This document shows, one piece after another, positions 1 through 64,000 of a stretch of DNA of 64,000 bases. The stretch is from Modestobacter sp. Leaf380 (GTDB lineage: Bacteria > Actinomycetota > Actinomycetes > Mycobacteriales > Geodermatophilaceae). Each line of letters begins with the position of its first letter. Within the stretch, counting starts at the first letter, position 1. The stretch is from the NCBI RefSeq assembly GCF_001424485.1, contig NZ_LMQC01000008.1, positions 1-64,000 on the forward strand, written 5' to 3'. Under the pieces are notes generated by a model. The model saw only the letters and a list, made by a program, of their open reading frames with translations, had not been told where the DNA came from and searched no databases. Made by a program: the position numbers and the translations under genes.

Positions 1-160
1 CTACGCGCTGCACGTCATCGCCCTGGTCAGGCTCTCCGCCCACCAACCCACCCGCGACTACGCCGAACGACGACGAGCCCAAGGCCTCAGCAACCTCGAG
101 ATCATCCGCTGCCTCAAGCGCTACATCGCCCGCGAGATCCACCACGTCCTGACCACTTGA
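1..160 (+). CDS. IS110-family transposase, C-terminal end (partial)
   Basis: The window opens inside a reading frame (first full codon at base 2) that ends at TGA 158-160. The 52 visible residues contain RRRAQGLSNLEIIRCLKRYI, the helical tail typical of the IS110/IS1111 transposase family (DEDD catalytic domain and transposase_20 domain would lie upstream, outside the window). Directly after the stop is GGCATAGGAGCATCTC, similar to the right end that follows many actinobacterial IS110 transposase genes. Only the end is visible, so intactness cannot be judged. Confidence 0.75.
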   Translation, partial: YALHVIALVRLSAHQPTRDYAERRRAQGLSNLEIIRCLKRYIAREIHHVLTT

Positions 161-181
161 CGAGGCATAGGAGCATCTCTG

Positions 182-219
182 GGGACCGACTCCCGGGAAC
201 GACTCCTGGGAACGACTCA
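182..219. repeat. Three tandem 13-base repeats beside the IS end
   Basis: Units at 182-194, 195-207 and 208-219 follow GGGAMCGACTCCN with one or two differences. They sit between the presumed IS110 right end and the stop codon (217-219, minus strand) of the next gene, so the last unit encodes the C-terminus of that gene. This may be a local duplication. Confidence 0.6.
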
Positions 220-693
220 GCCCGGCAGCCCGAGCACCTCACCCAGCACCCGGACCACGAGTGCGTGGTCGGCCAGCTGCGGCAGCCCGGACACCGCCAC
301 CGTGCCGACGCACCCGGTGCCGCGGACCAGCACCGGGAACGCGCCCCCGTGCGCGGCGTACACGCGCGGGTCCAGCCGGGCCGAGTCCTCGAAGCTGCTG
401 CCCTCGGCGCGGAACCGCTCGCCGACCAGCAACGAGGAGTGCCCGTACCGGTCGACGACGGCGCACTTGCGGTCCAGCCAGCCGTCGTTGTCGGCCGAGG
501 CGCCGGGCAGCGCGCAGTGGAACAGCCGCTGGCCGTTGCGGCGCACCGACACGGCCACCGGCAGCCCCTCGGCCAGTGCGGCGTCGCGCAGGGCGCTGCC
601 CACCTGCCACGCGGTGGCCTCGTCGAAGGCGTCGAAGACCAGCCGGTCCTCCTGGGCGTGCAGCTCGTCCAAGGACGGGCGGTCGGTGTCCAC
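217..693 (-). CDS. UPF0303 / heme-degrading-domain (HbpS-GlcG-like) protein
   Basis: A 158-residue protein of the UPF0303 family, which has the GlcG/HbpS fold. Residues 1-40 form an acidic helix region (SLDELHAQEDRLVFDAFDEA). The core has VSVRRNGQRLFHCALPGAS, then DRKCAVVDRYGHSSLLVGER and a C-terminal GTGCVGTVAVSGLPQLADHA, all typical of the family. Members bind heme or small molecules or have no known role. GTG at 693 is chosen because the homologous region begins there and a -10-like CACACT lies 6 bases upstream. An upstream in-frame extension would overlap the divergent gene. It is next to the IS end and not in an operon. Confidence 0.8.
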   Translation of the reverse strand: MDTDRPSLDELHAQEDRLVFDAFDEATAWQVGSALRDAALAEGLPVAVSVRRNGQRLFHCALPGASADNDGWLDRKCAVVDRYGHSSLLVGERFRAEGSSFEDSARLDPRVYAAHGGAFPVLVRGTGCVGTVAVSGLPQLADHALVVRVLGEVLGLPG

Positions 694-699
694 GCGCCC

Positions 700-705
700 A
701 GTGTG
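700..705 (-). promoter_or_regulatory. Leaderless -10 element for the UPF0303 gene
   Basis: The minus strand reads CACACT, then GGGCGC, then the GTG start. Identical CACACT-N6-start arrangements precede the genes starting at 7341 and 20389. Confidence 0.45.
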
Positions 706-751
706 GCCGACGTCCCCGGTTCTCCCGGGGCCGAGCTGGGCAGGTGCAGTC

Positions 752-1888
752 GTGCCCACCGCCGTCCGCCGCCGCCTGTCCCACCTCGTCCGGCGGCTGG
801 ATGCCGACCGGTACCTGCAGCTGCTGCTGCTCGGGTTCGGCGGGTCGATCGTGGTCACCCGGCTGTACCTGGAGGCCACCGACTACCCGACGGTCGGCGG
901 GGACACCCTGCACATCGCGCACGCCGTCTGGGGCGGGCTGCTGCTCTTCGTGGGCGGCCTGCTGCCACTGGTGCTGGCCAACCGCTCGGCGATGCCGTGG
1001 GCCGGGCTGCTCACCGGCATCGGCGCCGGCCTGTTCGTGGACGAGATCGGCAAGTTCATCACCACCGACAACGACTACTTCTTCGCCGCCGCGGCCCCGG
1101 TGGCCTACGCGGTCTTCGTGCTGGCGATGTGGCTGTACTTCCGGGTCCGCGGCCAGCGCGACGACAGCCCGCGCTCGCAGCTGCACGCCGCCCTGGAACT
1201 GCTGGGCGACGTGGTGGACGGCGACCTGTCCCGCGGCGACCGCCGGGAGCTGGAGCGCCGGCTGGAGTCCGCCTGCAGCTCCGGCGTCGAGCGGCACGCC
1301 CGGCTGGCCGGGGACCTGCTGGAGCTGACCCGCAGCGGCGCCCTGGACGACGCGGTCGCCGAGCCGGGTCGGCTGCGCCGGCTGCTGGACCGGGCCGACG
1401 GGTGGCTGGACCGGCACCTGCACGCGACCCGGCTGCGCCGGATGACCACCGGGGCGCTGGCGGTGCTGGGCGTCGTGGCCGTCAGCGACCTGGCCGTCGT
1501 GGGCTTCATCGGCGTCGACCTGCTCGACGGCACCACCAGCGACCTCGCCGACGCCGCCAACGACTACGCCGCCGTCGGCATCCAGGACGCGCTGGGGACG
1601 ACGCTGCTGCTGTCCCGGGTCGCCCTGGACCTCGTGGTCGGCGTGCTCCTGCTGACCGCCGCCGTCGCACTGCTCCGCGGGAGGGACCGGCGTGGCATCG
1701 AGATCGGCCAGGCCGGCCTGCTGCTGGCCCTGACCGTGGTCAACGTGCTGCTCTTCTACACCCAGCAGTGGGTCGCCTCCGGCGCCGCCGTCCTGGAGCT
1801 CGCGGCCCTGGGCCTGGTGTGGCGCTTCCGCCGGGAGGCGCTGGGGGAGACCCCGGACGGTGCGGACCACCGGCCCGACGACCGCTGA
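752..1888 (+). CDS. Seven-helix membrane protein of unknown function
   Basis: A 378-residue protein with about four hydrophobic segments in the first 140 residues (LLLLGFGGSIVV, HAVWGGLLLFVGGLLPLVLA, GLLTGIGAGLFVDEIG, VAYAVFVLAMWLYF). A charged cytosolic helical stretch of about 120 residues rich in Arg/Glu/Asp follows, then about three more segments (ALAVLGVVAVSDLAVVGF, LLSRVALDLVVGVLLLTAAVAL, LLALTVVNVLLFYTQQW). GTG 752 is the first start that does not run into the divergent gene. No enzymatic motif is visible and I do not recognise the family; similar proteins are annotated only as hypothetical in actinobacteria. Confidence 0.7.
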   Translation: MPTAVRRRLSHLVRRLDADRYLQLLLLGFGGSIVVTRLYLEATDYPTVGGDTLHIAHAVWGGLLLFVGGLLPLVLANRSAMPWAGLLTGIGAGLFVDEIGKFITTDNDYFFAAAAPVAYAVFVLAMWLYFRVRGQRDDSPRSQLHAALELLGDVVDGDLSRGDRRELERRLESACSSGVERHARLAGDLLELTRSGALDDAVAEPGRLRRLLDRADGWLDRHLHATRLRRMTTGALAVLGVVAVSDLAVVGFIGVDLLDGTTSDLADAANDYAAVGIQDALGTTLLLSRVALDLVVGVLLLTAAVALLRGRDRRGIEIGQAGLLLALTVVNVLLFYTQQWVASGAAVLELAALGLVWRFRREALGETPDGADHRPDDR

Positions 1889-1906
1889 GGGCCGCCGGGC
1901 CGGTGC

Positions 1907-2474
1907 TCAGCCGCGCCCGGTCCGGGACGGCGGCAACGGCACCTCCCCGGTCCGCACCAGCTCCGCGGCGGTGTCGCGCAGCGTGCGGTTGCTGTTCTGG
2001 CTGGCGATCGCCAGCAGCCCGAAGACCTCGTCCGGGGTGACCCGGAACCGCTCGAGCACCGATGCCCTGGGCCATCCCGATCTCGCGGCTGCCGGCCAGC
2101 GCGCTCTTCAGCGACTCCACCTCCTCGGTGAGCCCGCCGCCCCACACCGCCAGCGCGGCGTACGTCGCCAGGGTCGCCAGGGTCGCCGCCACCTCGGGGT
2201 CGGCGAAGGCGTCCCGCTGACCGGCGTAGAGGTCGAGCCCCCCGATGACGTCGTCCTGCCCGCCCCGGTCCAGCGCGGTGCGGGTGACCGAGCTCGCGGC
2301 GTCCATCCGGTCGCCGAACCGGCGCAGCCGGCTGCCGATCTCGGCGTACAGCGCGGCCAGGTGCCGGGCGTCGGCGACCTCGTCGTCGGATCGGGTCACG
2401 AGGTCAGCCCTCGACCGGGGTCGGCCGCGCCGACGGTGGGACCCGGTTGCCGGGTACGACAGGGGAGTGGGCAC
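1907..2474 (-). pseudogene. GAF-ANTAR antiterminator-type regulator, frameshifted
   Basis: GTG 2474 has a good ribosome site (GAAGGAG, 5 bases upstream). The frame encodes a short GAF remnant (VIGGLDLYAGQRDAFADPE, then ATLATYAALAV) and the first ANTAR helix, LTEEVESLKSALAGSREIGM-AQGI. At about 2058-2063 the frame breaks. In the next frame the sequence continues as VLERFRVTPDEVFGLLAIAS, QNSNRTLRDTAAELV and ends at TGA 1907-1909, exactly the rest of an ANTAR domain. Removing one G (ATCGGTGCTC to ATCGTGCTC) would restore GIVLERF. ANTAR proteins bind RNA hairpins to prevent termination. The upstream GAF part is shorter than usual. Either a real pseudogene or a one-base sequence error. Confidence 0.75.
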
Positions 2475-2529
2475 GGGGGCTCCTTCTCAGCGGTGCGACG
2501 AGGGCGTGCTCGCGTGCCACCGAGGTGGG

Positions 2530-2898
2530 TCAGACGAGGTCGAACTGGTCGATCAGGCCGGTGATCCGCAGCGGGTGCAGGACGGCCCGCCGGGTGCCGC
2601 AGCGCAGCCGCAGCCGGCTCCCGGCCGGGGACTCCCTGGCCAGGTGGGCCAGCGCGGCCAGCCCGCCGGCGTCCAGGAACTCGACCCCGGTCAGGTCCAG
2701 CACCGGGCGCTGCGACACCCGGCAGGCGGCGCAGGCCAGCAGCAGGGGGCCACTGAGGTGGTCGAGCTGGCCGGCCGCACGCACGACGAGGTCAGGGGTG
2801 CGCTCGACGACCACGTGGCAGTCGGGGGTGGTGACCTCGGTCGGTCCGGTGTCGGTCCGGCCGGCACGCCGTGGGCGCACCTGCCGGGTCCTCGTCAT
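2530..2898 (-). CDS. STAS-domain protein (anti-sigma factor antagonist type)
   Basis: A 122-residue protein with one STAS domain from about residue 28: [20 protein letters not shown], then [20 protein letters not shown] with the phospho-acceptor-like position (here DAGG rather than the canonical DSSG) and a C-terminal LIDQFDLV. The loss of Ser/Thr at the usual phosphorylation site (Ala-Gly follows Asp) suggests it may not be controlled by a SpoIIAB/RsbW kinase in the usual way. The start ATG 2896-2898 overlaps the TGA 2895-2897 of ctaD (ATGA), so its translation is probably coupled to ctaD. Confidence 0.75.
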
Positions 2899-4661
2899 GT
2901 CGGGTCCGGGTCGTTGGGCCCGTGCCGGGGGCCGGTCTCGGAGACCACGCCGTCGACCCCGGCGTAGGGCTCACGGCCCTTGTGGTGGCCGGCGTAGGCC
3001 TCGTCGTGCAGTCGCTGCTGCATCTCCGGGTGGTGCAGCTCGAACGCCGGGCGCTCCGAGCGGATCCGTGGGATCTGGGTGAAGTTGTGCCGCGGCGGCG
3101 GGGACGACGTCGCCCACTCCAGGGAGTTGCCGGCCCCCCACGGGTCGTCGCGCATGGCGAGCTGCCCGTGCAGCCAGGACTTCCGCAGGTTGTAGGCGAA
3201 GGGGAGCACGGAGGCCCCGAGGACGAACGAGCCCACCGTGGAGATCGTGTGCAGCACGGTGAACTGGTCGGTGCCCAGGTAGTCGGCGTACCGGCGCGGC
3301 ATGCCCTCGGCGCCCAGCCAGTGCTGCACCAGGAAGGTGGTGTGGAAGCCGATGAAGGTCAGCCAGAAGTGGACCTTGCCCAGTCGCTCGTCCATCATCC
3401 GGCCGCACATCTTGGGGAACCAGAAGTAAACGCCGGCGAAGGCCGCGAAGACGATCGTCCCGAAGAGCACGTAGTGGAAGTGGGCGACGACGAAGTAGCT
3501 GTCGTTGAGGTGTCAGTCCAGCGGCGGCGAGGCCAGCAGCACCCCGGTCAACCCGCCCAGCAGGAAGGTGACCAGGAAGCCGATGGAGAACAGCATCGGC
3601 GTCTCGAAGGTCAGCTGGCCGCGCCACATGGTGCCGATCCAGTTGAAGAACTTGATCCCGGTGGGGACGGCGATCAGGTAGGTCAGGAAAGCGAAGAACG
3701 GCAGCAGCACCTGGCCGGTGGCGTACATGTGGTGCGCCCAGACGGTGAAGGACAGGAACCCGATCGCGATGGTGGCCGCGATCATCCCCTTGTAGCCGAA
3801 GAGCGGCTTGCGGCTGAAGACCGGGATGACCTCGGTGACGATGCCGAAGAACGGCAGCGCCACGATGTAGACCTCGGGGTGGCCGAAGAACCAGAACAGG
3901 TGCTGCCACAGCATCGGGCCGCCGTTGGCCGGGCTGTACACCTGTGCCCCCAGGTGCCGGTCGGCCAGCAACGCCATGAGCGCCGCGGTGAGGATCGGGA
4001 ACGCGACGATGATCAGGATGCTGGTCACCAGGATGTTCCAGGTGAAGATCGGCATCCGGAACATCGTCATGCCCGGGGACCGCAGGCAGACCACGGTGGC
4101 GATCATGTTGACCCCGCCCAGGATCGTGCCCAGGCCGGAGACGGCGAGCCCGGCGATCCACAGGTTCGCGCCGGCACCGGGGGTGTGGGCGACGTCGTTG
4201 AGCGGGGCGTAGGCGTACCAGCCGAAGTCCGGTGCCCCGCCCGGGGTGATGATCCCGGCCATCACGATGAAGGCGCCGAAGAGGTACAGCCAGTAGGAGA
4301 ACGCGTTCAGCCGCGGGAAGGCGACGTCGGGCGCACCGATCTGCAGCGGCAGGACCAGGTTGGCGAACCCGAACACCAGCGGCGTCGCGAACAGCAGCAA
4401 CATGATCGTGCCGTGCATGGTGAACAGCTGGTTGTACTGCTCGTTGGACAGGAACTGCAGTCCTGGCCGCGCCAGCTCGCCCCGGATCAGCAGGGCCATG
4501 AACCCGCCGATGAGGAAGTACGCGAACGTGGTGGCCAGGTACATCAGGCCGATCGTCTTGTGGTCGGTCGACCGGATCAGGGCCAGGAAGCGTGAGCCTC
4601 GCGCGGCCGGCGGCTGCTCGGGCGGCCGGCTGACGACCGGCTGCGGGACGAGGGCGGTCAT
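2895..4661 (-). pseudogene. ctaD: Cytochrome c oxidase subunit I (aa3 type), interrupted by an in-frame UGA
   Basis: One continuous frame of 589 codons with a single internal TGA at 3513-3515. N-terminal part (residues 1-382): [16 protein letters not shown], the low-spin heme region [14 protein letters not shown], and the K-channel/CuB region [15 protein letters not shown] followed by WAHHMYATG. After the UGA it continues [19 protein letters not shown], with the heme a3 and heme a histidines (HFH), to a 190-residue end. The family usually has W or F where the UGA lies (...SPPLD-W/F-H...), so this looks like TGG to TGA. Without readthrough, helix X and two heme ligands are lost. No ctaC/ctaE neighbours, so probably a second, orphan copy. 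The 141 bases upstream (4662-4802) show no clear promoter. Confidence 0.85.
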
Positions 4662-4802
4662 CGGGGGACCAGGGGCACGGGGCGGCTCCCAGGGAGACCT
4701 GCGCCGCGGTCCACCGGGCGCAGGTGCGAGGCGCTCCGGTGGCTCAGAGACCGATCGCAGACCAAACAGTTCCGCAGCCGCTGCGCAACAGCGGTGCCGG
4801 CG

Positions 4803-5099
4803 TCAGGGTCGCGGGTCGGTGCGCACCCAGCCGCGGTCGTCCCGGCGGCTGCCCTGGGCGGCCTGGCAGCGTCGGCAGACCAGCTGCACCTCCTCGGCGT
4901 GCCGGCCCGAGGACGGCTGCACGTCGCTCCAGCTCACGTGCGGGAACCGGGTCAACCGGGAGCGGCTCAGCGACAGCCCGCAGCGCGTCTCGTTGCGGCC
5001 GCGCTCCCAGGCGTGCACCTCACCGGCCGGGTACCGGACGCCGTCGTCGGGGTCGCGCCACTGGCCGGTGGCCGCGACCGTGGTGCCCGACACCCTCAC
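4803..5099 (-). CDS. Small CxxC protein of unknown function
   Basis: A 98-residue protein, start GTG 5099 overlapping the TGA of the upstream gene (GTGA). It has VRYPAGEVHAWERGRNETRC, then PHVSWSDVQPSSGRHAEEVQ and LVCRRCQAAQ. One isolated Cys plus a C-x2-C pair could bind zinc. No enzymatic motif is visible; I do not recognise a named family. It is the last gene of a three-gene minus-strand unit with the ADH gene at 5700-6848. Confidence 0.65.
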   Translation of the reverse strand: MRVSGTTVAATGQWRDPDDGVRYPAGEVHAWERGRNETRCGLSLSRSRLTRFPHVSWSDVQPSSGRHAEEVQLVCRRCQAAQGSRRDDRGWVRTDPRP

Positions 5100-5689
5100 C
5101 GGTGGCGCCGGGACAGCTCCCGCCAGAGCACGCGGCCGCCCAGCGTGACGGCGCCGGCCACCGCGGCCCAGGGGCCGGCGGCGACGAGCGGGTCGACCAC
5201 GTGGTGCCGACGGTCGCTGCGCCCGGACCGGGAGGACAGCCCACCGGCGGTGACCTCGCTGCGCAGCCCGGTCGCCGGGACGTCGGGACGCCGGGAGACC
5301 AGTGAGCGCAGGTGCGCCCCGCCGGCGTCGACCCGGTCCCCGACGACCAGCAGCAGCCAGTGCGCCAGGCGGGCCTCGCTGAAGCGCCGGTAGGCGTAGC
5401 CCCGGATCGCCCCGGAGACCCCGTGCAACGGCTGGGCGGTGCCGAAGACCGGGGTGACGAACGCGTGCTCCACCGATCGCTCGCGGCCCTCCCACCCCGG
5501 CTGCCGTTCCGGGAAGTCCCAGTGCGCGCCGGTGGAGTCCGGGGCGTACTGCAGCTTGGGCGAGGACGGCCGGTCGGCCGGGTCCAGGTCCACGCCCCAG
5601 CCGGGGATGCGGGCGCGCAGCTCCTCCCGGCTCGGGGCCGGGGTCCGCTTGTCGCGCACGTAGGCGCTGGGGATCTGGTCGTCTGTCAC
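5096..5689 (-). CDS. Hypothetical protein with C-terminal membrane segment
   Basis: A 197-residue protein starting at GTG 5689 behind a strong GAGGAGGG site, 10 bases after the alcohol dehydrogenase stop. The N-terminal half is polar and Pro/Trp rich (EELRARIPGWGVDLDPADRP, HWDFPERQPGWEGRERS). The middle is AIRGYAYRRFSEARLAHWLLLVVGDR. One hydrophobic segment near the C-terminus (VDPLVAAGPWAAVAGAVTLGG) suggests a membrane anchor. Family not recognised; the close coupling on both sides suggests a joint role with the dehydrogenase and the CxxC protein. Confidence 0.65.
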   Translation of the reverse strand: MTDDQIPSAYVRDKRTPAPSREELRARIPGWGVDLDPADRPSSPKLQYAPDSTGAHWDFPERQPGWEGRERSVEHAFVTPVFGTAQPLHGVSGAIRGYAYRRFSEARLAHWLLLVVGDRVDAGGAHLRSLVSRRPDVPATGLRSEVTAGGLSSRSGRSDRRHHVVDPLVAAGPWAAVAGAVTLGGRVLWRELSRRHR

Positions 5690-5699
5690 GGGGCCCTCC

Positions 5700-6848
5700 T
5701 CAGGCCGGTCCGGGCACGACGAGCGGCTTGATGCAGCCGTCGAGCTTGGCGGAGAACACGTGGTAGGCCTCGGGGATCTCCTCCAGCGGGAAGCGGTGGG
5801 TGACCATCGCCCGCGGGGTCAGGTGGCCGTTGCGTACGTGCTCGAACATCCGCGGCCACTGGCGCTTGACCGGGGTCTGGTTCATCCGCAGCGTGAGCCC
5901 CTTGTTCAGCGCGTCGCCGAACTTCACCGCGTTCGGGATCGGCCCGTAGGCGCCCACCACCGACACCGTGCCGCCCTTGCGGACGCCGTCGATCGCCCAG
6001 TTCAACGCCGTCGCCGACCCGCCCTGCAGCTTCAGCTTCGCGCCGGCCAGCTGCTGGGTCAGGTTCCCGTCGGCCTCGGCACCCACCGCGTCGATGACGA
6101 CGTCGGCACCGAGGAAGTCCGTCTGCCTCTTCAGCTCCAGCACGACGTCGTCGACGGTGTCGTGGTCCAGGGTCTCGGCGTGGGCCATGGTGGCGGCCTT
6201 CGCCAACCGCTCGGCGATGTGGTCGACCACCAGCACCCGGCCCGCCCCCATCAGCCACGACGACTGCGCGGCGATCAGCCCGACGGGACCGGCGCCCAGC
6301 ACGACCACCGTGTCGCCCTCGGCGATCTCCCCGAGCTGCGCGCCGAAGTAGCCGGTGGCCGCGGCGTCGGTGAGCAGGACGGCGTCCTCGTCGTGCATCC
6401 AGTCCGGGATCGGCACCGGGCCGACGTCGGCGAAGGGCACCCGGACGTACTCGGCCTGGCCGCCGTCGTAGCCGCCGGTGGTGTGCGAGTAGCCGTAGAT
6501 CCCGCCGACCGCGGTGGCGTTGGGGTTCACGTTGTGGCAGTTGGACAGCAGCCCGCGGGCGCAGAACCAGCAGCTGCCGCAGGAGATGTTGAACGGCACC
6601 ATCACCCGGTCGCCGACCGACAGCCGCTCGACCGACGGCCCGACCGCCTCGACGACGCCGACGAACTCGTGGCCGAACGTGTGACCGACCCGGGTGTCGG
6701 GCAGCAGGCCGTGGTAGAGGTGCAGGTCAGAGCCGCAGATGGCGGCCAGGGTGACCCGGACGATCGCGTCGTTCGGGTGCTCGATCGCGGGGATCGGCTT
6801 GTCCTCGACCCGGACGGAGTACGGGCCGCGGTAGACCATCGCGCGCAT
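5700..6848 (-). CDS. Zinc-dependent alcohol dehydrogenase (MDR family, formaldehyde-dehydrogenase-like)
   Basis: A 382-residue medium-chain dehydrogenase. Catalytic zinc site: CGSDLHLYHG (Cys 38) and GHTFGHEFVGVVEAVGPSV (His/Glu). Structural zinc lobe: CGSCWFCARGLLSNC. Nucleotide-binding motif GAGPVGLIAA near residue 175. The C-terminal half (GANADGN-like DAVGAEADGNLTQQL, GAYGPIPNAVKFGDALNKGL) resembles the subgroup annotated as glutathione-independent formaldehyde dehydrogenase. Likely NAD(P)-dependent oxidation of an aldehyde or alcohol; substrate not predictable. ATG 6848 follows GAGAGG. First gene of a unit with 5096-5689 and 4803-5099. Confidence 0.85.
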   Translation of the reverse strand: MRAMVYRGPYSVRVEDKPIPAIEHPNDAIVRVTLAAICGSDLHLYHGLLPDTRVGHTFGHEFVGVVEAVGPSVERLSVGDRVMVPFNISCGSCWFCARGLLSNCHNVNPNATAVGGIYGYSHTTGGYDGGQAEYVRVPFADVGPVPIPDWMHDEDAVLLTDAAATGYFGAQLGEIAEGDTVVVLGAGPVGLIAAQSSWLMGAGRVLVVDHIAERLAKAATMAHAETLDHDTVDDVVLELKRQTDFLGADVVIDAVGAEADGNLTQQLAGAKLKLQGGSATALNWAIDGVRKGGTVSVVGAYGPIPNAVKFGDALNKGLTLRMNQTPVKRQWPRMFEHVRNGHLTPRAMVTHRFPLEEIPEAYHVFSAKLDGCIKPLVVPGPA

Positions 6849-6966
6849 GGGGGCCTCTCGGCGTCGGCGCGGGCCGGACGGGTCTCACCGGCCCCCCGAG
6901 CCTGCCCCCGGACGCCCCGACGGGCCACCCGAGCCCGCACCGACCCGTCCCCGTCCCGACGCGAGA

Positions 6967-7031
6967 CTGCAGGACGGCGACGGCGACGGCGACGCGCCGG
7001 GGGACGGCGTGGCGACGTGTCCGTCCTGCAG
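6967..7031. repeat. Inverted repeat with GACGGC run in a 208-base intergenic gap
   Basis: CTGCAGGACGG (6967-6977) is matched by CCGTCCTGCAG (7021-7031), a perfect 11-base inverted repeat around a 43-base loop that contains four tandem GACGGC-like units. It lies between the ADH gene start and the STAS stop codon. It could be a terminator for the STAS gene or a regulator site for ADH. The rest of the gap holds nothing recognisable. Confidence 0.5.
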
Positions 7032-7056
7032 GGTCGTCCCCGGCATCCCGGTGGCG

Positions 7057-7341
7057 TCAGGGTCTGGCGAGCAGGGCCTCGACGGCGGGGGAGCGGCGCA
7101 CCCGGATCTCGCGTCCGCGCAGTGCGGCGGCGTCCAGGTGGTCCAGCACCAGGTCCAGCCCGGCGGGGGACATCGCGGTGACCGACCCGGCGTCGATCGC
7201 GGCGACCGGGACCGGCTCGCGGCCGTGCCGGGCGTGGAAGTCCGCGACCACCTCGGCGGTGACCGCACCGGCCAGGCACAGCACGCCGCCCTCGGAGGTG
7301 TTGAGCAGTCGCACCAGCCCCGGTGCCCCACGCAGGTCCAT
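7057..7341 (-). CDS. Short STAS-domain protein
   Basis: A 94-residue protein consisting of a single STAS fold: VRLLNTSEGGVLCLAGAVTA at the N-terminus and VAAIDAGSVTAMSPAGLDLVLDHL in the middle. The phospho-site region reads MSPAG, keeping a Ser two residues before the usual position. Probably an anti-sigma antagonist or a sensory partner, distinct in sequence from the ctaD-linked STAS protein. Start ATG 7341 has CACACT 6 bases upstream, so it is probably leaderless. It diverges from fabG. Confidence 0.7.
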   Translation of the reverse strand: MDLRGAPGLVRLLNTSEGGVLCLAGAVTAEVVADFHARHGREPVPVAAIDAGSVTAMSPAGLDLVLDHLDAAALRGREIRVRRSPAVEALLARP

Positions 7342-7347
7342 CCGCCC

Positions 7348-7353
7348 AGTGTG
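7348..7353 (-). promoter_or_regulatory. Leaderless -10 element for the STAS gene
   Basis: Minus strand CACACT-GGGCGG-ATG, the same layout as at 700-705 and 20396-20401. It lies only 18 bases from the divergent fabG -10 at 7371-7376. Confidence 0.45.
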
Positions 7354-7370
7354 GCCGCCCGCAGCCCGAC

Positions 7371-8119
<749 letters not shown>

Positions 8120-8120
<1 letters not shown>

Positions 8121-8911
8121 TGGGCATGGCGGAGTCAGGGATCCTGGCGGGCAAGACGATCCTCGTGGCGGGTGTGCTGACCGAGGCGTCGATCGCCTTC
8201 TCGGTCGCGCGGATCGCGCAGGAGCAGGGCGCCACCGTCGTCCTGTCGAACTTCGGGCGGGCGCTGAGCCTGTGCCAGCGGATCGCCAAGCGGCTGCCGC
8301 AGGAGGCCGCCGTCGTCGAGCTCGACGTCACCGACACCGAGCACCTGGCCACCCTGGCCGAGCGCCTGAAGGCGGTGCTGCCCGAGGGCGCGCAGCTCGA
8401 CGGCGTCGTGCACTCCATCGGCTTCGCGCCGCAGGAGGCCATGGGCGACGGGTTCACCGAGGTCGCGTGGGAGCACGCCGCCACCGCCTTCCAGGTCTCG
8501 TCCTGGTCGCTGGCCTCGCTCACCCAGGCCTGCCGGCCGCTGTTCGGCGACACCGCCTCGGTGGTCGGGCTGACCTTCGACGCCACGGTCGCCTGGCCGG
8601 TCTACGGCTGGATGGGCGCGGCCAAGGCCGCGCTGGAGTCCACCTCCCGCTACCTGGCCCGCGAGCTGGGCCCCGAGGGCGTCCGGGTCAACCTGGTCGC
8701 CGCCGGCCCGCTGCGCACGATGGCCATGAAGTCCATCCCAGGCAGCAAGCAGTTCGAGGAGGCCTGGGAGGGCCGGGCGCCGCTGGGCTGGTCGGTCACC
8801 GACACCGAGCCCGCCGGCAAGTCCGTGGTGGCGCTGCTGTCGGACTGGTTCCCGGCGACGACGGGGGAGATCGTGCACGTCGACGGTGGCTTCCACGCCG
8901 TAGGCGTGTGA
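8120..8911 (+). CDS. inhA: Enoyl-ACP reductase (InhA/FabI type)
   Basis: A 263-residue NADH-dependent enoyl-ACP reductase, last step of the elongation cycle. Seen: LAGKTILVAGVLTEASIAFS (divergent SDR dinucleotide loop of FabI/InhA), VHSIGFAPQEAMG, and the active site VYGWMGAAKAALES with Tyr-x6-Lys, as in FabI enzymes. MKSIPGSKQFEEAW is the substrate loop, and the end GEIVHVDGGFHAVGV matches mycobacterial InhA. ATG 8120 overlaps the fabG stop. Confidence 0.93.
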
Positions 8912-8942
8912 TGTCACAGTCACGCGGTCGGGGACTCATCTG

Positions 8943-10073
8943 ATGCCGCAGGCACTCGACGTCGCGATCACCCCTGCCGGGCAGGCCCCGGACGAGGACC
9001 CCTCGCTCGCCGTCCGGAACAACGGGGGCGTCGACCCCTCGTCGGCCCCGGCGCCCGCGGGCCGCAGGGAGGCGGTGCTGTTGCTGTCCTTCGGTGGTCC
9101 CGAGGGCCCCGAGGACGTCATGCCGTTCCTGGAGAACGTCACCCGCGGCCGCGGCATCCCGCGGGAGCGGCTGCTCGACGTGCAGGAGCACTACCTGCAC
9201 TTCGGCGGCGTCAGCCCGATCAACGAGCAGAACCGGGAGCTGATCGCCGCCATCGAGGCGGACTTCGCGGCCAACGACCTGGACCTGCCGGTCTACTGGG
9301 GCAACCGCAACTGGGCGCCCTACGTCGAGGACGCCTGGGCGCAGATGGCCGCCGACGGCATCGAGCACGTCTACGTCTTCCCGACGTCGGCGTTCGCCTC
9401 GGCCTCGGGCTGCCGGCAGTACCACGAGGACGTCGCCCGGGCCCGTGCCGTGCACCGCAACGAGGCGCCGACGGCGGAGAAGATGCCGCACTACGGCGAC
9501 CACCCGGGCTTCGTGCGGGCCAACGCCGACGCGCTGCGCACGGCGCTGGAGTCGCTGCCGGCCGACGTGCGGGACACCGCACGGCTGGTGGCCACCGCGC
9601 ACTCCATCCCCGACGTGATGGCCGCGGTCGCCGGACCCGAGGGCGGGCAGTACCAGCGCGAGCTGCTGGCCTCGGCCCGCCTCGTCGTGGACGAGGTCGT
9701 GCCCGGCCGTGACTTCGACCTGGTCTGGCAGTCCCGCAGCGGACCGCCGTCGGTGCCGTGGCTGGAGCCCGACGTCAACGACCACCTGGAGGCGCTGGCC
9801 GCCGACGGGACGCGGGCGGTCGTGCTCTTCCCGGTGGGCTTCGTGTCCGACCACATCGAGGTCATCTGGGACCTGGACAACGAGGCCAAGGAGACCGCCG
9901 AGCGGCTGGACCTGGGCTTCGCCCGGGCCAGCACCGCCGGCACCCACCCCGGCTACGTGTCGATGGTGCGCGAGCTGGTGCTCGAGCGCCGCGGCGGCAG
10001 CGAGCCGCGGCTGGGCACGAACTGCCCGGCGGCGTGCTGCTACGTCGCCCGGCCGGCCCGCCGCCCGAGCTGA
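8943..10073 (+). CDS. cpfC: Coproporphyrin III ferrochelatase
   Basis: A 376-residue ferrochelatase. Actinobacteria use the coproporphyrin-dependent heme route, so the substrate is likely coproporphyrin III. Seen: LLLSFGGPEGPEDVMPFLEN, the family signature ATAHSIPDVMA (catalytic His), PVGFVSDHIEVIWDLDNEA and a C-terminal NCPAACCYVARPA that supplies clustered cysteines for the [2Fe-2S] centre found in actinobacterial enzymes. The first 40 residues are a low-complexity extension; an internal start is possible. Third gene of the fabG-inhA operon; 31 bases separate it from inhA. Confidence 0.92.
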   Translation: MPQALDVAITPAGQAPDEDPSLAVRNNGGVDPSSAPAPAGRREAVLLLSFGGPEGPEDVMPFLENVTRGRGIPRERLLDVQEHYLHFGGVSPINEQNRELIAAIEADFAANDLDLPVYWGNRNWAPYVEDAWAQMAADGIEHVYVFPTSAFASASGCRQYHEDVARARAVHRNEAPTAEKMPHYGDHPGFVRANADALRTALESLPADVRDTARLVATAHSIPDVMAAVAGPEGGQYQRELLASARLVVDEVVPGRDFDLVWQSRSGPPSVPWLEPDVNDHLEALAADGTRAVVLFPVGFVSDHIEVIWDLDNEAKETAERLDLGFARASTAGTHPGYVSMVRELVLERRGGSEPRLGTNCPAACCYVARPARRPS

Positions 10074-10076
10074 ACC

Positions 10077-10109
10077 CCGGCGGCAGGTGACCCGGTCACC
10101 TGCCGCCGG
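10077..10109. terminator. Bidirectional terminator hairpin between cpfC and the EVE gene
   Basis: CCGGCGGCAGGTGA (10077-10090), loop CCCGG, TCACCTGCCGCCGG (10096-10109): a perfect 14-base stem. The TCA at 10096-10098 is the stop codon of the convergent EVE gene, so the stem overlaps that gene's end. There is no U tract, as is common in high-GC genomes. Confidence 0.75.
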
Positions 10110-10521
10110 TCCACCCGGCCGTCATGGCCTGGACGACCGACCACTGGGCCGGGCTGAGCCACGACGGGTTGCTGCCCGCCGGCATCCGCAGGACCTCGGC
10201 GCTGCGCGCCACCGGGTCGGCGAGCAGCGCCTCCCGGGGCACCGGCTCGGGCAACCGCCGCCAGCGCGCCGGGAGCACCGGCCCGTCCTCGCCGGGTTCC
10301 ACCGGCCCGGTCACGACGCCGACCGCGTGCACGCCCGGGTCGGCCCGGCCGCTGACCCACAGCACGCACGGCTGGCCCGCCGTCACCAGGTCCAGCCGGT
10401 AGGACGGGCGCACGCACCGTGCCAGGTCGACCTCGGTGTCCGACGCCCAGCCGGCGTCCAGGGCCCGGGCGGACTTCAGCAGCCAGGCGCCGATGTCCGC
10501 GCGGGTCAGCCGCGCCGTCAC
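10096..10521 (-). CDS. EVE/PUA-like domain protein
   Basis: A 141-residue protein reading IGAWLLKSARALDAG at the N-terminus, CVLWVSGRADPGVHAVGVVTG in the middle and AEVLRMPAGSNPSWLSPAQW at the end. The GAWLLK...VLWVSG...G.VTG pattern resembles EVE (PUA-like) proteins, which bind modified bases in RNA or DNA. GTG 10521 overlaps the TGA of the WcbI-like gene (GTGA), so the two are co-translated. EVE assignment is by pattern only. Confidence 0.6.
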   Translation of the reverse strand: MTARLTRADIGAWLLKSARALDAGWASDTEVDLARCVRPSYRLDLVTAGQPCVLWVSGRADPGVHAVGVVTGPVEPGEDGPVLPARWRRLPEPVPREALLADPVARSAEVLRMPAGSNPSWLSPAQWSVVQAMTAGWTGGR

Positions 10522-11468
10522 CCCAGCGCGTCCAGCCGGCTGCGGTGCTTCTCCACGGCCCGGACGGCGATCCCCGGCTGTCGGGCGTAGAGCTCCAGCT
10601 GGGCCCGCGCGATCTCGGGCCACGGCACGTCCCGGCCACCGATCGTCCAGCCCGGCCGGGGCGTGCCGTCCAGCCCCAGCGCGTCCAGCACGCCGGGGTG
10701 CAGCGGGGCCAGGCTGCCGCCGAGCATCTGGTGGTCGGGCACCGCGGGCTCCCCGGACCAGCCCAGGGTGGACAGCACCCCGGCGCCGACGGCGTGCAGG
10801 GTGGCGTTGGCCGGGTGGTTCACCGTCCACATCGCGGCGGCACCCCCGGCCACGACGGCGTCGGTGGTGTCCACGTCCAGCGCGGCGTTCCGGCGGCGCA
10901 GCTCGGCCTGGGAGGCGGCGGCCAGGTCCCGGACGGCACCGGGGTCGGGGGTGGCGTCCTCCAGGTGCTCGAGGGCCGCGTCGACGTCCAGCCCGCGCAC
11001 GGCGGCGTCCAGCAGGCGCAGGTCGTGGTAGTCGGTGACGGGGGCGTCGACCCGGGCGCCGGCCTCGTCGTGGGCGTGCACCTGCCAGGGGAACAGGCCC
11101 TCGTAGTAGGTGGTGGGCACCCGGACGACGCGGGACCCGCTGCCCAGCAGGGCGACGAGCTGCTCGCTGCCGCAGCCGGGCACCCGGTACTCGTCGCGTA
11201 CCGGCTGGGTCACCAGCACCCCGGCCAGCGGCAGCAGGGCGTGCAGCCGGGCGACCTCGGCCTCGTCCATCTCGAACACCGGGGGCAGCCGGACGAACTC
11301 GACGCCGTGGCCGGCGCCGGTTGGGGCGACCATGCGGCGGATCGACTCGGCCTGGCAGTTGCCCCAGACGAAGCCGACGGTGCCCGCCTCGACGGTGTCC
11401 GGGGAGAGCTCGCTCCAGCGGCGCAGGTGCTCGGGGACGCTCGGCGCCTCGACCTCGTGGGTGGTCAC
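10518..11468 (-). CDS. WcbI-like polysaccharide biosynthesis protein (putative acetyltransferase)
   Basis: A 316-residue protein opening with VGFVWGNCQAESIRRMVAPT; the GNCQA motif with the nearby VRLPPVFEMDEAEV and LVTQPVRDEYR is the signature of the WcbI family, linked to capsule and lipopolysaccharide decoration. A second conserved block is TVNHPANATLHAVGAGVL. No polysaccharide cluster is nearby. GTG 11468 is preferred over an ATG at 11498 because CAGGAT lies exactly 6 bases upstream and the family N-terminus starts there. Confidence 0.75.
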   Translation of the reverse strand: MTTHEVEAPSVPEHLRRWSELSPDTVEAGTVGFVWGNCQAESIRRMVAPTGAGHGVEFVRLPPVFEMDEAEVARLHALLPLAGVLVTQPVRDEYRVPGCGSEQLVALLGSGSRVVRVPTTYYEGLFPWQVHAHDEAGARVDAPVTDYHDLRLLDAAVRGLDVDAALEHLEDATPDPGAVRDLAAASQAELRRRNAALDVDTTDAVVAGGAAAMWTVNHPANATLHAVGAGVLSTLGWSGEPAVPDHQMLGGSLAPLHPGVLDALGLDGTPRPGWTIGGRDVPWPEIARAQLELYARQPGIAVRAVEKHRSRLDALG

Positions 11469-11474
11469 CGGTCC

Positions 11475-11480
11475 ATCCTG
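11475..11480 (-). promoter_or_regulatory. Leaderless -10 element for the WcbI-like gene
   Basis: Minus strand CAGGAT-GGACCG-GTG. It supports the GTG 11468 start. Confidence 0.4.
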
Positions 11481-11535
11481 GGGGCCCGGACGTGACATCG
11501 GCGACCCCGGCTGGCCCCGGGGGCCGTCGCTGACG

Positions 11536-11541
11536 CAGGGT
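11536..11541 (+). promoter_or_regulatory. Leaderless -10 element for the MFS gene
   Basis: CAGGGT followed by 7 bases and GTG 11549. The AGGG could also serve as a weak ribosome site, so both readings agree on the start. Confidence 0.4.
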
Positions 11542-11548
11542 GGGCCAC

Positions 11549-12775
11549 GTGTCGGTGACGGTGGAGCTGCCCGAGGGACACCGGGCGGGGGAGCGCGGGC
11601 TGCACCGTGCCTCGCTGGCGGTCTTCCTGGCCGGCGTCGCCACGTTCGCGATGCTCTACGAGCCGCAGGCGCTGCTGCCCGAGCTGGCCCGGGCCTTCGA
11701 CGTCACCCCGGCCGGGTCGACGCTGTCGATCTCGGTGGCCACGGTCGCCCTGGCGATCGGGCTGCTGGTGCTCGGTCCGCTGTCCGACCGCCGCGGCCGC
11801 ACGACGATCCTGCAGGTCAGCCTGGCCTCGGCGGCGGTGCTGGCGGTGGCGATCGCGCTGTCGCCCAGCTGGGAGCTGCTGCTGGTGCTGCGCGGCGTGC
11901 AGGGCTTCGCGCTCGCCGGGCTGTCCGCGGTGGGCGTGGCCTACCTGCGCGAGGAGCTGCACGGCTCGGTGAGCTCCCGGGCGATCGGGCTCTTCATCGC
12001 CGGCAACGCGATCGGCGGCCTCACCGGCCGACTGCTCGGCGGCTTCCTCACCGACCTGGGCGGCTGGCGGTTGGCCCTGGGCGGGGTCGCCGCACTCGGG
12101 GTGGCCTGCGCGGTCGCCGTCCGGGTCCTGCTGCCGGCACCCCGCCGCTTCGTACCGGTGGACCGGCAGGGCTCGCTGCTGCGCTCGCTGGGCAGTGCGT
12201 TCACCGACCCGGCGCTGCTCATGCTCTACGGGATGGCGGCGTGCCTGATGGCCGCGTTCGTCGCGGTCTACAACGCGGGCACGTTCCGGCTGGAGTCCGA
12301 GCCGTACCTGCTCTCGCCGTCGATCGCCTCGCTGGTGTTCCTGGCCTACCTGCTGGGCTCGGCCAGCTCACCGACGGCGGGCTGGCTGGCCGACCGGCTC
12401 AGCCGCCGCCTCGTCGTCCCGGTCTCCATCGTGGTGATGGGCGGTGGGGTCGCGCTGACCCTGCTGGCGCCGCTGTGGTGCTTCGTGCTGGGGCTGTGCG
12501 TGCTGACGGTCGGCTTCTTCTCCGCGCACGCGGTCGGCAGCGGGTGGGTCGCGGCCCGGGCCTCGCTCGGTGGCCGGCCGGTCGGGCAGGCCGCCTCGCT
12601 GTACTCGTTCTGGTACTACGTCGGTTCCTCGGTCGGCGGCACGCTGGCCGGGCGCGCCTGGCAGGGGTCCGGGTGGCCCGCCGTCGCCCTGCTGGCGGGC
12701 GGGCTCACCCTGGCCACGCTGCTGCTCGCGCTGGCGCTGGTCCGCACCAGGTCGCTGCACCCGCAGCTGCGTTAG
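11549..12775 (+). CDS. MFS transporter, YnfM/arabinose-efflux-like
   Basis: A 408-residue 12-helix major facilitator. Helix 1 SLAVFLAGVATFAMLYEPQA; the loop 2-3 signature LGPLSDRRGRTTIL; helix 4-5 LLVLRGVQGFALAGLSAVGV, AYLREEL. A polar central loop at about residues 195-215 (LLPAPRRFVPVDRQGSLLRS) splits the two halves. FATMLYEPQALLPELA is typical of the YnfM drug/metabolite exporter group. Substrate unknown. It diverges from the WcbI-like gene and converges on a small minus-strand gene one base away. Confidence 0.8.
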   Translation: MSVTVELPEGHRAGERGLHRASLAVFLAGVATFAMLYEPQALLPELARAFDVTPAGSTLSISVATVALAIGLLVLGPLSDRRGRTTILQVSLASAAVLAVAIALSPSWELLLVLRGVQGFALAGLSAVGVAYLREELHGSVSSRAIGLFIAGNAIGGLTGRLLGGFLTDLGGWRLALGGVAALGVACAVAVRVLLPAPRRFVPVDRQGSLLRSLGSAFTDPALLMLYGMAACLMAAFVAVYNAGTFRLESEPYLLSPSIASLVFLAYLLGSASSPTAGWLADRLSRRLVVPVSIVVMGGGVALTLLAPLWCFVLGLCVLTVGFFSAHAVGSGWVAARASLGGRPVGQAASLYSFWYYVGSSVGGTLAGRAWQGSGWPAVALLAGGLTLATLLLALALVRTRSLHPQLR

Positions 12776-12776
12776 G

Positions 12777-12974
12777 TCACGCGGTCGCGTCGTGCTCGTC
12801 GGCGCCACCGGGCGCGGCGTCGTCGGAGCCGACGGCCTGGCGCTCCTGCTCGGTGCGGTGCTCCAGCACCTCGTCGGTCAGGTGCGGGGCCTTGGCGTGC
12901 TCCTGGCGGTCCTTCGGTGCGTTCTCGGTCGGGGTCATCACGTCGTCCAGGGACGGGGTGTCGGGTGCGCTCAT
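12777..12974 (-). CDS. Small acidic hypothetical protein
   Basis: A 65-residue, highly charged protein beginning MSAPDTPSLDDVMTPTENAP and ending in an Asp/Glu/His rich tail (GSDDAAPGGADEHDATA). No hydrophobic segment, so soluble and probably disordered. ATG 12974 is chosen; a longer GTG-type start upstream has no support. Family not recognised. It ends one base from the convergent MFS stop. Confidence 0.5.
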   Translation of the reverse strand: MSAPDTPSLDDVMTPTENAPKDRQEHAKAPHLTDEVLEHRTEQERQAVGSDDAAPGGADEHDATA

Positions 12975-13069
12975 GCGGGAGGCCCTTCCCGGTGCCGCGG
13001 GGTGCACACACCGATGAGTCCGGGAGCGGGAGGCAGTCTGTCCCGCGACGACCCCTGACCGGAGGACCC

Positions 13070-13717
13070 ATGGCGCAGCAGGTGCGGGTGCAGAACTTCA
13101 CCGTCTCCACGGACGGCTACGGCGCGGGGGAGGGCCAGAGCCCGGAACGCCCCTTCGGGCACGCGGACCCCGGTGAGCTGATGGCCTGGGCGCTGGGGAC
13201 GGCGAGCATGCCCGGCATGTCCCGGCCCGACGGCAGCCGCGGCCTGGAGGACCGGCTGGTCCGCGACTTCGGCAACGGCATCGGCGCGGAGGTGATGGGG
13301 CGCAACAAGTTCTCCCCGCACCGCGGCCCGTGGACCGACCTGGAGTGGCAGGGCTGGTGGGGGGAGGACCCGCCGTTCCACACCCCGGTGTTCGTCATGA
13401 CCCACCACGAGCGGCCCTCCTTCACGCTGTCGGACACCACGTTCCACTTCGTGTCCGGTGAGCCCGCGCAGGTGTTGGAGCAGGCGCTGGCCGCAGCCGG
13501 CGGGGGCGACGTCCGGCTCGGCGGTGGGGCGCAGACCATCCGTGCGTTCCTGGACGCCGACCTGGTCGACCAGCTGCACGTCGCCGTCGTGCCCCTGGAA
13601 CTGGGCGGCGGCAGCCGGCTGTGGGCCTCCCCGGCGGAACTGGACGACCGCTTCCACCACGAGGCGGTGCCCAGCCCGACCAGCGGCGTCGTGCACCACC
13701 TGCTCTGGCGATGGTGA
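13070..13717 (+). CDS. Dihydrofolate-reductase-fold (RibD C-terminal) family protein
   Basis: A 215-residue protein behind GGAGG (13061-13065). Seen: VQNFTVSTDGYGAG at the N-terminus, EVMGRNKFSPHRGPW, HHERPSFTLSDTTFHFV and GGDVRLGGGAQTIRAFLDAD followed by QLHVAVVPLELGGGSRLW. This is the YyaP/RibD-C pattern (NADPH-binding, DHFR-like fold). The physiological substrate is unknown for most actinobacterial members. It overlaps the next gene by 7 bases (ATG 13711). Confidence 0.85.
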   Translation: MAQQVRVQNFTVSTDGYGAGEGQSPERPFGHADPGELMAWALGTASMPGMSRPDGSRGLEDRLVRDFGNGIGAEVMGRNKFSPHRGPWTDLEWQGWWGEDPPFHTPVFVMTHHERPSFTLSDTTFHFVSGEPAQVLEQALAAAGGGDVRLGGGAQTIRAFLDADLVDQLHVAVVPLELGGGSRLWASPAELDDRFHHEAVPSPTSGVVHHLLWRW

Positions 13718-14361
13718 CCGGCCCCGTGCCCACCGACGCCGAGCTGTGGCGCGCAGCGGCGCGGGAGCGGGCGGCGCTCGCCGACGACCTCGCGACGCTG
13801 ACCCCCGAGCAGTGGCGGCAGCCCAGCCTCTGCCGGGGGTGGGACGTCGAGGAGGTCGTGGCGCACCTGACCGCGGCGGCCAGCCTGGGCCCGGCGGCCT
13901 GGGTGCGCAGCATGGCGCGGGCCCGGTTCCGGTCCGCCGAGCACAACCGGCGGCAGGTGGCGCGGCACCGTGGGGCGACGCCGGCGGAGACGCTGGAGCG
14001 CTTCCGGGCGGTCGTGGACAGCACGACGGCACCGTCGGGGCACACCCCGGCCTACGTGGGCGAGGTGCTCGTGCACGCGGAGGACGTCCGCCGCCCCCTC
14101 GGGCTGACCCACGACCCGGACCCGGCTGCGCTGGCCGCGGTCTTCGGCTTCGCGGTGGGTCGGGACTTCACGGTGGCCGGCCGCACGACGTCGGCCGGGC
14201 TCGCCCTGCGGGCCGACGACGGGCCGTCCACCACCGGGGAGGGCCCGGAGGTCACCGGTCCGACGCTGTCGCTGCTCATGGCGGTCGCCGGCCGGGCGGC
14301 CCACCTCGTGGACCTGCGCGGGCCGGGGGTCGCGGTCCTCCGGGGACGCCTGGAGACCTGA
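13711..14361 (+). CDS. Maleylpyruvate isomerase family, mycothiol-dependent-type protein
   Basis: A 216-residue protein with an N-terminal DinB-like four-helix domain: DDLATLTPEQWRQPSLCRGW, then VEEVVAHLTAAASLG (first metal-ligand His), and later TPAYVGEVLVHAEDVRRPLG (Glu and His ligands), the MDMPI_N pattern (TIGR03083-like). The C-terminal domain carries FAVGRDFTVAGRTTSAGLAL. Such proteins use mycothiol or act as metal-dependent S-transferases; substrate unknown. ATG 13711 (or GTG 13714) overlaps the upstream DHFR-like gene, so they form a two-gene operon. Confidence 0.8.
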   Translation: MVTGPVPTDAELWRAAARERAALADDLATLTPEQWRQPSLCRGWDVEEVVAHLTAAASLGPAAWVRSMARARFRSAEHNRRQVARHRGATPAETLERFRAVVDSTTAPSGHTPAYVGEVLVHAEDVRRPLGLTHDPDPAALAAVFGFAVGRDFTVAGRTTSAGLALRADDGPSTTGEGPEVTGPTLSLLMAVAGRAAHLVDLRGPGVAVLRGRLET

Positions 14362-14365
14362 CCGG

Positions 14366-14701
14366 TCAGTCGCCCGCGGGTGGTCCCGACGACCGGCCCT
14401 GGTCCAGGGCGTAGCGCTCCAGCCACCGCACGACCACCTGCCGGGACCCGGCGTCCAGGCGGCCCGTCGAGACGGCGCGGCCGTCCAGGAGCACCTGGCC
14501 CGTGGGCAGCAGGTGGAGCTGCCCGGGGTCGGCCCCGCTCGACAGCAGCCAGCCCACCCGCTGGGTGCGCAGCGCCGGGCCCGGGACGAGGACCGCCCCC
14601 GGGTTGCCCAGGGACCGCAACCGGTCCAGGGCCGAGGCGATGAGGGCGTCCAGCTGAGGATCCGCGGGAGAGCGGTCGCGTCGTCGTCGGAAGAGGTCCA
14701 C
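14366..14701 (-). CDS. Hypothetical protein
   Basis: A 111-residue soluble protein: VDLFRRRRDRSPADPQLDAL at the N-terminus, LGNPGAVLVPGPALRTQRVG, and VSTGRLDAGSRQVVVRWLER near the end. No known motif. GTG 14701 has GAGAGT five bases before it; an upstream in-frame start (14752) is possible. It converges on the MDMPI gene with 4 bases between stops. Family not recognised. Confidence 0.5.
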   Translation of the reverse strand: MDLFRRRRDRSPADPQLDALIASALDRLRSLGNPGAVLVPGPALRTQRVGWLLSSGADPGQLHLLPTGQVLLDGRAVSTGRLDAGSRQVVVRWLERYALDQGRSSGPPAGD

Positions 14702-14766
14702 GGGCCACTCTCGGCGCACCCCGCCGGACCTGCAGCCGAGCGGCAGGACCACCTGGATCCGGAACC

Positions 14767-15090
14767 TCAGCCCTGTTTGAGCTGCTCAGCGGACAGCCAG
14801 GCCTCGACCAGCACCGGCCCGTGCTCCCCGACGACGGCGTAGGCGACCCGGCCGTGCCAGCCGTCCTCGCGCTGGCGCCACTCGACCAGCAGGCCCGGCC
14901 AGATGCCCGGGGCGTCGGGCGGGTCGCGCACCCAGCAGTGCCGACCGTGGCCCGACCCGGCTGGGCGTCCCGGGGGGCCACCCAGGCCGCCGTGCAGGGT
15001 GGAGGGGCCCGACGAGGGCGGCACCCCCGAGCTCGCCGCCCGGTCGGCGAGCGAGGGGCCGTGTCGTCCTCGGTTCATCCCTCCGGCCAT
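14767..15090 (-). CDS. Small protein under a LexA box (putative SOS gene)
   Basis: A 107-residue protein. Residues 1-48 are Gly/Pro/Ser rich. The C-terminal half is compact: GRHCWVRDPPDAPGIWPGLL, VEWRQREDGWHGRVAYAVV, LVEAWLSAEQLKQG. This W-rich module resembles the small protein found beside imuB/dnaE2 mutasome genes in many actinobacteria, but no such genes are in this window. That link is recalled, not verified. ATG 15090 is favoured over ATG 15102 because CATGCT lies 7 bases upstream and the LexA box at 15112-15127 then covers the promoter. Confidence 0.65.
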   Translation of the reverse strand: MAGGMNRGRHGPSLADRAASSGVPPSSGPSTLHGGLGGPPGRPAGSGHGRHCWVRDPPDAPGIWPGLLVEWRQREDGWHGRVAYAVVGEHGPVLVEAWLSAEQLKQG

Positions 15091-15097
15091 GCCCGAC

Positions 15098-15103
15098 AGC
15101 ATG
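15098..15103 (-). promoter_or_regulatory. -10 element of the SOS-controlled gene
   Basis: Minus strand CATGCT, 7 bases before ATG 15090. The LexA box begins 8 bases further upstream and would block the -35 region. Confidence 0.4.
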
Positions 15104-15111
15104 GCACGGGC

Positions 15112-15127
15112 TCGAACACGTGTTCGA
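15112..15127. promoter_or_regulatory. LexA-binding SOS box
   Basis: TCGAACACGTGTTCGA is a perfect 16-base palindrome and an exact match to the actinobacterial SOS consensus TCGAAC-N4-GTTCGA. It lies 21 bases upstream of the small gene starting at 15090 and on the far side of the malQ stop (15165), so the small gene is the target. Confidence 0.85.
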
Positions 15128-15164
15128 ACCACAACGGTGCAACTTGCGTGTCGGCTGCCCGAGG

Positions 15165-17012
15165 TCAGTCGAGCGCGTCCCCCAGCACCCGGGCCACTGT
15201 CTGCACGCCGCGGTGGCCGGCCAGCTCCTCGACCGGCACCGGCAGCGGGATCCGCCAGTTCGCCCGCTCCATCGCCCCGGGCACGTTGGGTCGCCGCTCG
15301 ACGCCGAGCGCGTCGTCCAGCGTGGCCGACAGCAGCAGGCTCGGCGCGGTCGCCAGCAGCCGGTGGGCTGCCTCCACGGCCTTGGCCGGGGTGGCCCGCT
15401 TCGCCGGCCCCTCGGGGGCGTCGGTGAGGTGCGCCAGCAGCTGCTTGCGGTCCCGCTTCAGCTGCTTCTCCTCCCCGGTCCCCAGCTCCACCTGCTCGCG
15501 CACGTCGGAGCCGGTCCAGAGCCCGGCCACGGTCGGCAGGTCGTGCGTGGTGATCGCGGCCATCGCCTCGGCCGGCCACGCGGCGGGGGCGTCGTCCTCG
15601 AACCAGAGCAGGCGGTAGGACAGCACGCCGTGCTCGGCCATGGCCTCCCGGACGCCGTCCTCGACGGTGCCCAGGTCCTCCCCGACGACGACGGCCTGCG
15701 CGCGGTGGCTCTCCAGCGCGACGATGCCCAGCATGTCCTCCGAGGGGTACCGGACGTAGGCGCCGGCGGTGGCGTCGTCCCCGGCGACCCACCACAGCCG
15801 AAACAGGCCCATGACGTGGTCGATGCGCAGCCCGCCGGCACCGGCCATGGTCGAGCGGATCGACTCGATGAAGGGCGCGTAGTCCGCGGCACGCAGCTTC
15901 CAGGGCACCAGCGGCGGGGAGCCCCAGTCCTGGCCCTTGCTGTTGAAGGCGTCCGGGGGAGCGCCGACGCTGACCCCGGTGGCCAGCACGTCCTGCCAGG
16001 CCCAGGCGTCCGCGCCGCCACCGGAGACGCCGATCGGCAGGTCCTGGATGACGGTCAGGTCGCCGGTGGCCGCGGCGAGCTGGGTGTCCAGCAGCCACTG
16101 CAGCCAGGCGTGGAAGGCGACCTGCTGCTCGTGGTCGGCCACCCAGGCACGGACGCCGTCCGACCGCGGGTCGCGCAGCTCGGCCGGCCAGTCGGGCCAG
16201 TTCGCGCCGTGCGCGTCGGCGACCGCGGCCCAGGTGGCCCAGTCCTGCAGCGGCTGGCCCTGGTGCCACCACCAGTCGCGGAAGCCCGCGGGGGAGTGGT
16301 CGGCGTCGAAGGTGCGCTGCAGGACGGCCCGCTTGAACGCCCAGACGGCGTCCCGGTCGGTCAGCTCGCGGCCGTTCAGCTCGGCGGCGGTGGCCCGGTC
16401 CTGGTCGCTCAGCCGTGCCCCGGGGACGTCGTCCAGGCGCAGGTAGAGCGGGTTGCGGAAACGCCGGGTGGCCGGCAGGTAGGGGCTGTCCTCCTGCTCG
16501 GGGCCGGGACCCACGGCGTGCAGCGGGTTGACCAGCACGAAGCCGGCGCCCTGCTGCTGGGCCGTCTCGCGGACGGTGCGCAGGTCGGCCAGGTCGCCGA
16601 TGCCGGCGCTGCCGTGTCCGCGCGCGGCGTAGAGCTGCACCGCCCAGCCCCAGCTGCGCTCGTCGGGCAGCCAGCAGCGGCCCGGGGTGACGACGAGGAG
16701 CCGGTCCCGGCCGTCGGGGGTCTGCAGCCGGTGGTAGCCGAGCGGGAAGTCCTCGTCGAGCTCGCCGTCGACGTCGCGGCGCCCGCCGCCCTCCAGGACG
16801 ACGACCGCGTGGTCGACCTCCAGGGCGTCGCCGGGCCGGGCGACGATCGGGGCGGTGTCCTCGAGGTCGGCCGGGGGTTCACCGACGACCGCGCGGATCG
16901 CCTCGATCGTGGACTGCTCGACGGTGTGCACCTCGTCGAGGGCGTCGAGCCAGGTGGCGTCGATGCCCCAGCGGTCGGTGGTCACGCGGTGGTCACCTGG
17001 AGGAGTCGTCAC
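15165..17012 (-). CDS. malQ: 4-alpha-glucanotransferase (amylomaltase)
   Basis: A 615-residue GH77 enzyme that transfers alpha-1,4-glucan segments in maltodextrin and glycogen metabolism. Seen: SWGWAVQLYAARGHGSAGIG and GFVLVNPLHAVGP (N-terminal barrel), the nucleophile in LRIDHVMGLFRLWW, acid/base in AVVVGEDLGTV, third acid in AITTHDLPTVAGLW, and the end ERRPNVPGAMERANWRIPLP. Actinobacterial members have the roughly 130-residue N-terminal beta domain seen here. Start GTG 17012 has GAGGAT 6 bases upstream; GTG 16985 with AGGTGA is an alternative. The CitE-like gene lies 41 bases upstream. Confidence 0.9.
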   Translation of the reverse strand: MTTPPGDHRVTTDRWGIDATWLDALDEVHTVEQSTIEAIRAVVGEPPADLEDTAPIVARPGDALEVDHAVVVLEGGGRRDVDGELDEDFPLGYHRLQTPDGRDRLLVVTPGRCWLPDERSWGWAVQLYAARGHGSAGIGDLADLRTVRETAQQQGAGFVLVNPLHAVGPGPEQEDSPYLPATRRFRNPLYLRLDDVPGARLSDQDRATAAELNGRELTDRDAVWAFKRAVLQRTFDADHSPAGFRDWWWHQGQPLQDWATWAAVADAHGANWPDWPAELRDPRSDGVRAWVADHEQQVAFHAWLQWLLDTQLAAATGDLTVIQDLPIGVSGGGADAWAWQDVLATGVSVGAPPDAFNSKGQDWGSPPLVPWKLRAADYAPFIESIRSTMAGAGGLRIDHVMGLFRLWWVAGDDATAGAYVRYPSEDMLGIVALESHRAQAVVVGEDLGTVEDGVREAMAEHGVLSYRLLWFEDDAPAAWPAEAMAAITTHDLPTVAGLWTGSDVREQVELGTGEEKQLKRDRKQLLAHLTDAPEGPAKRATPAKAVEAAHRLLATAPSLLLSATLDDALGVERRPNVPGAMERANWRIPLPVPVEELAGHRGVQTVARVLGDALD

Positions 17013-17018
17013 GGGTCG

Positions 17019-17024
17019 ATCCTC
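17019..17024 (-). promoter_or_regulatory. Leaderless -10 element for malQ
   Basis: Minus strand GAGGAT-CGACCC-GTG. It lies in the 41-base gap after the CitE-like gene, so malQ may have its own promoter. Confidence 0.35.
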
Positions 17025-17052
17025 GCCGACCCGTGACGACCTCGCAGGGTGC

Positions 17053-17892
17053 TCAGGCGGGCTGGATGCCCAGCGCCGTCGCCAGCGTGGTGATCTTGCG
17101 CGCACGACCCAGCCGGGGCAGGTCGCTGCCGTCCCGGATGACCTGGCCGCGGGCCTCGAAGTCGGCCAGGAAGTCGGTGGCCCAGGCGACGTCGGAGGGG
17201 GTGGGGCTGATCACCTCGTTGATGACCGGCAGCTGCTCGACGTCCAGGCAGAGCTTGCCGGTGAGGCCGAGGGACACGGTCACACCGGTGGCCTCGCGCA
17301 GCACGCCGTGGCTGGAGCCGACGGTGGGGCCGTCGATCGGGCCGGGCAGGCCGCCGATCCGGCTGCCCACGACCAGCCGGGAGCGCGGGTAGGCCATCGC
17401 CAGGTCGTCGGCGGCGGTGCCGGTGTCGCGGCGGTAGTCGCCGGACCCGAACGCCAGCCGGAAGGCACCGCGCGCGGAGGCGATCCGGACGGTCTCCTCG
17501 ATGCCCAGTGCGGACTCCACGAGCGCCAGCACCCGGGTCGAGCCGCCGAGGCGGTCGAAGGTCTCGGTGACGTGCTCGGCGGCCTCGGTCTTGGCCAGCA
17601 TCACGCCGGCCAGGCCCGGGAGGCCGGCCAGGGCGTTGACGTCGTCGGCCCAGAACGGGGTCGAGTGGTCGTTGATCCGGACCCAGGCCTGGCGGTCGCG
17701 GGCGGTCGAGAGGTACTCGACGACGGACGCGCGGGCCTGCGGCTTGGCCTTGGGGTCGACGGCGTCCTCGATGTCCAGGATCACCTGGTCGGCCCGCGAG
17801 GCCAGGGCCGCGTCGAACTCGGCGTGGTCGCGGGCGCCGTTGACCAGCAGCCAGGAGCGGGAGATGTCGGCTTCCACGTGTCGTCTCTGCAC
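17053..17892 (-). CDS. CitE-like HpcH/HpaI family lyase
   Basis: A 279-residue TIM-barrel protein of the citrate lyase beta/malyl-CoA lyase group. Seen: SWLLVNGARDHAEFDAALAS, DQVILDIEDAVDPKAK (metal-binding Asp/Glu), WVRINDHSTPFWADDVNALA, VLALVESALGIEET (catalytic Glu) and RLAFGSGDYRRDTG. No other citrate lyase subunits are near, so a stand-alone CoA-ester lyase or thioesterase role is more likely. Start GTG 17892; V6 would be an alternative. Confidence 0.8.
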   Translation of the reverse strand: MQRRHVEADISRSWLLVNGARDHAEFDAALASRADQVILDIEDAVDPKAKPQARASVVEYLSTARDRQAWVRINDHSTPFWADDVNALAGLPGLAGVMLAKTEAAEHVTETFDRLGGSTRVLALVESALGIEETVRIASARGAFRLAFGSGDYRRDTGTAADDLAMAYPRSRLVVGSRIGGLPGPIDGPTVGSSHGVLREATGVTVSLGLTGKLCLDVEQLPVINEVISPTPSDVAWATDFLADFEARGQVIRDGSDLPRLGRARKITTLATALGIQPA

Positions 17893-17923
17893 GCGGCGAT
17901 CATCCCCGTAGGACCGTGGTCAC

Positions 17924-20389
17924 TCAGGGGCGGGGCTTGGCGCGTCTCGTCGGGACCGCGCGGGCGGGGTCCTCGGGCCACGGGTGCTTGGGGTAGCGGC
18001 CCTTGAGCTCGCTGCGCACGGTCGGGTAGCCGGTGGTCCAGAACCCGGCCAGGTCCCCGGTGGTGGCGACGACGCGCCGGGCCGGGGACAGCAGCTCCAG
18101 CCGCAGCGGCCGGCCGGCGACGGTGGGGGTCTCCGACCAGCCGAACGCCTCCTGCACCCGCATGGACGCCGTCGGGCTCTCCGGGTTGGCGTAGTCGACC
18201 CGGTGACCGGTGCCGCCGGGCACCACCACCTTCTCCGGCACCGCCTCCTCCAGGGTCCCGGCGACCTGCCAGGGCACCAGCGCCCGCAGCGCGGCGACGA
18301 CGTCGAGCCGGCGCAGGTCGGCCCGGCTGCGCGCGGCCTGCACCTGGGGGGTGGCGCCCAGCGCGCTGCGCAGCGCGCCGTCGTCGACGTCGGGCCACGG
18401 GTCGCCCAGGCCGGCGTGTGCTGCGGCCAGCCGTTCCCGCAGCGACGTCGCGGCCGGGGTCCAGCGCAGCAGCGACAGGCCCTCGGCGCGCAGCCCCTCG
18501 GCGACGGCGGCGGCCACCAGGGCCGGGTCCGGGTCGGGCAGCGGGCGCTCGGTGAGCACGATCGCGCCGAGCCGCTCGACCCGGGCGGCCCGCACGTCGC
18601 CGTCGCGCCAGAGGACCTCGGGGCCGTCGGTGTGGTCGCCGGCCTCCAGCGCGGTGCCCTGGTCGAGGGCGACGGCGAGCCGGACCCGGGCGTCGCGTCG
18701 GCCCGGGGCCCGGTCGGCGGCGGCGACGGCGATCCACTCGGCGCCGGCCAGTGCCGTCCCCTGCGGCAGCTCGGCGCCGGTGCCGGCGGCCAGCAGGTAG
18801 GTGCGTTCGGTGCGCGGCCGGCGGCGGGCCAGCCACTCCGGGTGCGCGAGCGCGGTGACCAGCCCGGCGGCCTGGTCGTCGGTGAGGTCGGTCCGCCGGA
18901 CGTCGGGCACGGCGCGCTCCAGCCGGGCCACCTCGTCCCGCCATGCGCCCGAGTCCCGCCCACCCCGGCCTCCCCGCGCCTCGCGGAGCGCGGCGACCAG
19001 GTCGTCCGAGCGCGGGCTGCTGTCGGCCGACAGCAGGGCGACCACCTCGGCGGCCCGGCGCCGGCCGGCCAGCGGGGCGCCGTCGACCAGCGCCCGGGCC
19101 AGCCGGGGGTGCGCGCCGACCGCGGCCAGCCGGCGGCCGCGGTCGGTCACCCGGCCCTCGGCGTCGACGGCGCCCAGGGTGCGCAGCGTCTCCCCGGCCA
19201 CCGTCATCGCCGCCTCGGGCGGCGGGTCCAGCAGGGCGAGGCCGGTGCCTCCGGGGGCGCCCCAGGACGCGAGTTCCAGGGCGACCGCGGTCAGGTCGGC
19301 GGTGGCCATCTCCGGCTCGGGGGCGGCGGGACGGCGGGCGTGCTCGGTCTCCGACCACAGCCGGTAGACCCGGCCCGGGCCCTCCCGCCCGGCCCGGCCG
19401 GCGCGCTGCGTGGTGGCGGCCTGCGAGGCCGGCACGGTCACCAGGGCGCCCAGCCCGCGGGACAGGTCCACCCGCGGCGTGCGGGCCAGGCCCGCGTCCA
19501 CGACGACCCGGACGCCGGGGACGGTCAGGCTGGACTCGGCGACGTCGGTGGCCAGCACCACCCTCCGTCGGGGCCCGGAGGTCAGCGCGGCGTCCTGCTC
19601 GGCGGCGGGCAGCCGACCGTGCAGCGGCCGGACGTCGACGTCCAGCCCGCCCAGCCGGCGCTGCACCCCGCCGATCTCCGCGGCGCCGGGCAGGAAGACC
19701 AGCACGTCGTGGTCGGTCTCGGTGAGCGCACGCCGGACGGTGTCGGCGACGGCGTCCAGCAGCCGGGGGTCGACCCGGGTGCCCAGCGGCGGCTGCACCG
19801 GCGGCCGCGGCGGGCACCAGACGGTCTCGACGTCGAAGAGCGCACCGGTCGCCTCGACCACGGGGGCGTCCCCGAGCAGGGTGCTCAGCCGCTGCGCCTG
19901 GGCGGTCGCCGACATGGCCAGCAGTCGCAGCTCCGGGCGCAGCGTCGCCCGGACGTCGAGGGCGAAGGCCAGTGCCAGGTCGGTGTCGGTCTGCCGCTCG
20001 TGCACCTCGTCGAGCACCACGGCGTCGACCCCGGGCAGCTCGGGGTCGGCCTGCAGTCGGCGCAGCAGCAGGCCGGTGGTGACGACCTCGACCCGGGTGG
20101 CCGCCGACCGCCGGGACTCCCCGCGGACGCTGAAGCCGACCCGGTCGCCCACCCGCTCACCGACCAGCGCGGCCATCCGGCGGGCGGCGGCGCGGGCGGC
20201 CACCCGGCGGGGTTCGGCGACCAGCACGGTGCCGCCCGCGGCCAGCTCCAGCGGCACCAGCGAGGTCTTGCCGGTGCCGGGGGGAGCGACCAGCACCGCG
20301 GTGCCGTGGGCGGTGAGGGCGGCGGTCAGTTCCCCGAGGACGGCGCGCACCGGCAGGTCGGTGCCGGGCGTCCCGGGAGGTGGCAGCAC
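17924..20389 (-). CDS. hrpB: ATP-dependent helicase HrpB
   Basis: An 821-residue DEAH/DExH helicase. Motif I APPGTGKTSLVPLELA (residue about 30), Ia AEPRRVAARAAARRMA, II LDEVHERQTDTDL, III LAMSATAQAQRLS, V TDVAESSLTVPGVRVVVDAG and VI TQRAGRAGREGPGRVYRLW, then HA2-like and HrpB C-terminal domains ending GRYPKHPWPEDPARAVPTRR. HrpB is a presumed RNA helicase. GTG 20389 is chosen because the helicase core begins directly after it and CACACT stands 6 bases upstream. The open frame continues to 21442, but that part is antisense to the LLM gene. Confidence 0.9.
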   Translation of the reverse strand: MLPPPGTPGTDLPVRAVLGELTAALTAHGTAVLVAPPGTGKTSLVPLELAAGGTVLVAEPRRVAARAAARRMAALVGERVGDRVGFSVRGESRRSAATRVEVVTTGLLLRRLQADPELPGVDAVVLDEVHERQTDTDLALAFALDVRATLRPELRLLAMSATAQAQRLSTLLGDAPVVEATGALFDVETVWCPPRPPVQPPLGTRVDPRLLDAVADTVRRALTETDHDVLVFLPGAAEIGGVQRRLGGLDVDVRPLHGRLPAAEQDAALTSGPRRRVVLATDVAESSLTVPGVRVVVDAGLARTPRVDLSRGLGALVTVPASQAATTQRAGRAGREGPGRVYRLWSETEHARRPAAPEPEMATADLTAVALELASWGAPGGTGLALLDPPPEAAMTVAGETLRTLGAVDAEGRVTDRGRRLAAVGAHPRLARALVDGAPLAGRRRAAEVVALLSADSSPRSDDLVAALREARGGRGGRDSGAWRDEVARLERAVPDVRRTDLTDDQAAGLVTALAHPEWLARRRPRTERTYLLAAGTGAELPQGTALAGAEWIAVAAADRAPGRRDARVRLAVALDQGTALEAGDHTDGPEVLWRDGDVRAARVERLGAIVLTERPLPDPDPALVAAAVAEGLRAEGLSLLRWTPAATSLRERLAAAHAGLGDPWPDVDDGALRSALGATPQVQAARSRADLRRLDVVAALRALVPWQVAGTLEEAVPEKVVVPGGTGHRVDYANPESPTASMRVQEAFGWSETPTVAGRPLRLELLSPARRVVATTGDLAGFWTTGYPTVRSELKGRYPKHPWPEDPARAVPTRRAKPRP

Positions 20390-20395
20390 GCCCCC

Positions 20396-20401
20396 AGTGT
20401 G
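20396..20401 (-). promoter_or_regulatory. Leaderless -10 element for hrpB
   Basis: Minus strand CACACT-GGGGGC-GTG, the third copy of this promoter layout in the window. Confidence 0.45.
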
Positions 20402-20448
20402 GCCGCCCCGCCCCGCCCCGGCCCCCGACGAGGGAACGGGCCCGGCAG

Positions 20449-20485
20449 CTGGTTGGGCAGCGCAACCCGGGATGCCCGGAACCAG
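20449..20485. repeat. Imperfect inverted repeat upstream of the LLM gene
   Basis: CTGGTTGGGCA (20449-20459) pairs with TGCCCGGAACCAG (20473-20485) apart from a two-base bulge. It sits 10 bases upstream of the TAGACA -10 in the hrpB/LLM divergent region and may be an operator. Confidence 0.35.
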
Positions 20486-20494
20486 ACCAGCCGA

Positions 20495-20500
20495 TAGACA
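20495..20500 (+). promoter_or_regulatory. Leaderless -10 element for the LLM gene
   Basis: TAGACA followed by GACGCC and ATG 20507. Confidence 0.35.
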
Positions 20501-20506
20501 GACGCC

Positions 20507-21556
20507 ATGACCGTGATCGGCTTCCACGCCTCGCACGAGCAGATCCCACCGCGGGACCTGCTCGCCGCCGTCCAGCACGCCGAGCAGGTCGGCTTCACCG
20601 CGGCCATGTGCTCCGACCACTTCGAGCCCTGGAGCGTCCGGCAGGGCCAGTCCGGGTTCGCCTGGGCCTGGCTCGGCGCCGCGATGGCCACCACCTCGCT
20701 GCCCTTCGGGGCCGTCAACGCCCCCGGTCAGCGGTACCACCCGGCGGTCATCGCGCAGGGCATCGCGACGCTGGACCAGATGTTCCCGGGCCGGTTCTGG
20801 ATCGCCCTGGGCAGCGGCCAGCTGATGAACGAGCACATCACCGGCGGCAAGTGGCTGCGCAAGGAGCAGCGCGACGCCCGGCTGCGCGAGTGCGTCGACG
20901 TCATCCGCGCCCTGCTGGCCGGTGAGGAGGTCACCCACGACGGGCTGGTCACCGTCGACCGGGCCCGGCTGTGGACCCTGCCCGAGCAGCAGCCCGCGTT
21001 GATCGCCCCCGCCGTCACCCCGGACACCGCCCGCCGCGGCGCCGACTGGGCCGACGGCCTGATCACCATCAACCAGCCGCACGACCGGCTCCGCGAGGTC
21101 CTCGCCGCCTACCGCGACGCCGGCGGCCAGGGCCCGGCCACCCTGCAGCTGCACCTGTCCTGGGCCCCGGACGCCGACCAGGCCATGGAGACCGCCTACG
21201 ACCAGTGGCGCTCCAACGTGCTGCCCCCGCCGCTGTGCTGGGAGCTGGAGGGCGCCAAGAGCTTCGACCAGGTCGCCGCCCTGGTCAGCCGGGAGGACGT
21301 CGCCCAGGCCGTGCGGGTGTCCGCCGACCTCGGGCAGCACGCCGCCTGGATCGCCGAGTACGCCGAGCTGGGCTTCGACCGGGTCGTGCTGCACCACGTC
21401 GGGCAGACCCAGACGCCGTTCCTGGACGCGTTCGGTGAGCACGTGCTCCCGCAGCTGGACGTCGAGGCGCCCGAGCCGACGCTGGCGATCGACCCGCCCG
21501 GCCCGCCCGGGCCGCGCCGCCCCGAGCAGGAGCCCCAGCCGGCCGTGCTGGCGTGA
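20507..21556 (+). CDS. LLM-class flavin/F420-dependent oxidoreductase (TIGR03885-like)
   Basis: A 349-residue luciferase-like barrel protein. Seen: IGFHASHEQIPPRDLLAAVQ, FTAAMCSDHFEPWSVRQGQS, ALGSGQLMNEHITGGKWL and APAVTPDTARRGADWADGLI. The C-terminus adds a 40-residue Pro-rich tail. Members of this subgroup are often next to an alpha-amylase family gene, as here, suggesting a linked but undefined step in sugar or trehalose metabolism. The stop overlaps the next start (GTGA), so both are co-translated. Confidence 0.85.
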   Translation: MTVIGFHASHEQIPPRDLLAAVQHAEQVGFTAAMCSDHFEPWSVRQGQSGFAWAWLGAAMATTSLPFGAVNAPGQRYHPAVIAQGIATLDQMFPGRFWIALGSGQLMNEHITGGKWLRKEQRDARLRECVDVIRALLAGEEVTHDGLVTVDRARLWTLPEQQPALIAPAVTPDTARRGADWADGLITINQPHDRLREVLAAYRDAGGQGPATLQLHLSWAPDADQAMETAYDQWRSNVLPPPLCWELEGAKSFDQVAALVSREDVAQAVRVSADLGQHAAWIAEYAELGFDRVVLHHVGQTQTPFLDAFGEHVLPQLDVEAPEPTLAIDPPGPPGPRRPEQEPQPAVLA

Positions 21557-23232
21557 GGATCACCGACACCGCGGACCTGTGGTGGAAGAACGCGGTCCTG
21601 TACTGCCTGGACGTCGAGACGTTCATGGACTGGGACGACGACGGGGTCGGTGACTTCACCGGCCTGGCGCAGCGGCTGGACCACCTGGTCGACCTCGGCG
21701 TCACCTGCCTGTGGCTGATGCCCTTCTACCCGACCGCCGAGCGCGACGACGGGTACGACATCACCGACTTCTACGGCGTGGACCCCCGGCTGGGGAACCA
21801 CGGCGACGTCGTCGAGGTCATCCGGACCGCGCACGACCGGGGCCTGCGGGTCATCGCCGACCTGGTCGTCAACCACACCTCCGACCAACACCCCTGGTTC
21901 AAGGAGTCCCGGAAGTCGAAGGACAACCCGTACCGCGACTGGTACGTCTGGCGCTCGGACACCCCGCCGGACACCAGCGACCAGGTGGTCTTCCCCGACC
22001 AGGAGGACTCGATCTGGGAGCTGGACGAGAAGACCGGCGAGTACTACCTGCACCAGTTCTACAAGTCCCAGCCCGACCTCAACGTCACGAACCCGGTGGT
22101 CCGCGACGAGATCGCCAAGATCGTCGGCTTCTGGACCCAGCTGGGCCTGGACGGCTTCCGGATGGACGCCGTCCCCTTCCTGCTGGACACCTCCGGCAAC
22201 GGTGACGGCGAGGCCGGCCGGCTGCCCGACCCGCACGCCTACCTGCGCGACATCCGGGCGTTCCTGGACCGCCGCACCAACGGCGGGATCCTGCTCGGTG
22301 AGGTCAACCTGCCCTTCGAGGAGCAGCTGACGTTCTACGGCGGGACCGACGGCGACGAGCTGACCATGCAGTTCGACTTCATCGGCATGCAGGCCACCTA
22401 CCTGTCGCTGGCGCGCGGTGACGCCGGCCCACTGGTGACCGCGCTGCAGGGCCGACCGACGACGTCCCCGGACTCGCAGTGGGCGACCTTCGTGCGCAAC
22501 CACGACGAGCTCACCCTGGACAAGCTGACCGAGGACGAGCGCCAGGAGGTCTTCGCCGCGTTCGGTCCGGAGCCGGAGATGCAGATCTACGACCGCGGCC
22601 TGATCCGGCGGCTGCCGCCGATGCTGGACGGCGACCCGCGGCGCATCCGGATGGTCTACAGCCTGCTGTTCTCCCTGCCCGGCACCCCGACGCTGTTCTA
22701 CGGCGAGGAGATCGGGATGGGGGAGGAGCTGTCGGTGGGCAGCCGGCTCGCCGTCCGCACGCCGATGCAGTGGACCTCGGGCACCAACGGCGGGTTCTCC
22801 CGGGCGAAGGCCGCCAAGCTGCCCGGCCCGGTGGTGACGGGGGGCTATGCACCGGAGTTCGTCAACGTCGCCGACCAGCGCAAGGACCCGGACTCGCTGT
22901 TGTCGTTCTTCCGGAGGTTGATCAGCCGCCGGCGGGAGTGCCCGGAGCTGGGCTGGGGCGACTTCCAGGTGCTCGAGCAGCCGCACAGCGCCGTCCTGGC
23001 GCACCTGTGCTCCTGGGACGACGGGGCCCTGGTCGCGGTGCACAACCTGGGCGCGGAGCCGGTGACGGTGCCGTTGCAGCTGGCCGACTGCGGGCCCGAG
23101 CACCTGCTCGCCGACCTGCTCGTCGACGGCACCACCGCGATGGACGCCGACGGCTGCGCCGAGCTGACGCTGGAGGGCTACGGCCACCGCTGGCTGCGGG
23201 TGGTGGCCCCGGGGACCCGGCGGATCCGCTGA
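21553..23232 (+). CDS. GH13 alpha-amylase family enzyme, trehalose-synthase-like
   Basis: A 559-residue enzyme of the GH13 family. Seen: WKNAVLYCLDVETFMDWDDD, region I VIADLVVNHTSDQHPWFKES, region II GLDGFRMDAVPFLLDTSGNG (nucleophile Asp), region III GGILLGEVNLP (acid/base Glu), region IV FVRNHDELTLDKL (Asp). The layout is close to trehalose synthase/maltose transglucosylase (GH13_16), but shorter and with an unusual DVETF start; the maltokinase partner is absent. Substrate uncertain: maltose/trehalose isomerisation or oligosaccharide hydrolysis. Start GTG 21553 overlaps the LLM stop. Confidence 0.85.
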   Translation: MRITDTADLWWKNAVLYCLDVETFMDWDDDGVGDFTGLAQRLDHLVDLGVTCLWLMPFYPTAERDDGYDITDFYGVDPRLGNHGDVVEVIRTAHDRGLRVIADLVVNHTSDQHPWFKESRKSKDNPYRDWYVWRSDTPPDTSDQVVFPDQEDSIWELDEKTGEYYLHQFYKSQPDLNVTNPVVRDEIAKIVGFWTQLGLDGFRMDAVPFLLDTSGNGDGEAGRLPDPHAYLRDIRAFLDRRTNGGILLGEVNLPFEEQLTFYGGTDGDELTMQFDFIGMQATYLSLARGDAGPLVTALQGRPTTSPDSQWATFVRNHDELTLDKLTEDERQEVFAAFGPEPEMQIYDRGLIRRLPPMLDGDPRRIRMVYSLLFSLPGTPTLFYGEEIGMGEELSVGSRLAVRTPMQWTSGTNGGFSRAKAAKLPGPVVTGGYAPEFVNVADQRKDPDSLLSFFRRLISRRRECPELGWGDFQVLEQPHSAVLAHLCSWDDGALVAVHNLGAEPVTVPLQLADCGPEHLLADLLVDGTTAMDADGCAELTLEGYGHRWLRVVAPGTRRIR

Positions 23233-23236
23233 GTAC

Positions 23237-23274
23237 CCGGGTCGGCATGTCGACACGTCGACATGCCGACCCGG
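23237..23274. promoter_or_regulatory. Perfect 17-base inverted repeat: terminator or operator
   Basis: CCGGGTCGGCATGTCGA (23237-23253), spacer CACG, TCGACATGCCGACCCGG (23258-23274). It begins 5 bases after the GH13 stop and ends 22 bases before the -10 of the XRE-cupin gene. It can act as a terminator hairpin, as the operator of the XRE regulator, or both. Confidence 0.75.
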
Positions 23275-23295
23275 CACCGGTGCTTGCCGCTCTGG

Positions 23296-23301
23296 CACGC
23301 T
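23296..23301 (+). promoter_or_regulatory. Leaderless -10 element for the XRE-cupin gene
   Basis: CACGCT-GGGGCG-GTG(23308). It supports the GTG start. Confidence 0.4.
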
Positions 23302-23307
23302 GGGGCG

Positions 23308-23904
23308 GTGAGCACCTCCGAACCGGCCCTGGACGTCGTGCTGGCCGGGGTCGGCCCACGGCTGCGGGCGCTGCGGCTGCGCAAGGACCTGACGCTGACC
23401 TCGCTGTCGGCGACCACCGGCATCTCGGTGAGCACGCTGTCCCGGCTGGAGTCCGGTGGCCGCAAGCCCACCCTGGAGCTCTTGCTGCCCATCGCCCGGG
23501 CGCACGGTGTGGCCCTGGACGAGCTGGTCGGGGCACCGCCGGTGGGCGACCCGCGGGTGCGCTCGGCGCCCATCGAGCAGCACGGCATGGTCATGTGGCC
23601 GCTGTCGAACCAGCCCGGCGGGCTGCAGGCCTACAAGCTCCTGGTCAGGCCGGGGGAGCCGCGGGCGGAGCCGGAGCAGAAGGTGCACGAGGGCTACGAC
23701 TGGCTCTACGTGCTGTCCGGCCGACTGCGGGTGGTGCTGGGCGAGCACGACCTGGTGCTCAAGCGCGGCGAGGTCGCGGAGTTCGACACCCGCACACCGC
23801 ACTGGTTCGGCGCCGCCGACGACCGGCCGGTGGAGCTGCTGGCGCTGTTCAGCAAGCAGGGGGAACGGGTGCACGTCCGTGCCCGCCCGAAGGGCTCGGC
23901 CTGA
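23308..23904 (+). CDS. XRE-family regulator with C-terminal cupin domain
   Basis: A 198-residue protein. HTH_3 at residues 12-70: LRALRLRKDLTLTSLSATTG, ISVSTLSRLESGGRKPTLEL, then linker, then a cupin at about 110-185: KVHEGYDWLYVLSGRLRVVL, LKRGEVAEFDTRTPHWFGAA with metal-ligand-type residues. This is the small-molecule-sensing XRE-cupin architecture (PuuR/SutR-like). It probably binds the inverted repeat at 23237-23274 just upstream and controls itself. GTG 23308 fits the domain start and the -10 spacing. Confidence 0.88.
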   Translation: MSTSEPALDVVLAGVGPRLRALRLRKDLTLTSLSATTGISVSTLSRLESGGRKPTLELLLPIARAHGVALDELVGAPPVGDPRVRSAPIEQHGMVMWPLSNQPGGLQAYKLLVRPGEPRAEPEQKVHEGYDWLYVLSGRLRVVLGEHDLVLKRGEVAEFDTRTPHWFGAADDRPVELLALFSKQGERVHVRARPKGSA

Positions 23905-24012
23905 GCTGCACGCTGGGTCACCGGGCGGGCGCGCCCCGCACCGACGTCCCGTGCGGGAGTCGCGGGTGACCGACCCTCCGGCGGACCTCCCGGGGGTGTC
24001 GGGGGTCCCGCC

Positions 24013-24018
24013 TACGGT
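24013..24018 (+). promoter_or_regulatory. -10 element for the membrane protein gene
   Basis: TACGGT (TAnnnT) with a following GGAGG ribosome site at 24026-24030; start ATG 24038. Confidence 0.35.
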
Positions 24019-24037
24019 CGCCGCGGAGGTGCCACCC

Positions 24038-24547
24038 ATGACCGAACGACCGCTCGAGCAGACCCCGCGGCCGCTCCCGACCGCGCCGCCCTTCCCCACC
24101 GACCCCCCGCCCGCCGTGGGGGAGACCGCCGAGCCGCCCTACGACCCCGCCGCCCCACCCCTGCCGACCGCGCCGGTGCCCGGGCCGCCCCCGCGCCGGG
24201 CGGCCTCGGTGCAGCCCCGGGTGTCCTTCGTCCGGATGGGCCCGTGGGCACCGGTCGCCGGCGCCGTGCTGGGCCTCGTGGTCGGCCTCGTCGTCGTCCT
24301 GGTCGGTCTCGCGCCGGTGGACCTGTCGTTCGCCCAGCGGCTGGCCTCGGTGTTCCTGTGCCTGGGCCTGGCGCTGCTGGGTGCCGGCGGGGTGCTCTTC
24401 GCCGACGAGGTGCGGGTCCGCCGGCGCAGCGTCGGCGCGCAGTCGGCCGAGGTCGTGGCCGGCCTGCTCAACGGGCTGACCCCGGCGCGCTTCCTGGTCG
24501 GCTCGGCCGGCTTCGTGCTGCTGCTGGCGGCGTACGTCGCCCGTTGA
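24038..24547 (+). CDS. Proline-rich membrane protein
   Basis: A 169-residue protein. Residues 1-68 are Pro/Thr rich and probably cytosolic and disordered (PRPLPTAPPFPTDPPPAVGE). Three hydrophobic segments follow: APVAGAVLGLVVGLVVVLVG, LASVFLCLGLALLGAGGVLF and FLVGSAGFVLLLAAYVAR, with a basic loop DEVRVRRRSVGAQ between the last two. No known domain. GGAGG precedes the ATG. Confidence 0.7.
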   Translation: MTERPLEQTPRPLPTAPPFPTDPPPAVGETAEPPYDPAAPPLPTAPVPGPPPRRAASVQPRVSFVRMGPWAPVAGAVLGLVVGLVVVLVGLAPVDLSFAQRLASVFLCLGLALLGAGGVLFADEVRVRRRSVGAQSAEVVAGLLNGLTPARFLVGSAGFVLLLAAYVAR

Positions 24548-24621
24548 CGGTCCGGGGCCGTTCCGCCGGGTCGGTCCGTGACAACCTGACCGGCGTCCCG
24601 ACCGCCGTCCCTGGAGGCCCC

Positions 24622-25182
24622 GTGCCCGTCCCGTCCCTGGCCCCCGGCCGCACCGCACTGGTCGTCGTCGACCTGCAACGCGGACTGGTCGGCCGCGACG
24701 TCGCCCCGCACCCGGCCGACACGGTCATCGAGAACGCGCTCCAGCTGGCCGAGGCGTTCCGGGCGGCGGGCGGCACGGTCGTGCTGGTGCGGACGGAGCC
24801 CCGGGAGGGTGCCGGGCAGCCGGTGGACGTCGGGGGCGGCCCGCAGCCGACGATGGGCGACGTCGTCGACGAGCTGCGGCCCCTCGGTGACCTGACCGTC
24901 GTGAAGCACACCTGGGGCGCCTTCCACGGCACCGGCCTGGACGCCGGGCTGCGTGCCCGCGGGGTCGACACCGTCGTGCTGGCCGGGCTGACGACGAACC
25001 TGGGCGTCGAGTCCACCGCGCGCGCCGCCCACGAGCACGGGTACGCCGTGGTCGTGGTGGAGGACGCGATGAGCAGCCTGGACGCCGCGATGCACGAGTT
25101 CGCCGTGGGCCGGGTCCTCCCGCTGCTGGCCCGCGTCACGACGACGACCGCCGCGATCACCGCCCTGACCGCCTCCGCCTGA
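24622..25182 (+). CDS. Isochorismatase-family cysteine hydrolase
   Basis: A 186-residue hydrolase. Catalytic triad pattern: Asp in TALVVVDLQRGLVGRDV, Lys in LTVVKHTWGAFHGTGLDAGL, Cys replaced: the usual G(V/I)xTxxCVxxT motif reads AGLTTNLGVESTARAAHEHG, with Asn-Leu-Gly where Cys is expected. The nucleophile is therefore missing in this reading, so it may be non-catalytic or use another mechanism. GTG 24622 follows GGAGG. It converges on the TauE genes. Confidence 0.8.
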   Translation: MPVPSLAPGRTALVVVDLQRGLVGRDVAPHPADTVIENALQLAEAFRAAGGTVVLVRTEPREGAGQPVDVGGGPQPTMGDVVDELRPLGDLTVVKHTWGAFHGTGLDAGLRARGVDTVVLAGLTTNLGVESTARAAHEHGYAVVVVEDAMSSLDAAMHEFAVGRVLPLLARVTTTTAAITALTASA

Positions 25183-25195
25183 CACGACCCCGGGC

Positions 25196-25969
25196 TCAGC
25201 CGAAGGCCTGGAACCCCAGCTGGAGGGCCAGACCCAGGCCGACGACGGCGATCACCCGGCGCAGCACCGTGCCGTTGACCCGGCGGACCACCCGCGGGCC
25301 CAGCCGCCCGCCGACGAAGAGCCCGATCGCCAGCGGCAGCGCCGACCACCAGGCGATGTCGGCGAAGACCGCGTAGCCCAGCGCCGCGATCCCGTTGGCC
25401 GACCCGACGACGACGTTGCGCAGCGCGTTGCCGCGCGGCACGGTCTCCCCGGTGGCCAGCAGAAGCAGCGCCAGCATCAGCACGCCGGCGGCCGCACCGA
25501 AGTAGCCGCCGTAGACGCCCACCGCGCAGGTCGCCGCGGCCAGCCCCCAGGTGTGCCGGCGCGGGCGGTGGGCCTGCGCGACGGCGCCCTCGACGGCCAG
25601 CTCCCGCGGTGGGCGCTGCACCAGGATCGCCAGTGCGGCCGCCCCGATGAGGAAGGGCACCACCTTCTCGAAGACGCCGTCCGGGGTGGTCAGCAGCAGC
25701 ACCGCGCCGATGACGCCACCCACCGCGGCGGCCGGGACCAGCAGCAGGACCCGGCTCTTCTGCCCGGTCAGCTCGACCCGGGAGGCACTCGCGGCACCCA
25801 GGGCGTTGGTGATCAGCGCGACGGAGTTGGTCACGTTCGCCGTCACCGGGGGCAGGCCGGTGGCCAGCAGCGCCGGGTAGCTGACCAGCGAGGCCATCCC
25901 GGCGATGGAGCCGGTCAGCCCACCGCCGACGCCGGCGACGAGCAGGAAGAGCCACTGCCAGACGCTCAC
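25196..25969 (-). CDS. TauE/SafE family sulfite/organic anion exporter (second of pair)
   Basis: A 257-residue membrane protein with about eight helices: WQWLFLLVAGVGGGLTGSIAG, then LPPVTANVTNSVALITNALG (first repeat motif), VLLLVPAAAVGGVIGAVLLL, and GVYGGYFGAAAGVLMLALLL with NALRNVVVGSANGIAAL (second repeat). Both are TauE/SafE (DUF81) signatures. Export of sulfite or sulfur-containing organic anions is the usual role. GTG 25969 overlaps the TGA of the upstream paralogue (GTGA). Confidence 0.85.
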   Translation of the reverse strand: MSVWQWLFLLVAGVGGGLTGSIAGMASLVSYPALLATGLPPVTANVTNSVALITNALGAASASRVELTGQKSRVLLLVPAAAVGGVIGAVLLLTTPDGVFEKVVPFLIGAAALAILVQRPPRELAVEGAVAQAHRPRRHTWGLAAATCAVGVYGGYFGAAAGVLMLALLLLATGETVPRGNALRNVVVGSANGIAALGYAVFADIAWWSALPLAIGLFVGGRLGPRVVRRVNGTVLRRVIAVVGLGLALQLGFQAFG

Positions 25970-26751
25970 CGGGTCACCAGCACCACGATGGCGACGACCC
26001 CGAGGACGACGATCGCGGTCCGCAGCACCGTCGAGGGCAGCCGCCGGCCGTAGCGGGAGCCCAGCCAGCCGCCGACCAGCGAGCCGGCGGCCACCAGGCC
26101 CGCGGCCCGCCAGTCGATCCGGTCGGTGGCGACGACGACGTAGGTGACCGCGGCGACGGCGTTCACGCCCAGGGTCAGCACGTTCTTGATCGCGTTGAGC
26201 TGCTGCAGGGAGTGCGGCAGCAGCAGGCCGAAGAGCCCGATCTGCAGCACGCCCTGGCTGGCGGCGAAGTAGCCGCCGTAGGTGCCGGTGGCGTAGGCGC
26301 TGCCGAACAGCGCCGCGGTGCGGCCGGGGCCGACCCGGTCGGTGGGCGAGGGGCCGGTGCCGGTGCGGCGGCGGGCCAGCCACCGGGCCAGCAGCGGCTG
26401 GGTCGCGACCAGCACGACGGCGAGCGCGACCAGGCCGGGCACCACGGCCTCGAAGGCGGAGGCGGGCAGGTGCAGCAGCAGGAACGCCCCGGTCAGCGCG
26501 CCCAGCACCGAGGCCGGCAGCAGCGTCAGCACCAGCCGGCGCTGCCCCCGCAGCTCCCGCCGGTAGCCGATGGCGCCGGTCAGGTTGCCCGGCACCAGGC
26601 CCAGGGAGTTGGACACGGTGGCGGTCACCGGGGGCAGCCCGACGGCCAGCAGCACCGGGAAGGTCACCAGCGTGCCGGACCCCACGACGGCGTTGATGGA
26701 ACCCGCGGCCAGCCCGGCGAGGGCGACCGCGACCATCTCCCACCCGCTCAC
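25966..26751 (-). CDS. TauE/SafE family sulfite/organic anion exporter (first of pair)
   Basis: A 261-residue paralogue of the next gene: ALAGLAAGSINAVVGSGTLV, LPPVTATVSNSLGLVPGNLT and GTYGGYFAASQGVLQIGLFG with NAIKNVLTLGVNAVAAVTYV. The two are co-translated and clearly diverged, so a heterodimer or two substrates are possible. GTG 26751 starts just before the first helix; an upstream GTG (26799) would add a polar tail. Confidence 0.82.
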   Translation of the reverse strand: MSGWEMVAVALAGLAAGSINAVVGSGTLVTFPVLLAVGLPPVTATVSNSLGLVPGNLTGAIGYRRELRGQRRLVLTLLPASVLGALTGAFLLLHLPASAFEAVVPGLVALAVVLVATQPLLARWLARRRTGTGPSPTDRVGPGRTAALFGSAYATGTYGGYFAASQGVLQIGLFGLLLPHSLQQLNAIKNVLTLGVNAVAAVTYVVVATDRIDWRAAGLVAAGSLVGGWLGSRYGRRLPSTVLRTAIVVLGVVAIVVLVTR

Positions 26752-26820
26752 GTCGGCATCGCCGCGAGCGTCGCACAGGACCCCGCTGTGACCGGGCACA
26801 CGGTTGCCCCGGTCAACGGG

Positions 26821-29445
26821 TCAGTCCTTGCGGCCGGCCTCCACCAGGCGGATGACCGCCGTCCCCTCCTCGTCGGAGGCCTCCAGGTCGACCTCGACCT
26901 CGAAGCCCCAGTCGTGGTCACCGGCCGGGTCGTCCAGGATCTGGCGCACCCGCCAGAGGCCGGGCTCGGACTTGTCGATGACCAGCAGTGCCGGGCCGCG
27001 GGCGTCGGCGCCGGTCTCGACGGTGGCGTGCTCGGCGAAGTAGGCCTGCACGACCTCGCCCCAGGCGTCGGCGTCCCAGCCGGCGGCGGCGTCGAGCTGC
27101 CCCAGGTCGTACCAACGGCGGCGGGCCCACAGCTCGACCCGGCGGAAGAGCTGGTTGCGCACCATCGCGGTGAACGCGCGCTCGTTGCCGGTGACCGGCC
27201 GCGGCCGGGCCGGGACGGCGACCGGGGCGTCCAGCGGCGCCGAGGGGTTGGTGAGCTCCTCCCACTCGTCCAGCAGCGAGGAGTCCACCTGCCGGACCAG
27301 CTCGCCCAGCCACTCGACGATGTCGGTGACGTCCTCGGTCCGGGCGTCGGCGGGCACCCCCGAGCGCAGTGCCTTGAACGCATCGGACAGGTAGCGCAGC
27401 ACCGCACCCTCGGAGCGGGTCAGCTGGTACTCGTTGACCAGCTCGCGGAAGGTGAACGCCTTCTCCCACATGTCCCGGACGACGGACTTCGGCGAGAGCT
27501 GGGCGTCCGCGGCCCACGGGTTGCCCGCCCGGTAGGTCTCGAAGGCGTACTCCAGCAGCTCCTCCAGCGGCTTGGGGTACGCGATCTCCTCGAGGAGCTC
27601 CATCCGCTCCTCGTACTCGATCCCCTCGGCCTTCATCTGCGCCACGGCCGCGCCCTTGGCCTTGTTCAGCTGGGCGGCCAGGATCTGCCGCGGGTCGTCC
27701 AGGGTGGCCTCGATGACCGAGACGACGTCCAGGGCGTACGTGGTCGCCCCGGTCGAGTCCGGCACCGACGGCGAGGGGTCGGTGGTCGTGGGGTCCAGCA
27801 GCCCGATCGCGGCCAGCGCGAAGGTGGACAGCGGCTGGTTCAGCGCGAAGTCCGGCGGCAGGTCCACGGTCAGCCGGTAGCGCCGTCCGTCGGGCTCGGG
27901 GACCTCGAGCCGCTCGACCACCCCGGCGGTCAGCAGCCCGCGGGTGATGCCGATGGCCTCGCGGACCAGCCGCAGCTGGCGCTTGCGCGGCTCGTGGTTG
28001 TCGGTGAGCAGGTGCTGCATCGCCGCGACCGGGTCGCCCGGGCGGGCCAGCACGTTGAGCAGCATGCTGGTGGAGACCCGCAGGTGGCTGCTCAGCGGCT
28101 CGGGCTCGGCGGTCACCAGCCGCTGCTGGGTGGCCTCGCTCCACGGCACCATGCCCTCGGGGGCCTTGCGGCGGACCAGCTTGCGACGCTTCTTGGGGTC
28201 GTCGGCGACCTTGGCGAACTGCTTGAGGTTCTCCACTTCGTGCTCGGGCGCCTGGACGACGACCGTGCCCGCGGTGTCGAAGCCGGCCCGGCCGGCGCGC
28301 CCGGCGATCTGGTGGAACTCGCGGGCGTTGAGCAACCGGGTCCGGGTGCCGTCGTACTTGCTCAGCGCGGAGAACACCACGGTGCGGATCGGCACGTTGA
28401 TGCCCACGCCCAGGGTGTCGGTGCCGCAGATGACCTTGAGCAGACCGGCCTGGGCCAGCTGCTCCACCAACCGCCGGTACTTGGGCAGCATCCCGGCGTG
28501 GTGCACGCCGATGCCGTGGCGCACCAGCCGGGACAGCGTCGTCCCGAAGGCGCTGGAGAACCGGAACCCGCCGATCAGGTCGGCGATGGCCTGCTTCTGC
28601 TCCTTGGTGGAGACGTTGACGCTCATCAGCGCCTGGGCCCGCTCCAGGGCCGAGGCCTGGGTGAAGTGCACGACGTAGACCGGGGCCTGCCAGGTGTCCA
28701 GCAGCTCCTGGATCGTCTCGTGCATCGGGGTGGTGGCGTAGTAGTGCGTCAGCGGGACCGGGCGCTCGGCGTTGGCGACCAGCGCGGTGTCCCGCCCGGT
28801 CCGCCGGGTGAGGTCCGCGCGCAGCTCGGTGGTGTCGCCCAGCGTGGCCGACATCAGCAGGAACTGCGCCTCCGGCAGCTCGATGAGCGGGACCTGCCAG
28901 GCCCAGCCGCGGTCGACGTCGCCGTAGAAGTGGAACTCGTCCATGACGACGAGGCCGATGTCGGCGCCGGCGCCCTCGCGCAGGGCGATGTTGGCCAGCA
29001 CCTCCGCGGTGCACGCGATGATCGGGGCCGAGGCGTTGACCGAGGCGTCCCCGGTGAGCATGCCGACGTTCTCCGCGCCGAAGACCCCGCACAGCGCGAA
29101 GAACTTCTCGCTGACCAGTGCCTTGATCGGTGCGGTGTAGAAGCTGACCCGGTCGGCGGCCAGCGCCGCGAACAGCGCCCCGGTGGCCACCAGCGACTTG
29201 CCCGACCCGGTGGGGGTCGCCAGCACCACGTTGGCCCCGCTGACCAGCTCGATCAGCGCCTCCTCCTGCGCCGGGTACAGCACGGTGCCCGAGCGGGCGG
29301 CCCAGCCGGCGAACCGCTCGAAGAGCCCGTCGGGGTCGGTGCCCAGGTCCAGCAGGTCCAGCAGGTCGGCACCGTCGTCCAGCAGTGGGACGGCGGTGTC
29401 GGAGGGCAGCGCGGTGGCCGGTTCGTCAGCGGGGGAGAGCGTCAT
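26821..29445 (-). CDS. DEAD/DEAH-box RNA helicase with DUF3516-type C-terminus
   Basis: An 874-residue Ski2/HelY-like helicase. Q-like region LYPAQEEALIELVSGANVVL, motif I ATPTGSGKSLVATG, motif II LVVMDEFHFYGDVDRGW (DEFH), motif III LLMSATLGDTTEL, V GTDTLGVGINVPIRTVVFS, VI HQIAGRAGRAGFDTAGTVV. The C-terminal 400 residues (KKRRKLVRRKAPEGMVPWSE; LEELLEYAFETYRAGNPWAA) form the actinobacterial DUF3516 extension. Probable role in RNA turnover or ribosome biogenesis. Transcribed away from the SDR gene. Confidence 0.88.
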   Translation of the reverse strand: MTLSPADEPATALPSDTAVPLLDDGADLLDLLDLGTDPDGLFERFAGWAARSGTVLYPAQEEALIELVSGANVVLATPTGSGKSLVATGALFAALAADRVSFYTAPIKALVSEKFFALCGVFGAENVGMLTGDASVNASAPIIACTAEVLANIALREGAGADIGLVVMDEFHFYGDVDRGWAWQVPLIELPEAQFLLMSATLGDTTELRADLTRRTGRDTALVANAERPVPLTHYYATTPMHETIQELLDTWQAPVYVVHFTQASALERAQALMSVNVSTKEQKQAIADLIGGFRFSSAFGTTLSRLVRHGIGVHHAGMLPKYRRLVEQLAQAGLLKVICGTDTLGVGINVPIRTVVFSALSKYDGTRTRLLNAREFHQIAGRAGRAGFDTAGTVVVQAPEHEVENLKQFAKVADDPKKRRKLVRRKAPEGMVPWSEATQQRLVTAEPEPLSSHLRVSTSMLLNVLARPGDPVAAMQHLLTDNHEPRKRQLRLVREAIGITRGLLTAGVVERLEVPEPDGRRYRLTVDLPPDFALNQPLSTFALAAIGLLDPTTTDPSPSVPDSTGATTYALDVVSVIEATLDDPRQILAAQLNKAKGAAVAQMKAEGIEYEERMELLEEIAYPKPLEELLEYAFETYRAGNPWAADAQLSPKSVVRDMWEKAFTFRELVNEYQLTRSEGAVLRYLSDAFKALRSGVPADARTEDVTDIVEWLGELVRQVDSSLLDEWEELTNPSAPLDAPVAVPARPRPVTGNERAFTAMVRNQLFRRVELWARRRWYDLGQLDAAAGWDADAWGEVVQAYFAEHATVETGADARGPALLVIDKSEPGLWRVRQILDDPAGDHDWGFEVEVDLEASDEEGTAVIRLVEAGRKD

Positions 29446-29483
29446 CGTGGGGAACAGCGTCCCCTACGGCCCAGACGTTCCCG

Positions 29484-29525
29484 CGCCAACTCCCCCACGC
29501 CAACTCCTCCACGCCAACGCCCCCG
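29484..29525. repeat. Three 14-base direct repeats upstream of the helicase
   Basis: CGCCAAC recurs at 29484, 29498 and 29512 (period 14, unit CGCCAACTCCYCCA with small changes). It lies in the 163-base divergent region between the helicase start and the SDR start and could be a regulator site. Nothing else is recognised in that region. Confidence 0.5.
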
Positions 29526-29608
29526 CGTTCGGACGACGGGACCCCGGGTAGCCGCCCCGCACGACGCGAGACCAGCGCGCCGGCAGCACCGCAGCACAGG
29601 AGGACCCC

Positions 29609-30466
29609 GTGAGCGAGCCCCGTCCCGACAGCCAGCCCGCCCAGCAGCAGACCCCGCCCGGGACGCTGGGGCAGATGGACCCCCAGCCCGACCACGGTGA
29701 GGAGAGCTACCGCGGCTCCGGCCGGCTCACCGGCAAGGCCGCCGTCGTCACCGGGGGCGACAGCGGCATCGGCCGCGCCGTGGCGATCGCCTTCGCCCGG
29801 GAGGGCGCCGACGTCCTCATCGCCTACCTCGACGAGGACGACGACGCCCACGACACCGCCCGGTGGGTGGAGGAGGCCGGCCGCCGCTGTGTGCTGGTCC
29901 GCGGCGACCTCGCCGACCGCGCGCACGCCAAGACCGTCGTCCCGAAGGCGGTCGAGGAGTTCGGCAGGATCGACGTGCTGGTCAACAACGCGGCCTTCCA
30001 GATGACCCGGGAGTCCCTGGAGGAGACCCCCGACGAGGAGTTCGACCACACCGTCGCACTGAACCTGGGGGCGATGTTCACCCTGTCCAAGGACGCCGTG
30101 GCGCACATGGGCGCGGGCGGGTCGATCATCAACAGCTCGTCGGTGAACTCCGACATGCCCAGCCCGACGCTGGCCGTCTACGCGATGACCAAGGCCGGCA
30201 TCGCCAACTTCACCGCCAGCCTGGCCCAGCTGTACGCGGAGAAGGGCATCCGGGCCAACAGCGTCGCGCCCGGCCCGGTGTGGACGCCGCTGATCCCCTC
30301 GACCATGCCGGCGGAGAAGGTGGAGTCCTTCGGCGAGCAGGTGCCGATGGGCCGCGCCGCCCAGCCCGCCGAGCTCGCACCGGTGTACGTGCTGCTGGCC
30401 AGCGACGAGGCCAGCTACGTCTCCGGTGCCCGGGTGGCCGTCACCGGGGGCAACCCGATCCTCTAG
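29609..30466 (+). CDS. SDR-family oxidoreductase, general-stress type (YhdF/YdaD-like)
   Basis: A 285-residue SDR. The N-terminal 40 residues (Gln/Pro rich, QMDPQPDHGEESYRGSGRLT) followed by VTGGDSGIGRAVAIAFAREG match the general-stress SDR group of Bacillus YdaD/YhxD. NNAAFQMTRESLEET, SIINSSSVNSDMPSPTLAVY and YAMTKAGIANFTASLAQLYA contain the active site Ser-Tyr-Lys. NADPH-dependent; natural substrate unknown. GTG 29609 follows AGGAGG. It converges on the methyltransferase gene; the two stops share CTAG. Confidence 0.88.
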   Translation: MSEPRPDSQPAQQQTPPGTLGQMDPQPDHGEESYRGSGRLTGKAAVVTGGDSGIGRAVAIAFAREGADVLIAYLDEDDDAHDTARWVEEAGRRCVLVRGDLADRAHAKTVVPKAVEEFGRIDVLVNNAAFQMTRESLEETPDEEFDHTVALNLGAMFTLSKDAVAHMGAGGSIINSSSVNSDMPSPTLAVYAMTKAGIANFTASLAQLYAEKGIRANSVAPGPVWTPLIPSTMPAEKVESFGEQVPMGRAAQPAELAPVYVLLASDEASYVSGARVAVTGGNPIL

Positions 30467-31365
30467 CCGGCGCGCACCGCTGCGGCGACCTCGGCGATGT
30501 CGGCCGGCCGGACCCGGCAGCAGCCGCCGACCAGCCGGGCGCCCGCGGACAGCCACGCGGAGACGTCACCGACCCCGGGCGTGCCCGTCCACGCCCGGGC
30601 GTCGGCGTCCCAGGCCTCGCCACTGTTGGGGTAGACCACCACCGGCTTGCCGCTGGCCACCCGCGCCCACACCACCGCCGGGACGACGGCGGCCGGGTCG
30701 GTGCAGTTGACGCCCACGGCGACCACCTGCTCCACCCCGCGCACCATGCCCAGCACGTCGGACAGCAGCTCCCCGCGCCGGGTGCGGGCCACGCCGCCGG
30801 CCCCGGTCACCGCCGACACCGAGAACCACGCGGGGACGTCGAGCGCGGTGACCTCGGCCAGCAGTGCCTCCACCTCGGCCGCGGCGGGCAGCGTCTCGCA
30901 GGCCAGCACGTCCACCCCGGCCTCGGCCAGGGCCTGCAGCCGGGGCCGGTGGAAGGCACGGAGCTCCTCGACCGTCACCTCGTCGACGTACGCGCCGGTG
31001 TACTCCGAGCCGTCGGCCAGGTACGCCCCGTACGGGCCCACCGACCCGGCCACCCAGCCCTCGGGCGCCCCTTCGCGGGCCAGCTGCACCGAGCGGGCGA
31101 TGAGCGCCCGGGCCTCGTCGGCGTCGATGCCGGCGGCGGCGAAGCCCGGCACCGTGGCCTGGTAGCTCGCCGTCGTCGCCACCTGGGCGCCGGCCGCGGC
31201 GAACGCGGCGTGCGCGTCCCGGATCGCGCCCGGGTCGTCGCGCAGCAGCCGGGCCGACCACAGCGCGCTGGTCACGTCGTGCCCGCGGGACTCCAGCTCG
31301 GTGGACAGCCCCCCGTCCAGGACGACGGGACCGGTGGACAGTGCGGCGGCGAGGGTCGGGGGCAC
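30463..31365 (-). CDS. mmuM: Homocysteine S-methyltransferase (MmuM type)
   Basis: A 300-residue zinc methyltransferase using S-methylmethionine or related donors to make methionine. Seen: VLDGGLSTELESRGHD, TTASYQATVPGFAAAGID, and the zinc cysteines in VAVGVNCTDPAAV and RLVGGCCRVRPADI (Cys, Cys-Cys). GTG 31365 has GACCAT 6 bases upstream on its strand. The divergent ArfB gene starts only 14 bases away, and the TAG stop overlaps that of the SDR gene. Confidence 0.88.
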   Translation of the reverse strand: MPPTLAAALSTGPVVLDGGLSTELESRGHDVTSALWSARLLRDDPGAIRDAHAAFAAAGAQVATTASYQATVPGFAAAGIDADEARALIARSVQLAREGAPEGWVAGSVGPYGAYLADGSEYTGAYVDEVTVEELRAFHRPRLQALAEAGVDVLACETLPAAAEVEALLAEVTALDVPAWFSVSAVTGAGGVARTRRGELLSDVLGMVRGVEQVVAVGVNCTDPAAVVPAVVWARVASGKPVVVYPNSGEAWDADARAWTGTPGVGDVSAWLSAGARLVGGCCRVRPADIAEVAAAVRAG

Positions 31366-31379
31366 GGGAGGATGGTCCC
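31366..31379. promoter_or_regulatory. Interlocked divergent leaderless promoters
   Basis: The 14 bases between the two GTG starts hold GAGGAT (31368-31373, plus strand, 6 bases before GTG 31380) and GACCAT (31372-31377, minus strand, 6 bases before GTG 31365). The -10 elements overlap by two bases, so only one polymerase could bind at a time. Confidence 0.4.
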
Positions 31380-31817
31380 GTGCCCACCGACGACGCCTCC
31401 GGCGACCTCCCGGTCACCGCCCGGCTGACGGTGCCCGCGGCGATGCTGGGCTGGCGGTTCAGCCGGTCCTCCGGGCCGGGCGGGCAGGGCGTCAACACCG
31501 CCGACAGCCGGGTGGAGCTGTCGGTGCGGGTGCTGGAGGTCCCGGGGCTCACCGAGCACCAGCAGGCCCGGCTCGCGGAGCGGTTGGGGTCCCGGCTGGT
31601 CGACGGCGTGCTCACGATCGCGGCGTCCGAGCACCGGCAGCAGCTGCGCAACCGGGAGGCCGCCCGCGCCCGGATGGCGATGGCGATCGGCCAGGCGCTG
31701 GCGCCGCCGGCCCCGCCGCGGCGCAAGACCAAGCCGACGCGGGGGTCCAAGGAGCGGCGGATCACCGCGAAGAAGCAACGCGGTCAGCTCAAGAAGCAGC
31801 GCGGCACCCTGGACTGA
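31380..31817 (+). CDS. arfB: Peptidyl-tRNA hydrolase ArfB (YaeJ)
   Basis: A 145-residue ribosome-rescue factor. RF1-like GGQ domain: RFSRSSGPGGQGVNTADSRV (catalytic GGQ at about residue 43), then a basic C-terminal tail (PRRKTKPTRGSKERRITAKK, QRGQLKKQRGTLD) that enters the empty mRNA channel. It releases peptides from stalled ribosomes. GTG 31380 fits the family and the -10 spacing; GGGAGG upstream could also serve as a ribosome site. Confidence 0.9.
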   Translation: MPTDDASGDLPVTARLTVPAAMLGWRFSRSSGPGGQGVNTADSRVELSVRVLEVPGLTEHQQARLAERLGSRLVDGVLTIAASEHRQQLRNREAARARMAMAIGQALAPPAPPRRKTKPTRGSKERRITAKKQRGQLKKQRGTLD

Positions 31818-31824
31818 GCCCGGC

Positions 31825-32211
31825 TCAGTGCCAGTCGAACGCCTCGGGTGACCCGGGCCACCAGCAGGGCTCGCCGTCGGCACCGCGGGCCCACAGCCGG
31901 GCCACCGCGCCGTCGACGACCACCGCCCGCTTCTCGTCGCGGACCAGCGACGTGCAGCCCATCGGCGGCATCGGTGCCTCCTCGGCCGAGGGCGCGGGCT
32001 CGTCGGGCAGGTGCACCCGGGTCAACACGGTCCGGGTGCCCAGGAACGTCCCGGTGGCCTCGTGCCGGACGTCCAGCACGGCCGGTCCGGGGCCGGGCCA
32101 GTCGCCGAACACCGGACCGGCCGCGATCAGGCCCTCGGCCGCGGCCAGGTCCTCGGCGGCCCAGGCGTCGGTGTCACGGGTGTCGTAGCGGGAGCGCGCC
32201 ACGCCGGCCAT
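31825..32211 (-). CDS. Hypothetical protein
   Basis: A 128-residue soluble protein: SRYDTRDTDAWAAEDLAAAE, DVRHEATGTFLGTRTVLTRV, MGCTSLVRDEKRAVVVDGAV and PCWWPGSPEAFDWH at the end. The 8 bases to the convergent arfB stop leave no terminator. No known motif; family not recognised. Confidence 0.55.
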   Translation of the reverse strand: MAGVARSRYDTRDTDAWAAEDLAAAEGLIAAGPVFGDWPGPGPAVLDVRHEATGTFLGTRTVLTRVHLPDEPAPSAEEAPMPPMGCTSLVRDEKRAVVVDGAVARLWARGADGEPCWWPGSPEAFDWH

Positions 32212-32233
32212 GCTGCCCGGTGGGGTGAGCGGG

Positions 32234-32785
32234 TCAGGAGGCGGCGAGGTGCACCCGGCCCGGACGGGCCACCCGGCGGTCCCCGCGGCCGGGGACGGCC
32301 ACCTCGCGCAGTTCGTGGGTCGCCACGTCGTGCACGAAGCCGCGCACCGCCTCCGGGTAGAGCAGGAAGGCCGAGCGCCGCAGCCGGCGGACCGACTGGG
32401 CGACGTCGGCCTCCAGGTCGGTGAAGGACTCGATCGCGAAGGACGGCGCGACCCCGGAGTCGGCCAGCAGCTCGGCGCGGAACCCGTCGTCGGTGATCTT
32501 CTGCATGCCGCAGTCGGTGTGGTGCACCAGCACGACCTCGACGGTGCCCAGCCGGCGCTGGGAGATCGCCAGGGACCGCACCACGTCGTCGGTGACGACG
32601 CCGCCGGCGTTGCGCAGCACGTGCGCCTCGCCCGGAGCCAGCCCCAGCACGTCGAAGAGGTCCAGCCGGGAGTCCATGCACGTCACCACGGCCACCCGCA
32701 GCCGCGGCTCGATCGGCAGGTCGGCCGGTGCCTGGGCGGCGGCCCAGCTGCGGTTGCGGACGACGAGGTCCTCGGTGGCGGTCAC
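32234..32785 (-). CDS. Beta-carbonic anhydrase
   Basis: A 183-residue beta-class enzyme (reversible CO2 hydration). Zinc and catalytic residues: VAVVTCMDSRLDLFDVLGL (Cys, Asp-Arg pair) and VVLVHHTDCGMQKIT (His, Cys). LRNAGGVVTDDVVRSLAIS is the family block between. GTG 32785 follows GAGGAG. It diverges from the nitrate reductase gene and could supply bicarbonate, but no direct link is visible. Confidence 0.9.
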   Translation of the reverse strand: MTATEDLVVRNRSWAAAQAPADLPIEPRLRVAVVTCMDSRLDLFDVLGLAPGEAHVLRNAGGVVTDDVVRSLAISQRRLGTVEVVLVHHTDCGMQKITDDGFRAELLADSGVAPSFAIESFTDLEADVAQSVRRLRRSAFLLYPEAVRGFVHDVATHELREVAVPGRGDRRVARPGRVHLAAS

Positions 32786-32861
32786 GGTGTGGCTCCTCGG
32801 GGTGCGGCGGTGCTGTCCTCCTGGTCATCGGCACGGCCTGGACCAGGCACGATCCCCAGGA

Positions 32862-32886
32862 CGGGGGAGCGCACGACCGTCCCCCG
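32862..32886. repeat. Hairpin in the carbonic anhydrase/nitrate reductase intergenic region
   Basis: CGGGGGA (32862-32868) pairs with TCCCCCG (32880-32886). A second pair, CCTGGTC/GACCAGG, lies at 32820-32826/32841-32847. Both are short and of uncertain role. Confidence 0.25.
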
Positions 32887-32951
32887 ACACCGGTGAGGTC
32901 CCCGGAACGCGACCTTGACGCGGTGGTCTCCACCCCGACACGGGCGGCCCG

Positions 32952-32957
32952 CAGGCT
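32952..32957 (+). promoter_or_regulatory. Leaderless -10 element for the nitrate reductase gene
   Basis: CAGGCT followed by six C and GTG 32964. The similar CAGGGT-N6-ATG precedes narK (40050-40061). Confidence 0.35.
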
Positions 32958-32963
32958 CCCCCC

Positions 32964-35510
32964 GTGACCACCTCCGCGCCGTCCCGCACCCGGACGACGC
33001 AGACCCACTGCCCGTACTGCGCGCTGCAGTGCGGGGTGACGATGACGGCGGGGGACCGACCGGCCACCCTGGTGCCGGCGGACTTCCCGACCAACCGCGG
33101 CGGGCTGTGCTCCAAGGGCTGGTCGGCGCCCGAGCTGCTGGACCACCCGGAGCGGTTGACCCGTCCGCTGGTCCGCGCCGTCCCCGGCGACCGGACCTCG
33201 GCGTTCGTGGAGACCAGCTGGGACGCCGCCCTCGACCTGGTGGCCGCCGCGATCGGCCGCACCCAGGCCGCGCACGGCCGGGACGCCGTCGGCTGCTTCG
33301 GCGGTGGCGGGCTGACCAACGAGCAGGCCTACCAGTTCGGGAAGTTCGCCCGGGTGGCGCTGCGCACCTCCCAGATCGACTACAACGGCCGGTTCTGCAT
33401 GTCCTCGGCGGCCGGCGCGGCCAACCGGGCGTTCGGCCTGGACCGGGGGCTGCCGTTCCCGCTGGCCGACATCGGCGACGCCGACGCACTGCTGCTGGTG
33501 GGCAGCAACCCGGCCGACACCATGCCCCCGGCGATGCAGTACCTGGACGCCTCCCGCGAGCGCGGCGGCCGGCTCTTCGTCGTCGACCCCCGCCGGACGG
33601 CGACCGCCCGCGCCGCGGAGCTGCACCTGCAGGCCCTGCCGGGCACCGACCTGGCGCTGGCCAACGGCCTGCTGCACATCGCGATCACCGACGGCCTGGT
33701 CGACGAGCAGTACGTCGCCGCCCGCACCACCGGCTGGGACGCCGTCCGCGCCGGGGTGCAGGCGTACTGGCCCGACCGGGTGGAGCGGCTGACCGGGGTG
33801 TCGGTGGCCGACCAGCGCCGCACGGTCCTGGCTCTGGCCCGGGCCGAGAACGCGGTGGTGCTGACCGCCCGCGGCGCCGAGCAGCACCGCAACGGCACCG
33901 ACACCGCCCAGGCGTGGATCAACCTGGCCCTCGCGCTGGGCCTGGTCGGCCGACCGGGCAGCGGCTGGGGCACCGTCACCGGCCAGGGCAACGGACAGGG
34001 CGGGCGCGAGCACGGCCAGAAGGCCGACCAGCTGCCCGGCTACCGGATGCTCGCCGACCCCGTGGCCCGGGCACACGTCGCCGGCGTCTGGGGGGTCGAC
34101 CCCGACTCCCTGCCGCAGCCCGGCAAGAGCGCCTTCGAGCTGCTGGACGCCCTGGGCCGGGAGGTGCGCACCCTGCTGGTGCTCGCCAGCAACGTCGCGG
34201 TGTCGGCGCCCGACGCCCGCCGGGTGGTGCGCCGGCTGGGCGACCTGGACTTCCTCGCCGTCAGCGACTTCTTCCTCTCCGAGACCGCCGAGCTCGCCGA
34301 CGTCGTCCTGCCCAGCGCCATGTGGGCCGAGGAGGACGGCACGATGACCAACCTGGAGGGCCGGGTCATCCGCCGCCGCAAGGCCCTGGACCCGCCCGGC
34401 GAGGCGCACGACGACCTGGCCCTGCTGGCCGACCTGGCCGACCGGCTCGGCGCGGGCGCGCACTTCAGCGCCGACCCGCAGACCGTGTTCGCCGAGCTCG
34501 GCCGGGCCAGCGCCGGCGGCAAGGCCGACTACGCCGGCATCACCTGGGAGCGGGTGGACGCCGAGCAGGGCGTCTTCTGGCCCTGCCCGACCCCCGACCA
34601 CCCCGGCACCCCGCGGTTGTTCCTCGACCGCTTCCCGACGCCGGACGGCCGGGCCCGCTTCGTCCCCGTCGACCACACCGACGCCCACGAGACCCCGGAC
34701 GACGCCTACCCCTACGTGCTCACCACCGGCCGGGTGATGGCGCAGTACCAGTCGGGCACCCAGAGCCGGCGCAGCCGCAGCCTGCAGCTGGTCGCCCCGG
34801 CCCCGCGGGCCGAGCTGCACCCCGACCTGGCCGCCCGACTGGGCATCGCCCACGACGACGTGGTCGAGCTGACCACCCGGCGCGGGGCGGCCCGGTTCAC
34901 CGCCACCGTCACCGACGCGATCCGGCCCGACGTCGTCTTCGCGCCCTTCCACTGGGGCGGCGGGTCCAGCGCCAACGCGCTCACCGACGCGGCCCTGGAC
35001 CCGATCAGCCGCATGCCGGCCTTCAAGACCTGCGCCGTCGCCGTCGCCCGCGTGGGCGGACCCGTCGAGCAGGTGCCCGCCCCCACGTCCCAACCCGTGC
35101 CCCTCGTCCTCGAGACCGCACCCCGCACCCCGCTCACCCCGTCCCGGAGGAGAACCACAGCCGTGAAGAGCACCCCGAGGTTCCTGCAGGGCGTCTTCCC
35201 GATCGTCGGGGAGGGCCTGACCAAGCCCGGCCCGGTCGACCCGGCCCTGACCTACACCGTCCCCTCCGGGGCCAGCGCCCAGGCGCTGTACTTCCGCGGC
35301 GGCAACTCCACCGCCGAGCTGGTCTACGTGCTGCTGGTGCGCGACGGCGAGCCGGTGCGCTGGTTCCCGATCGGGGCCAAGGGCGACGTGCACGTGCCGC
35401 TGCGGGTCGTGGAGGACCTGCCCGGCGGCAGCGTCGTCACCCTGCACGTGGCCGCCCCCGAGGGCGTCACCGGCGAGCTGGTCGTCGACCTCGGGCTGGT
35501 GGAGGTCTGA
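32964..35510 (+). CDS. nasA: Assimilatory nitrate reductase catalytic subunit with fused C-terminal domain
   Basis: An 848-residue molybdopterin oxidoreductase. [4Fe-4S] ligands: HCPYCALQCGVTM and NRGGLCSKGW. Mo-bisMGD domains: CFGGGGLTNEQAYQFGKFAR, FCMSSAAGAANRAFGLDRGL, VGSNPADTMPPAMQYLDA, LTTGRVMAQYQSGTQSRRS near the C-terminal barrel. Residues 1-733 match a complete enzyme. Then a Pro/Thr linker and a 115-residue beta-rich module from V734 (VKSTPRFLQGVFPIVGEGLT, ALYFRGGNSTAELVYVLLVR). That module has its own ribosome site and GTG codon at 35163, so it may be a formerly separate gene. nirB starts at the stop (TGATG). Confidence 0.88.
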   Translation: MTTSAPSRTRTTQTHCPYCALQCGVTMTAGDRPATLVPADFPTNRGGLCSKGWSAPELLDHPERLTRPLVRAVPGDRTSAFVETSWDAALDLVAAAIGRTQAAHGRDAVGCFGGGGLTNEQAYQFGKFARVALRTSQIDYNGRFCMSSAAGAANRAFGLDRGLPFPLADIGDADALLLVGSNPADTMPPAMQYLDASRERGGRLFVVDPRRTATARAAELHLQALPGTDLALANGLLHIAITDGLVDEQYVAARTTGWDAVRAGVQAYWPDRVERLTGVSVADQRRTVLALARAENAVVLTARGAEQHRNGTDTAQAWINLALALGLVGRPGSGWGTVTGQGNGQGGREHGQKADQLPGYRMLADPVARAHVAGVWGVDPDSLPQPGKSAFELLDALGREVRTLLVLASNVAVSAPDARRVVRRLGDLDFLAVSDFFLSETAELADVVLPSAMWAEEDGTMTNLEGRVIRRRKALDPPGEAHDDLALLADLADRLGAGAHFSADPQTVFAELGRASAGGKADYAGITWERVDAEQGVFWPCPTPDHPGTPRLFLDRFPTPDGRARFVPVDHTDAHETPDDAYPYVLTTGRVMAQYQSGTQSRRSRSLQLVAPAPRAELHPDLAARLGIAHDDVVELTTRRGAARFTATVTDAIRPDVVFAPFHWGGGSSANALTDAALDPISRMPAFKTCAVAVARVGGPVEQVPAPTSQPVPLVLETAPRTPLTPSRRRTTAVKSTPRFLQGVFPIVGEGLTKPGPVDPALTYTVPSGASAQALYFRGGNSTAELVYVLLVRDGEPVRWFPIGAKGDVHVPLRVVEDLPGGSVVTLHVAAPEGVTGELVVDLGLVEV
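35146..35165 (+). promoter_or_regulatory. Internal ribosome-binding site and GTG inside nasA
   Basis: GGAGGAG at 35146-35152, 10 bases before an in-frame GTG (35163). It may allow separate translation of the C-terminal 115-residue module (35163-35510), or be a relic of an ancestral gene junction. Confidence 0.5.
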
Positions 35511-38062
35511 TGACGGTCCTGGAGAACGCGGTCCTGGGTGGCCGCCCCGCCGGGCTCACGACCCTGGCCTTCGACGAGACCGACACCCGGGCCCGGGTCG
35601 TCGTGGTCGGCAACGGCATGGCCGGGGCGCGGTTCGTCGAGGAGGTCCTGGACCGGGACGGCGGCGAGCACTTCGCCCTCACCGTCTTCGGCGACGAGCC
35701 GCACGGCAACTACAACCGGATCATGCTGTCCCCGGTGCTGGCCGGGGAGGCCGACGAGGCCGACATCGTCCTCAACAGCCACGACTGGTACGCCGAGCGG
35801 GACGTCGACCTGCGCGCCGGCGTCCGGGTCGAGCGGATCGACACCGCGGCCAAGGTCGTGCACGCCGCCGACGGCACCGCCACGCCCTACGACCACCTGG
35901 TGCTGGCCACCGGCAGCCACTCCTTCATCCCGCCGATGACCGGCGTCCGCACCGCCGACGGGTCGCTGCTCGACGGCGTCGTCGGGTTCCGCACCATCGA
36001 CGAGACCCGGCAGATGCTGGCCGCCTCGCGCACCCACCGGAAGGCCGTCGTCATGGGCGGCGGGCTGCTCGGGCTGGAGGCCGCCCGCGCCCTGCAGGCG
36101 CAGGGCATGGAGGTCGAGCTCGTGCACGCGATGGGCTGGCTGATGAACGCCCAGCTCGACGTCGAGGCCGGCGGGGTGGTGCGGCGCAGCGTTGAGGAGC
36201 TGGGCATCACGGTGCACACCGGCGCGATGGCCACCGAGGTGCTCTCGGCCCGGGTGCAGGGCACCGACCGGGTCGCCGGGGTGCTGCTCAAGGACGGCCG
36301 GCGGCTGGACTGCGACCTGCTCGTCGTCGCGGCCGGCGTCCGCCCGCACACCGACGTCGCCGTCCGGTCCGGCATCGAGGTCGAGCGGGCGGTCCTGGTC
36401 GACGACCACCTGGCCACCGACGTGCCCGACGTCTACGCGATCGGCGAGTGCGCCCAGCACCGCGGCACCGTCTACGGCCTGGTGGCCCCGGCCTGGGAGC
36501 ACGCCACCGTGCTGGCCGACCGGCTCACCGGCACGGACCCCGACGCTGCCTACACCGGCTCCCGGACGGCGACCAAGCTCAAGGTCGCCGGTGTCGACGT
36601 CGCCGTGATGGGGGTCAGCACCCCCGAGCGGGACTCCGACGAGTTCCTGGTCATCTCCGAGCCCAAGCGCGGGGTGTACCTGTCCGTCGTCGTCCGCGAC
36701 GACCTGCTGATCGGCGCGACGTTGGTCGGCGACACCCGGAAGGTCGCCTTCCTGACCCAGGCCTTCGACCGCGGGACGCCGCTGCCGCCCGAGCGGATCC
36801 GGCTGCTGGTCGACCTGTCCGACGGCGACGCCGAGGTGGGCGTCGCCGAGATGCCCGCGGACTCCCAGGTCTGCAACTGCAACGGGGTCTCCAAGGGCGC
36901 CATCTGCGGCGCGGTCGCCGAGGGCTGCACCTCGCTGCCGAAGGTCATGGACGCCACCCGGGCCGGCAAGGGCTGCGGTTCCTGCAAGGGCCTGGTGCAG
37001 AAGATCATCGAGTGGGCCGCCGACGGCGAGCTGACGGTCGAGGAGTCCGCGTCCTGGTACGTGCCGGGGGTGCCGATGCCGAAGTCGGAGCTGATCGCGG
37101 CCATCCGCTCGGAGGACCTGCGCAGCGTGTCCGCCGTCTTCGAGCGGCTGGCGCCCGGCGGCGCCGACGACGCGAAGTCCAAGATGGGGCTGGTCAGCCT
37201 GCTGCGGATGGTGTGGGGCAGCGAGTACGTCGACGAGCCCGACGCCAAGTTCGTCAACGACCGGGTGCACGCCAACATCCAGCGCGACGGCACGTTCTCC
37301 GTCGTCCCGCAGATGAAGGGCGGGGTGACCACGCCGGCCCAGCTGCGCAAGATCGCCGACGTCGCGGAGAAGTACGAGGTGCCGATGGTCAAGGTGACCG
37401 GCGGCCAGCGGATCGACCTGCTCGGCGTCCGCAAGGAGGACCTGCCGAAGATGTGGGCCGACCTGGGCATGCCGTCGGGCTATGCCTACGGCAAGTCGAT
37501 GCGCACGGTGAAGACCTGCGTGGGCAGCGACTTCTGCCGGTTCGGCCTGGACGACTCCACCCAGCTGGGCATCGACCTGGAGACCCGCTTCCAGGGCGTG
37601 GAGAGCCCGGCCAAGATCAAGATGGCCGTGGTCGGCTGCCCGCGGAACTGCGCCGAGGCCTACGTCAAGGACGTCGGCGTCGTCGCGGTCGGGGCCGGCC
37701 GGTGGGAGGTCTACGTCGGCGGCGCCGCCGGTGCCTCGGTGCGCAAGGGCGACCTGCTGGCCACCGTCACCTCGACCGAGGAGGTGATGACCCTGGTCGG
37801 CCGCTTCCTGCAGCTGTACCGGGAGAACGGCAACTGGCTCGAGCGCACCTACGACTTCGTGCCCCGCTGGGGCCTGGACCGGGTCAAGGAGACCCTGCTC
37901 GAGGACGCCGAGGGCATCTGCGCCGACCTGGATGCCGGCATCCAGCGCTCGATCGACGCCTACACCGACCCGTGGGCCCAGGACCTGGCGACGCCGTCGT
38001 CCCCCGGGCAGTTCCGCACGTCGCTGCCGCTGACCGTGCTGCCGCAGGTGCCGGTCCGATGA
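35510..38062 (+). CDS. nirB: Nitrite reductase (NADH) large subunit
   Basis: An 850-residue siroheme nitrite reductase, reducing nitrite to ammonium. N-terminal FAD/NADH domains: VVVGNGMAGARFVEEVLDRD, PYDHLVLATGSHSFIPPMTG, VVMGGGLLGLEAARALQAQG. BFD-like [2Fe-2S] site: VCNCNGVSKGAICGAV and GKGCGSCKGLVQKII. Siroheme/[4Fe-4S] site: TCVGSDFCRFGLDD and VVGCPRNCAEAYVKD. ATG 35510 shares its A with the nasA stop, and nirD follows with an ATGA overlap. Confidence 0.95.
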   Translation: MTVLENAVLGGRPAGLTTLAFDETDTRARVVVVGNGMAGARFVEEVLDRDGGEHFALTVFGDEPHGNYNRIMLSPVLAGEADEADIVLNSHDWYAERDVDLRAGVRVERIDTAAKVVHAADGTATPYDHLVLATGSHSFIPPMTGVRTADGSLLDGVVGFRTIDETRQMLAASRTHRKAVVMGGGLLGLEAARALQAQGMEVELVHAMGWLMNAQLDVEAGGVVRRSVEELGITVHTGAMATEVLSARVQGTDRVAGVLLKDGRRLDCDLLVVAAGVRPHTDVAVRSGIEVERAVLVDDHLATDVPDVYAIGECAQHRGTVYGLVAPAWEHATVLADRLTGTDPDAAYTGSRTATKLKVAGVDVAVMGVSTPERDSDEFLVISEPKRGVYLSVVVRDDLLIGATLVGDTRKVAFLTQAFDRGTPLPPERIRLLVDLSDGDAEVGVAEMPADSQVCNCNGVSKGAICGAVAEGCTSLPKVMDATRAGKGCGSCKGLVQKIIEWAADGELTVEESASWYVPGVPMPKSELIAAIRSEDLRSVSAVFERLAPGGADDAKSKMGLVSLLRMVWGSEYVDEPDAKFVNDRVHANIQRDGTFSVVPQMKGGVTTPAQLRKIADVAEKYEVPMVKVTGGQRIDLLGVRKEDLPKMWADLGMPSGYAYGKSMRTVKTCVGSDFCRFGLDDSTQLGIDLETRFQGVESPAKIKMAVVGCPRNCAEAYVKDVGVVAVGAGRWEVYVGGAAGASVRKGDLLATVTSTEEVMTLVGRFLQLYRENGNWLERTYDFVPRWGLDRVKETLLEDAEGICADLDAGIQRSIDAYTDPWAQDLATPSSPGQFRTSLPLTVLPQVPVR

Positions 38063-38370
38063 CCACGGCCCTGCAGTCCCACGTCGTCGGGCGGGTGGAC
38101 GAGGTGCCGGTGGGGGAGGGCCGGGCGTTCACCGTCGGCGACACCTCGGTGGCGGTCTTCCGGCTGCGAGACGGGTCGCTGCGCGCGGTCGCCGCGTCCT
38201 GCCCGCACGCCGGCGGCCCGATCGCCGACGGCCAGTCCGACGCCCGGGTGGTCGTCTGCCCGCTGCACCTCAACGCCTGGCGCTGGGACGGCACCCCCAC
38301 CACCGGCGCCGCCCCGCTGCCGGTCTACGCCGTCCGCGAGCAGGACGGCGACCTCGTCGTCGAGGTCTGA
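38059..38370 (+). CDS. nirD: Nitrite reductase small subunit (Rieske)
   Basis: A 103-residue Rieske-like subunit. AVFRLRDGSLRAVAASCPHA and VVVCPLHLNAWRWDG carry the C-x-H...C-x2-H type pattern (CPHAG, CPLH). It partners NirB. ATG 38059 overlaps the nirB stop (ATGA). Confidence 0.92.
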   Translation: MTTALQSHVVGRVDEVPVGEGRAFTVGDTSVAVFRLRDGSLRAVAASCPHAGGPIADGQSDARVVVCPLHLNAWRWDGTPTTGAAPLPVYAVREQDGDLVVEV

Positions 38371-38374
38371 CCAC

Positions 38375-39115
38375 TCAGCGCCAGAAGACCGCCCGGCGCA
38401 GCGTCCAGACCCGACCGTCGGCGTGCACCTCCACGACGGGGCGGAGCCGACGGCGGAGCAGGCTCCGGCGGTGCCGGATCGTGAACGCCCCGTCGAGGTG
38501 GGCCCGCGCCGCCCGGGCCATCTGACGGACCGCGTCGGCCTTGTGCGCCTCGACGTCGTCGTACTCGAAGGACATCGCGGAGGCGTCGAGGTCGTCGAAC
38601 ACCCACACCTCCACGACCTCGTCGGAGACCTGCAGACCGGCGTGCCGTGCGCCGTCCGCGGAGGTGAGCACCACCTGATGGGTGTGCCGGTCCGGCTCCC
38701 GGTGGTCCCGCAGCACCTCGGGCCCGAAGACCTCGTCGACCACCTGACGGAGGACCGCGCCGATGTCGATCACGGCGGCCGCCGGCGTCCACCGCGGCTC
38801 CTCCAGGACCCGGGTGTCGGCGGCCGATGGCTGCCGTCGTCCCGCGGCCTTCTCCACCCTCCGGCGCGCCGCCACCTCCGCGACCCGCTCGAGGTGTGCC
38901 GCCCGGGACGCCTCGATGTGTTCGAGCGCTCGCAGCAGCTCGGTCTCCCGCCACCGACGGCCGGTCGCCCCCACGCGTGACCGCAGCGCCGCGCGGGTGG
39001 CGAGGAAGCCGAGCGGCGCGTGGTGGTTCGCGAGGAGTGAGTGGAGGGCAGCGACCCGTTGGCCGAGCGGCCGGTCGGCATCGAGCACCCGACGCACCGT
39101 CGCCGACCAGCTCAT
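38375..39115 (-). CDS. Unknown protein in the nitrate cluster
   Basis: A 246-residue soluble protein. Residues 1-95 are helical and Arg-rich (RETELLRALEHIEASRAAHL); the C-terminal half is beta-rich with HQVVLTSADGARHAGLQVSD, EVVEVWVFDDLDASAMSFEY and VVEVHADGRVWTLRRAVFWR. ATG 39115 has CACCGT 6 bases upstream. Its codon use has more A/T positions than the neighbouring nas genes (for example CTCACTCCTC and GAGTGGAGGG). Convergent to nirD with 4 bases between stops. Family not recognised. Confidence 0.6.
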   Translation of the reverse strand: MSWSATVRRVLDADRPLGQRVAALHSLLANHHAPLGFLATRAALRSRVGATGRRWRETELLRALEHIEASRAAHLERVAEVAARRRVEKAAGRRQPSAADTRVLEEPRWTPAAAVIDIGAVLRQVVDEVFGPEVLRDHREPDRHTHQVVLTSADGARHAGLQVSDEVVEVWVFDDLDASAMSFEYDDVEAHKADAVRQMARAARAHLDGAFTIRHRRSLLRRRLRPVVEVHADGRVWTLRRAVFWR

Positions 39116-39121
39116 CGGGTG

Positions 39122-39127
39122 ACGGTG
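39122..39127 (-). promoter_or_regulatory. Leaderless -10 element for the unknown gene
   Basis: Minus strand CACCGT-CACCCG-ATG(39115). Confidence 0.35.
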
Positions 39128-39135
39128 ACCAGCTG

Positions 39136-39915
39136 TCAGGCCAGCGCGGTCAGCGCGGCGGTGACGTCGTCGGCGCGGACGAAGTCCAGGGCCAGCAGCC
39201 GGTGCACCAGCACCCCGCGGCGGGTCAGCCGCAGGTCGGCCGGGCGCAGCCGGGGCACGGCCGAGCCGCCCGGGCGGGGAACGGCGACCGGTGGGTCCAG
39301 CAGACCGGCCTGCTGCAGCTCGACCAGGTCCTCCAGCGCGCCCCACGTCGTCCAGGCGCGGGGGTCGGTCGGCAGCGGGGTGAGCGGCAGCGGGTGCCGC
39401 TCACGGCGGCCGACCGCGGCCAGCAGCGCGAGCTGCCGCCAGCTCAGCCGCTCGACGGTGCGCAGCGTGCGGTCGGCGAGAGCGGCGTCGACGTCGGGGG
39501 AGGTGACCACCTCGGCCAGCAGGCAGCCCAGGTGTCGGACCCGGCGCTCGTCGGCGGACGCGCGGGCGGCCAGCAGCACGGCCTCGCCCACCTCGCGGGC
39601 GGCGACCCGACCACCGGCGCGCTCGGTGAAGAAGCCGTCCGTGCGCACCCGGCGGTCCCGGTGGGACAGCGTCACCCCGTGCTCGACGGCGAAGGCCAGC
39701 GCGGCGCCGGCCCGGCCGCGCTCCCGGCGGGGCAGCGCACCCTCGGCGAGGTCGTCGGCCAGCTCGCGCAGGCACGCGGAGAACCGGTCGTCCAGCTGCA
39801 TCGCGGCGTCCGCGGGGGAGTAGACGACGGTCGCCGCCGGGCCGGTCATCGACCCGGCGATCGCGAACCCGGACTCGATGAGCGCGCGGCCCGGGGCAGT
39901 GCTGGCGTCCGTCAC
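39136..39915 (-). CDS. Unknown helical protein in the nitrate cluster
   Basis: A 259-residue protein. The N-terminus (ALIESGFAIAGSMTGPAATV) is weakly hydrophobic. The core is helical: AREVGEAVLLAARASADERR, VRHLGCLLAEVVTSPDVDAA, RTVERLSWRQLALLAAVGRR. This last block recalls a widespread uncharacterised family with a KxxxxGxLLAxxxFxxxI...LSxRQLxLLAL pattern. The C-terminal part looks like a small winged-helix-like module (LRPADLRLTRRGVLVHRLLA). GTG 39915 is chosen since no good start lies downstream. It lies between nirD and narK on the opposite strand. Confidence 0.6.
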   Translation of the reverse strand: MTDASTAPGRALIESGFAIAGSMTGPAATVVYSPADAAMQLDDRFSACLRELADDLAEGALPRRERGRAGAALAFAVEHGVTLSHRDRRVRTDGFFTERAGGRVAAREVGEAVLLAARASADERRVRHLGCLLAEVVTSPDVDAALADRTLRTVERLSWRQLALLAAVGRRERHPLPLTPLPTDPRAWTTWGALEDLVELQQAGLLDPPVAVPRPGGSAVPRLRPADLRLTRRGVLVHRLLALDFVRADDVTAALTALA

Positions 39916-40049
39916 GCCGTGATCATCCTGTCCCGCAGCGCGGACCGCAGCCCCGCGTGTCCAGGTCCTCACCACGTCGGGTCACCACCCGTGCGGGGAA
40001 CGGAACACAGGTCTCCCGCGCGGGCAACGGCCGGGTCACCGGGGACCGC

Positions 40050-40055
40050 CAGGGT
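40050..40055 (+). promoter_or_regulatory. Leaderless -10 element for narK
   Basis: CAGGGT-CTGCCC-ATG(40062). The 146-base gap (39916-40061) also holds GGGGAACGGAACACAGGTCTCC, which resembles CCGGAACGCGACC...GGTCTCC upstream of nasA; either could be a GlnR or NnaR target. Confidence 0.35.
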
Positions 40056-40061
40056 CTGCCC

Positions 40062-41489
40062 ATGGCCGCAGGCACCGACGTCACCCCCACCACCTCCGAC
40101 CCGGTCCCCGTGCCGCCGACGACCCACCGTGGTCGCTTCGGCGGTCGGTGGATCGACGACTGGCGCCCGGAGGACCCGCAGTTCTGGGCCGCCACCGGCA
40201 AGCGGGTCGCCCGCCGCAACCTGTGGTTCTCGGTGTTCAGCGAGCACATCGGCTTCTCGATCTGGAGCCTGTGGTCGGTGGTGGTGCTCTTCCTCGGCCC
40301 GGCCTACCTGGCCGCCGGCACCTTCACCGGCGAGCCCCCGGAGGTCGCGGCGCAGAAGTTCCTGCTGACCGCCCTGCCCACCGCGCTCGGCGCCTTCGTC
40401 CGGTTGCCCTACACCTTCGCGGTCGCCCGGTTCGGCGGCCGGAACTGGACGATCGTCTCCGCGGCGCTGCTGCTGGTGCCGACGGTGGTCACCGCGCTCG
40501 TGCTGGAACCGGGCGTCAGCTACTCGACCCTGCTGCTGGTGGCCTGCCTGGCCGGCGTCGGCGGCGGCAACTTCGCCAGCTCCATGACCAACATCAACGC
40601 CTTCTACCCCGAGCGGGAGAAGGGCTGGGCGCTGGGCCTCAACGCCGGCGGCGGCAACCTGGGCGTGCCGGTCATCCAGCTGGTCGGGCTGCTGGTGCTG
40701 GCCACCGTCGGTGCCGAGCACCCCCGCGTCGTCCTGCTGGTCTACGTGCCCTTCATCGTGCTGGCCGCGGTCGGTGCGGCCCTGGTGATGGACAACCTGA
40801 CCACGATGTCCAACCAGCCGCGGGCACTGCGCGACGCCGCCCGCGAGCGGCACACCTGGGTGATGTCCTTCCTCTACATCGGCACGTTCGGCTCCTTCAT
40901 CGGCTTCAGCTTCGCCTTCGGCCAGGTGCTGACCAACCAGTTCGCCGACTCCTTCGCCACCCCGCTGGCCGCGGCCTCGCTGACCTGGCTCGGCCCGCTG
41001 CTGGGGTCGTTGATCCGACCGGTCGGCGGGAAGCTGGCCGACCGGTTCGGCGGCGCCCGGATCACGATGGGCAACTTCGTGGCCATGGCGGGCGGCGCGC
41101 TGGTGGTCTTCGTGGCCAGCAAGGTGGGGTCCCTGCCGCTGTTCGTCGTCGGATTCGTGCTGCTGTTCGTGCTCAGCGGCCTGGGCAACGGCTCGACCTA
41201 CAAGATGATCCCGGCGGTCTTCCGGGTGCAGGCCATGGACCGGGTCGCCGCCGGGGAGGACACCGTCGTCGCCGACCGGTACGCCCTGCGGATGTCCGGC
41301 GCCGTCATCGGCATCGCCGGCGCGGTCGGTGCCTTCGGTGGGGTGCTGGTCAACCTGGCGTTCCGGCAGTCGTTCCTGACCACCGGCACCGGAGACAGCG
41401 CCTACCTGGTCTTCATCGCCTTCTACCTGGTCTGCGTCGCCGTCACGTGGGCGGTCTACCTGCGCCCGGGGACGACGGTCCGCGTCTGA
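40062..41489 (+). CDS. narK: Nitrate/nitrite MFS transporter
   Basis: A 475-residue 12-helix transporter. A 75-residue polar N-terminus (RIDDWRPEDPQFWAATGKRV-like) precedes helix 1, as in NarK2/NarU homologues. Nitrate signature in helix 5: GGGNFASSMTNINAFYPERE-KGWALGLNAGGGNLGVP. Helix 11 mirror: LSGLGNGSTYKMIPAVFRVQ. It imports nitrate for nasA/nirBD. The stop codon TGA 41487-41489 is part of the first 15-base repeat unit. Confidence 0.92.
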   Translation: MAAGTDVTPTTSDPVPVPPTTHRGRFGGRWIDDWRPEDPQFWAATGKRVARRNLWFSVFSEHIGFSIWSLWSVVVLFLGPAYLAAGTFTGEPPEVAAQKFLLTALPTALGAFVRLPYTFAVARFGGRNWTIVSAALLLVPTVVTALVLEPGVSYSTLLLVACLAGVGGGNFASSMTNINAFYPEREKGWALGLNAGGGNLGVPVIQLVGLLVLATVGAEHPRVVLLVYVPFIVLAAVGAALVMDNLTTMSNQPRALRDAARERHTWVMSFLYIGTFGSFIGFSFAFGQVLTNQFADSFATPLAAASLTWLGPLLGSLIRPVGGKLADRFGGARITMGNFVAMAGGALVVFVASKVGSLPLFVVGFVLLFVLSGLGNGSTYKMIPAVFRVQAMDRVAAGEDTVVADRYALRMSGAVIGIAGAVGAFGGVLVNLAFRQSFLTTGTGDSAYLVFIAFYLVCVAVTWAVYLRPGTTVRV

Positions 41490-41600
41490 TCACACCGCGT
41501 CTGATCACACCGCGTCTGATCACACCGCGTCTGATCACACCGCGTCTGATCACACCGCGTCTGATCACACCGCGTCTGGTGACAGCGCTCGATCACACCG
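41481..41600. repeat. Tandem 15-base repeat array between narK and the nitrate regulator
   Basis: Six perfect copies of CGCGTCTGATCACAC (41481-41570), one degenerate copy (41571-41585) and a partial last one. Each unit has the palindrome TGATCA. The first unit holds the narK stop (GTC TGA) and the last the stop of the convergent regulator (TGA, 41593-41595), so expansion or loss of units would not change either protein. Confidence 0.95.
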
Positions 41601-42717
41601 CCAGGCGGTAGCCGCGCTTGACGACGGTCTCCACGACCGGTGCGCCGAGCGCGGCCCGCAGGCGGGTGACGGCCATCTCGACGGCGTGCGCGTCGGTCCC
41701 GCCCGACAGCTCGGTGAGCAGGTCCGGGCGGGACACGACGGCACCGGGACGGCGGGCCAGCGAGCGCAGCACCGCCATCGGCGCCGGGGCCAGCTCGACG
41801 AGGCGGCCGTCGACGACCGCGGCGTGGCCGCGCACCTGCAGGTCGTGCCCGCCGCAGCGCAGCACCGGGTCGCGCTCGGGCAGCCGGGCCACGACCTCGC
41901 GGGCCAGCGCGCCCAGCCGGGCCCGCTCGGGCTGCACGGTGGCGATCCCGGCGGCCTCCAGCGGCCCGGCGGTCACCACGCCCACGGCCACGGCCAGGAC
42001 GCCGTCCGCGAACCCGGCGAGCACCCCGGAGCGGACGCCCTCCTCGGCGGCGACCTGCAGCAGGCTGGCGGCGGCCGGGGCGGAGGTGAAGGTGACGGCG
42101 TCGACGGACCGGGCGGCGATGGCGTGCACCAGCCGGCGCAGCGGCGCGGTGTCCTCGGGCAGCACCCAGCGGTACACCGGCACCTTCAGGACGACGGCGC
42201 CGGCCTCGCCCAGCCCGGTGACCAGGTCCGGCAGCGGGTCCCCGTGCAGCTGGACGGCGATCCGCCGTCCCTCCAGCGGGCCCTCGGCGCCGGAGAGCAG
42301 GTGCTCGAGCACCTCGGCGGAGCTCTCGGACTCCGGGGACCAGGCGTCGACGAGCCCGCCACCGCGGATCGCGCCCCGCGCCTTGGGGCCGCGGGCCATC
42401 ACCCGGGCCCCGGTCAGGTGCTCGACCAGCGGCAGGTCCCAGGCGTCGGCGGCCTCCAGCCAGCCGCGGAACCCCACCCCGGTGGTGGCGACGACGAGGT
42501 CCACCGGGGCGCGGAGCACCTCGCGGGTGGCGGCGACCAGCTCGGCGTCGTCGGACAGCGGGACGATCCGGATCGCCGGGGCGCTGACGACCCGGGCACC
42601 GCGGCGGTCCAGCAGTGCGGCCAGCTCCTCCGAGCGGCGCGCCGCGGTGACCGCGACGGTGTAGCCGGCCAGGGGGAGCGGCCCGGGGGCCGGGGCGGTC
42701 TCGTCGCTCACGGTCAC
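41593..42717 (-). CDS. nnaR: HemD-like / winged-helix regulator of nitrate assimilation (NnaR type)
   Basis: A 374-residue fusion. Residues 1-260: uroporphyrinogen-III synthase fold (PLAGYTVAVTAARRSEELAA, VDAVTFTSAPAAASLLQVAA). Residues 270-374: OmpR-type winged helix (LVELAPAPMAVLRSLARRPG, AVVSRPDLLTELSGGTDAHA, VEMAVTRLRAALGAPVVETV). The same architecture in Streptomyces (NnaR) and mycobacteria activates nitrite reductase genes. The HemD half may sense a tetrapyrrole or not be catalytic. GTG 42717 has CACCAT 6 bases upstream. Confidence 0.9.
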   Translation of the reverse strand: MTVSDETAPAPGPLPLAGYTVAVTAARRSEELAALLDRRGARVVSAPAIRIVPLSDDAELVAATREVLRAPVDLVVATTGVGFRGWLEAADAWDLPLVEHLTGARVMARGPKARGAIRGGGLVDAWSPESESSAEVLEHLLSGAEGPLEGRRIAVQLHGDPLPDLVTGLGEAGAVVLKVPVYRWVLPEDTAPLRRLVHAIAARSVDAVTFTSAPAAASLLQVAAEEGVRSGVLAGFADGVLAVAVGVVTAGPLEAAGIATVQPERARLGALAREVVARLPERDPVLRCGGHDLQVRGHAAVVDGRLVELAPAPMAVLRSLARRPGAVVSRPDLLTELSGGTDAHAVEMAVTRLRAALGAPVVETVVKRGYRLAV

Positions 42718-42723
42718 CCGTCC

Positions 42724-42729
42724 ATGGTG
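42724..42729 (-). promoter_or_regulatory. Leaderless -10 element for nnaR
   Basis: Minus strand CACCAT-GGACGG-GTG(42717). Confidence 0.35.
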
Positions 42730-42802
42730 TCGCGTTCGTGTTCCGGGGGTGTGTCCAGACCCTGGTCAGCGGCCCGGCCGGGCTGTGCGGGCCGCCCGCG
42801 GG

Positions 42803-43687
42803 TCACGTCCCGGGGTCTGGCGAGGCGGCGTGCCGGGCGATCGCGCCGGCGGTGGTCAGCCAGACGTCGTCCCGGTGGGCGGCGACGTGCTGCAGGGCCG
42901 CCCGCAGTGGCCGCAGCCGGTGCGGCTGGCCCACCACGTAGGGGTGCAGTGCGATGCCCATGACCAGCGGCGCGCTGCGGGACTGCTCCAGCATCTCGTC
43001 GAAGGTGGCGACCACCATGTCGGCGAACTCCGGTCCCGACACCTGCCGCGCGACGACGGCCGGGATGTCGTTGAGCTCCTGCGGGTAGGGCACCGACAGC
43101 ACACGCCCGCCCCCGCGGGTGGCGAACCAGGTGGGCTGGTCGTCGTGCGACCAGTCCAGCAGGTAGGAGTAACCGGCCTCGGCCAGCAGGTCCGGGGTGA
43201 CGTCGCTCTGGGAGATCCACGGGCCGAGCCAGCCGGCCGGGGGGTGCCCGGCGCGGGCGGTGAGCTCCGCGGTCACCTCGGCGATCAGCGCGCGCTCGTC
43301 GTCCTCGGTGAGGTCGGCCTGCCGCTCGGCGTTGGTGCGGCCGTGCCCGACGAGCTCGTCACCGCGGGCCAGGAACGCCTCGACCAGGCCGGGGCAGTCG
43401 GTGAACACCCGGCTGTTGGCGATCACGCTGGTGGGCAGGCAGAGCGCGTCCAGGGTCTCCAGCAGCCGCCAGGCACCGACCCGGTTGCCCCAGTCCCGCC
43501 AGGCGTAGTTGAGGACGTCGGGGTCCCCGCCGCCGGGTGCCAGCTGGGCGCCGCGGCCGGACCCGAAGTCGAAGGTCTCCAGGTTCAGCCCCAGGTAGAC
43601 GGCCAGCCGCTTCCCGCCGGGCCAGTCGTAGACCGGGCGGTCGGGGAGCGCGCTGTAGCCGTAGCGGCCGTGCCGGGGGGTGCTCAC
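42803..43687 (-). CDS. Polysaccharide deacetylase family, PuuE-allantoinase-like
   Basis: A 294-residue NodB-fold protein. RLAVYLGLNLETFDFGSGRG at the N-terminus; DWGNRVGAWRLLETLDALCL; then FLARGDELVGHGRTNAERQA (His of the metal site); AGHPPAGWLGPWISQSDVTP; DEMLEQSRSAPLVMGIALHP. The first Asp pair of classic chitin deacetylases is not obvious, as in PuuE-type allantoinases (ureide degradation). GTG 43687 has CATGCT 6 bases upstream. Function as allantoinase would fit the nitrogen context but is unproven. Confidence 0.78.
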   Translation of the reverse strand: MSTPRHGRYGYSALPDRPVYDWPGGKRLAVYLGLNLETFDFGSGRGAQLAPGGGDPDVLNYAWRDWGNRVGAWRLLETLDALCLPTSVIANSRVFTDCPGLVEAFLARGDELVGHGRTNAERQADLTEDDERALIAEVTAELTARAGHPPAGWLGPWISQSDVTPDLLAEAGYSYLLDWSHDDQPTWFATRGGGRVLSVPYPQELNDIPAVVARQVSGPEFADMVVATFDEMLEQSRSAPLVMGIALHPYVVGQPHRLRPLRAALQHVAAHRDDVWLTTAGAIARHAASPDPGT

Positions 43688-43693
43688 CGCCCG

Positions 43694-43699
43694 AGCATG
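43694..43699 (-). promoter_or_regulatory. Leaderless -10 element for the deacetylase gene
   Basis: Minus strand CATGCT-CGGGCG-GTG(43687). Confidence 0.35.
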
Positions 43700-43705
43700 C
43701 CGGGG

Positions 43706-44953
43706 TCAGCAGACGCTGTCGCGCGGGGCGGGGACGCCGAGGCCGAACGCCCGCCGGGCGCGCAGCCCGACCCAGGTGCCGCCGAGGGCGGCGATGCCCC
43801 AGACCCAACCCGACGCGCTGCCCGAGGCGATGCCGGCCAGGTAGGCGCCGATGTTGCAGCCGCTGGCCAGCCGGGCCCCGATGCCCATCAGGACGCCGCC
43901 GAGGACCGCGGCGGCCGCGGTGCGGGCCGGGATGCCGCGGTGCAGCACCCACGCGCCACCGGCCGCCGATGCCAGCGCGGCGCCGACCATGATGCCGATG
44001 TCGGTCAGCGAGACCGTGTCGGTGAGCACCGGGGCGGCCAGCTGACCGGCCCGGGACCCCGACCAGTACAGCCACTCCTCGGGGTGCAGCCCGACCAGCT
44101 GCAGCAGCTTGGAGCCCCACAGGGTGAAGGCGCTGGTGATGCCCCACGCCCCGCCGGACACCAGCAGCACCCCGGCGCCCAGCACCGACAGCACCAGCGC
44201 GCCGACCCACAGCGGCCACGACCCGCGCAGCACCCGGGCGGCCCCGGTGGCGGTCGGTGGGGGCTCGGTGGGCGGGGGCACGCGGCGCCGCTGGACGGCG
44301 GTCGCGACCAGCCAGACGAGGGCCAGCAGCATGATCGTCACCGCCCACGACCCGGCCCAGCCGATGTGCTCGGACAGCACGAGGGCGGGGAAGGCCGGCA
44401 GGTCGTCGACCAGCGGGAACGCCCAGGCGTAGAGCACCGTGCCGGTGATGAAGCCCGCCAGGGTCAGCAGCACCGAGGACTGCCCGGAACCGACGGCGAA
44501 CAGCGTGCCGGACGCGCAGGCGCCACCGAGCTGCATGCCGACGCCGAACAACGCGGCCCCGGCCACCAGGCCGACACCCAGCGTCCCGGCGGAGGGTCCC
44601 GGTGTCTCGCCGAACAGGCCCGTGCCGGTGCCCAGCACCAGCGCGAAGAGCGTCGCCGTCGTCCCCAGCAGGAGGGTGTGCGCCCGCAGTCCGCTGCCGT
44701 TGCCGACCGCGACCAGCTGGCGCCAGGCCGAGGTGAACCCGAACCGGGAGTGGAACAGCGCCGCACCCAGCCCGAGCCCCAGCAGCAGCAGGACGGCGCG
44801 CTGCGCACCGTGCTGGCTGCCCACCCACGCCGTCAGTGCGACGGCCAGCGCGGCGGCCACGGCCAGCGGGACTCGGCGGACGGCGGGCGCCGGCGGTGCG
44901 GTCGGGACGGGGGAGGAGGTGGGGGGTGGGGCGAGCAGAGCGGGGAGAGCCAC
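43706..44953 (-). CDS. YeeE/YedE family transporter (thiosulfate-uptake-like)
   Basis: A 415-residue membrane protein with two internal repeats. Cys motifs: MQLGGACASGTLFAVGSGQS (first) and ARLASGCNIGAYLAGIASGS (second), the conserved Cys residues of the YeeE/TsuA thiosulfate transporters. About nine hydrophobic segments. The N-terminal 30 residues are Pro rich. GTG 44953 has TACCGT 8 bases upstream. No sulfur-transferase (TusA) gene is adjacent. Confidence 0.85.
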   Translation of the reverse strand: MALPALLAPPPTSSPVPTAPPAPAVRRVPLAVAAALAVALTAWVGSQHGAQRAVLLLLGLGLGAALFHSRFGFTSAWRQLVAVGNGSGLRAHTLLLGTTATLFALVLGTGTGLFGETPGPSAGTLGVGLVAGAALFGVGMQLGGACASGTLFAVGSGQSSVLLTLAGFITGTVLYAWAFPLVDDLPAFPALVLSEHIGWAGSWAVTIMLLALVWLVATAVQRRRVPPPTEPPPTATGAARVLRGSWPLWVGALVLSVLGAGVLLVSGGAWGITSAFTLWGSKLLQLVGLHPEEWLYWSGSRAGQLAAPVLTDTVSLTDIGIMVGAALASAAGGAWVLHRGIPARTAAAAVLGGVLMGIGARLASGCNIGAYLAGIASGSASGWVWGIAALGGTWVGLRARRAFGLGVPAPRDSVC

Positions 44954-44961
44954 GCCCGGCC

Positions 44962-44967
44962 ACGGTA
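44962..44967 (-). promoter_or_regulatory. -10 element for the YeeE/YedE gene
   Basis: Minus strand TACCGT (TAnnnT), 8 bases before GTG 44953. The divergent lipoprotein -10 lies 30 bases away. Confidence 0.35.
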
Positions 44968-44996
44968 GTCACCGGGCGGACCGGACGGTCCTGGGT

Positions 44997-45002
44997 CACC
45001 CT
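44997..45002 (+). promoter_or_regulatory. Leaderless -10 element for the lipoprotein gene
   Basis: CACCCT-GCCCGC-ATG(45009). Confidence 0.35.
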
Positions 45003-45008
45003 GCCCGC

Positions 45009-45218
45009 ATGAGCCTGCGACTGCGTCGTCCCCTGACCGTCCTCGTCACCGGTCTGGCGGTCCTCACCGCCGGCGGCACCCTCACCGCCTGCGGCGGCGG
45101 GGTGGCCGACAGCGTCGAGGAGCAGCAGGAGGAGCAGCAGGACGACCAGGAGGACCAGCAGGACGACCAACAGGACGACCAGGAGGACCAGCAGGACGAC
45201 CAGGACGACGACGACTGA
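45009..45218 (+). CDS. Small lipoprotein with acidic Gln/Asp repeat tail
   Basis: A 69-residue protein. A basic start (MSLRLRRP), a hydrophobic stretch (TVLVTGLAVLTAGGTL) and a lipobox LTAC (Cys 28) indicate a lipoprotein signal. The mature part is GGGVADSVEEQQEEQ followed by repeats of QQDDQEDQQDDQ ending in DDDD: extremely acidic and without Lys or Arg. It is probably extracytoplasmic and may bind cations or interact with basic partners. The tail is encoded by GACCAGCAGGAC-type tandem repeats (about 45117-45216). Confidence 0.8.
   Translation: MSLRLRRPLTVLVTGLAVLTAGGTLTACGGGVADSVEEQQEEQQDDQEDQQDDQQDDQEDQQDDQDDDD
45117..45216. repeat. Tandem Gln/Asp codon repeats in the lipoprotein gene
   Basis: Units such as CAGGACGACCAGGAGGAC recur with period about 15-30 bases; the third codon positions vary little, so slippage expansion is likely. 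On the minus strand the same region would read Ser/Trp/Cys-rich and is not a gene. Confidence 0.7.
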
Positions 45219-45225
45219 CCCGGGG

Positions 45226-45807
45226 TCAGAGCAGCGCCCAGCTCCCCGCCGGGGGCGGGGCCGGCGGGTCGCCGTCCACCGCGAGGTCGGCCCGCCCCCG
45301 GGTGTCCTCCCGGGCGAACACCTCGGCCTCGGCCGCCGCCCAGGCCGGCTGGAAGGCCGCCATCTGCGCGCCACCGCGGGCCGCCCACCGGCGGGCGCAC
45401 ACCCCCGGCGGTGCCTGCACCCACACCAGCAACGACACCCGGTCGGCCAGCCCCCGCGCCCCGCAGCCGCAGCCCTCGACCACGAGCACCTCCCCGGCCG
45501 GCACCGTCGTGGGCGTCGCGAACTCGGCCCGCGCCCAGTCGTAGGCGGGGAACACGGCGTCGCGCCCCGCCGCGACCGGTTCCAGCACCCACTCGGCCAG
45601 CCGCCGGGTCACGCCCTCCAGCGTCCAGCCCTCGTACAGGTCGTCCAGGTGGACGACGGGCGCGCCGAGCTCTGCGGCCAGCTGGTCGGCGAACGTGGTC
45701 TTGCCCGAGCCCGCCGGCCCGTCCACGCAGACCAACCGGGTGCGGCCCAGCCGGGGCGTCGCCGTCCGCACCCGGGCCGCGAGGTCGGCGAGCGCGACCG
45801 TCCTCAC
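45226..45807 (-). CDS. P-loop kinase-like protein (uridine kinase-like)
   Basis: A 193-residue nucleotide-binding protein: Walker A LVCVDGPAGSGKTTFADQLA (residues about 25-44), DDLYEG after ELGAPVVHLD, a lid-like VFPAYDWARAEF, and EVLVVEGCGCGARGLADRVS. It resembles the AAA_33/uridine kinase group of small-molecule kinases; substrate unknown. GTG 45807 overlaps the MBL gene stop (GTGA), so both are co-translated. Confidence 0.78.
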   Translation of the reverse strand: MRTVALADLAARVRTATPRLGRTRLVCVDGPAGSGKTTFADQLAAELGAPVVHLDDLYEGWTLEGVTRRLAEWVLEPVAAGRDAVFPAYDWARAEFATPTTVPAGEVLVVEGCGCGARGLADRVSLLVWVQAPPGVCARRWAARGGAQMAAFQPAWAAAEAEVFAREDTRGRADLAVDGDPPAPPPAGSWALL

Positions 45808-46868
45808 CGCTGGGCGGCGGTCCACCCGGGCACCGGACCCGGCGTGGGGACGACGTCCCCGCGGCTGGCCAGCAGCCGCACGTGGGCGTCGGTCTCGGTG
45901 ACCGCGAAGACCCGCATCCCGCGCTCGTAGGAGGACCAGGGCCGGGACCAGGTGAGGTGCGCGGCCAGCTCCCACGGGGTGCTGCCCGGGTGTGCCCGGA
46001 CGGCGGCCAGCAGCTCGGCGAGCCGGGTCTCGTGGTGGTCCAGCAGCTCCTGGGCGCGGGTGGCCAGCCCGGTGAACCGCCACTCGTGGGCGGGCAGCAC
46101 CTCGGTCGGCTCGGGCCGGTCGCGGACGGCGCCCAGCGAGGACAGGTAGTCGCGCAGCGGGTCCGGTGCCCCGCCGGACTCGGTGGAGATGTTGGGGCTG
46201 ATCCGGGGCAGCACGTGGTCCCCGGACAGGAAGAGGCCGGTGCGCTCCTCGGCGAAGCACAGGTGCCCGGCGGTGTGCCCGGGGGTGTGCACCGCCCGCA
46301 GGGACCAGCCCGGGAAGTCGGCCACGTCGCCGTCGAGCAGGTCGCGGTCGGGCACCGCCATCTCGGTGAACCGGGTCCACCGCTCCGGGCTGCCCACGTC
46401 GGCCGCCGCGGTGTCGGTGTCGGCACCCAGGCCGACGAGGAACTCCACGTTGCGGGCGACCGCCTGGGCGCCGTCCCGGCGGTTCCAGGCGCGGACGACG
46501 TCGCCGTCGGCCGGGTGCATCGCGATCCAGGCACCGCTGGCCTCCCGGACGCGGCCGGCCAGGCCCAGGTGGTCGTAGTGCATGTGGGTGACCAGCACGC
46601 CGCGGACGTCCCCGACGGAGCTGCCGATGCCGGTCAGGCCGCCGGTGAGGGCCTCCCAGCCGGGCTCGGAGAGCCAGCCGCAGTCGACCAGCCCGATGCC
46701 GCCACCGGTGAGCGCGAAGGCGTAGACCGACACGTAGCGCAGCGGGCTGTGCGGGATCGGCACCGGGATCGACCACAGGTCCGGGCGCAGCTGCTCCACC
46801 GGGGGGAGCGCCCTGGCCTGCCACGCGGCGTGCTGGGCGGTCCCGGTGATCTCGCTGGCGGTCGACAC
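45804..46868 (-). CDS. MBL-fold metallo-hydrolase
   Basis: A 354-residue hydrolase of the metallo-beta-lactamase fold. Metal motif: VLVTHMHYDHLGLAGRVREA (HxHxDH), a later His in LRAVHTPGHTAGHLCF, Asp in FLSGDHVLPR and His in VLPAHEWRFT. A C-terminal winged-helix-like domain (SLGAVRDRPEPTEVLPAHE onward) is typical of the group. GTG 46868 has TACTGT 7 bases upstream and only 19 bases separate it from the divergent PH gene. Confidence 0.85.
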   Translation of the reverse strand: MSTASEITGTAQHAAWQARALPPVEQLRPDLWSIPVPIPHSPLRYVSVYAFALTGGGIGLVDCGWLSEPGWEALTGGLTGIGSSVGDVRGVLVTHMHYDHLGLAGRVREASGAWIAMHPADGDVVRAWNRRDGAQAVARNVEFLVGLGADTDTAAADVGSPERWTRFTEMAVPDRDLLDGDVADFPGWSLRAVHTPGHTAGHLCFAEERTGLFLSGDHVLPRISPNISTESGGAPDPLRDYLSSLGAVRDRPEPTEVLPAHEWRFTGLATRAQELLDHHETRLAELLAAVRAHPGSTPWELAAHLTWSRPWSSYERGMRVFAVTETDAHVRLLASRGDVVPTPGPVPGWTAAQR

Positions 46869-46874
46869 GACTGG

Positions 46875-46881
46875 GACAGTA
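46875..46881. promoter_or_regulatory. Overlapping divergent leaderless -10 elements
   Basis: GACAGT (46875-46880) stands 7 bases before GTG 46888 on the plus strand. TACTGT (minus strand, 46881-46876) stands 7 bases before GTG 46868. The two share five base pairs, so the promoters exclude one another. Confidence 0.4.
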
Positions 46882-46887
46882 GGGGGC

Positions 46888-47340
46888 GTGAGCGCACCCA
46901 CCGTCCCGGCCACGATCGAGGCGACCCCCCGGCGGATGCGGATCTGGTTCGCCCTCATGGCCGTGCTGGTGGTGGCCGTGATGGTGACCGTGTCGATCCT
47001 GCTGAAGTCCTCCACGACCGGCGTCGTGGCCTTCCGGACGTCGGACCAGGTGGCCACCACGGGCATCGGCCTGGCCATCGGCGGGGCACTGCTCTACTGC
47101 GCCCGCCCGCGGCTGCGGGCCTCCGCCGAGGGGCTCGAGGTGCGCAACATCGTCAACACCGCGCTGGTGCCCTGGGACCAGGTGCGGGCGGTCCGGTTCG
47201 ACGAGCACTCGCCCTGGGCGAGCCTGCTGCTGAGCAACGAGGACGAGATGTCGGTGCTGGCCGTGCAGGCCGCCGACGGCGAGCGCGCGGTGCGCGCGGT
47301 GGAGGGCATGCGGGCCCTGCTGGCCGCCAGCCGTGTGTGA
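46888..47340 (+). CDS. PH-like domain membrane protein
   Basis: A 150-residue protein with two N-terminal membrane segments (IWFALMAVLVVAVMVTVSIL; VATTGIGLAIGGALLYCARP) followed by a small PH-like (bPH6) domain: ASAEGLEVRNIVNTALVPWD, QVRAVRFDEHSPWASLLLSN. Topology typical of actinobacterial PH-domain proteins; role unknown. GTG 46888 fits the -10 spacing. Confidence 0.8.
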   Translation: MSAPTVPATIEATPRRMRIWFALMAVLVVAVMVTVSILLKSSTTGVVAFRTSDQVATTGIGLAIGGALLYCARPRLRASAEGLEVRNIVNTALVPWDQVRAVRFDEHSPWASLLLSNEDEMSVLAVQAADGERAVRAVEGMRALLAASRV

Positions 47341-47344
47341 GGGG

Positions 47345-47350
47345 TAGTCT
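47345..47350 (+). promoter_or_regulatory. -10 element for infC-rpmI-rplT
   Basis: TAGTCT (TAnnnT) just after the PH gene stop. It would give a leader of about 280 bases before infC. Confidence 0.4.
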
Positions 47351-47639
47351 TGGCGACGCCTCACCCCGCTACATGAGGCGCACCAACCGCGACGGCCCCG
47401 CCCCGGGCTGTCGCACCAAGAGGAGCCCGCTCCCACCTGGCGCCGTCACAGGCGCCCAGGTCCCCGGAAGAACGGGGCCGGTCCGCCGGTCCCGTCTCGC
47501 CCCACCTGCTCACGCGGGTCGAGGGCGTGACCGGACGAGTGGGCCCCGTCGGCACAGCCGACGGGGCCACCACTCGTTCGGCCAGTGACCTCCCGGGTCG
47601 GGACGCTGACTCCTCATCGCTGAACGCAGAGGAGAGGCC
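47351..47639 (+). promoter_or_regulatory. Structured infC leader
   Basis: The 299-base gap after 47340 contains no protein gene. It has a GCCTCA/TGAGGC stem (from 47358), a bulged ACCTGG-CGCC/GGCG-CCCAGGT hairpin near 47434-47461, an ACGGG..CCGG/CCGG..CCCGT hairpin near 47475-47499, and the long hairpin 47535-47577. A short frame from ATG 47373 (MRRTNRDGPAPGCRTKRSPL, then PPG) could be a leader peptide. This fits autoregulated IF3/L20 leaders; no family was matched. Confidence 0.5.
47535..47577 (+). terminator. Attenuator-like hairpin in the infC leader
   Basis: Inner stem GGCCCCGTCGGC (47542-47553)/GCCGACGGGGCC (47557-47568) with loop ACA, and outer stem ACGAGTG/CACTCGT with a two-base bulge: 19 paired bases. 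It lies 62 bases before the infC start; probably a transcription attenuator. Confidence 0.55.
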
Positions 47640-48284
47640 ATCACCGAGCCCCGCATCAACGACCGCATCCGCGTCCCCGAGGTCCGCCTCGTCGGACCCG
47701 AGGGCGAGCAGGTCGGCATCGTGCCGATCGGCGAGGCCCTGCGCCTGGCCCAGGACTCCGAGCTCGACCTCGTCGAGGTCGCTCCCATGGCCCGGCCGCC
47801 CGTCGTCAAGCTGATGGACTACGGCAAGTACAAGTACGAGGCCGCTCAGAAGGAGCGCGAGGCCCGTCGTAACCAGACGCAGACCGTCATCAAGGAGATG
47901 CGTCTGCGGCTGAAGATCGACCCGCACGACTACGAGACCAAGAAGGGCCACGTCGTCCGCTTCCTCAAGGGCGGCGACAAGGTCAAGATCACCGTGATGT
48001 TCCGCGGTCGCGAGCAGTCCCGCCCGGAGATGGGCTACCGGCTGCTGCAGCGTCTGGCCGGCGACGTCACGGAGCTGGGTGTCGTGGAGTCCAACCCCAA
48101 GCAGGACGGCCGCAACATGGTCATGGTCATCGCGCCGCACCGGAACCAGGCGGCGCAGCAGGCCCAGATCGTGGAGCGCAAGAAGGCCAAGGCCGCCGAG
48201 GCCGAGCCCGCCGCCGCACCGGCACCCGCACCCGCAGCGGCCCCGGCCGCGCCGGCGCAGCCCGCCGAGGCCGACCAGGCCTGA
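47640..48284 (+). CDS. infC: Translation initiation factor IF-3
   Basis: A 214-residue IF3. The true start is ATC 47640 after GAGGAG (47629-47634): (I)[21 protein letters not shown] first GTG/ATG-type codon occurs only at 47721, inside the N-domain. Rare AUC/AUU starts are a known IF3 feature, allowing self-control by start-codon discrimination. The C-domain has [20 protein letters not shown] and the tail is Ala/Pro rich ([20 protein letters not shown]), an actinobacterial extension. First gene of infC-rpmI-rplT. Confidence 0.93.
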
Positions 48285-48321
48285 GCCGGCCCGACCCAGA
48301 CCACCGAAGAGGACCGAGGAC

Positions 48322-48516
48322 ATGCCGAAGAACAAGACCCACAAGGGCACGGCCAAGCGCATCCGCGTGACCGGCTCCGGGAAGCTCGTCCGCGAGCACA
48401 CGAACAACCAGCACAAGTTCGAGGTGAAGTCCTCCTCGCGCAAGCGCCGTGTGAAGGGGACCGAGGTGCTGTCGCCCGCCGACGCGCCCCGCATGAAGAA
48501 GCTGCTCGGCATCTGA
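48322..48516 (+). CDS. rpmI: Large ribosomal subunit protein bL35
   Basis: A 64-residue basic protein: MPKNKTHKGTAKRIRVTGSG, then KLVREHTNNQHKFEVKSSSR, KRRVKGTEVLSPADAPRMKK. Complete for bL35. It follows infC by 37 bases with GAGGAC-type ribosome site, and rplT follows. Confidence 0.95.
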   Translation: MPKNKTHKGTAKRIRVTGSGKLVREHTNNQHKFEVKSSSRKRRVKGTEVLSPADAPRMKKLLGI

Positions 48517-48556
48517 GCCGGCCCCCCACCCACACACGATCTAGAGGAGTACTCAC

Positions 48557-48943
48557 GTGGCACGCGTGAAGCGGGCGGTCAACGCCCAGAAGAAGCGTCG
48601 GACGACTCTCGAGGCCGCCAGCGGCTACCGGGGGCAGCGTTCGCGTCTGTACCGCAAGGCCAAGGAGCAGCTGCTCCACTCGGCCACCTACGCCTACCGC
48701 GACCGCAAGGTCCGCAAGGGCGACTTCCGCAAGCTGTGGATCACCCGGATCAACGCCGCGGCCCGCCAGAACGACATGACGTACAACCGCTTCATGCAGG
48801 GCCTGAAGCTGGCCGGCATCGAGCTGGACCGCAAGGTCCTGGCCGAGCTGGCCGTCAACGAGCCCGCCGCCTTCGCGGCCCTGGTGGAGTCCGCGCGCGC
48901 CGCGGTCGCCGCCGCCCCGAACCAGACCGGCGTCGCCGCCTAG
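48557..48943 (+). CDS. rplT: Large ribosomal subunit protein bL20
   Basis: A 128-residue assembly protein: [20 protein letters not shown] (GTG start), [39 protein letters not shown]-like block ([20 protein letters not shown]) and [20 protein letters not shown] 48557 follows AGAGGAG. bL20 may also repress the operon through the leader, as in other bacteria. Confidence 0.95.
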
Positions 48944-48958
48944 TTCGAGCAGCACCCC

Positions 48959-49004
48959 ACGACGCCGCCGGCGCCGGGCAGCCGCCCGGTACCGGCGGCG
49001 TCGT
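48959..49004 (+). terminator. Terminator hairpin after rplT
   Basis: ACGACGCCGCCGG (48959-48971)/CCGGCGGCGTCGT (48992-49004), perfect 13-base stem, with an inner GCCGGGC/GCCCGGT pairing. It lies 15 bases after the rplT stop and before the SpoU gene. Confidence 0.65.
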
Positions 49005-49027
49005 CGTCTGTCCCCCGAGAGGACCCC

Positions 49028-49819
49028 GTGACCGAACCGCTGACCGAGCGCAACGCCCGCGTCGCCGCCGCCCGCAAGCTCACCCGCCGGGCCGGTCGCG
49101 ACGCCGCGGGGCTGTTCCTGGCCGAGGGCCGGCAGTCCGTGGTCGAGGCGCTGGACACCGGGGGAGCGGTCGAGGTCTTCGCCACCGAGGCCGCCGCGCA
49201 CGCCCACCGCGACCTGCTCGCCGGCGCCGGGGTGCCGGTGCGGGTGGTCACCGAGAAGGCCGCCGCCGGGCTCAGCGAGACCGTCACCCCGCAGGGGCTC
49301 GTCGCGGTCTGCCCGCTGCGTGACGTCTCCGCGGGGACGCTGGCCAGCGACCCGCCGCGGCTGGCCGTCGCGCTGGCCGAGCTCAACGACCCCGGCAACG
49401 CCGGCACCGTGCTGCGCACCGCCGACGCCTGCGGGGCTGGCACCGTGGTCTTCGGCGCGGGGTCGGCCGACCCCTTCCAGGGCAAGGTCGTGCGCAGCTC
49501 GGCGGGCAGCCTCTTCCACGTCGACGTCGTCCGCTCCGCACCGCTCGAGCCGCTGCTGGACGACGTCCGGGCGGCCGGGGTGACCGTGCTGGCCGCCGCC
49601 GGGGACGGCGAGGTCGCCCTGGACACCGCCGGGGACGACGGCCTGCTCGCCGGGCCGGTGCTGTGGCTGTTCGGCAACGAGGCCCGTGGGCTGGACGCCG
49701 GCCTGGCCGCCCGCGCCGACCACCGGGTCCGGGTGCCGATGCGCGGTCGGGCGGAGTCGCTGAACCTGTCCGTCGCCGCCGCGATCTGCCTGTACGCCAC
49801 CCAGCTCGCCCAGGGCTGA
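49028..49819 (+). CDS. SpoU/TrmH family RNA 2'-O-methyltransferase
   Basis: A 263-residue rRNA methyltransferase. N-terminal substrate-binding domain (NARVAAARKLTRRAGRDAAG; VVTEKAAAGLSETVTPQGLV). SPOUT motifs: LAELNDPGNAGTVLRTADAC (motif 1), VLWLFGNEARGLDAGLAARA (motif 2), RVRVPMRGRAESLNLSVAAA (motif 3). Similar to RlmB/TsnR-type 23S rRNA enzymes commonly next to rplT and pheS in actinobacteria. GTG 49028 follows GAGAGGA. Confidence 0.9.
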   Translation: MTEPLTERNARVAAARKLTRRAGRDAAGLFLAEGRQSVVEALDTGGAVEVFATEAAAHAHRDLLAGAGVPVRVVTEKAAAGLSETVTPQGLVAVCPLRDVSAGTLASDPPRLAVALAELNDPGNAGTVLRTADACGAGTVVFGAGSADPFQGKVVRSSAGSLFHVDVVRSAPLEPLLDDVRAAGVTVLAAAGDGEVALDTAGDDGLLAGPVLWLFGNEARGLDAGLAARADHRVRVPMRGRAESLNLSVAAAICLYATQLAQG

Positions 49820-49837
49820 GGGCACCGCACGTCCACC

Positions 49838-49869
49838 TCTGCCTGAGCAGATGCGCAGTCGTTGATGCG
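49838..49869. promoter_or_regulatory. Possible regulator site upstream of the transport operon
   Basis: Inverted repeat TCTGC-CTGA-GCAGA (49838-49851) followed by a direct repeat GATGCG (49850-49855 and 49864-49869, period 14). No known regulator consensus matches. Confidence 0.3.
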
Positions 49870-49888
49870 AACTCCTTGCAGTTAGGGT
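49862..49888 (+). promoter_or_regulatory. Promoter of the ABC/MFS operon
   Basis: TTGATG (49862-49867), 15-base spacer, TAGGGT (49883-49888). GAGGAG at 49905-49910 is the ribosome site for GTG 49919. Both promoter elements are visible here, unlike most promoters in the window. Confidence 0.5.
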
Positions 49889-49918
49889 CGGGTCTCACCC
49901 ACCCGAGGAGCCCGCTCA

Positions 49919-50671
49919 GTGCTGCACGTGCACGACCTGACCGTCCGGGTCCCCGGCGGCCCCCTCGTGGACGGCGTCTCCTTCGCGGTGGCGCCCGGCG
50001 AGCGGGTCGGCGTCGTCGGCGCCTCCGGGGCCGGGAAGTCCCAGCTGGTCGCGGCCCTGCTCGGCCTGACGCCGCCCGGCCCGACGGTCAGCGGCAGCGT
50101 CCGGGTCGAGGGCACCGAGGTCGTGGGGGCGTCTGCCGCCGCCTGGCGCCCGCTGCGCGGCCGGGTCACCGCCCTGGTCGCCCAGGACCCGGGGACCGCG
50201 CTGGACCCGCTCACCCGGGTCGGCCGGCAGGTCGCCCTCCCGCTGCGTGCCCAGGGGGTGGCCCGCGGGGAGGCCCACACCCGGGCATGGGCGCTGCTGG
50301 CCGAGGTCGGTCTCGACGGGCTGGCCCGCCGGTACCCGGCGCAGCTGTCCGGTGGGCAGCGGCAGCGGGTGGCCCTCGCGCTGGCCCTGGTCGGCGCCCC
50401 GCGGCTGCTGGTCGCCGACGAGCCCACCTCGGCCCTGGACGTCACCGTGCAGGCCGGCGTGCTGGACCTGCTGGACCGGGTCACCGGCCCGGGGCTGGCG
50501 GCGCTGCTGCTGGTCACCCACGACCTCGCCGTCGCCACCCGGCTGTGCTCCCGGCTGCTGGTGCTCGAGGGCGGCCGGCTGGTCGCCGACGGGCCGGTCG
50601 CCGACGTGCTGGCCGATCCCCGGCTGGCCGACGTCGTCGCCGCGTCCCGGGCCCTGGCGGTGCACCGGTGA
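49919..50671 (+). CDS. Opp/Dpp-type ABC importer ATPase 1 (DppD-like)
   Basis: A 250-residue ABC ATPase: Walker A VGVVGASGAGKSQLVAALLG, Q-loop VAQDPGTALDPL, signature YPAQLSGGQRQRVALALALV, Walker B LLVADEPTSALDVT, H-loop LVTHDLAVATRL. It lacks the C-terminal oligopeptide/dipeptide extension with its Cys cluster, so it is shorter than DppD. First gene of a five-gene operon; its stop overlaps the next start (GTGA). Confidence 0.9.
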   Translation: MLHVHDLTVRVPGGPLVDGVSFAVAPGERVGVVGASGAGKSQLVAALLGLTPPGPTVSGSVRVEGTEVVGASAAAWRPLRGRVTALVAQDPGTALDPLTRVGRQVALPLRAQGVARGEAHTRAWALLAEVGLDGLARRYPAQLSGGQRQRVALALALVGAPRLLVADEPTSALDVTVQAGVLDLLDRVTGPGLAALLLVTHDLAVATRLCSRLLVLEGGRLVADGPVADVLADPRLADVVAASRALAVHR

Positions 50672-51438
50672 CTGCCCCGCTGCTCGTCGCCGAGGGCCTG
50701 GGCCGGCACTTCGACCGGTCCGCGGCCCCCGCGCTGGACGGCGTCTCGCTGCGCCTGCACCCCGGCGAGCGGCTGGCGGTGGTGGGGGAGTCCGGGTCGG
50801 GCAAGACCACCCTGGCCCGGCTGCTGCTCGCCCTGGAGACCCCCGACGCCGGCACCGTCACCCTCGCCGGCCGGCCGGTCCGTCCCGGGTCCCCGCGCTC
50901 GCTGCGCTGGTTCCGGCGGGCGGTGCAGACCGTGCCGCAGGACCCGGCCCGCTCCTTCCACCCCCGGATCCGGGTCGGGGACGCCGTCGCCGAACCGCTG
51001 GCGTGCCTGCGGGTGCCCGGCGACCACACCGCCCGGGTCGCGCAGCTGCTGGTCGCCGTGGGTCTGGAGCCCGATGCCGCCCGCCGGTGGCCGCACGAGT
51101 TCTCCGGCGGCCAGCGGCAGCGGCTGGCGATCGCCCGTGCGCTCGCCCCGCGCCCGCAGGTGCTGGTCGCCGACGAGCCGGTGAGCGCGCTGGACGTCGT
51201 CGTCCGGCTGCAGGTGGTCGACCTGCTGCGCGAGGTCAGCGAGGCCGAGGGCCTGGCCCTGCTCGTCGTCTCCCACGACCTGGGCGTGGTGCAGCACCTG
51301 GCGCACCGGGTGCTCGTCCTGGACGCCGGCCGGCCGGTCGAGGAGGGCCCGGTCGGGCAGGTGTTCGGGCACCCCGCCAGCCCGGTCACCGCCCGGCTGT
51401 TGGACGCCGTCCCGACGCTGGCGGAGGTGGGCTCGTGA
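50668..51438 (+). CDS. Opp/Dpp-type ABC importer ATPase 2 (DppF-like)
   Basis: A 256-residue ATPase: Walker A VVGESGSGKTTLARLLLALE, Q-loop TVPQDPARSFHPR, signature WPHEFSGGQRQRLAIARALA, Walker B VLVADEPVSALDVV, H-loop VVSHDLGVVQHL. Pairs with the upstream ATPase to energise the fused permease at 54196-55917. GTG 50668 and GTGA overlaps at both ends. Confidence 0.9.
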   Translation: MTAPLLVAEGLGRHFDRSAAPALDGVSLRLHPGERLAVVGESGSGKTTLARLLLALETPDAGTVTLAGRPVRPGSPRSLRWFRRAVQTVPQDPARSFHPRIRVGDAVAEPLACLRVPGDHTARVAQLLVAVGLEPDAARRWPHEFSGGQRQRLAIARALAPRPQVLVADEPVSALDVVVRLQVVDLLREVSEAEGLALLVVSHDLGVVQHLAHRVLVLDAGRPVEEGPVGQVFGHPASPVTARLLDAVPTLAEVGS

Positions 51439-52718
51439 CCCGGGCCGGGCGCGGGTGGGCGCCGTGGGTGCTGGTCCGCCGGCTGCCCGCCGTCCCGCGG
51501 TTGCTGCTGGCCTCCCAGCTCGCCTTCAACATCGGCTTCTACCTGGTCGTGCCGTTCCTGGCGGTGCACCTGAGCGAGGACCTCGCGCTGGCCGGCGGCG
51601 TCATCGGGCTGGTGCTGGGCATCCGCACCTTCAGCCAGCAGGGCCTGTTCTTCCTCGGTGGCGGGCTGGCCGACCGGTTCGGCGTCAAGCCGGTCGTGGT
51701 CGTCGGCTGCGTCATCCGGATCGCCGGCTTCCTCGTGCTCGCGGTGGTGCAGAGCCTGCCCGGGGTGCTGCTGGGTGCCGTGCTCGTCGGGTTCGCCGCC
51801 GCGCTGTTCTCCCCGGCCGTGGAGTCCGCGCTGGCCGACCAGGGCCGCCAGCTGGAGGAGGCCGGCGTCGCCACCCGGGCCGAGGTGTTCGGACTCGACG
51901 CGATCGCCTCCAAGCTCGGCTCGGTCACCGGCCCGGTGCTCGGTGCGCTGCTGCTCGCCGTCCCGTTCGGGGTCACCTGCGTGGTGGCCGCCGGGGTCTT
52001 CGTCGTCGTCCTGGTCGCGCACCTGGTGCTGCTGCCCCGGGACCTGCGCACCGGCGTCGGCGAGGTCGAGCCGATGACCGCGGGCTGGGGCCAGGTGCTC
52101 CGCAACCGGCGCTTCCTGGCCTTCACCGTCTGCTACTGCACCTACCTGCTGTCCTACAACCAGCTGTACCTGGCCCTGCCGGTCGAGCTGACCCGGGCCA
52201 CCGGCGGCCAGGGCGCGCTGGGCTGGCTGTTCGTACTGGCCGCGGTCAGCGTCCTGGCCTTCCAGCTGCCGGTCACCGCCCGGGCCCGCCGCGCCGGGGC
52301 CCGCCGGGCGCTGCCGCTGGGCTTCGCGCTGATGAGCGCCGGGTTCCTGCTGGTCGCCGTGCTGGCCCCGCTGGCCCCGGCCGACGGCGTGCTGGCCCTC
52401 GCCCCGGCCGTCGGGTTCGTGCTGCTGCTCTACACCGGCCAGATGATCGCCGTCCCCGTCGCCCAGGACCTGGTGCCCCGGCTGGCCGGCGAGCGCCGGC
52501 TCGGCGCCCACTTCGGGGTGCTGGCCTCGGCCGGCGGGCTGGCCGTGCTCGTCGGCAGCACCGGGATCGGTGCGCTGCTCGACCTCGCCGAGACCCCGCA
52601 GCCGGCGGCCGCCGTCCCCTGGCTGGTGCTCGCCGCACTGCCCGCGGCCTCCGCCGTCGGCCTCCTCCTGCTCACCCGCCGCATCGTCCCCGCCCCCCAG
52701 CCCGTAGGAGCCCCGTGA
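51435..52718 (+). CDS. MFS transporter inside the ABC operon
   Basis: A 427-residue 12-helix transporter: LAFNIGFYLVVPFLAVHLSE (helix 1), FFLGGGLADRFGVKPVVVVG (loop 2-3), NRRFLAFTVCYCTYLLSYNQ (helix 7). It resembles the EntS/MdtH-like exporters. Placed between the importer ATPases and the binding protein with GTGA overlaps on both sides, it should be made in fixed proportion to the importer. The same gene set occurs in opine-metallophore (staphylopine, CntE-CntABCDF) systems. Direction of transport is inferred. Confidence 0.85.
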   Translation: MTRAGRGWAPWVLVRRLPAVPRLLLASQLAFNIGFYLVVPFLAVHLSEDLALAGGVIGLVLGIRTFSQQGLFFLGGGLADRFGVKPVVVVGCVIRIAGFLVLAVVQSLPGVLLGAVLVGFAAALFSPAVESALADQGRQLEEAGVATRAEVFGLDAIASKLGSVTGPVLGALLLAVPFGVTCVVAAGVFVVVLVAHLVLLPRDLRTGVGEVEPMTAGWGQVLRNRRFLAFTVCYCTYLLSYNQLYLALPVELTRATGGQGALGWLFVLAAVSVLAFQLPVTARARRAGARRALPLGFALMSAGFLLVAVLAPLAPADGVLALAPAVGFVLLLYTGQMIAVPVAQDLVPRLAGERRLGAHFGVLASAGGLAVLVGSTGIGALLDLAETPQPAAAVPWLVLAALPAASAVGLLLLTRRIVPAPQPVGAP

Positions 52719-54199
52719 AGCGCCGCACCGCCCTGCTCGCCGCCCCGGTCGTCCTGCTCGGCGGCTGCTTCTCCGGCAGCGGTGACGCCGGTGCTGACGG
52801 CGCCGACCGGATCCGGCTGGCGCTGGCCTTCCCGCCGGTGGCCGCGCTCTCGCCGTGGACCGACGACGCCGTGCTGCTGACCCGGATGGGGGCCGCGGAG
52901 AGCCTCGTCGTCTTCGACGCCTCGGGCACCGCGCAGCCCCAGCTCGCCACCTCCTGGGAGTCCGTCGACGAGCGGACCGCGCTGGTAGACCTGCGCGCGG
53001 ACGTGGTCTTCCACGACGGCACCCCGATGGACGCCGAGGCCGTCGCCGGGTCGCTCAACGCCGCCGCCGCGGCCGCCGACCCGCCGCTGCGGGTGCTCGC
53101 CGGTGTCGGCCTGACCGCCACCGCGGTCGACGAGGACACCGTCCAGGTGCAGGCCGCACAGGCCGACCCGCTGCTGGTGCAGCGGCTGGGCGCCCCGGCG
53201 CTGGTGGTGCTGTCCCCGGCGGCCTACACCGACGGTGCCGCCCCCGACCCGGTCGGTCACGGCACCGGCCCCTACGCGATCACCGCCGTGCAGGGCGCCG
53301 AGTCGGCCACGCTGGACGCGGCCACCGGGTACTGGGACGGCACCCCGGCCGCCGACGGGGTGGACGTCCGCTTCGTCGACGACGCCGGCGCGCGTGCCGC
53401 CGCGCTGCGCGCCGGTGAGCTCGACGTCGTCCAGGGCATCCCGATCGCCCAGCTGGCGACCCTCTCCGACGACGAGCGCGTGGTGACGACGTCGCTGCCG
53501 CGGGTCACCGCGCTCTCGCTGAACACCGCCTCCGGCGTCTTCACCGACCCGGGCCTGCGGGCCGCCGCGGTGGCCGCCGTGGACCCCGGCCCGGTGGTGG
53601 ACGGCGTCTTCGAGGGGCAGGCCGACGAGGCCCCCGGCCTGCTCACCGACGCGACCCTCGGCGCCGCCGCCCGCCCCGCACCCTCGCTGCCGGCCGCGGC
53701 CGACCCGGCCGGGGCGTCGATCCGGCTGGCCACCTACGACGACCGGCCCGAGCTGCCCGAGGCCGCCGCGGTGCTCGCCGAGCAGCTGCGCGGTGCCGGG
53801 TTCACCGTCGAGGTGGTCGTGCAGACCTATGCCACCCTGGAGCCCGACCTGCTCGCCGGTGCCTTCGACGCGGTGCTGGGCAGCCGGCTCACCCTGCTGG
53901 ACACCGGTGACCCGATCGGCTACTTCGGCACCGACCACACCTGCGAGGGCGGCTACAACCTCGCGCGGCTGTGCGACCCCGCCGTCGATGCCGCGGTGGC
54001 CGCCGCCGGGGAGCTGACCGACCCGGTCGCGCGCCGGCAGGCCGCCGCCGACCTGGAGGCCGCGGTGCTCTCCACCGGGGCGGTCGTGCCGGTGCTGCAC
54101 GAGCAGAGCCGGACCGGGGTGGCCCAGGCCGTGCAGGGCGTGGGGGAGGACCCCTTCGAGCGGCAGGTCGTCACCGTCGCCACCACGACCGGCCGGTGA
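52715..54199 (+). CDS. ABC importer solute-binding lipoprotein (SBP family 5)
   Basis: A 494-residue lipoprotein with lipobox LGGC (Cys 18). Family-5 features: VFHDGTPMDAEAVAGSLNAA, GHGTGPYAITAVQGAESATL, and GTDHTCEGGYNLARLCDPAV near the end. It is shorter than most dipeptide-binding proteins (about 530). Nickel, opine-metal or peptide ligands are possible. GTG 52715 overlaps the MFS stop; TGA overlaps the permease start. Confidence 0.87.
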   Translation: MKRRTALLAAPVVLLGGCFSGSGDAGADGADRIRLALAFPPVAALSPWTDDAVLLTRMGAAESLVVFDASGTAQPQLATSWESVDERTALVDLRADVVFHDGTPMDAEAVAGSLNAAAAAADPPLRVLAGVGLTATAVDEDTVQVQAAQADPLLVQRLGAPALVVLSPAAYTDGAAPDPVGHGTGPYAITAVQGAESATLDAATGYWDGTPAADGVDVRFVDDAGARAAALRAGELDVVQGIPIAQLATLSDDERVVTTSLPRVTALSLNTASGVFTDPGLRAAAVAAVDPGPVVDGVFEGQADEAPGLLTDATLGAAARPAPSLPAAADPAGASIRLATYDDRPELPEAAAVLAEQLRGAGFTVEVVVQTYATLEPDLLAGAFDAVLGSRLTLLDTGDPIGYFGTDHTCEGGYNLARLCDPAVDAAVAAAGELTDPVARRQAAADLEAAVLSTGAVVPVLHEQSRTGVAQAVQGVGEDPFERQVVTVATTTGR

Positions 54200-55917
54200 C
54201 GCCGGTCCTCTCCCGGCTCACCCGCCCGCTCGGCGTCCTCGGCGCCCTGGTCGGCGCCGCACTGCTGGTCGGTGCGCTGCCCTGGTTGTCCGGGGACGAC
54301 CCGGCGCTGGGCGTGCTCCGGGCCCGGGAGGTCGACCGAACCGCCGACCCGGCGGCCCTGGCGGCCGTCCGCGACCGGCTGGACCTGCCGGCCGACCCGG
54401 TCACCGGCACCCTGGGCTTCCTCGGCCGGCTGGTCACCGGCGACCTGGGCACCTCCTGGGTGTCGGGTGCACCGGTTGCGGACACCCTGCTGCCGGCCCT
54501 CGGCGTCTCGCTCACCGTCGCCGGCACCGCCAGCCTGGTCGCTCTCGTCCTCGCGGTGCTGCTCACCGTGCCCGCCCTGCTGCGGGCCGCCGACGGACGG
54601 CTCACCGGGGGCGGCGCGGGGGCCGCGGTGGGCGGCGCACTCGCGGCGCTGCCCGAGTTCGTGCTGGCTGTCCTGCTGGTGTCGGTGGTCGCCGTGGGCT
54701 GGGGCCTGCTGCCCACCTCGGGCTTCACCGGGCCGGCGAACCTGGTGCTGCCCGTGCTGGCCCTCGGCGTCCCCGCGGCCGGGGTGCTCGCCCGGCTGCT
54801 GGCGGGGGCGGTGGCCGCGGTCGCGGGGGAGTCCTGGGTGCGCACCTGGCGGGCCGCGGGGGTGCGGCGCGGGGCGGTGGTGACGGCGCTGGGCCGGCGG
54901 GCGCTGAGCGTCGTCGTCCCGCAGGTGTTGCTGCTGCTGGTCGGCACCCTCGGCGCGGCCGCGGTGGTGGAGGCGGTCTTCGACCTGCCCGGCCTGGGCG
55001 GGCTCGCGCTGGACGCCGCGCTCGTGCCCGACGTGCCGGTCGTGCAGGCCGCCGTGGTGCTGCTCGTGGGCCTCGGGCTGCTCGTGGGGGGCGGCGGCGT
55101 GCTCGCCCACCGGCTGCTGCTGGGCCCGGCACTGACCGGCAGCGGGTTGACCCCCGAGGTCGTGCCCGCCGGACGGCGTCCCCGGCGCGCGGCGCTCGCC
55201 GTCGCCACGGTGCTCGCCCTGGCCGTGCTGGCCGGGCTGCTGCGCGACCCGGCGGCGCAGGACGTCGGCGCCCGGCTGGCGGCACCGTCCTGGGCGCACC
55301 CGTTCGGCGCCGACCCGCTGGGCCGGGACGTGCTGGCCCGGTTCGGGCACGGTGCGCTGGTCTCGGTGGGCCTCGCCGTGGCACTGGCCGCTGTCGCGCT
55401 GGCGGTCGGGCTGGCCGTCGGACTGCTCGGGCGCGCGGACCGGACCGGGACCGCGGACGTGCTCAACGCGCTGCCCGCCGTCGTCGTCGGCATCGTCGTC
55501 GCCGCGGTGGCCGGACCGGGACTGCTGTCGGCCTGCCTGGCCGTCGCCCTGGTGGCCTGGATCCCGCTGGCGGTGCACACCCGCACGCTCGCCGCACAGG
55601 CCCGGGCGTCGGGCTTCCACGTCGCCGCGGTGACCGGGGGAGCCGGGCACTGGCACTTGCTGCGCCGGCACCTGCTGCCCGTCGTCGGCCCCCCGGTCGT
55701 GCGGCACGCGCTGGTGCGCGTGCCGCACGCCGCACTGGCGCTGGCCGGGCTGTCGTTCCTCGGCCTGGGAGCCGGCGCGGAGTCCCCGGAGTGGGGACGG
55801 GCACTGGCCGAGACCACCGGCTACCTGGAGCGCGCGCCCTGGGTGGTCGCGGCACCGGCGCTCGGGCTGGTGCTGCTGGGTGTGGTCGCGGCGCTGTCAG
55901 ACCCGCGCCCGCAGTGA
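54196..55917 (+). CDS. Fused DppB-DppC-type ABC permease
   Basis: A 573-residue protein joining two permeases normally encoded separately. First half (residues 1-300): LDLPADPVTGTLGFLGRLVT (DppB-like periplasmic region), EAA loop VRTWRAAGVRRGAVVTALGR. Second half from about residue 330: HPFGADPLGRDVLARFGHGA (the DppC N-terminal motif), then EAA loop ASGFHVAAVTGGAGHWHLLR-RHLLP. About 11-12 membrane segments. No ribosome site or stop lies between the halves. Its end overlaps the convergent MFS gene by 21 bases. Confidence 0.88.
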   Translation: MTPVLSRLTRPLGVLGALVGAALLVGALPWLSGDDPALGVLRAREVDRTADPAALAAVRDRLDLPADPVTGTLGFLGRLVTGDLGTSWVSGAPVADTLLPALGVSLTVAGTASLVALVLAVLLTVPALLRAADGRLTGGGAGAAVGGALAALPEFVLAVLLVSVVAVGWGLLPTSGFTGPANLVLPVLALGVPAAGVLARLLAGAVAAVAGESWVRTWRAAGVRRGAVVTALGRRALSVVVPQVLLLLVGTLGAAAVVEAVFDLPGLGGLALDAALVPDVPVVQAAVVLLVGLGLLVGGGGVLAHRLLLGPALTGSGLTPEVVPAGRRPRRAALAVATVLALAVLAGLLRDPAAQDVGARLAAPSWAHPFGADPLGRDVLARFGHGALVSVGLAVALAAVALAVGLAVGLLGRADRTGTADVLNALPAVVVGIVVAAVAGPGLLSACLAVALVAWIPLAVHTRTLAAQARASGFHVAAVTGGAGHWHLLRRHLLPVVGPPVVRHALVRVPHAALALAGLSFLGLGAGAESPEWGRALAETTGYLERAPWVVAAPALGLVLLGVVAALSDPRPQ

Positions 55918-57090
55918 CCGGCCCAGCACCAGCACCAGCACCCCGGCCAGCACCACCGACAGCAGCGCCACCCGCAGGCTGAGCACGTCGGAGACGAACC
56001 CGATCAGCGGCGGGGACACCAGGAACCCGATCCGCAGCAGCAGGTTGACCGCGGTCAGCCCGACCCCGGTGGGCAGGCCGGGCAGCGCGTCGGCGGCGGC
56101 GTAGACCGCGGGCACCAGCGTCGCCACGCCCAGCCCGGCGAGGGCGAACCCGACCACCGTCGTGGGCACCGACGGCAGCGCCAGCGTGAGGACGAAGCCG
56201 GCGGCGATGACCGCGCCGCCGACCCGGGCGACCCGGCGCTGGCCGAACCGGTCCACCACCCGGTCCCCGGTGAGCCGCCCGGCCGTCATCGCGACCTGGA
56301 AGGCCACGAACCCCAGCCCCGCGGTGACGACGGTGGCGCCCAGGTCGTCGCGCAGCCAGATGGCGCTCCACGAGGCCGCGGAGTCCTCCACGAACGCGGC
56401 GCCGGCGGCCAGCAGCCCGAGCACCACCAGCGCCCCGACGGCCGACCGGCGGGCACTGCGCACCCCGGCGACCGGTGGTGCCGCCTCGGTGGGTGTGGCG
56501 TCGACGTCGTCCCGGCCGGGGAGCATCCAGGCCCGGATCAGCACGGCGACGACGCCGAAGACCACCGCCGAGACGCCCAGGTGCACCTCCAGCGGAACGC
56601 CCAGCCCGGCGATGCCGGCACCGAGCAGGCCGCCGGCCACCGCGCCCAGGCTCCAGAACCCGTGCAGCGCGTTGAGGATCGACCGGCCGTAGCCGCGCTG
56701 CACCCGCAGCCCGTGCGCGTTCTGGGCGACGTCGACGATCGCGTCCAGGGCGCCGACCAGCAGCAGCGCCAGGGCCAGTACCCACCACGCGGGTGCCGCG
56801 GCCGCACCGGCCACGCCGACGCCCAGGCCCAGCAGCCCCAGTGACGCCACCGGTCCCGATCCCAGCCGGGCGATGAGCACCGCGGCGACCGGGCCGACGA
56901 CCAGGGCACCGAGCGGGGCGGCGGCCAGCGCCGTCCCCAGGGCCGCGTTGGACAGGCCGAGCTCGTCACGCAGCTCGGGCAGCCGGGGCACCAGGTTGGC
57001 GTAGAAGACGGCGTTGAGGGCGAAGCAGGCCGCGACCGCTACCCGGGCGTGCTGCAGCGCCCGGGTGGGGGTGGTGACGGCGGCGCTCAC
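55897..57090 (-). CDS. MFS transporter of a TetR-controlled operon
   Basis: A 397-residue 12-helix transporter: AVAACFALNAVFYANLVPRL, DELGLSNAALGTALAAAPLG, ALDAIVDVAQNAHGLRVQRG, YGRSILNALHGFWSLGAVAG and DRVVDRFGQRRVARVGGAV. The QNAHG...LNALHGFWSLG pattern is typical of the FucP/NNP-like sugar or drug MFS subgroup. GTG 57090 overlaps the TetR stop (GTGA), so it is co-translated. Confidence 0.83.
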   Translation of the reverse strand: MSAAVTTPTRALQHARVAVAACFALNAVFYANLVPRLPELRDELGLSNAALGTALAAAPLGALVVGPVAAVLIARLGSGPVASLGLLGLGVGVAGAAAAPAWWVLALALLLVGALDAIVDVAQNAHGLRVQRGYGRSILNALHGFWSLGAVAGGLLGAGIAGLGVPLEVHLGVSAVVFGVVAVLIRAWMLPGRDDVDATPTEAAPPVAGVRSARRSAVGALVVLGLLAAGAAFVEDSAASWSAIWLRDDLGATVVTAGLGFVAFQVAMTAGRLTGDRVVDRFGQRRVARVGGAVIAAGFVLTLALPSVPTTVVGFALAGLGVATLVPAVYAAADALPGLPTGVGLTAVNLLLRIGFLVSPPLIGFVSDVLSLRVALLSVVLAGVLVLVLGRSLRARV

Positions 57091-57647
57091 GGGGTGAGCT
57101 CCAGGACGCGGGCCAGCACGGTGCGGGTCTCCTCGGGGGTGGGCGGGGCGGTGGTGAGGATCGCGTGCATGGTCAGGCCCTCCATGACGCCGTCCAGGGC
57201 GCGGGCGAGCTCGGGGTCCAGGACCCGGCCCAGGCTCTCGCGGCTGCTGTGCATCCAGGCCTCGGTGACCTCGCGCAGCGCCGGCTCGCGGAGGGCGGCC
57301 AGGTAGAGCTCGTAGGCCACCGCCCAGTCGCGCGGGGTGGCGCAGTGCCCGTCGTGCACGAAGTCCACGGCGGCGTCCAGCATCGAGGCGCGGTCGGTGG
57401 CCCGGGCGAAGTGCGCCCGGAACCGGACGGCCATCTGCTCGGCGTGCCGGGTGAACGCGGCCCGCAGCAGGTCGGCGAGGCCGTCGAAGTGGTAGGTCAC
57501 CGAGCCCAGCGGGACGTCGGCGGCCGCGGCGATCCGCCGGGCGGTGGTGCCGGCCACCCCGTGCTCGGCGATCACGTCGATGGTGACGTCGACGAGCCGG
57601 TCCCGGCGGTCGGGGTCGACGCGGCGGGTCACCGGCGCGGTGGTCAC
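57087..57647 (-). CDS. TetR-family regulator
   Basis: A 186-residue repressor. HTH: DRLVDVTIDVIAEHGVAGTT, ARRIAAAADVPLGSVTYHFD. The ligand domain (ADLLRAAFTRHAEQMAVRFR) is Glu/Arg rich. GTG 57647 overlaps the stop of the acetyltransferase gene (GTGA). Expected to control the operon containing itself and the MFS gene. Confidence 0.88.
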   Translation of the reverse strand: MTTAPVTRRVDPDRRDRLVDVTIDVIAEHGVAGTTARRIAAAADVPLGSVTYHFDGLADLLRAAFTRHAEQMAVRFRAHFARATDRASMLDAAVDFVHDGHCATPRDWAVAYELYLAALREPALREVTEAWMHSSRESLGRVLDPELARALDGVMEGLTMHAILTTAPPTPEETRTVLARVLELTP

Positions 57648-58231
57648 TCCGACGTGCCGATGTGCCGGACGACGCGGGCCGGGTTGCCCACGGCGACGAC
57701 GCCGGCCGGCAGGTCCCGGGTGACGACGGAGCCGGCCCCGACGACGGTGTCCCGCCCGACGGTGACCCCGGGCAGCACGACGACGCCGCCGCCGAGCCAG
57801 ACGTTGTCCCCCAGGGTGATCGGGGCCGACCCCTCCCACTTGTCCCGCCGCGGGCCGGGCTCCACCGGGTGGGTGGCGGTGAGCAGCTGGACGTTCGGGC
57901 CGATCTGGACGTCGTCGCCGATGGTGATCCGGCCGACGTCGAGGGCGACCAGGCCCCAGTTGGCGAAGGTCCGGGCACCGACGGTGGTCTGGTACCCGTA
58001 GTCGCAGTGGAACGGGGCGCGGATGGTGCTGCCGGGCCCGAAGGCGCCGAGCAGGTCCTCCAGCAGGGCGCGCCGGGCGGCGCCGTCCAGCGGGTCGATC
58101 GCGTTGTACTGCATCGTCAGCCGCTGGGCGCGGCCGTTCTCCTGGGTGAGCACCGGGTCGTCGGCGACGTAGGCGTCGCCGGCCAGCATGCGCTCGCGCA
58201 TCGTGCGGGGGTCGTCGTCTCGGGCGGTCAC
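57644..58231 (-). CDS. maa: Maltose/galactoside O-acetyltransferase family
   Basis: A 195-residue left-handed beta-helix acetyltransferase using acetyl-CoA: MRERMLAGDAYVADDPVLTQ, MQYNAIDPLDGAARRALLED, IRAPFHCDYGYQTTVGARTF, TATHPVEPGPRRDKWEGSAP (catalytic His) and NVWLGGGVVVLPGVTVGRDT. Likely acetylates sugars. GTG 58231 has TAGGGT 7 bases upstream. First gene of maa-tetR-MFS. Confidence 0.9.
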   Translation of the reverse strand: MTARDDDPRTMRERMLAGDAYVADDPVLTQENGRAQRLTMQYNAIDPLDGAARRALLEDLLGAFGPGSTIRAPFHCDYGYQTTVGARTFANWGLVALDVGRITIGDDVQIGPNVQLLTATHPVEPGPRRDKWEGSAPITLGDNVWLGGGVVVLPGVTVGRDTVVGAGSVVTRDLPAGVVAVGNPARVVRHIGTSE

Positions 58232-58238
58232 GGCGGGG

Positions 58239-58244
58239 ACCCTA
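58239..58244 (-). promoter_or_regulatory. Leaderless -10 element for the maa-tetR-MFS operon
   Basis: Minus strand TAGGGT, 7 bases before GTG 58231. The palindrome 58253-58270 begins 9 bases further and would overlap its -35. Confidence 0.45.
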
Positions 58245-58252
58245 GCCGACGA

Positions 58253-58270
58253 TGTGTACGTACGTACACA
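58253..58270. promoter_or_regulatory. 18-base palindromic operator
   Basis: TGTGTACGTACGTACACA is a perfect palindrome in the gap between the divergent maa and tetR genes. Its size and symmetry fit a TetR operator. It lies between the two -10 elements, so one repressor could silence both. Confidence 0.7.
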
Positions 58271-58291
58271 ACAACGCGCCGTCCCGCCTGG

Positions 58292-58297
58292 GAGACT
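58292..58297 (+). promoter_or_regulatory. Leaderless -10 element for the second tetR gene
   Basis: GAGACT-GCCGGG-GTG(58304). Confidence 0.35.
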
Positions 58298-58303
58298 GCC
58301 GGG

Positions 58304-62483
<4,180 letters not shown>

Positions 62484-62491
<8 letters not shown>

Positions 62492-63278
62492 CCTCGACGG
62501 CACCGTCGCCCTCGTCACCGGGGCCTCCACCGGGATCGGCCGGGCCCTCGCCGAGGGCCTGGCCGCGCGCGGGGCCTCGGTGGCCGGCCTGGCCCGCGGC
62601 GCCGAGCGGCTGTCGGCGGCGATGGCCGACGTCGCCACCGCCACCGGGTCGCGCACGCTGGCCGTTTCCGCCGACGTCGCGGACCTCGCCGCCGTCCGGG
62701 CCGCGGTGGCCCGGGTGGAGGCCGAGCTCGGCCCGGTCGACCTGCTGGTCAACAACGCCGGGCTGATCGACGCCGCCGAGGTGCCGGTCTGGGAGGCCGA
62801 CCCCGAGCAGTGGTGGTCGGTGGTGGAGAGCCAGGTCCGCGGACCGTTCCACCTGGTGCAGGCCGTCGTCCCCGGGATGGTGGCCCGCGGCACCGGACGG
62901 GTCGTGGACATCGCCTCGGGCATGTCGACCCGGTCGAACCCGGACTACACCGCCTACTCGGTCGGCAAGACCGGCCAGCTGCGGATCACCGAGGCCCTCG
63001 CCGCCTCCGGGGTGCTGGCCTTCGACGTGGCCCCCGGCGTGGTGGACACCCCGATGACCCGCTCGATGGCGATGTGGGACGGCTACGAGGAGTGGACGCC
63101 GGTGGAGGCCGTCGTCGACCTGGTCGCCGCGATCGGGGCCGGCCGGCTGGACGCCTGGTCGGGCCGCTTCGTCCGGGCCGGCAAGGACACCGTCGAGTCG
63201 CTGTCCCGGGTCACCCCGGCCGCAACCCAGCGTCAGCTCCGACTGCTGCCCCACGGGGACGACGACCCGGTCGCCTGA
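62484..63278 (+). CDS. SDR-family oxidoreductase linked to pheT
   Basis: A 264-residue SDR: VALVTGASTGIGRALAEGLA, DLLVNNAGLIDAAEVPVWEA, VVDIASGMSTRSNPDYTAYS (Ser), then YSVGKTGQLRITEALA (Tyr/Lys). The C-terminal part lacks the usual DGG end and instead has DAWSGRFVRAGKDTVESLSR. GTG 62484 overlaps the pheT stop by 8 bases, so it is co-translated, which is unusual for pheST. Substrate unknown. Confidence 0.87.
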
Positions 63279-63298
63279 GAGGTGTCCCCGCGGGCGGC

Positions 63299-64000
63299 TC
63301 AGAACAGGGTGCGCAGCGCCCCCGCGGCGATGTCCACGGTGATCCGGGTGTCGGCCTCGACCTCCACCAGCTCGCCGTCCATCTGCAGCGGCATCGGGGT
63401 CAGCACGGTCAGCTCGTGGTGCGTCGTCGTCGGCTGGGGCCCCAGGCCCACGGTCGCCGCCTTGACCGCGGTGGCCAGCACCCGCAGCTTGCCGGCGCGC
63501 TTGTTGACCACCAGCTCGAAGTGGCCGTCGTCCGGGCGGCCGGAGTCCGACAGCTTGGCCACCTTGGCCATCTGGGAGATGTTCGCGTAGAGCACGCTGT
63601 CGATCTCCAGGACCGACCCGTCCTCCAGTCGGACGGGGAACGGGTGGAAGGCCCGGAAGCCGCGGACGACGGAGACGATCTCCCGCCAGGAGCCCTTGCC
63701 GCCGGCCTCGATGTCCACGGCCACGACCGGGGTGATGCCGATGCCGATGTAGGAGTGCGCGTACCGGACCTCCTCGGTGTCCCCGTGCACGAGGGTCATC
63801 CGGAGCAGGTCCATCCGGGTCACGTCACCGGCGACGATCGCGTCGGCCAGCGGCCGGGTCCGCGTCGTCCGGCGGTGGTCGTTGGCGTTGCCGGCCGCCC
63901 GGACGGCGGCGACGGCGTCGGGGTTGCCGGCCTGCATGACGCCGTCGACGACCTCGTTGTACCCGCCGTCGCCGCTCACCGAGACCACCAGCGGGCGCCC
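63299..64000 (-). CDS. Diacylglycerol/lipid kinase family protein (partial, N-terminus off-window)
   Basis: The frame is open to the right end of the window; the first 234 residues of the visible part begin GRPLVVSVSGDGGYNEVVDG, the DAGK catalytic motif (GDG). It continues ITPVVAVDIEAGGKGSWREI, LRTMTLVHGD-like LLRMTLVHGDTEEVRYAHSY and ends PMPLQMDGELVEVEADTRIT. Only the N-terminal part of the kinase domain (about 60-80 residues) is missing. Actinobacterial members often phosphorylate lipids or sphingoid bases. Confidence 0.85.
   Translation of the reverse strand, partial: GRPLVVSVSGDGGYNEVVDGVMQAGNPDAVAAVRAAGNANDHRRTTRTRPLADAIVAGDVTRMDLLRMTLVHGDTEEVRYAHSYIGIGITPVVAVDIEAGGKGSWREIVSVVRGFRAFHPFPVRLEDGSVLEIDSVLYANISQMAKVAKLSDSGRPDDGHFELVVNKRAGKLRVLATAVKAATVGLGPQPTTTHHELTVLTPMPLQMDGELVEVEADTRITVDIAAGALRTLF

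Follow-up and report, generated by a model that had tools for sequence, protein, structure and literature searches.

A five-gene importer-exporter operon behind a Nur-like box: a candidate nickel-ligand transport system in Klenkia

Background

Five overlapping genes in the 64,000-nucleotide stretch of DNA analysed here (the window), which belongs to a soil bacterium of the genus Klenkia, encode the parts of an Opp-type importer together with a predicted MFS exporter. What such an operon may move in both directions, and which metal it serves, is the question that this locus raises. For iron and zinc, secreted ligands are well documented; in a search of literature listings we found no description of a dedicated secreted ligand under the control of a nickel sensor. 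The original prediction had likened the locus to the staphylopine (Cnt) systems.

Results

Gene content and layout of the operon

The operon consists of the following genes:

49919..50671, + strand: ABC ATPase of OppD/NikD type (family and model scans, motifs)
50668..51438, + strand: ABC ATPase of OppF/NikE type (GTGA overlap; family and model scans, motifs)
51435..52718, + strand: predicted MFS exporter, MdtH-like, scoring far below the cut-off of the MdtH-like model (GTGA overlap)
52715..54199, + strand: family-5 solute-binding lipoprotein (SBP) with signal peptide and LGGC lipobox (GTGA overlap; lipobox recognised by eye)
54196..55917, + strand: fused OppB-OppC (NikB-NikC-like) permease of 573 amino acids (GTGA overlap)

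The five open frames on the plus strand are joined by GTGA at four of four junctions, and family scans of the encoded proteins returned two ABC ATPases, MFS_1, SBP_bac_5 and BPD_transp_1, which confirms the predicted five-gene operon in its frames, junctions and gene types. Both ATPases contain Walker A, SGGQRQR and Walker B motifs. In the permease, residues 10-291 matched OppB/NikB-type models and residues 350-564 OppC/NikC-type models, and an EAA-type loop was recognised by eye in each half. Since separate residue ranges match the two kinds of model, the fusion is real, in agreement with the DppB-DppC-type protein that had been proposed. The single chain is not peculiar to this operon, because fused permeases are widespread and one is also found in the MFS-less paralogue. 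As stated originally, there are no biosynthetic genes in the operon neighbourhood; within the 64 kb window no riboswitch or other known RNA was detected at gathering scores.

The operon is present in several actinobacterial genera with its gene order kept, and owing to this conservation the arrangement is not a product of chance. Of 17 unique five-gene loci, 16 have the MFS gene as their most conserved gene or as one tied for that place. A further 20 MFS loci (L128-L147) show changes in gene order, yet 18 of them contain SBP and permease genes of this family within the DNA stretch retrieved, the exceptions being L130 and L134, and in L061 a lone MFS gene stands alongside a Nur-like box while the rest of the operon is gone. 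In the sister clade of this MFS, a PLP-enzyme gene adjoins the MFS gene or lies one gene off at all nine loci, three of which are longer synthesis-like operons. Among NCBIfam models, the MFS matched a multidrug pump best, with a score far below the cut-off.

A conserved Nur-like box upstream of the operon

Two further features precede the first gene:

49865..49881, + strand: putative Nur-box-like operator, ATGCGA-ACTCC-TTGCAG (match to the published consensus tTGCaa-N5-ttGCAA)
49882..49888, + strand: TTAGGGT directly 3' of the box, possibly the -10 region of a promoter (conservation)

The box matches 9 of the 12 consensus letters (three mismatches), is separated by 37 bases from the first start codon and is the only such site in the window. 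Its half-sites are kept in the remnant L064 as well as in all seven Klenkia operons that are intact, three of which have boxes with four mismatches to the consensus, and a Nur-like site upstream of the operon is conserved in both Klenkia and Modestobacter. The TTAGGGT letters are identical in seven of eight Klenkia loci, the remnant having TTGGGGT.

The pattern TGCRA-N5-TYGCA, which was framed after the sites had been seen (the Nur and Zur consensus strings are the published ones), occurs at two places in the 4.76 Mb genome, the second inside a gene of L040, and a reversed control also gave two. This pattern is not rare enough by itself, and therefore the argument for the box rests on conservation. 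With up to two mismatches, the Nur consensus was found at five places in the genome (reversed control: four), none of them at the operon, whose box has three mismatches, and none at a gene fitting nickel use by eye. Among 25 Geodermatophilaceae loci (406,574 bases), 13 Nur sites with up to three mismatches, some overlapping, were found in 11 loci, and all 13 are intergenic, lying before operons of this kind, between the two divergent operons or before the lone MFS gene of L061. Across the 38 loci in which the start of the operon is clear, there are 33 Nur-type sites, and 20 of them lie in the short regions immediately preceding the operon, which make up 1.8% of the bases; for 50 permuted palindromes the mean was 1.3 of 26.3 sites. 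Outside this count are L129, L130, L131, L132, L134, L135, L148, L150-L153, L156, L157 and the remnant L064, the MFS-less op2 loci, eight duplicate records, and the Kineosporia, Saccharothrix and MAG loci (L077, L082-L084, L087-L091). Altogether, the conserved sites suggest that the operon is controlled by a Nur-type operator, and nickel is the most likely metal to be served through it.

Judged by sequence, a Nur homologue is encoded in the genome: a Fur-family protein (L044:1429-1899) whose best match is S. coelicolor Nur (3eyy, 1.2e-30; 7.4e-13 for the next match), the entry to which a passage of PMC7055735 gives that name. Its gene adjoins one read by eye as ygfZ, the neighbour of nur reported in a passage of PMC4531530.

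Zinc-type boxes among relatives of the operon

Many relatives of the operon elsewhere carry Zur (zinc) boxes instead of Nur-type ones. In a first labelling fifteen rows were called Zur, five of them (L068, L129, L133, L135 and L147) by eye; in a second labelling these five were left unlabelled, which gave 24 Nur, 10 Zur and 17 unlabelled rows out of 51. The Nur rows L048, L049, L050, L140 and L141 rest on boxes with four mismatches that were aligned with those of sister species. In genus g35, Zur-like sites occur alongside Nur-like ones in five of six operons (one at four mismatches), so that its metal assignment is not clean. Changes between Nur and Zur labels numbered four under both labellings, three with g35 unlabelled or called Zur, and two with g35 called Zur and L134 omitted. 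Our best reading is that a nickel-ligand system was derived from zinc-type modules.

An unlinked GNAT acetyltransferase

In two other groups the operon starts with a gene for a GNAT acetyltransferase, which in Klenkia is unlinked to it. The genome of the window has one strong match (183 bits; the next reaches 32), and at E <= 1e-20 the protein was found in eight of nine Klenkia genomes and in none of 48 other genomes of the family. A Nur-like box is present at the gene in seven of the eight Klenkia copies; at a distance of about 60-110 bases there is a divergent gene, too, which the box could serve instead. On the MFS tree, GNAT presence and Nur-type control yielded four independent pairs, on average 3.4 in the same direction and 0 in the opposite one, and with so few pairs the link is not significant. 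When the substrate was sought via solved structures, only generic GNATs and generic folds were among the matches. Modestobacter has a TauD-type dioxygenase and no GNAT match; this dioxygenase was not found in the genome of the window by a search that had no positive control. The GNAT is probably a ligand-making or ligand-modifying enzyme.

The binding protein and the staphylopine question

The three highest-ranked Foldseek matches of the SBP were 3t66, 4xkr and 3rqt; the first two are nickel-binding proteins, and 3rqt is, by sequence, the same S. aureus protein as 4xkr. The SBP has this nickel-binding-protein fold, though the fold is common to dipeptide binders too, and dipeptide and peptide binders were found further down the list. 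Nik-type models were among the best matches but all stayed below cut-off (NF045468, 166 versus 600; TIGR02294, 94.6 versus 393), and none of the operon proteins reached the cut-offs of the curated NikA/B/C/D/E models.

Kinship with staphylopine systems, for which a genome search for the opine dehydrogenase CntM had been proposed, was not borne out. PF10100 (CntM) has no match in the genome of the window, and the same search returned a match in one of 296 genomes of the class (G305, 7.4e-196). The CntL model PF03059 found nothing in this genome and did match in M. acetivorans; the L155 gene beside CntM also went unmatched, and the model may miss bacterial CntL. The MFS has no real similarity to that of the G305 opine locus (E = 0.07), and the SBP scored 69.6 bits against the CntA model, whose cut-off is 800. 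5yh5 and its kin, which we take to be CntA, are absent from the 50 fold matches listed for the SBP. Of the original prediction, a metal-linked coupled importer-exporter is supported, and the nearest solved relatives of the SBP bind nickel complexes; the staphylopine type is not supported.

Discussion

Comparison of these sequences leads us to propose, with a probability of about 0.58, an import-export system that serves under nickel starvation and handles a small organic nickel ligand, which an unlinked GNAT probably makes or modifies. Nickel-loaded Nur would bind the box at 49865-49881 and block the promoter, and nickel shortage would release a single transcript for the binding lipoprotein, the single-chain permease, the two ATPases and the MFS. 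Lipoprotein, permease and ATPases would then import nickel held by the ligand, while the MFS would export the ligand, direction and substrate being predicted ones, and the GNAT, under the same kind of box, would supply or modify it. A more specific version, a minimal nickelophore, is put forward tentatively: the Nur-controlled GNAT would make the secreted ligand from a common metabolite, the MFS would export it, and lipoprotein and single-chain permease would take up its nickel complex. Such systems might have arisen more than once, by re-wiring of Zur-controlled modules to nickel control and recruitment of the GNAT.

Other explanations share parts of this evidence. The operon could be a recycling or scavenging shuttle without own synthesis, in which nickel arrives on a ligand made by neighbours, or on free amino acids, is stripped off inside the cell, and the emptied ligand leaves through the MFS, whether or not the GNAT has acetylated it. 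The lack of adjacent biosynthetic genes and of PF10100 agrees with it, and a donor amine, once acetylated, could hold metal less tightly; the position of the GNAT at the operon head in two other groups, as would be expected if handling of the ligand inside the cell were a constant feature of the system, and the PLP-enzyme genes and synthesis-like operons of the sister clade make it unlikely. More doubtful still is a plain nickel importer, e.g. for nickel-histidine, whose operon has picked up an unrelated MFS, for instance a pump that expels a metal or a drug. SBP and permease are indeed nearest to NikA/NikB/NikC-type models and the MFS to a multidrug pump, but a cell short of nickel would hardly be expected to induce a pump that expels nickel, and this MFS is the best-conserved operon member, keeps company with SBP and permease genes through changes of order, and persists beside a Nur-like box in L061.

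Family-5 SBPs often bind peptides, and Nur binding at the box is a prediction, which leaves some room for a peptide or opine nutrient importer with a drug exporter under another regulator. We consider this very improbable, given a box with the geometry of the published Nur consensus that recurs at the unlinked GNAT gene, the zinc-type boxes of relatives and the nickel-type fold at the top of the SBP ranking. The least probable reading is a staphylopine-type opine metallophore system without local biosynthesis genes, which has the same kinds of transport parts on its side (the cnt layout; PMC7438024) and which we reject because the genome has no CntM homologue, the MFS is not related to the one in the opine locus of G305 and the SBP is not CntA-like.

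If the proposed nickel-ligand system is correct, a change between Zur- and Nur-type boxes offers a cheap handle on the metal served by a transport module, and the box of this kind at a distant GNAT gene singles out one enzyme as a candidate for work on the ligand. A large family of actinobacterial fused Opp permeases would also be tied to metal supply.

Comparison with known systems

The Nur-controlled NikABCDE importers of Streptomyces coelicolor, as far as PMC4531530 and PMC7055735 describe them, share with the Klenkia operon the Opp-type importer, the NikA-like binding protein fold, the Nur-type operator and a nur homologue beside a ygfZ-like gene; the Klenkia operon differs by its fused permease, by having a gene for an MFS exporter among its members and by the GNAT partner. 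The Zur-controlled actinomycete metallophore clusters for EDDS and coelibactin, as far as PMC6103462 describes them, are alike in placing ligand and transport genes under a metal sensor, whereas the Klenkia box is of Nur type and no synthesis cluster is adjacent. Staphylopine and other opine zincophore systems, in the part covered by PMC7438024, likewise combine an Opp-type importer with an MFS exporter, and some Cnt-type clusters contain acetyltransferases; they differ in that the Klenkia genome has no opine dehydrogenase, its MFS is unrelated, its binding protein is different and its operator is nickel-type, not zinc-type. Also similar is a group of three operons (L149, L154 and L157) with genes for ATP-grasp, DUF364, a PLP enzyme, an enolase-type enzyme, an MFS, a methyltransferase and Opp importer parts. 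Their MFS proteins are 39-41% identical to that of the Klenkia operon, and the importer parts are common to both. They carry synthesis-like genes, whereas none is adjacent to the Klenkia operon; L149 and L154 have a Zur-type box, and in both the permease half that is fused in Klenkia is a separate gene.

Organization of the operon and predicted structure of its binding protein

The region was predicted to hold a five-gene importer-exporter operon with GTGA junctions and a fused permease, and gene calls and family models confirmed this. The five genes fill the segment completely, with a GTGA overlap at all four junctions:

49919-55917, + strand: ABC ATPase, ABC ATPase, MFS protein (putative exporter), family-5 solute-binding lipoprotein (SBP) and permease, in this order

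ATPase motifs are present in the operon ATPases. The first half of the permease (573 residues) was matched by OppB/NikB models and the second by OppC/NikC models, and both halves carry an EAA-type loop. By eye, infC-rpmI-rplT and an rRNA methyltransferase gene lie on one side of the operon and, beyond four genes, pheS-pheT on the other. Immediately downstream, a second, convergent MFS gene, two TetR-like regulators and, by eye, a maltose-acetyltransferase-like gene occupy 55897-58942; similar-sized genes also follow the operon in other Klenkia.

When the predicted SBP model (mean pLDDT 92) was compared with known folds, the nickel-binding protein of Bacillus halodurans ranked first and the S. 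aureus nickel-binding protein second and third, the latter two being the same protein according to sequence alignments. The matches that followed were mixed, with NikA, glutathione- and peptide-type and further family-5 proteins among them.

Nur- and Zur-type sites upstream of the operon

Excerpts of PMC3919588 and PMC2823685 give tTGCaa-N5-ttGCAA as the consensus of the nickel sensor Nur and TGAAAATGATTTTCA as the S. coelicolor consensus of the zinc sensor Zur, respectively. Allowing up to 3 mismatches, 13 Nur-type sites were found in 11 of 25 Geodermatophilaceae loci (406,574 bases), and all 13 were intergenic: in front of the operon, in the gap separating the two divergent operons, or ahead of the solitary MFS gene of locus L061. 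The window contains a single such site, with 37 bases between its end and the first gene. The half-sites TGCGA-N5-TYGCAGT are kept in Klenkia, with variable spacer, at 7/7 intact operons and one remnant, and TGCRA-N5-TTGCAA in 6/6 Modestobacter loci.

The 38 operon loci analysed contain 33 Nur-type sites, of which 20 fell within the upstream 1.8% of bases, compared with means of 1.3 inside and 25.0 outside this region for 50 permuted palindromes; 18 loci had an upstream site versus 8 for the best permutation. For Zur-type sites the count was 15 of 22 (means for 26 permutations: 0.19 inside, 0.04 outside), and 13 loci had an upstream site versus 5 for the best permutation. No clear box of either type was seen in Blastococcus L068, Austwickia L081, Allonocardiopsis L086 and L133.

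The genome of the window encodes three Fur-family proteins. Nur (3eyy) is the nearest match of one, the zinc regulator FurB (2o03) and Zur (3mwm) are those of another, and the gene of the third adjoins a catalase-peroxidase-like gene (by eye).

Distribution and gene orders

A nearly whole fused permease with at least 70% identity was present in 11 of 57 family genomes, including that of the window. The order ATPase-ATPase-MFS-SBP-permease occurs in Klenkia, Modestobacter, Blastococcus saxobsidens, Allosalinactinospora, Allonocardiopsis, Saccharopolyspora sp. HNM0983 and Austwickia as well as in L128, L133, L144 and L147, while L142, L143, L145 and L146 show SBP-permease-ATPase-ATPase-MFS. Genes for ATPases are missing from three Saccharopolyspora loci (L076, L078, L079; GNAT-MFS-SBP-permease, GNAT denoting an acetyltransferase) and from six genomes of g35, a genus of large genomes (L136-L141; GNAT-SBP-permease-MFS). 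In L134, GNAT and MFS genes adjoin divergently, and neither SBP nor permease was found near the pair. Once eight duplicate records were dropped, 17 unique five-gene loci remained; in 16 of these the MFS gene was the one most identical to the window or shared that rank (3 ties), Austwickia L081 being the sole exception.

Several loci deviate from these arrangements. L061 (G025) retains the MFS gene (8756-10066) without the other operon genes, divergent from an MFS-less paralogous operon and with a Nur-type site in the intergenic region between them. L064 (G045) holds a deletion remnant (4010-4474) in which the start of the first ATPase is followed by the permease end. In six Modestobacter loci (L051-L054, L073, L085), a TauD/TfdA-type dioxygenase gene (Pfam assignment on L051; other five copies 77-98% identical) takes the place of the GNAT gene at the head of the Nur-box operon. 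In Kineosporia babensis (L082, 603-6820), an NRPS-like (by eye), two phytoene-desaturase-like oxidoreductase and a dehydrogenase-like gene (by eye) stand directly 5' of an SBP and fused permease of the same family, and are possibly ligand synthesis genes.

An unlinked GNAT acetyltransferase in Klenkia

With a profile built from the GNATs beside these transport genes in other genera, one strong match (183 bits; next 32) was obtained in the genome of the window, on a different contig from the operon. At E <= 1e-20, eight of the nine Klenkia genomes have the gene, the exception being an assembly of 73% completeness; no match was obtained in the 48 family genomes outside Klenkia. A Nur-type site with 2-3 mismatches lies at the GNAT start in 7 of the 8; the eighth box, in G045, which also has the operon remnant, is the weakest with 4 mismatches. 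All 11 Nur-type sites in the Klenkia GNAT loci (28,049 bases), partly overlapping, sit at the GNAT start, although a divergent gene, which the box could serve instead, starts about 60-110 bases off.

At E <= 1e-15, the family adjoins MFS in L076, L078, L079 and L134 (= L104), lies within the operon in L136-L141, and occurs in Klenkia; it was absent from all Zur-type neighbourhoods compared. Elsewhere among the loci compared, only a Rhodococcus plasmid copy beside a cation-diffusion transporter was found. This distant relative (L170, Rhodococcus opacus B4 pROB01; 40.6% identical to the L138 copy) lies directly 3' of the cation diffusion facilitator gene. The fold resembles many GNATs, including polyamine and N-terminal acetyltransferases.

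Possible zinc-type control of the paralogous operon and of related exporters

The genome of the window also holds an MFS-less paralogue of the operon (L007, 9440-14388; 48-58% identical), which adjoins a TIGR03943 gene and an ArsP_1 permease gene. The palindrome at its start may be a zinc-type box; it was retrieved with a search pattern written after the palindrome had been seen, and lies outside 3 mismatches of the published Zur string; the ATG inside it could be the start codon of a leaderless first gene. The Modestobacter counterpart (L051) adjoins a zinc transporter operon of AztC/AztB (ZnuA/ZnuB) type, whose genes score below the model cut-offs. A zinc-type site in L051 is placed between the MFS-containing operon and its divergent paralogue, at 13 bases from the first gene of the latter. 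L052-L054 have a site with 4 mismatches in the corresponding region.

When box type was mapped on the phylogeny of 51 MFS proteins, Klenkia and Modestobacter, the three Saccharopolyspora, g35 and L134 carried Nur-type boxes. The Saccharopolyspora group is sister to Zur-type L080, and g35 to Zur-type L142, L143, L145 and L146, giving a minimum of 4 changes, or 3 to 2 with stricter labelling. Three g35 operons have an additional zinc-type site 156-192 bases upstream (near a divergent gene in L137 and L139), and such a site lies between GNAT and SBP in L138 (2 mismatches) and L141 (4 mismatches). Because zinc-type sites accompany Nur-type ones, zinc and nickel control may coexist in g35, and these double sites speak against a clean metal-switching story.

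The sister clade of the MFS proteins (38-42% identical) has a PLP-enzyme gene next to the MFS gene or one gene off in 9/9 loci, directly adjoining in L148, L150-L153 and L156. The remaining operons have the following content:

L149, L154, L157: ATP-grasp ligase, DUF364, PLP enzyme, enolase-type enzyme, MFS, methyltransferase, Opp importer parts

They represent a candidate zincophore gene cluster, with a zinc-type site before the first gene in L154 (46 bases) and L149 (265 bases). Since sister-clade MFS genes accompany PLP-enzyme and synthesis-like genes, export of an amino-acid-like chelator seems the most natural role of the operon MFS. In L129, a PepSY-TM protein gene directly precedes MFS (8482-9765), and a zinc-type site lies near the MFS start.

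Comparison with known metallophore systems

A largely title- and abstract-level literature search returned no description of a Nur-linked nickel metallophore system or of an acetyltransferase-nickelophore link, and PMC6103462, in excerpt, names no such nickel system. The kinship with staphylopine systems suggested in the original prediction was not borne out. Altogether, the reading with the best support is that the operon imports and exports a small ligand under nickel starvation, the GNAT being a candidate enzyme for that ligand.
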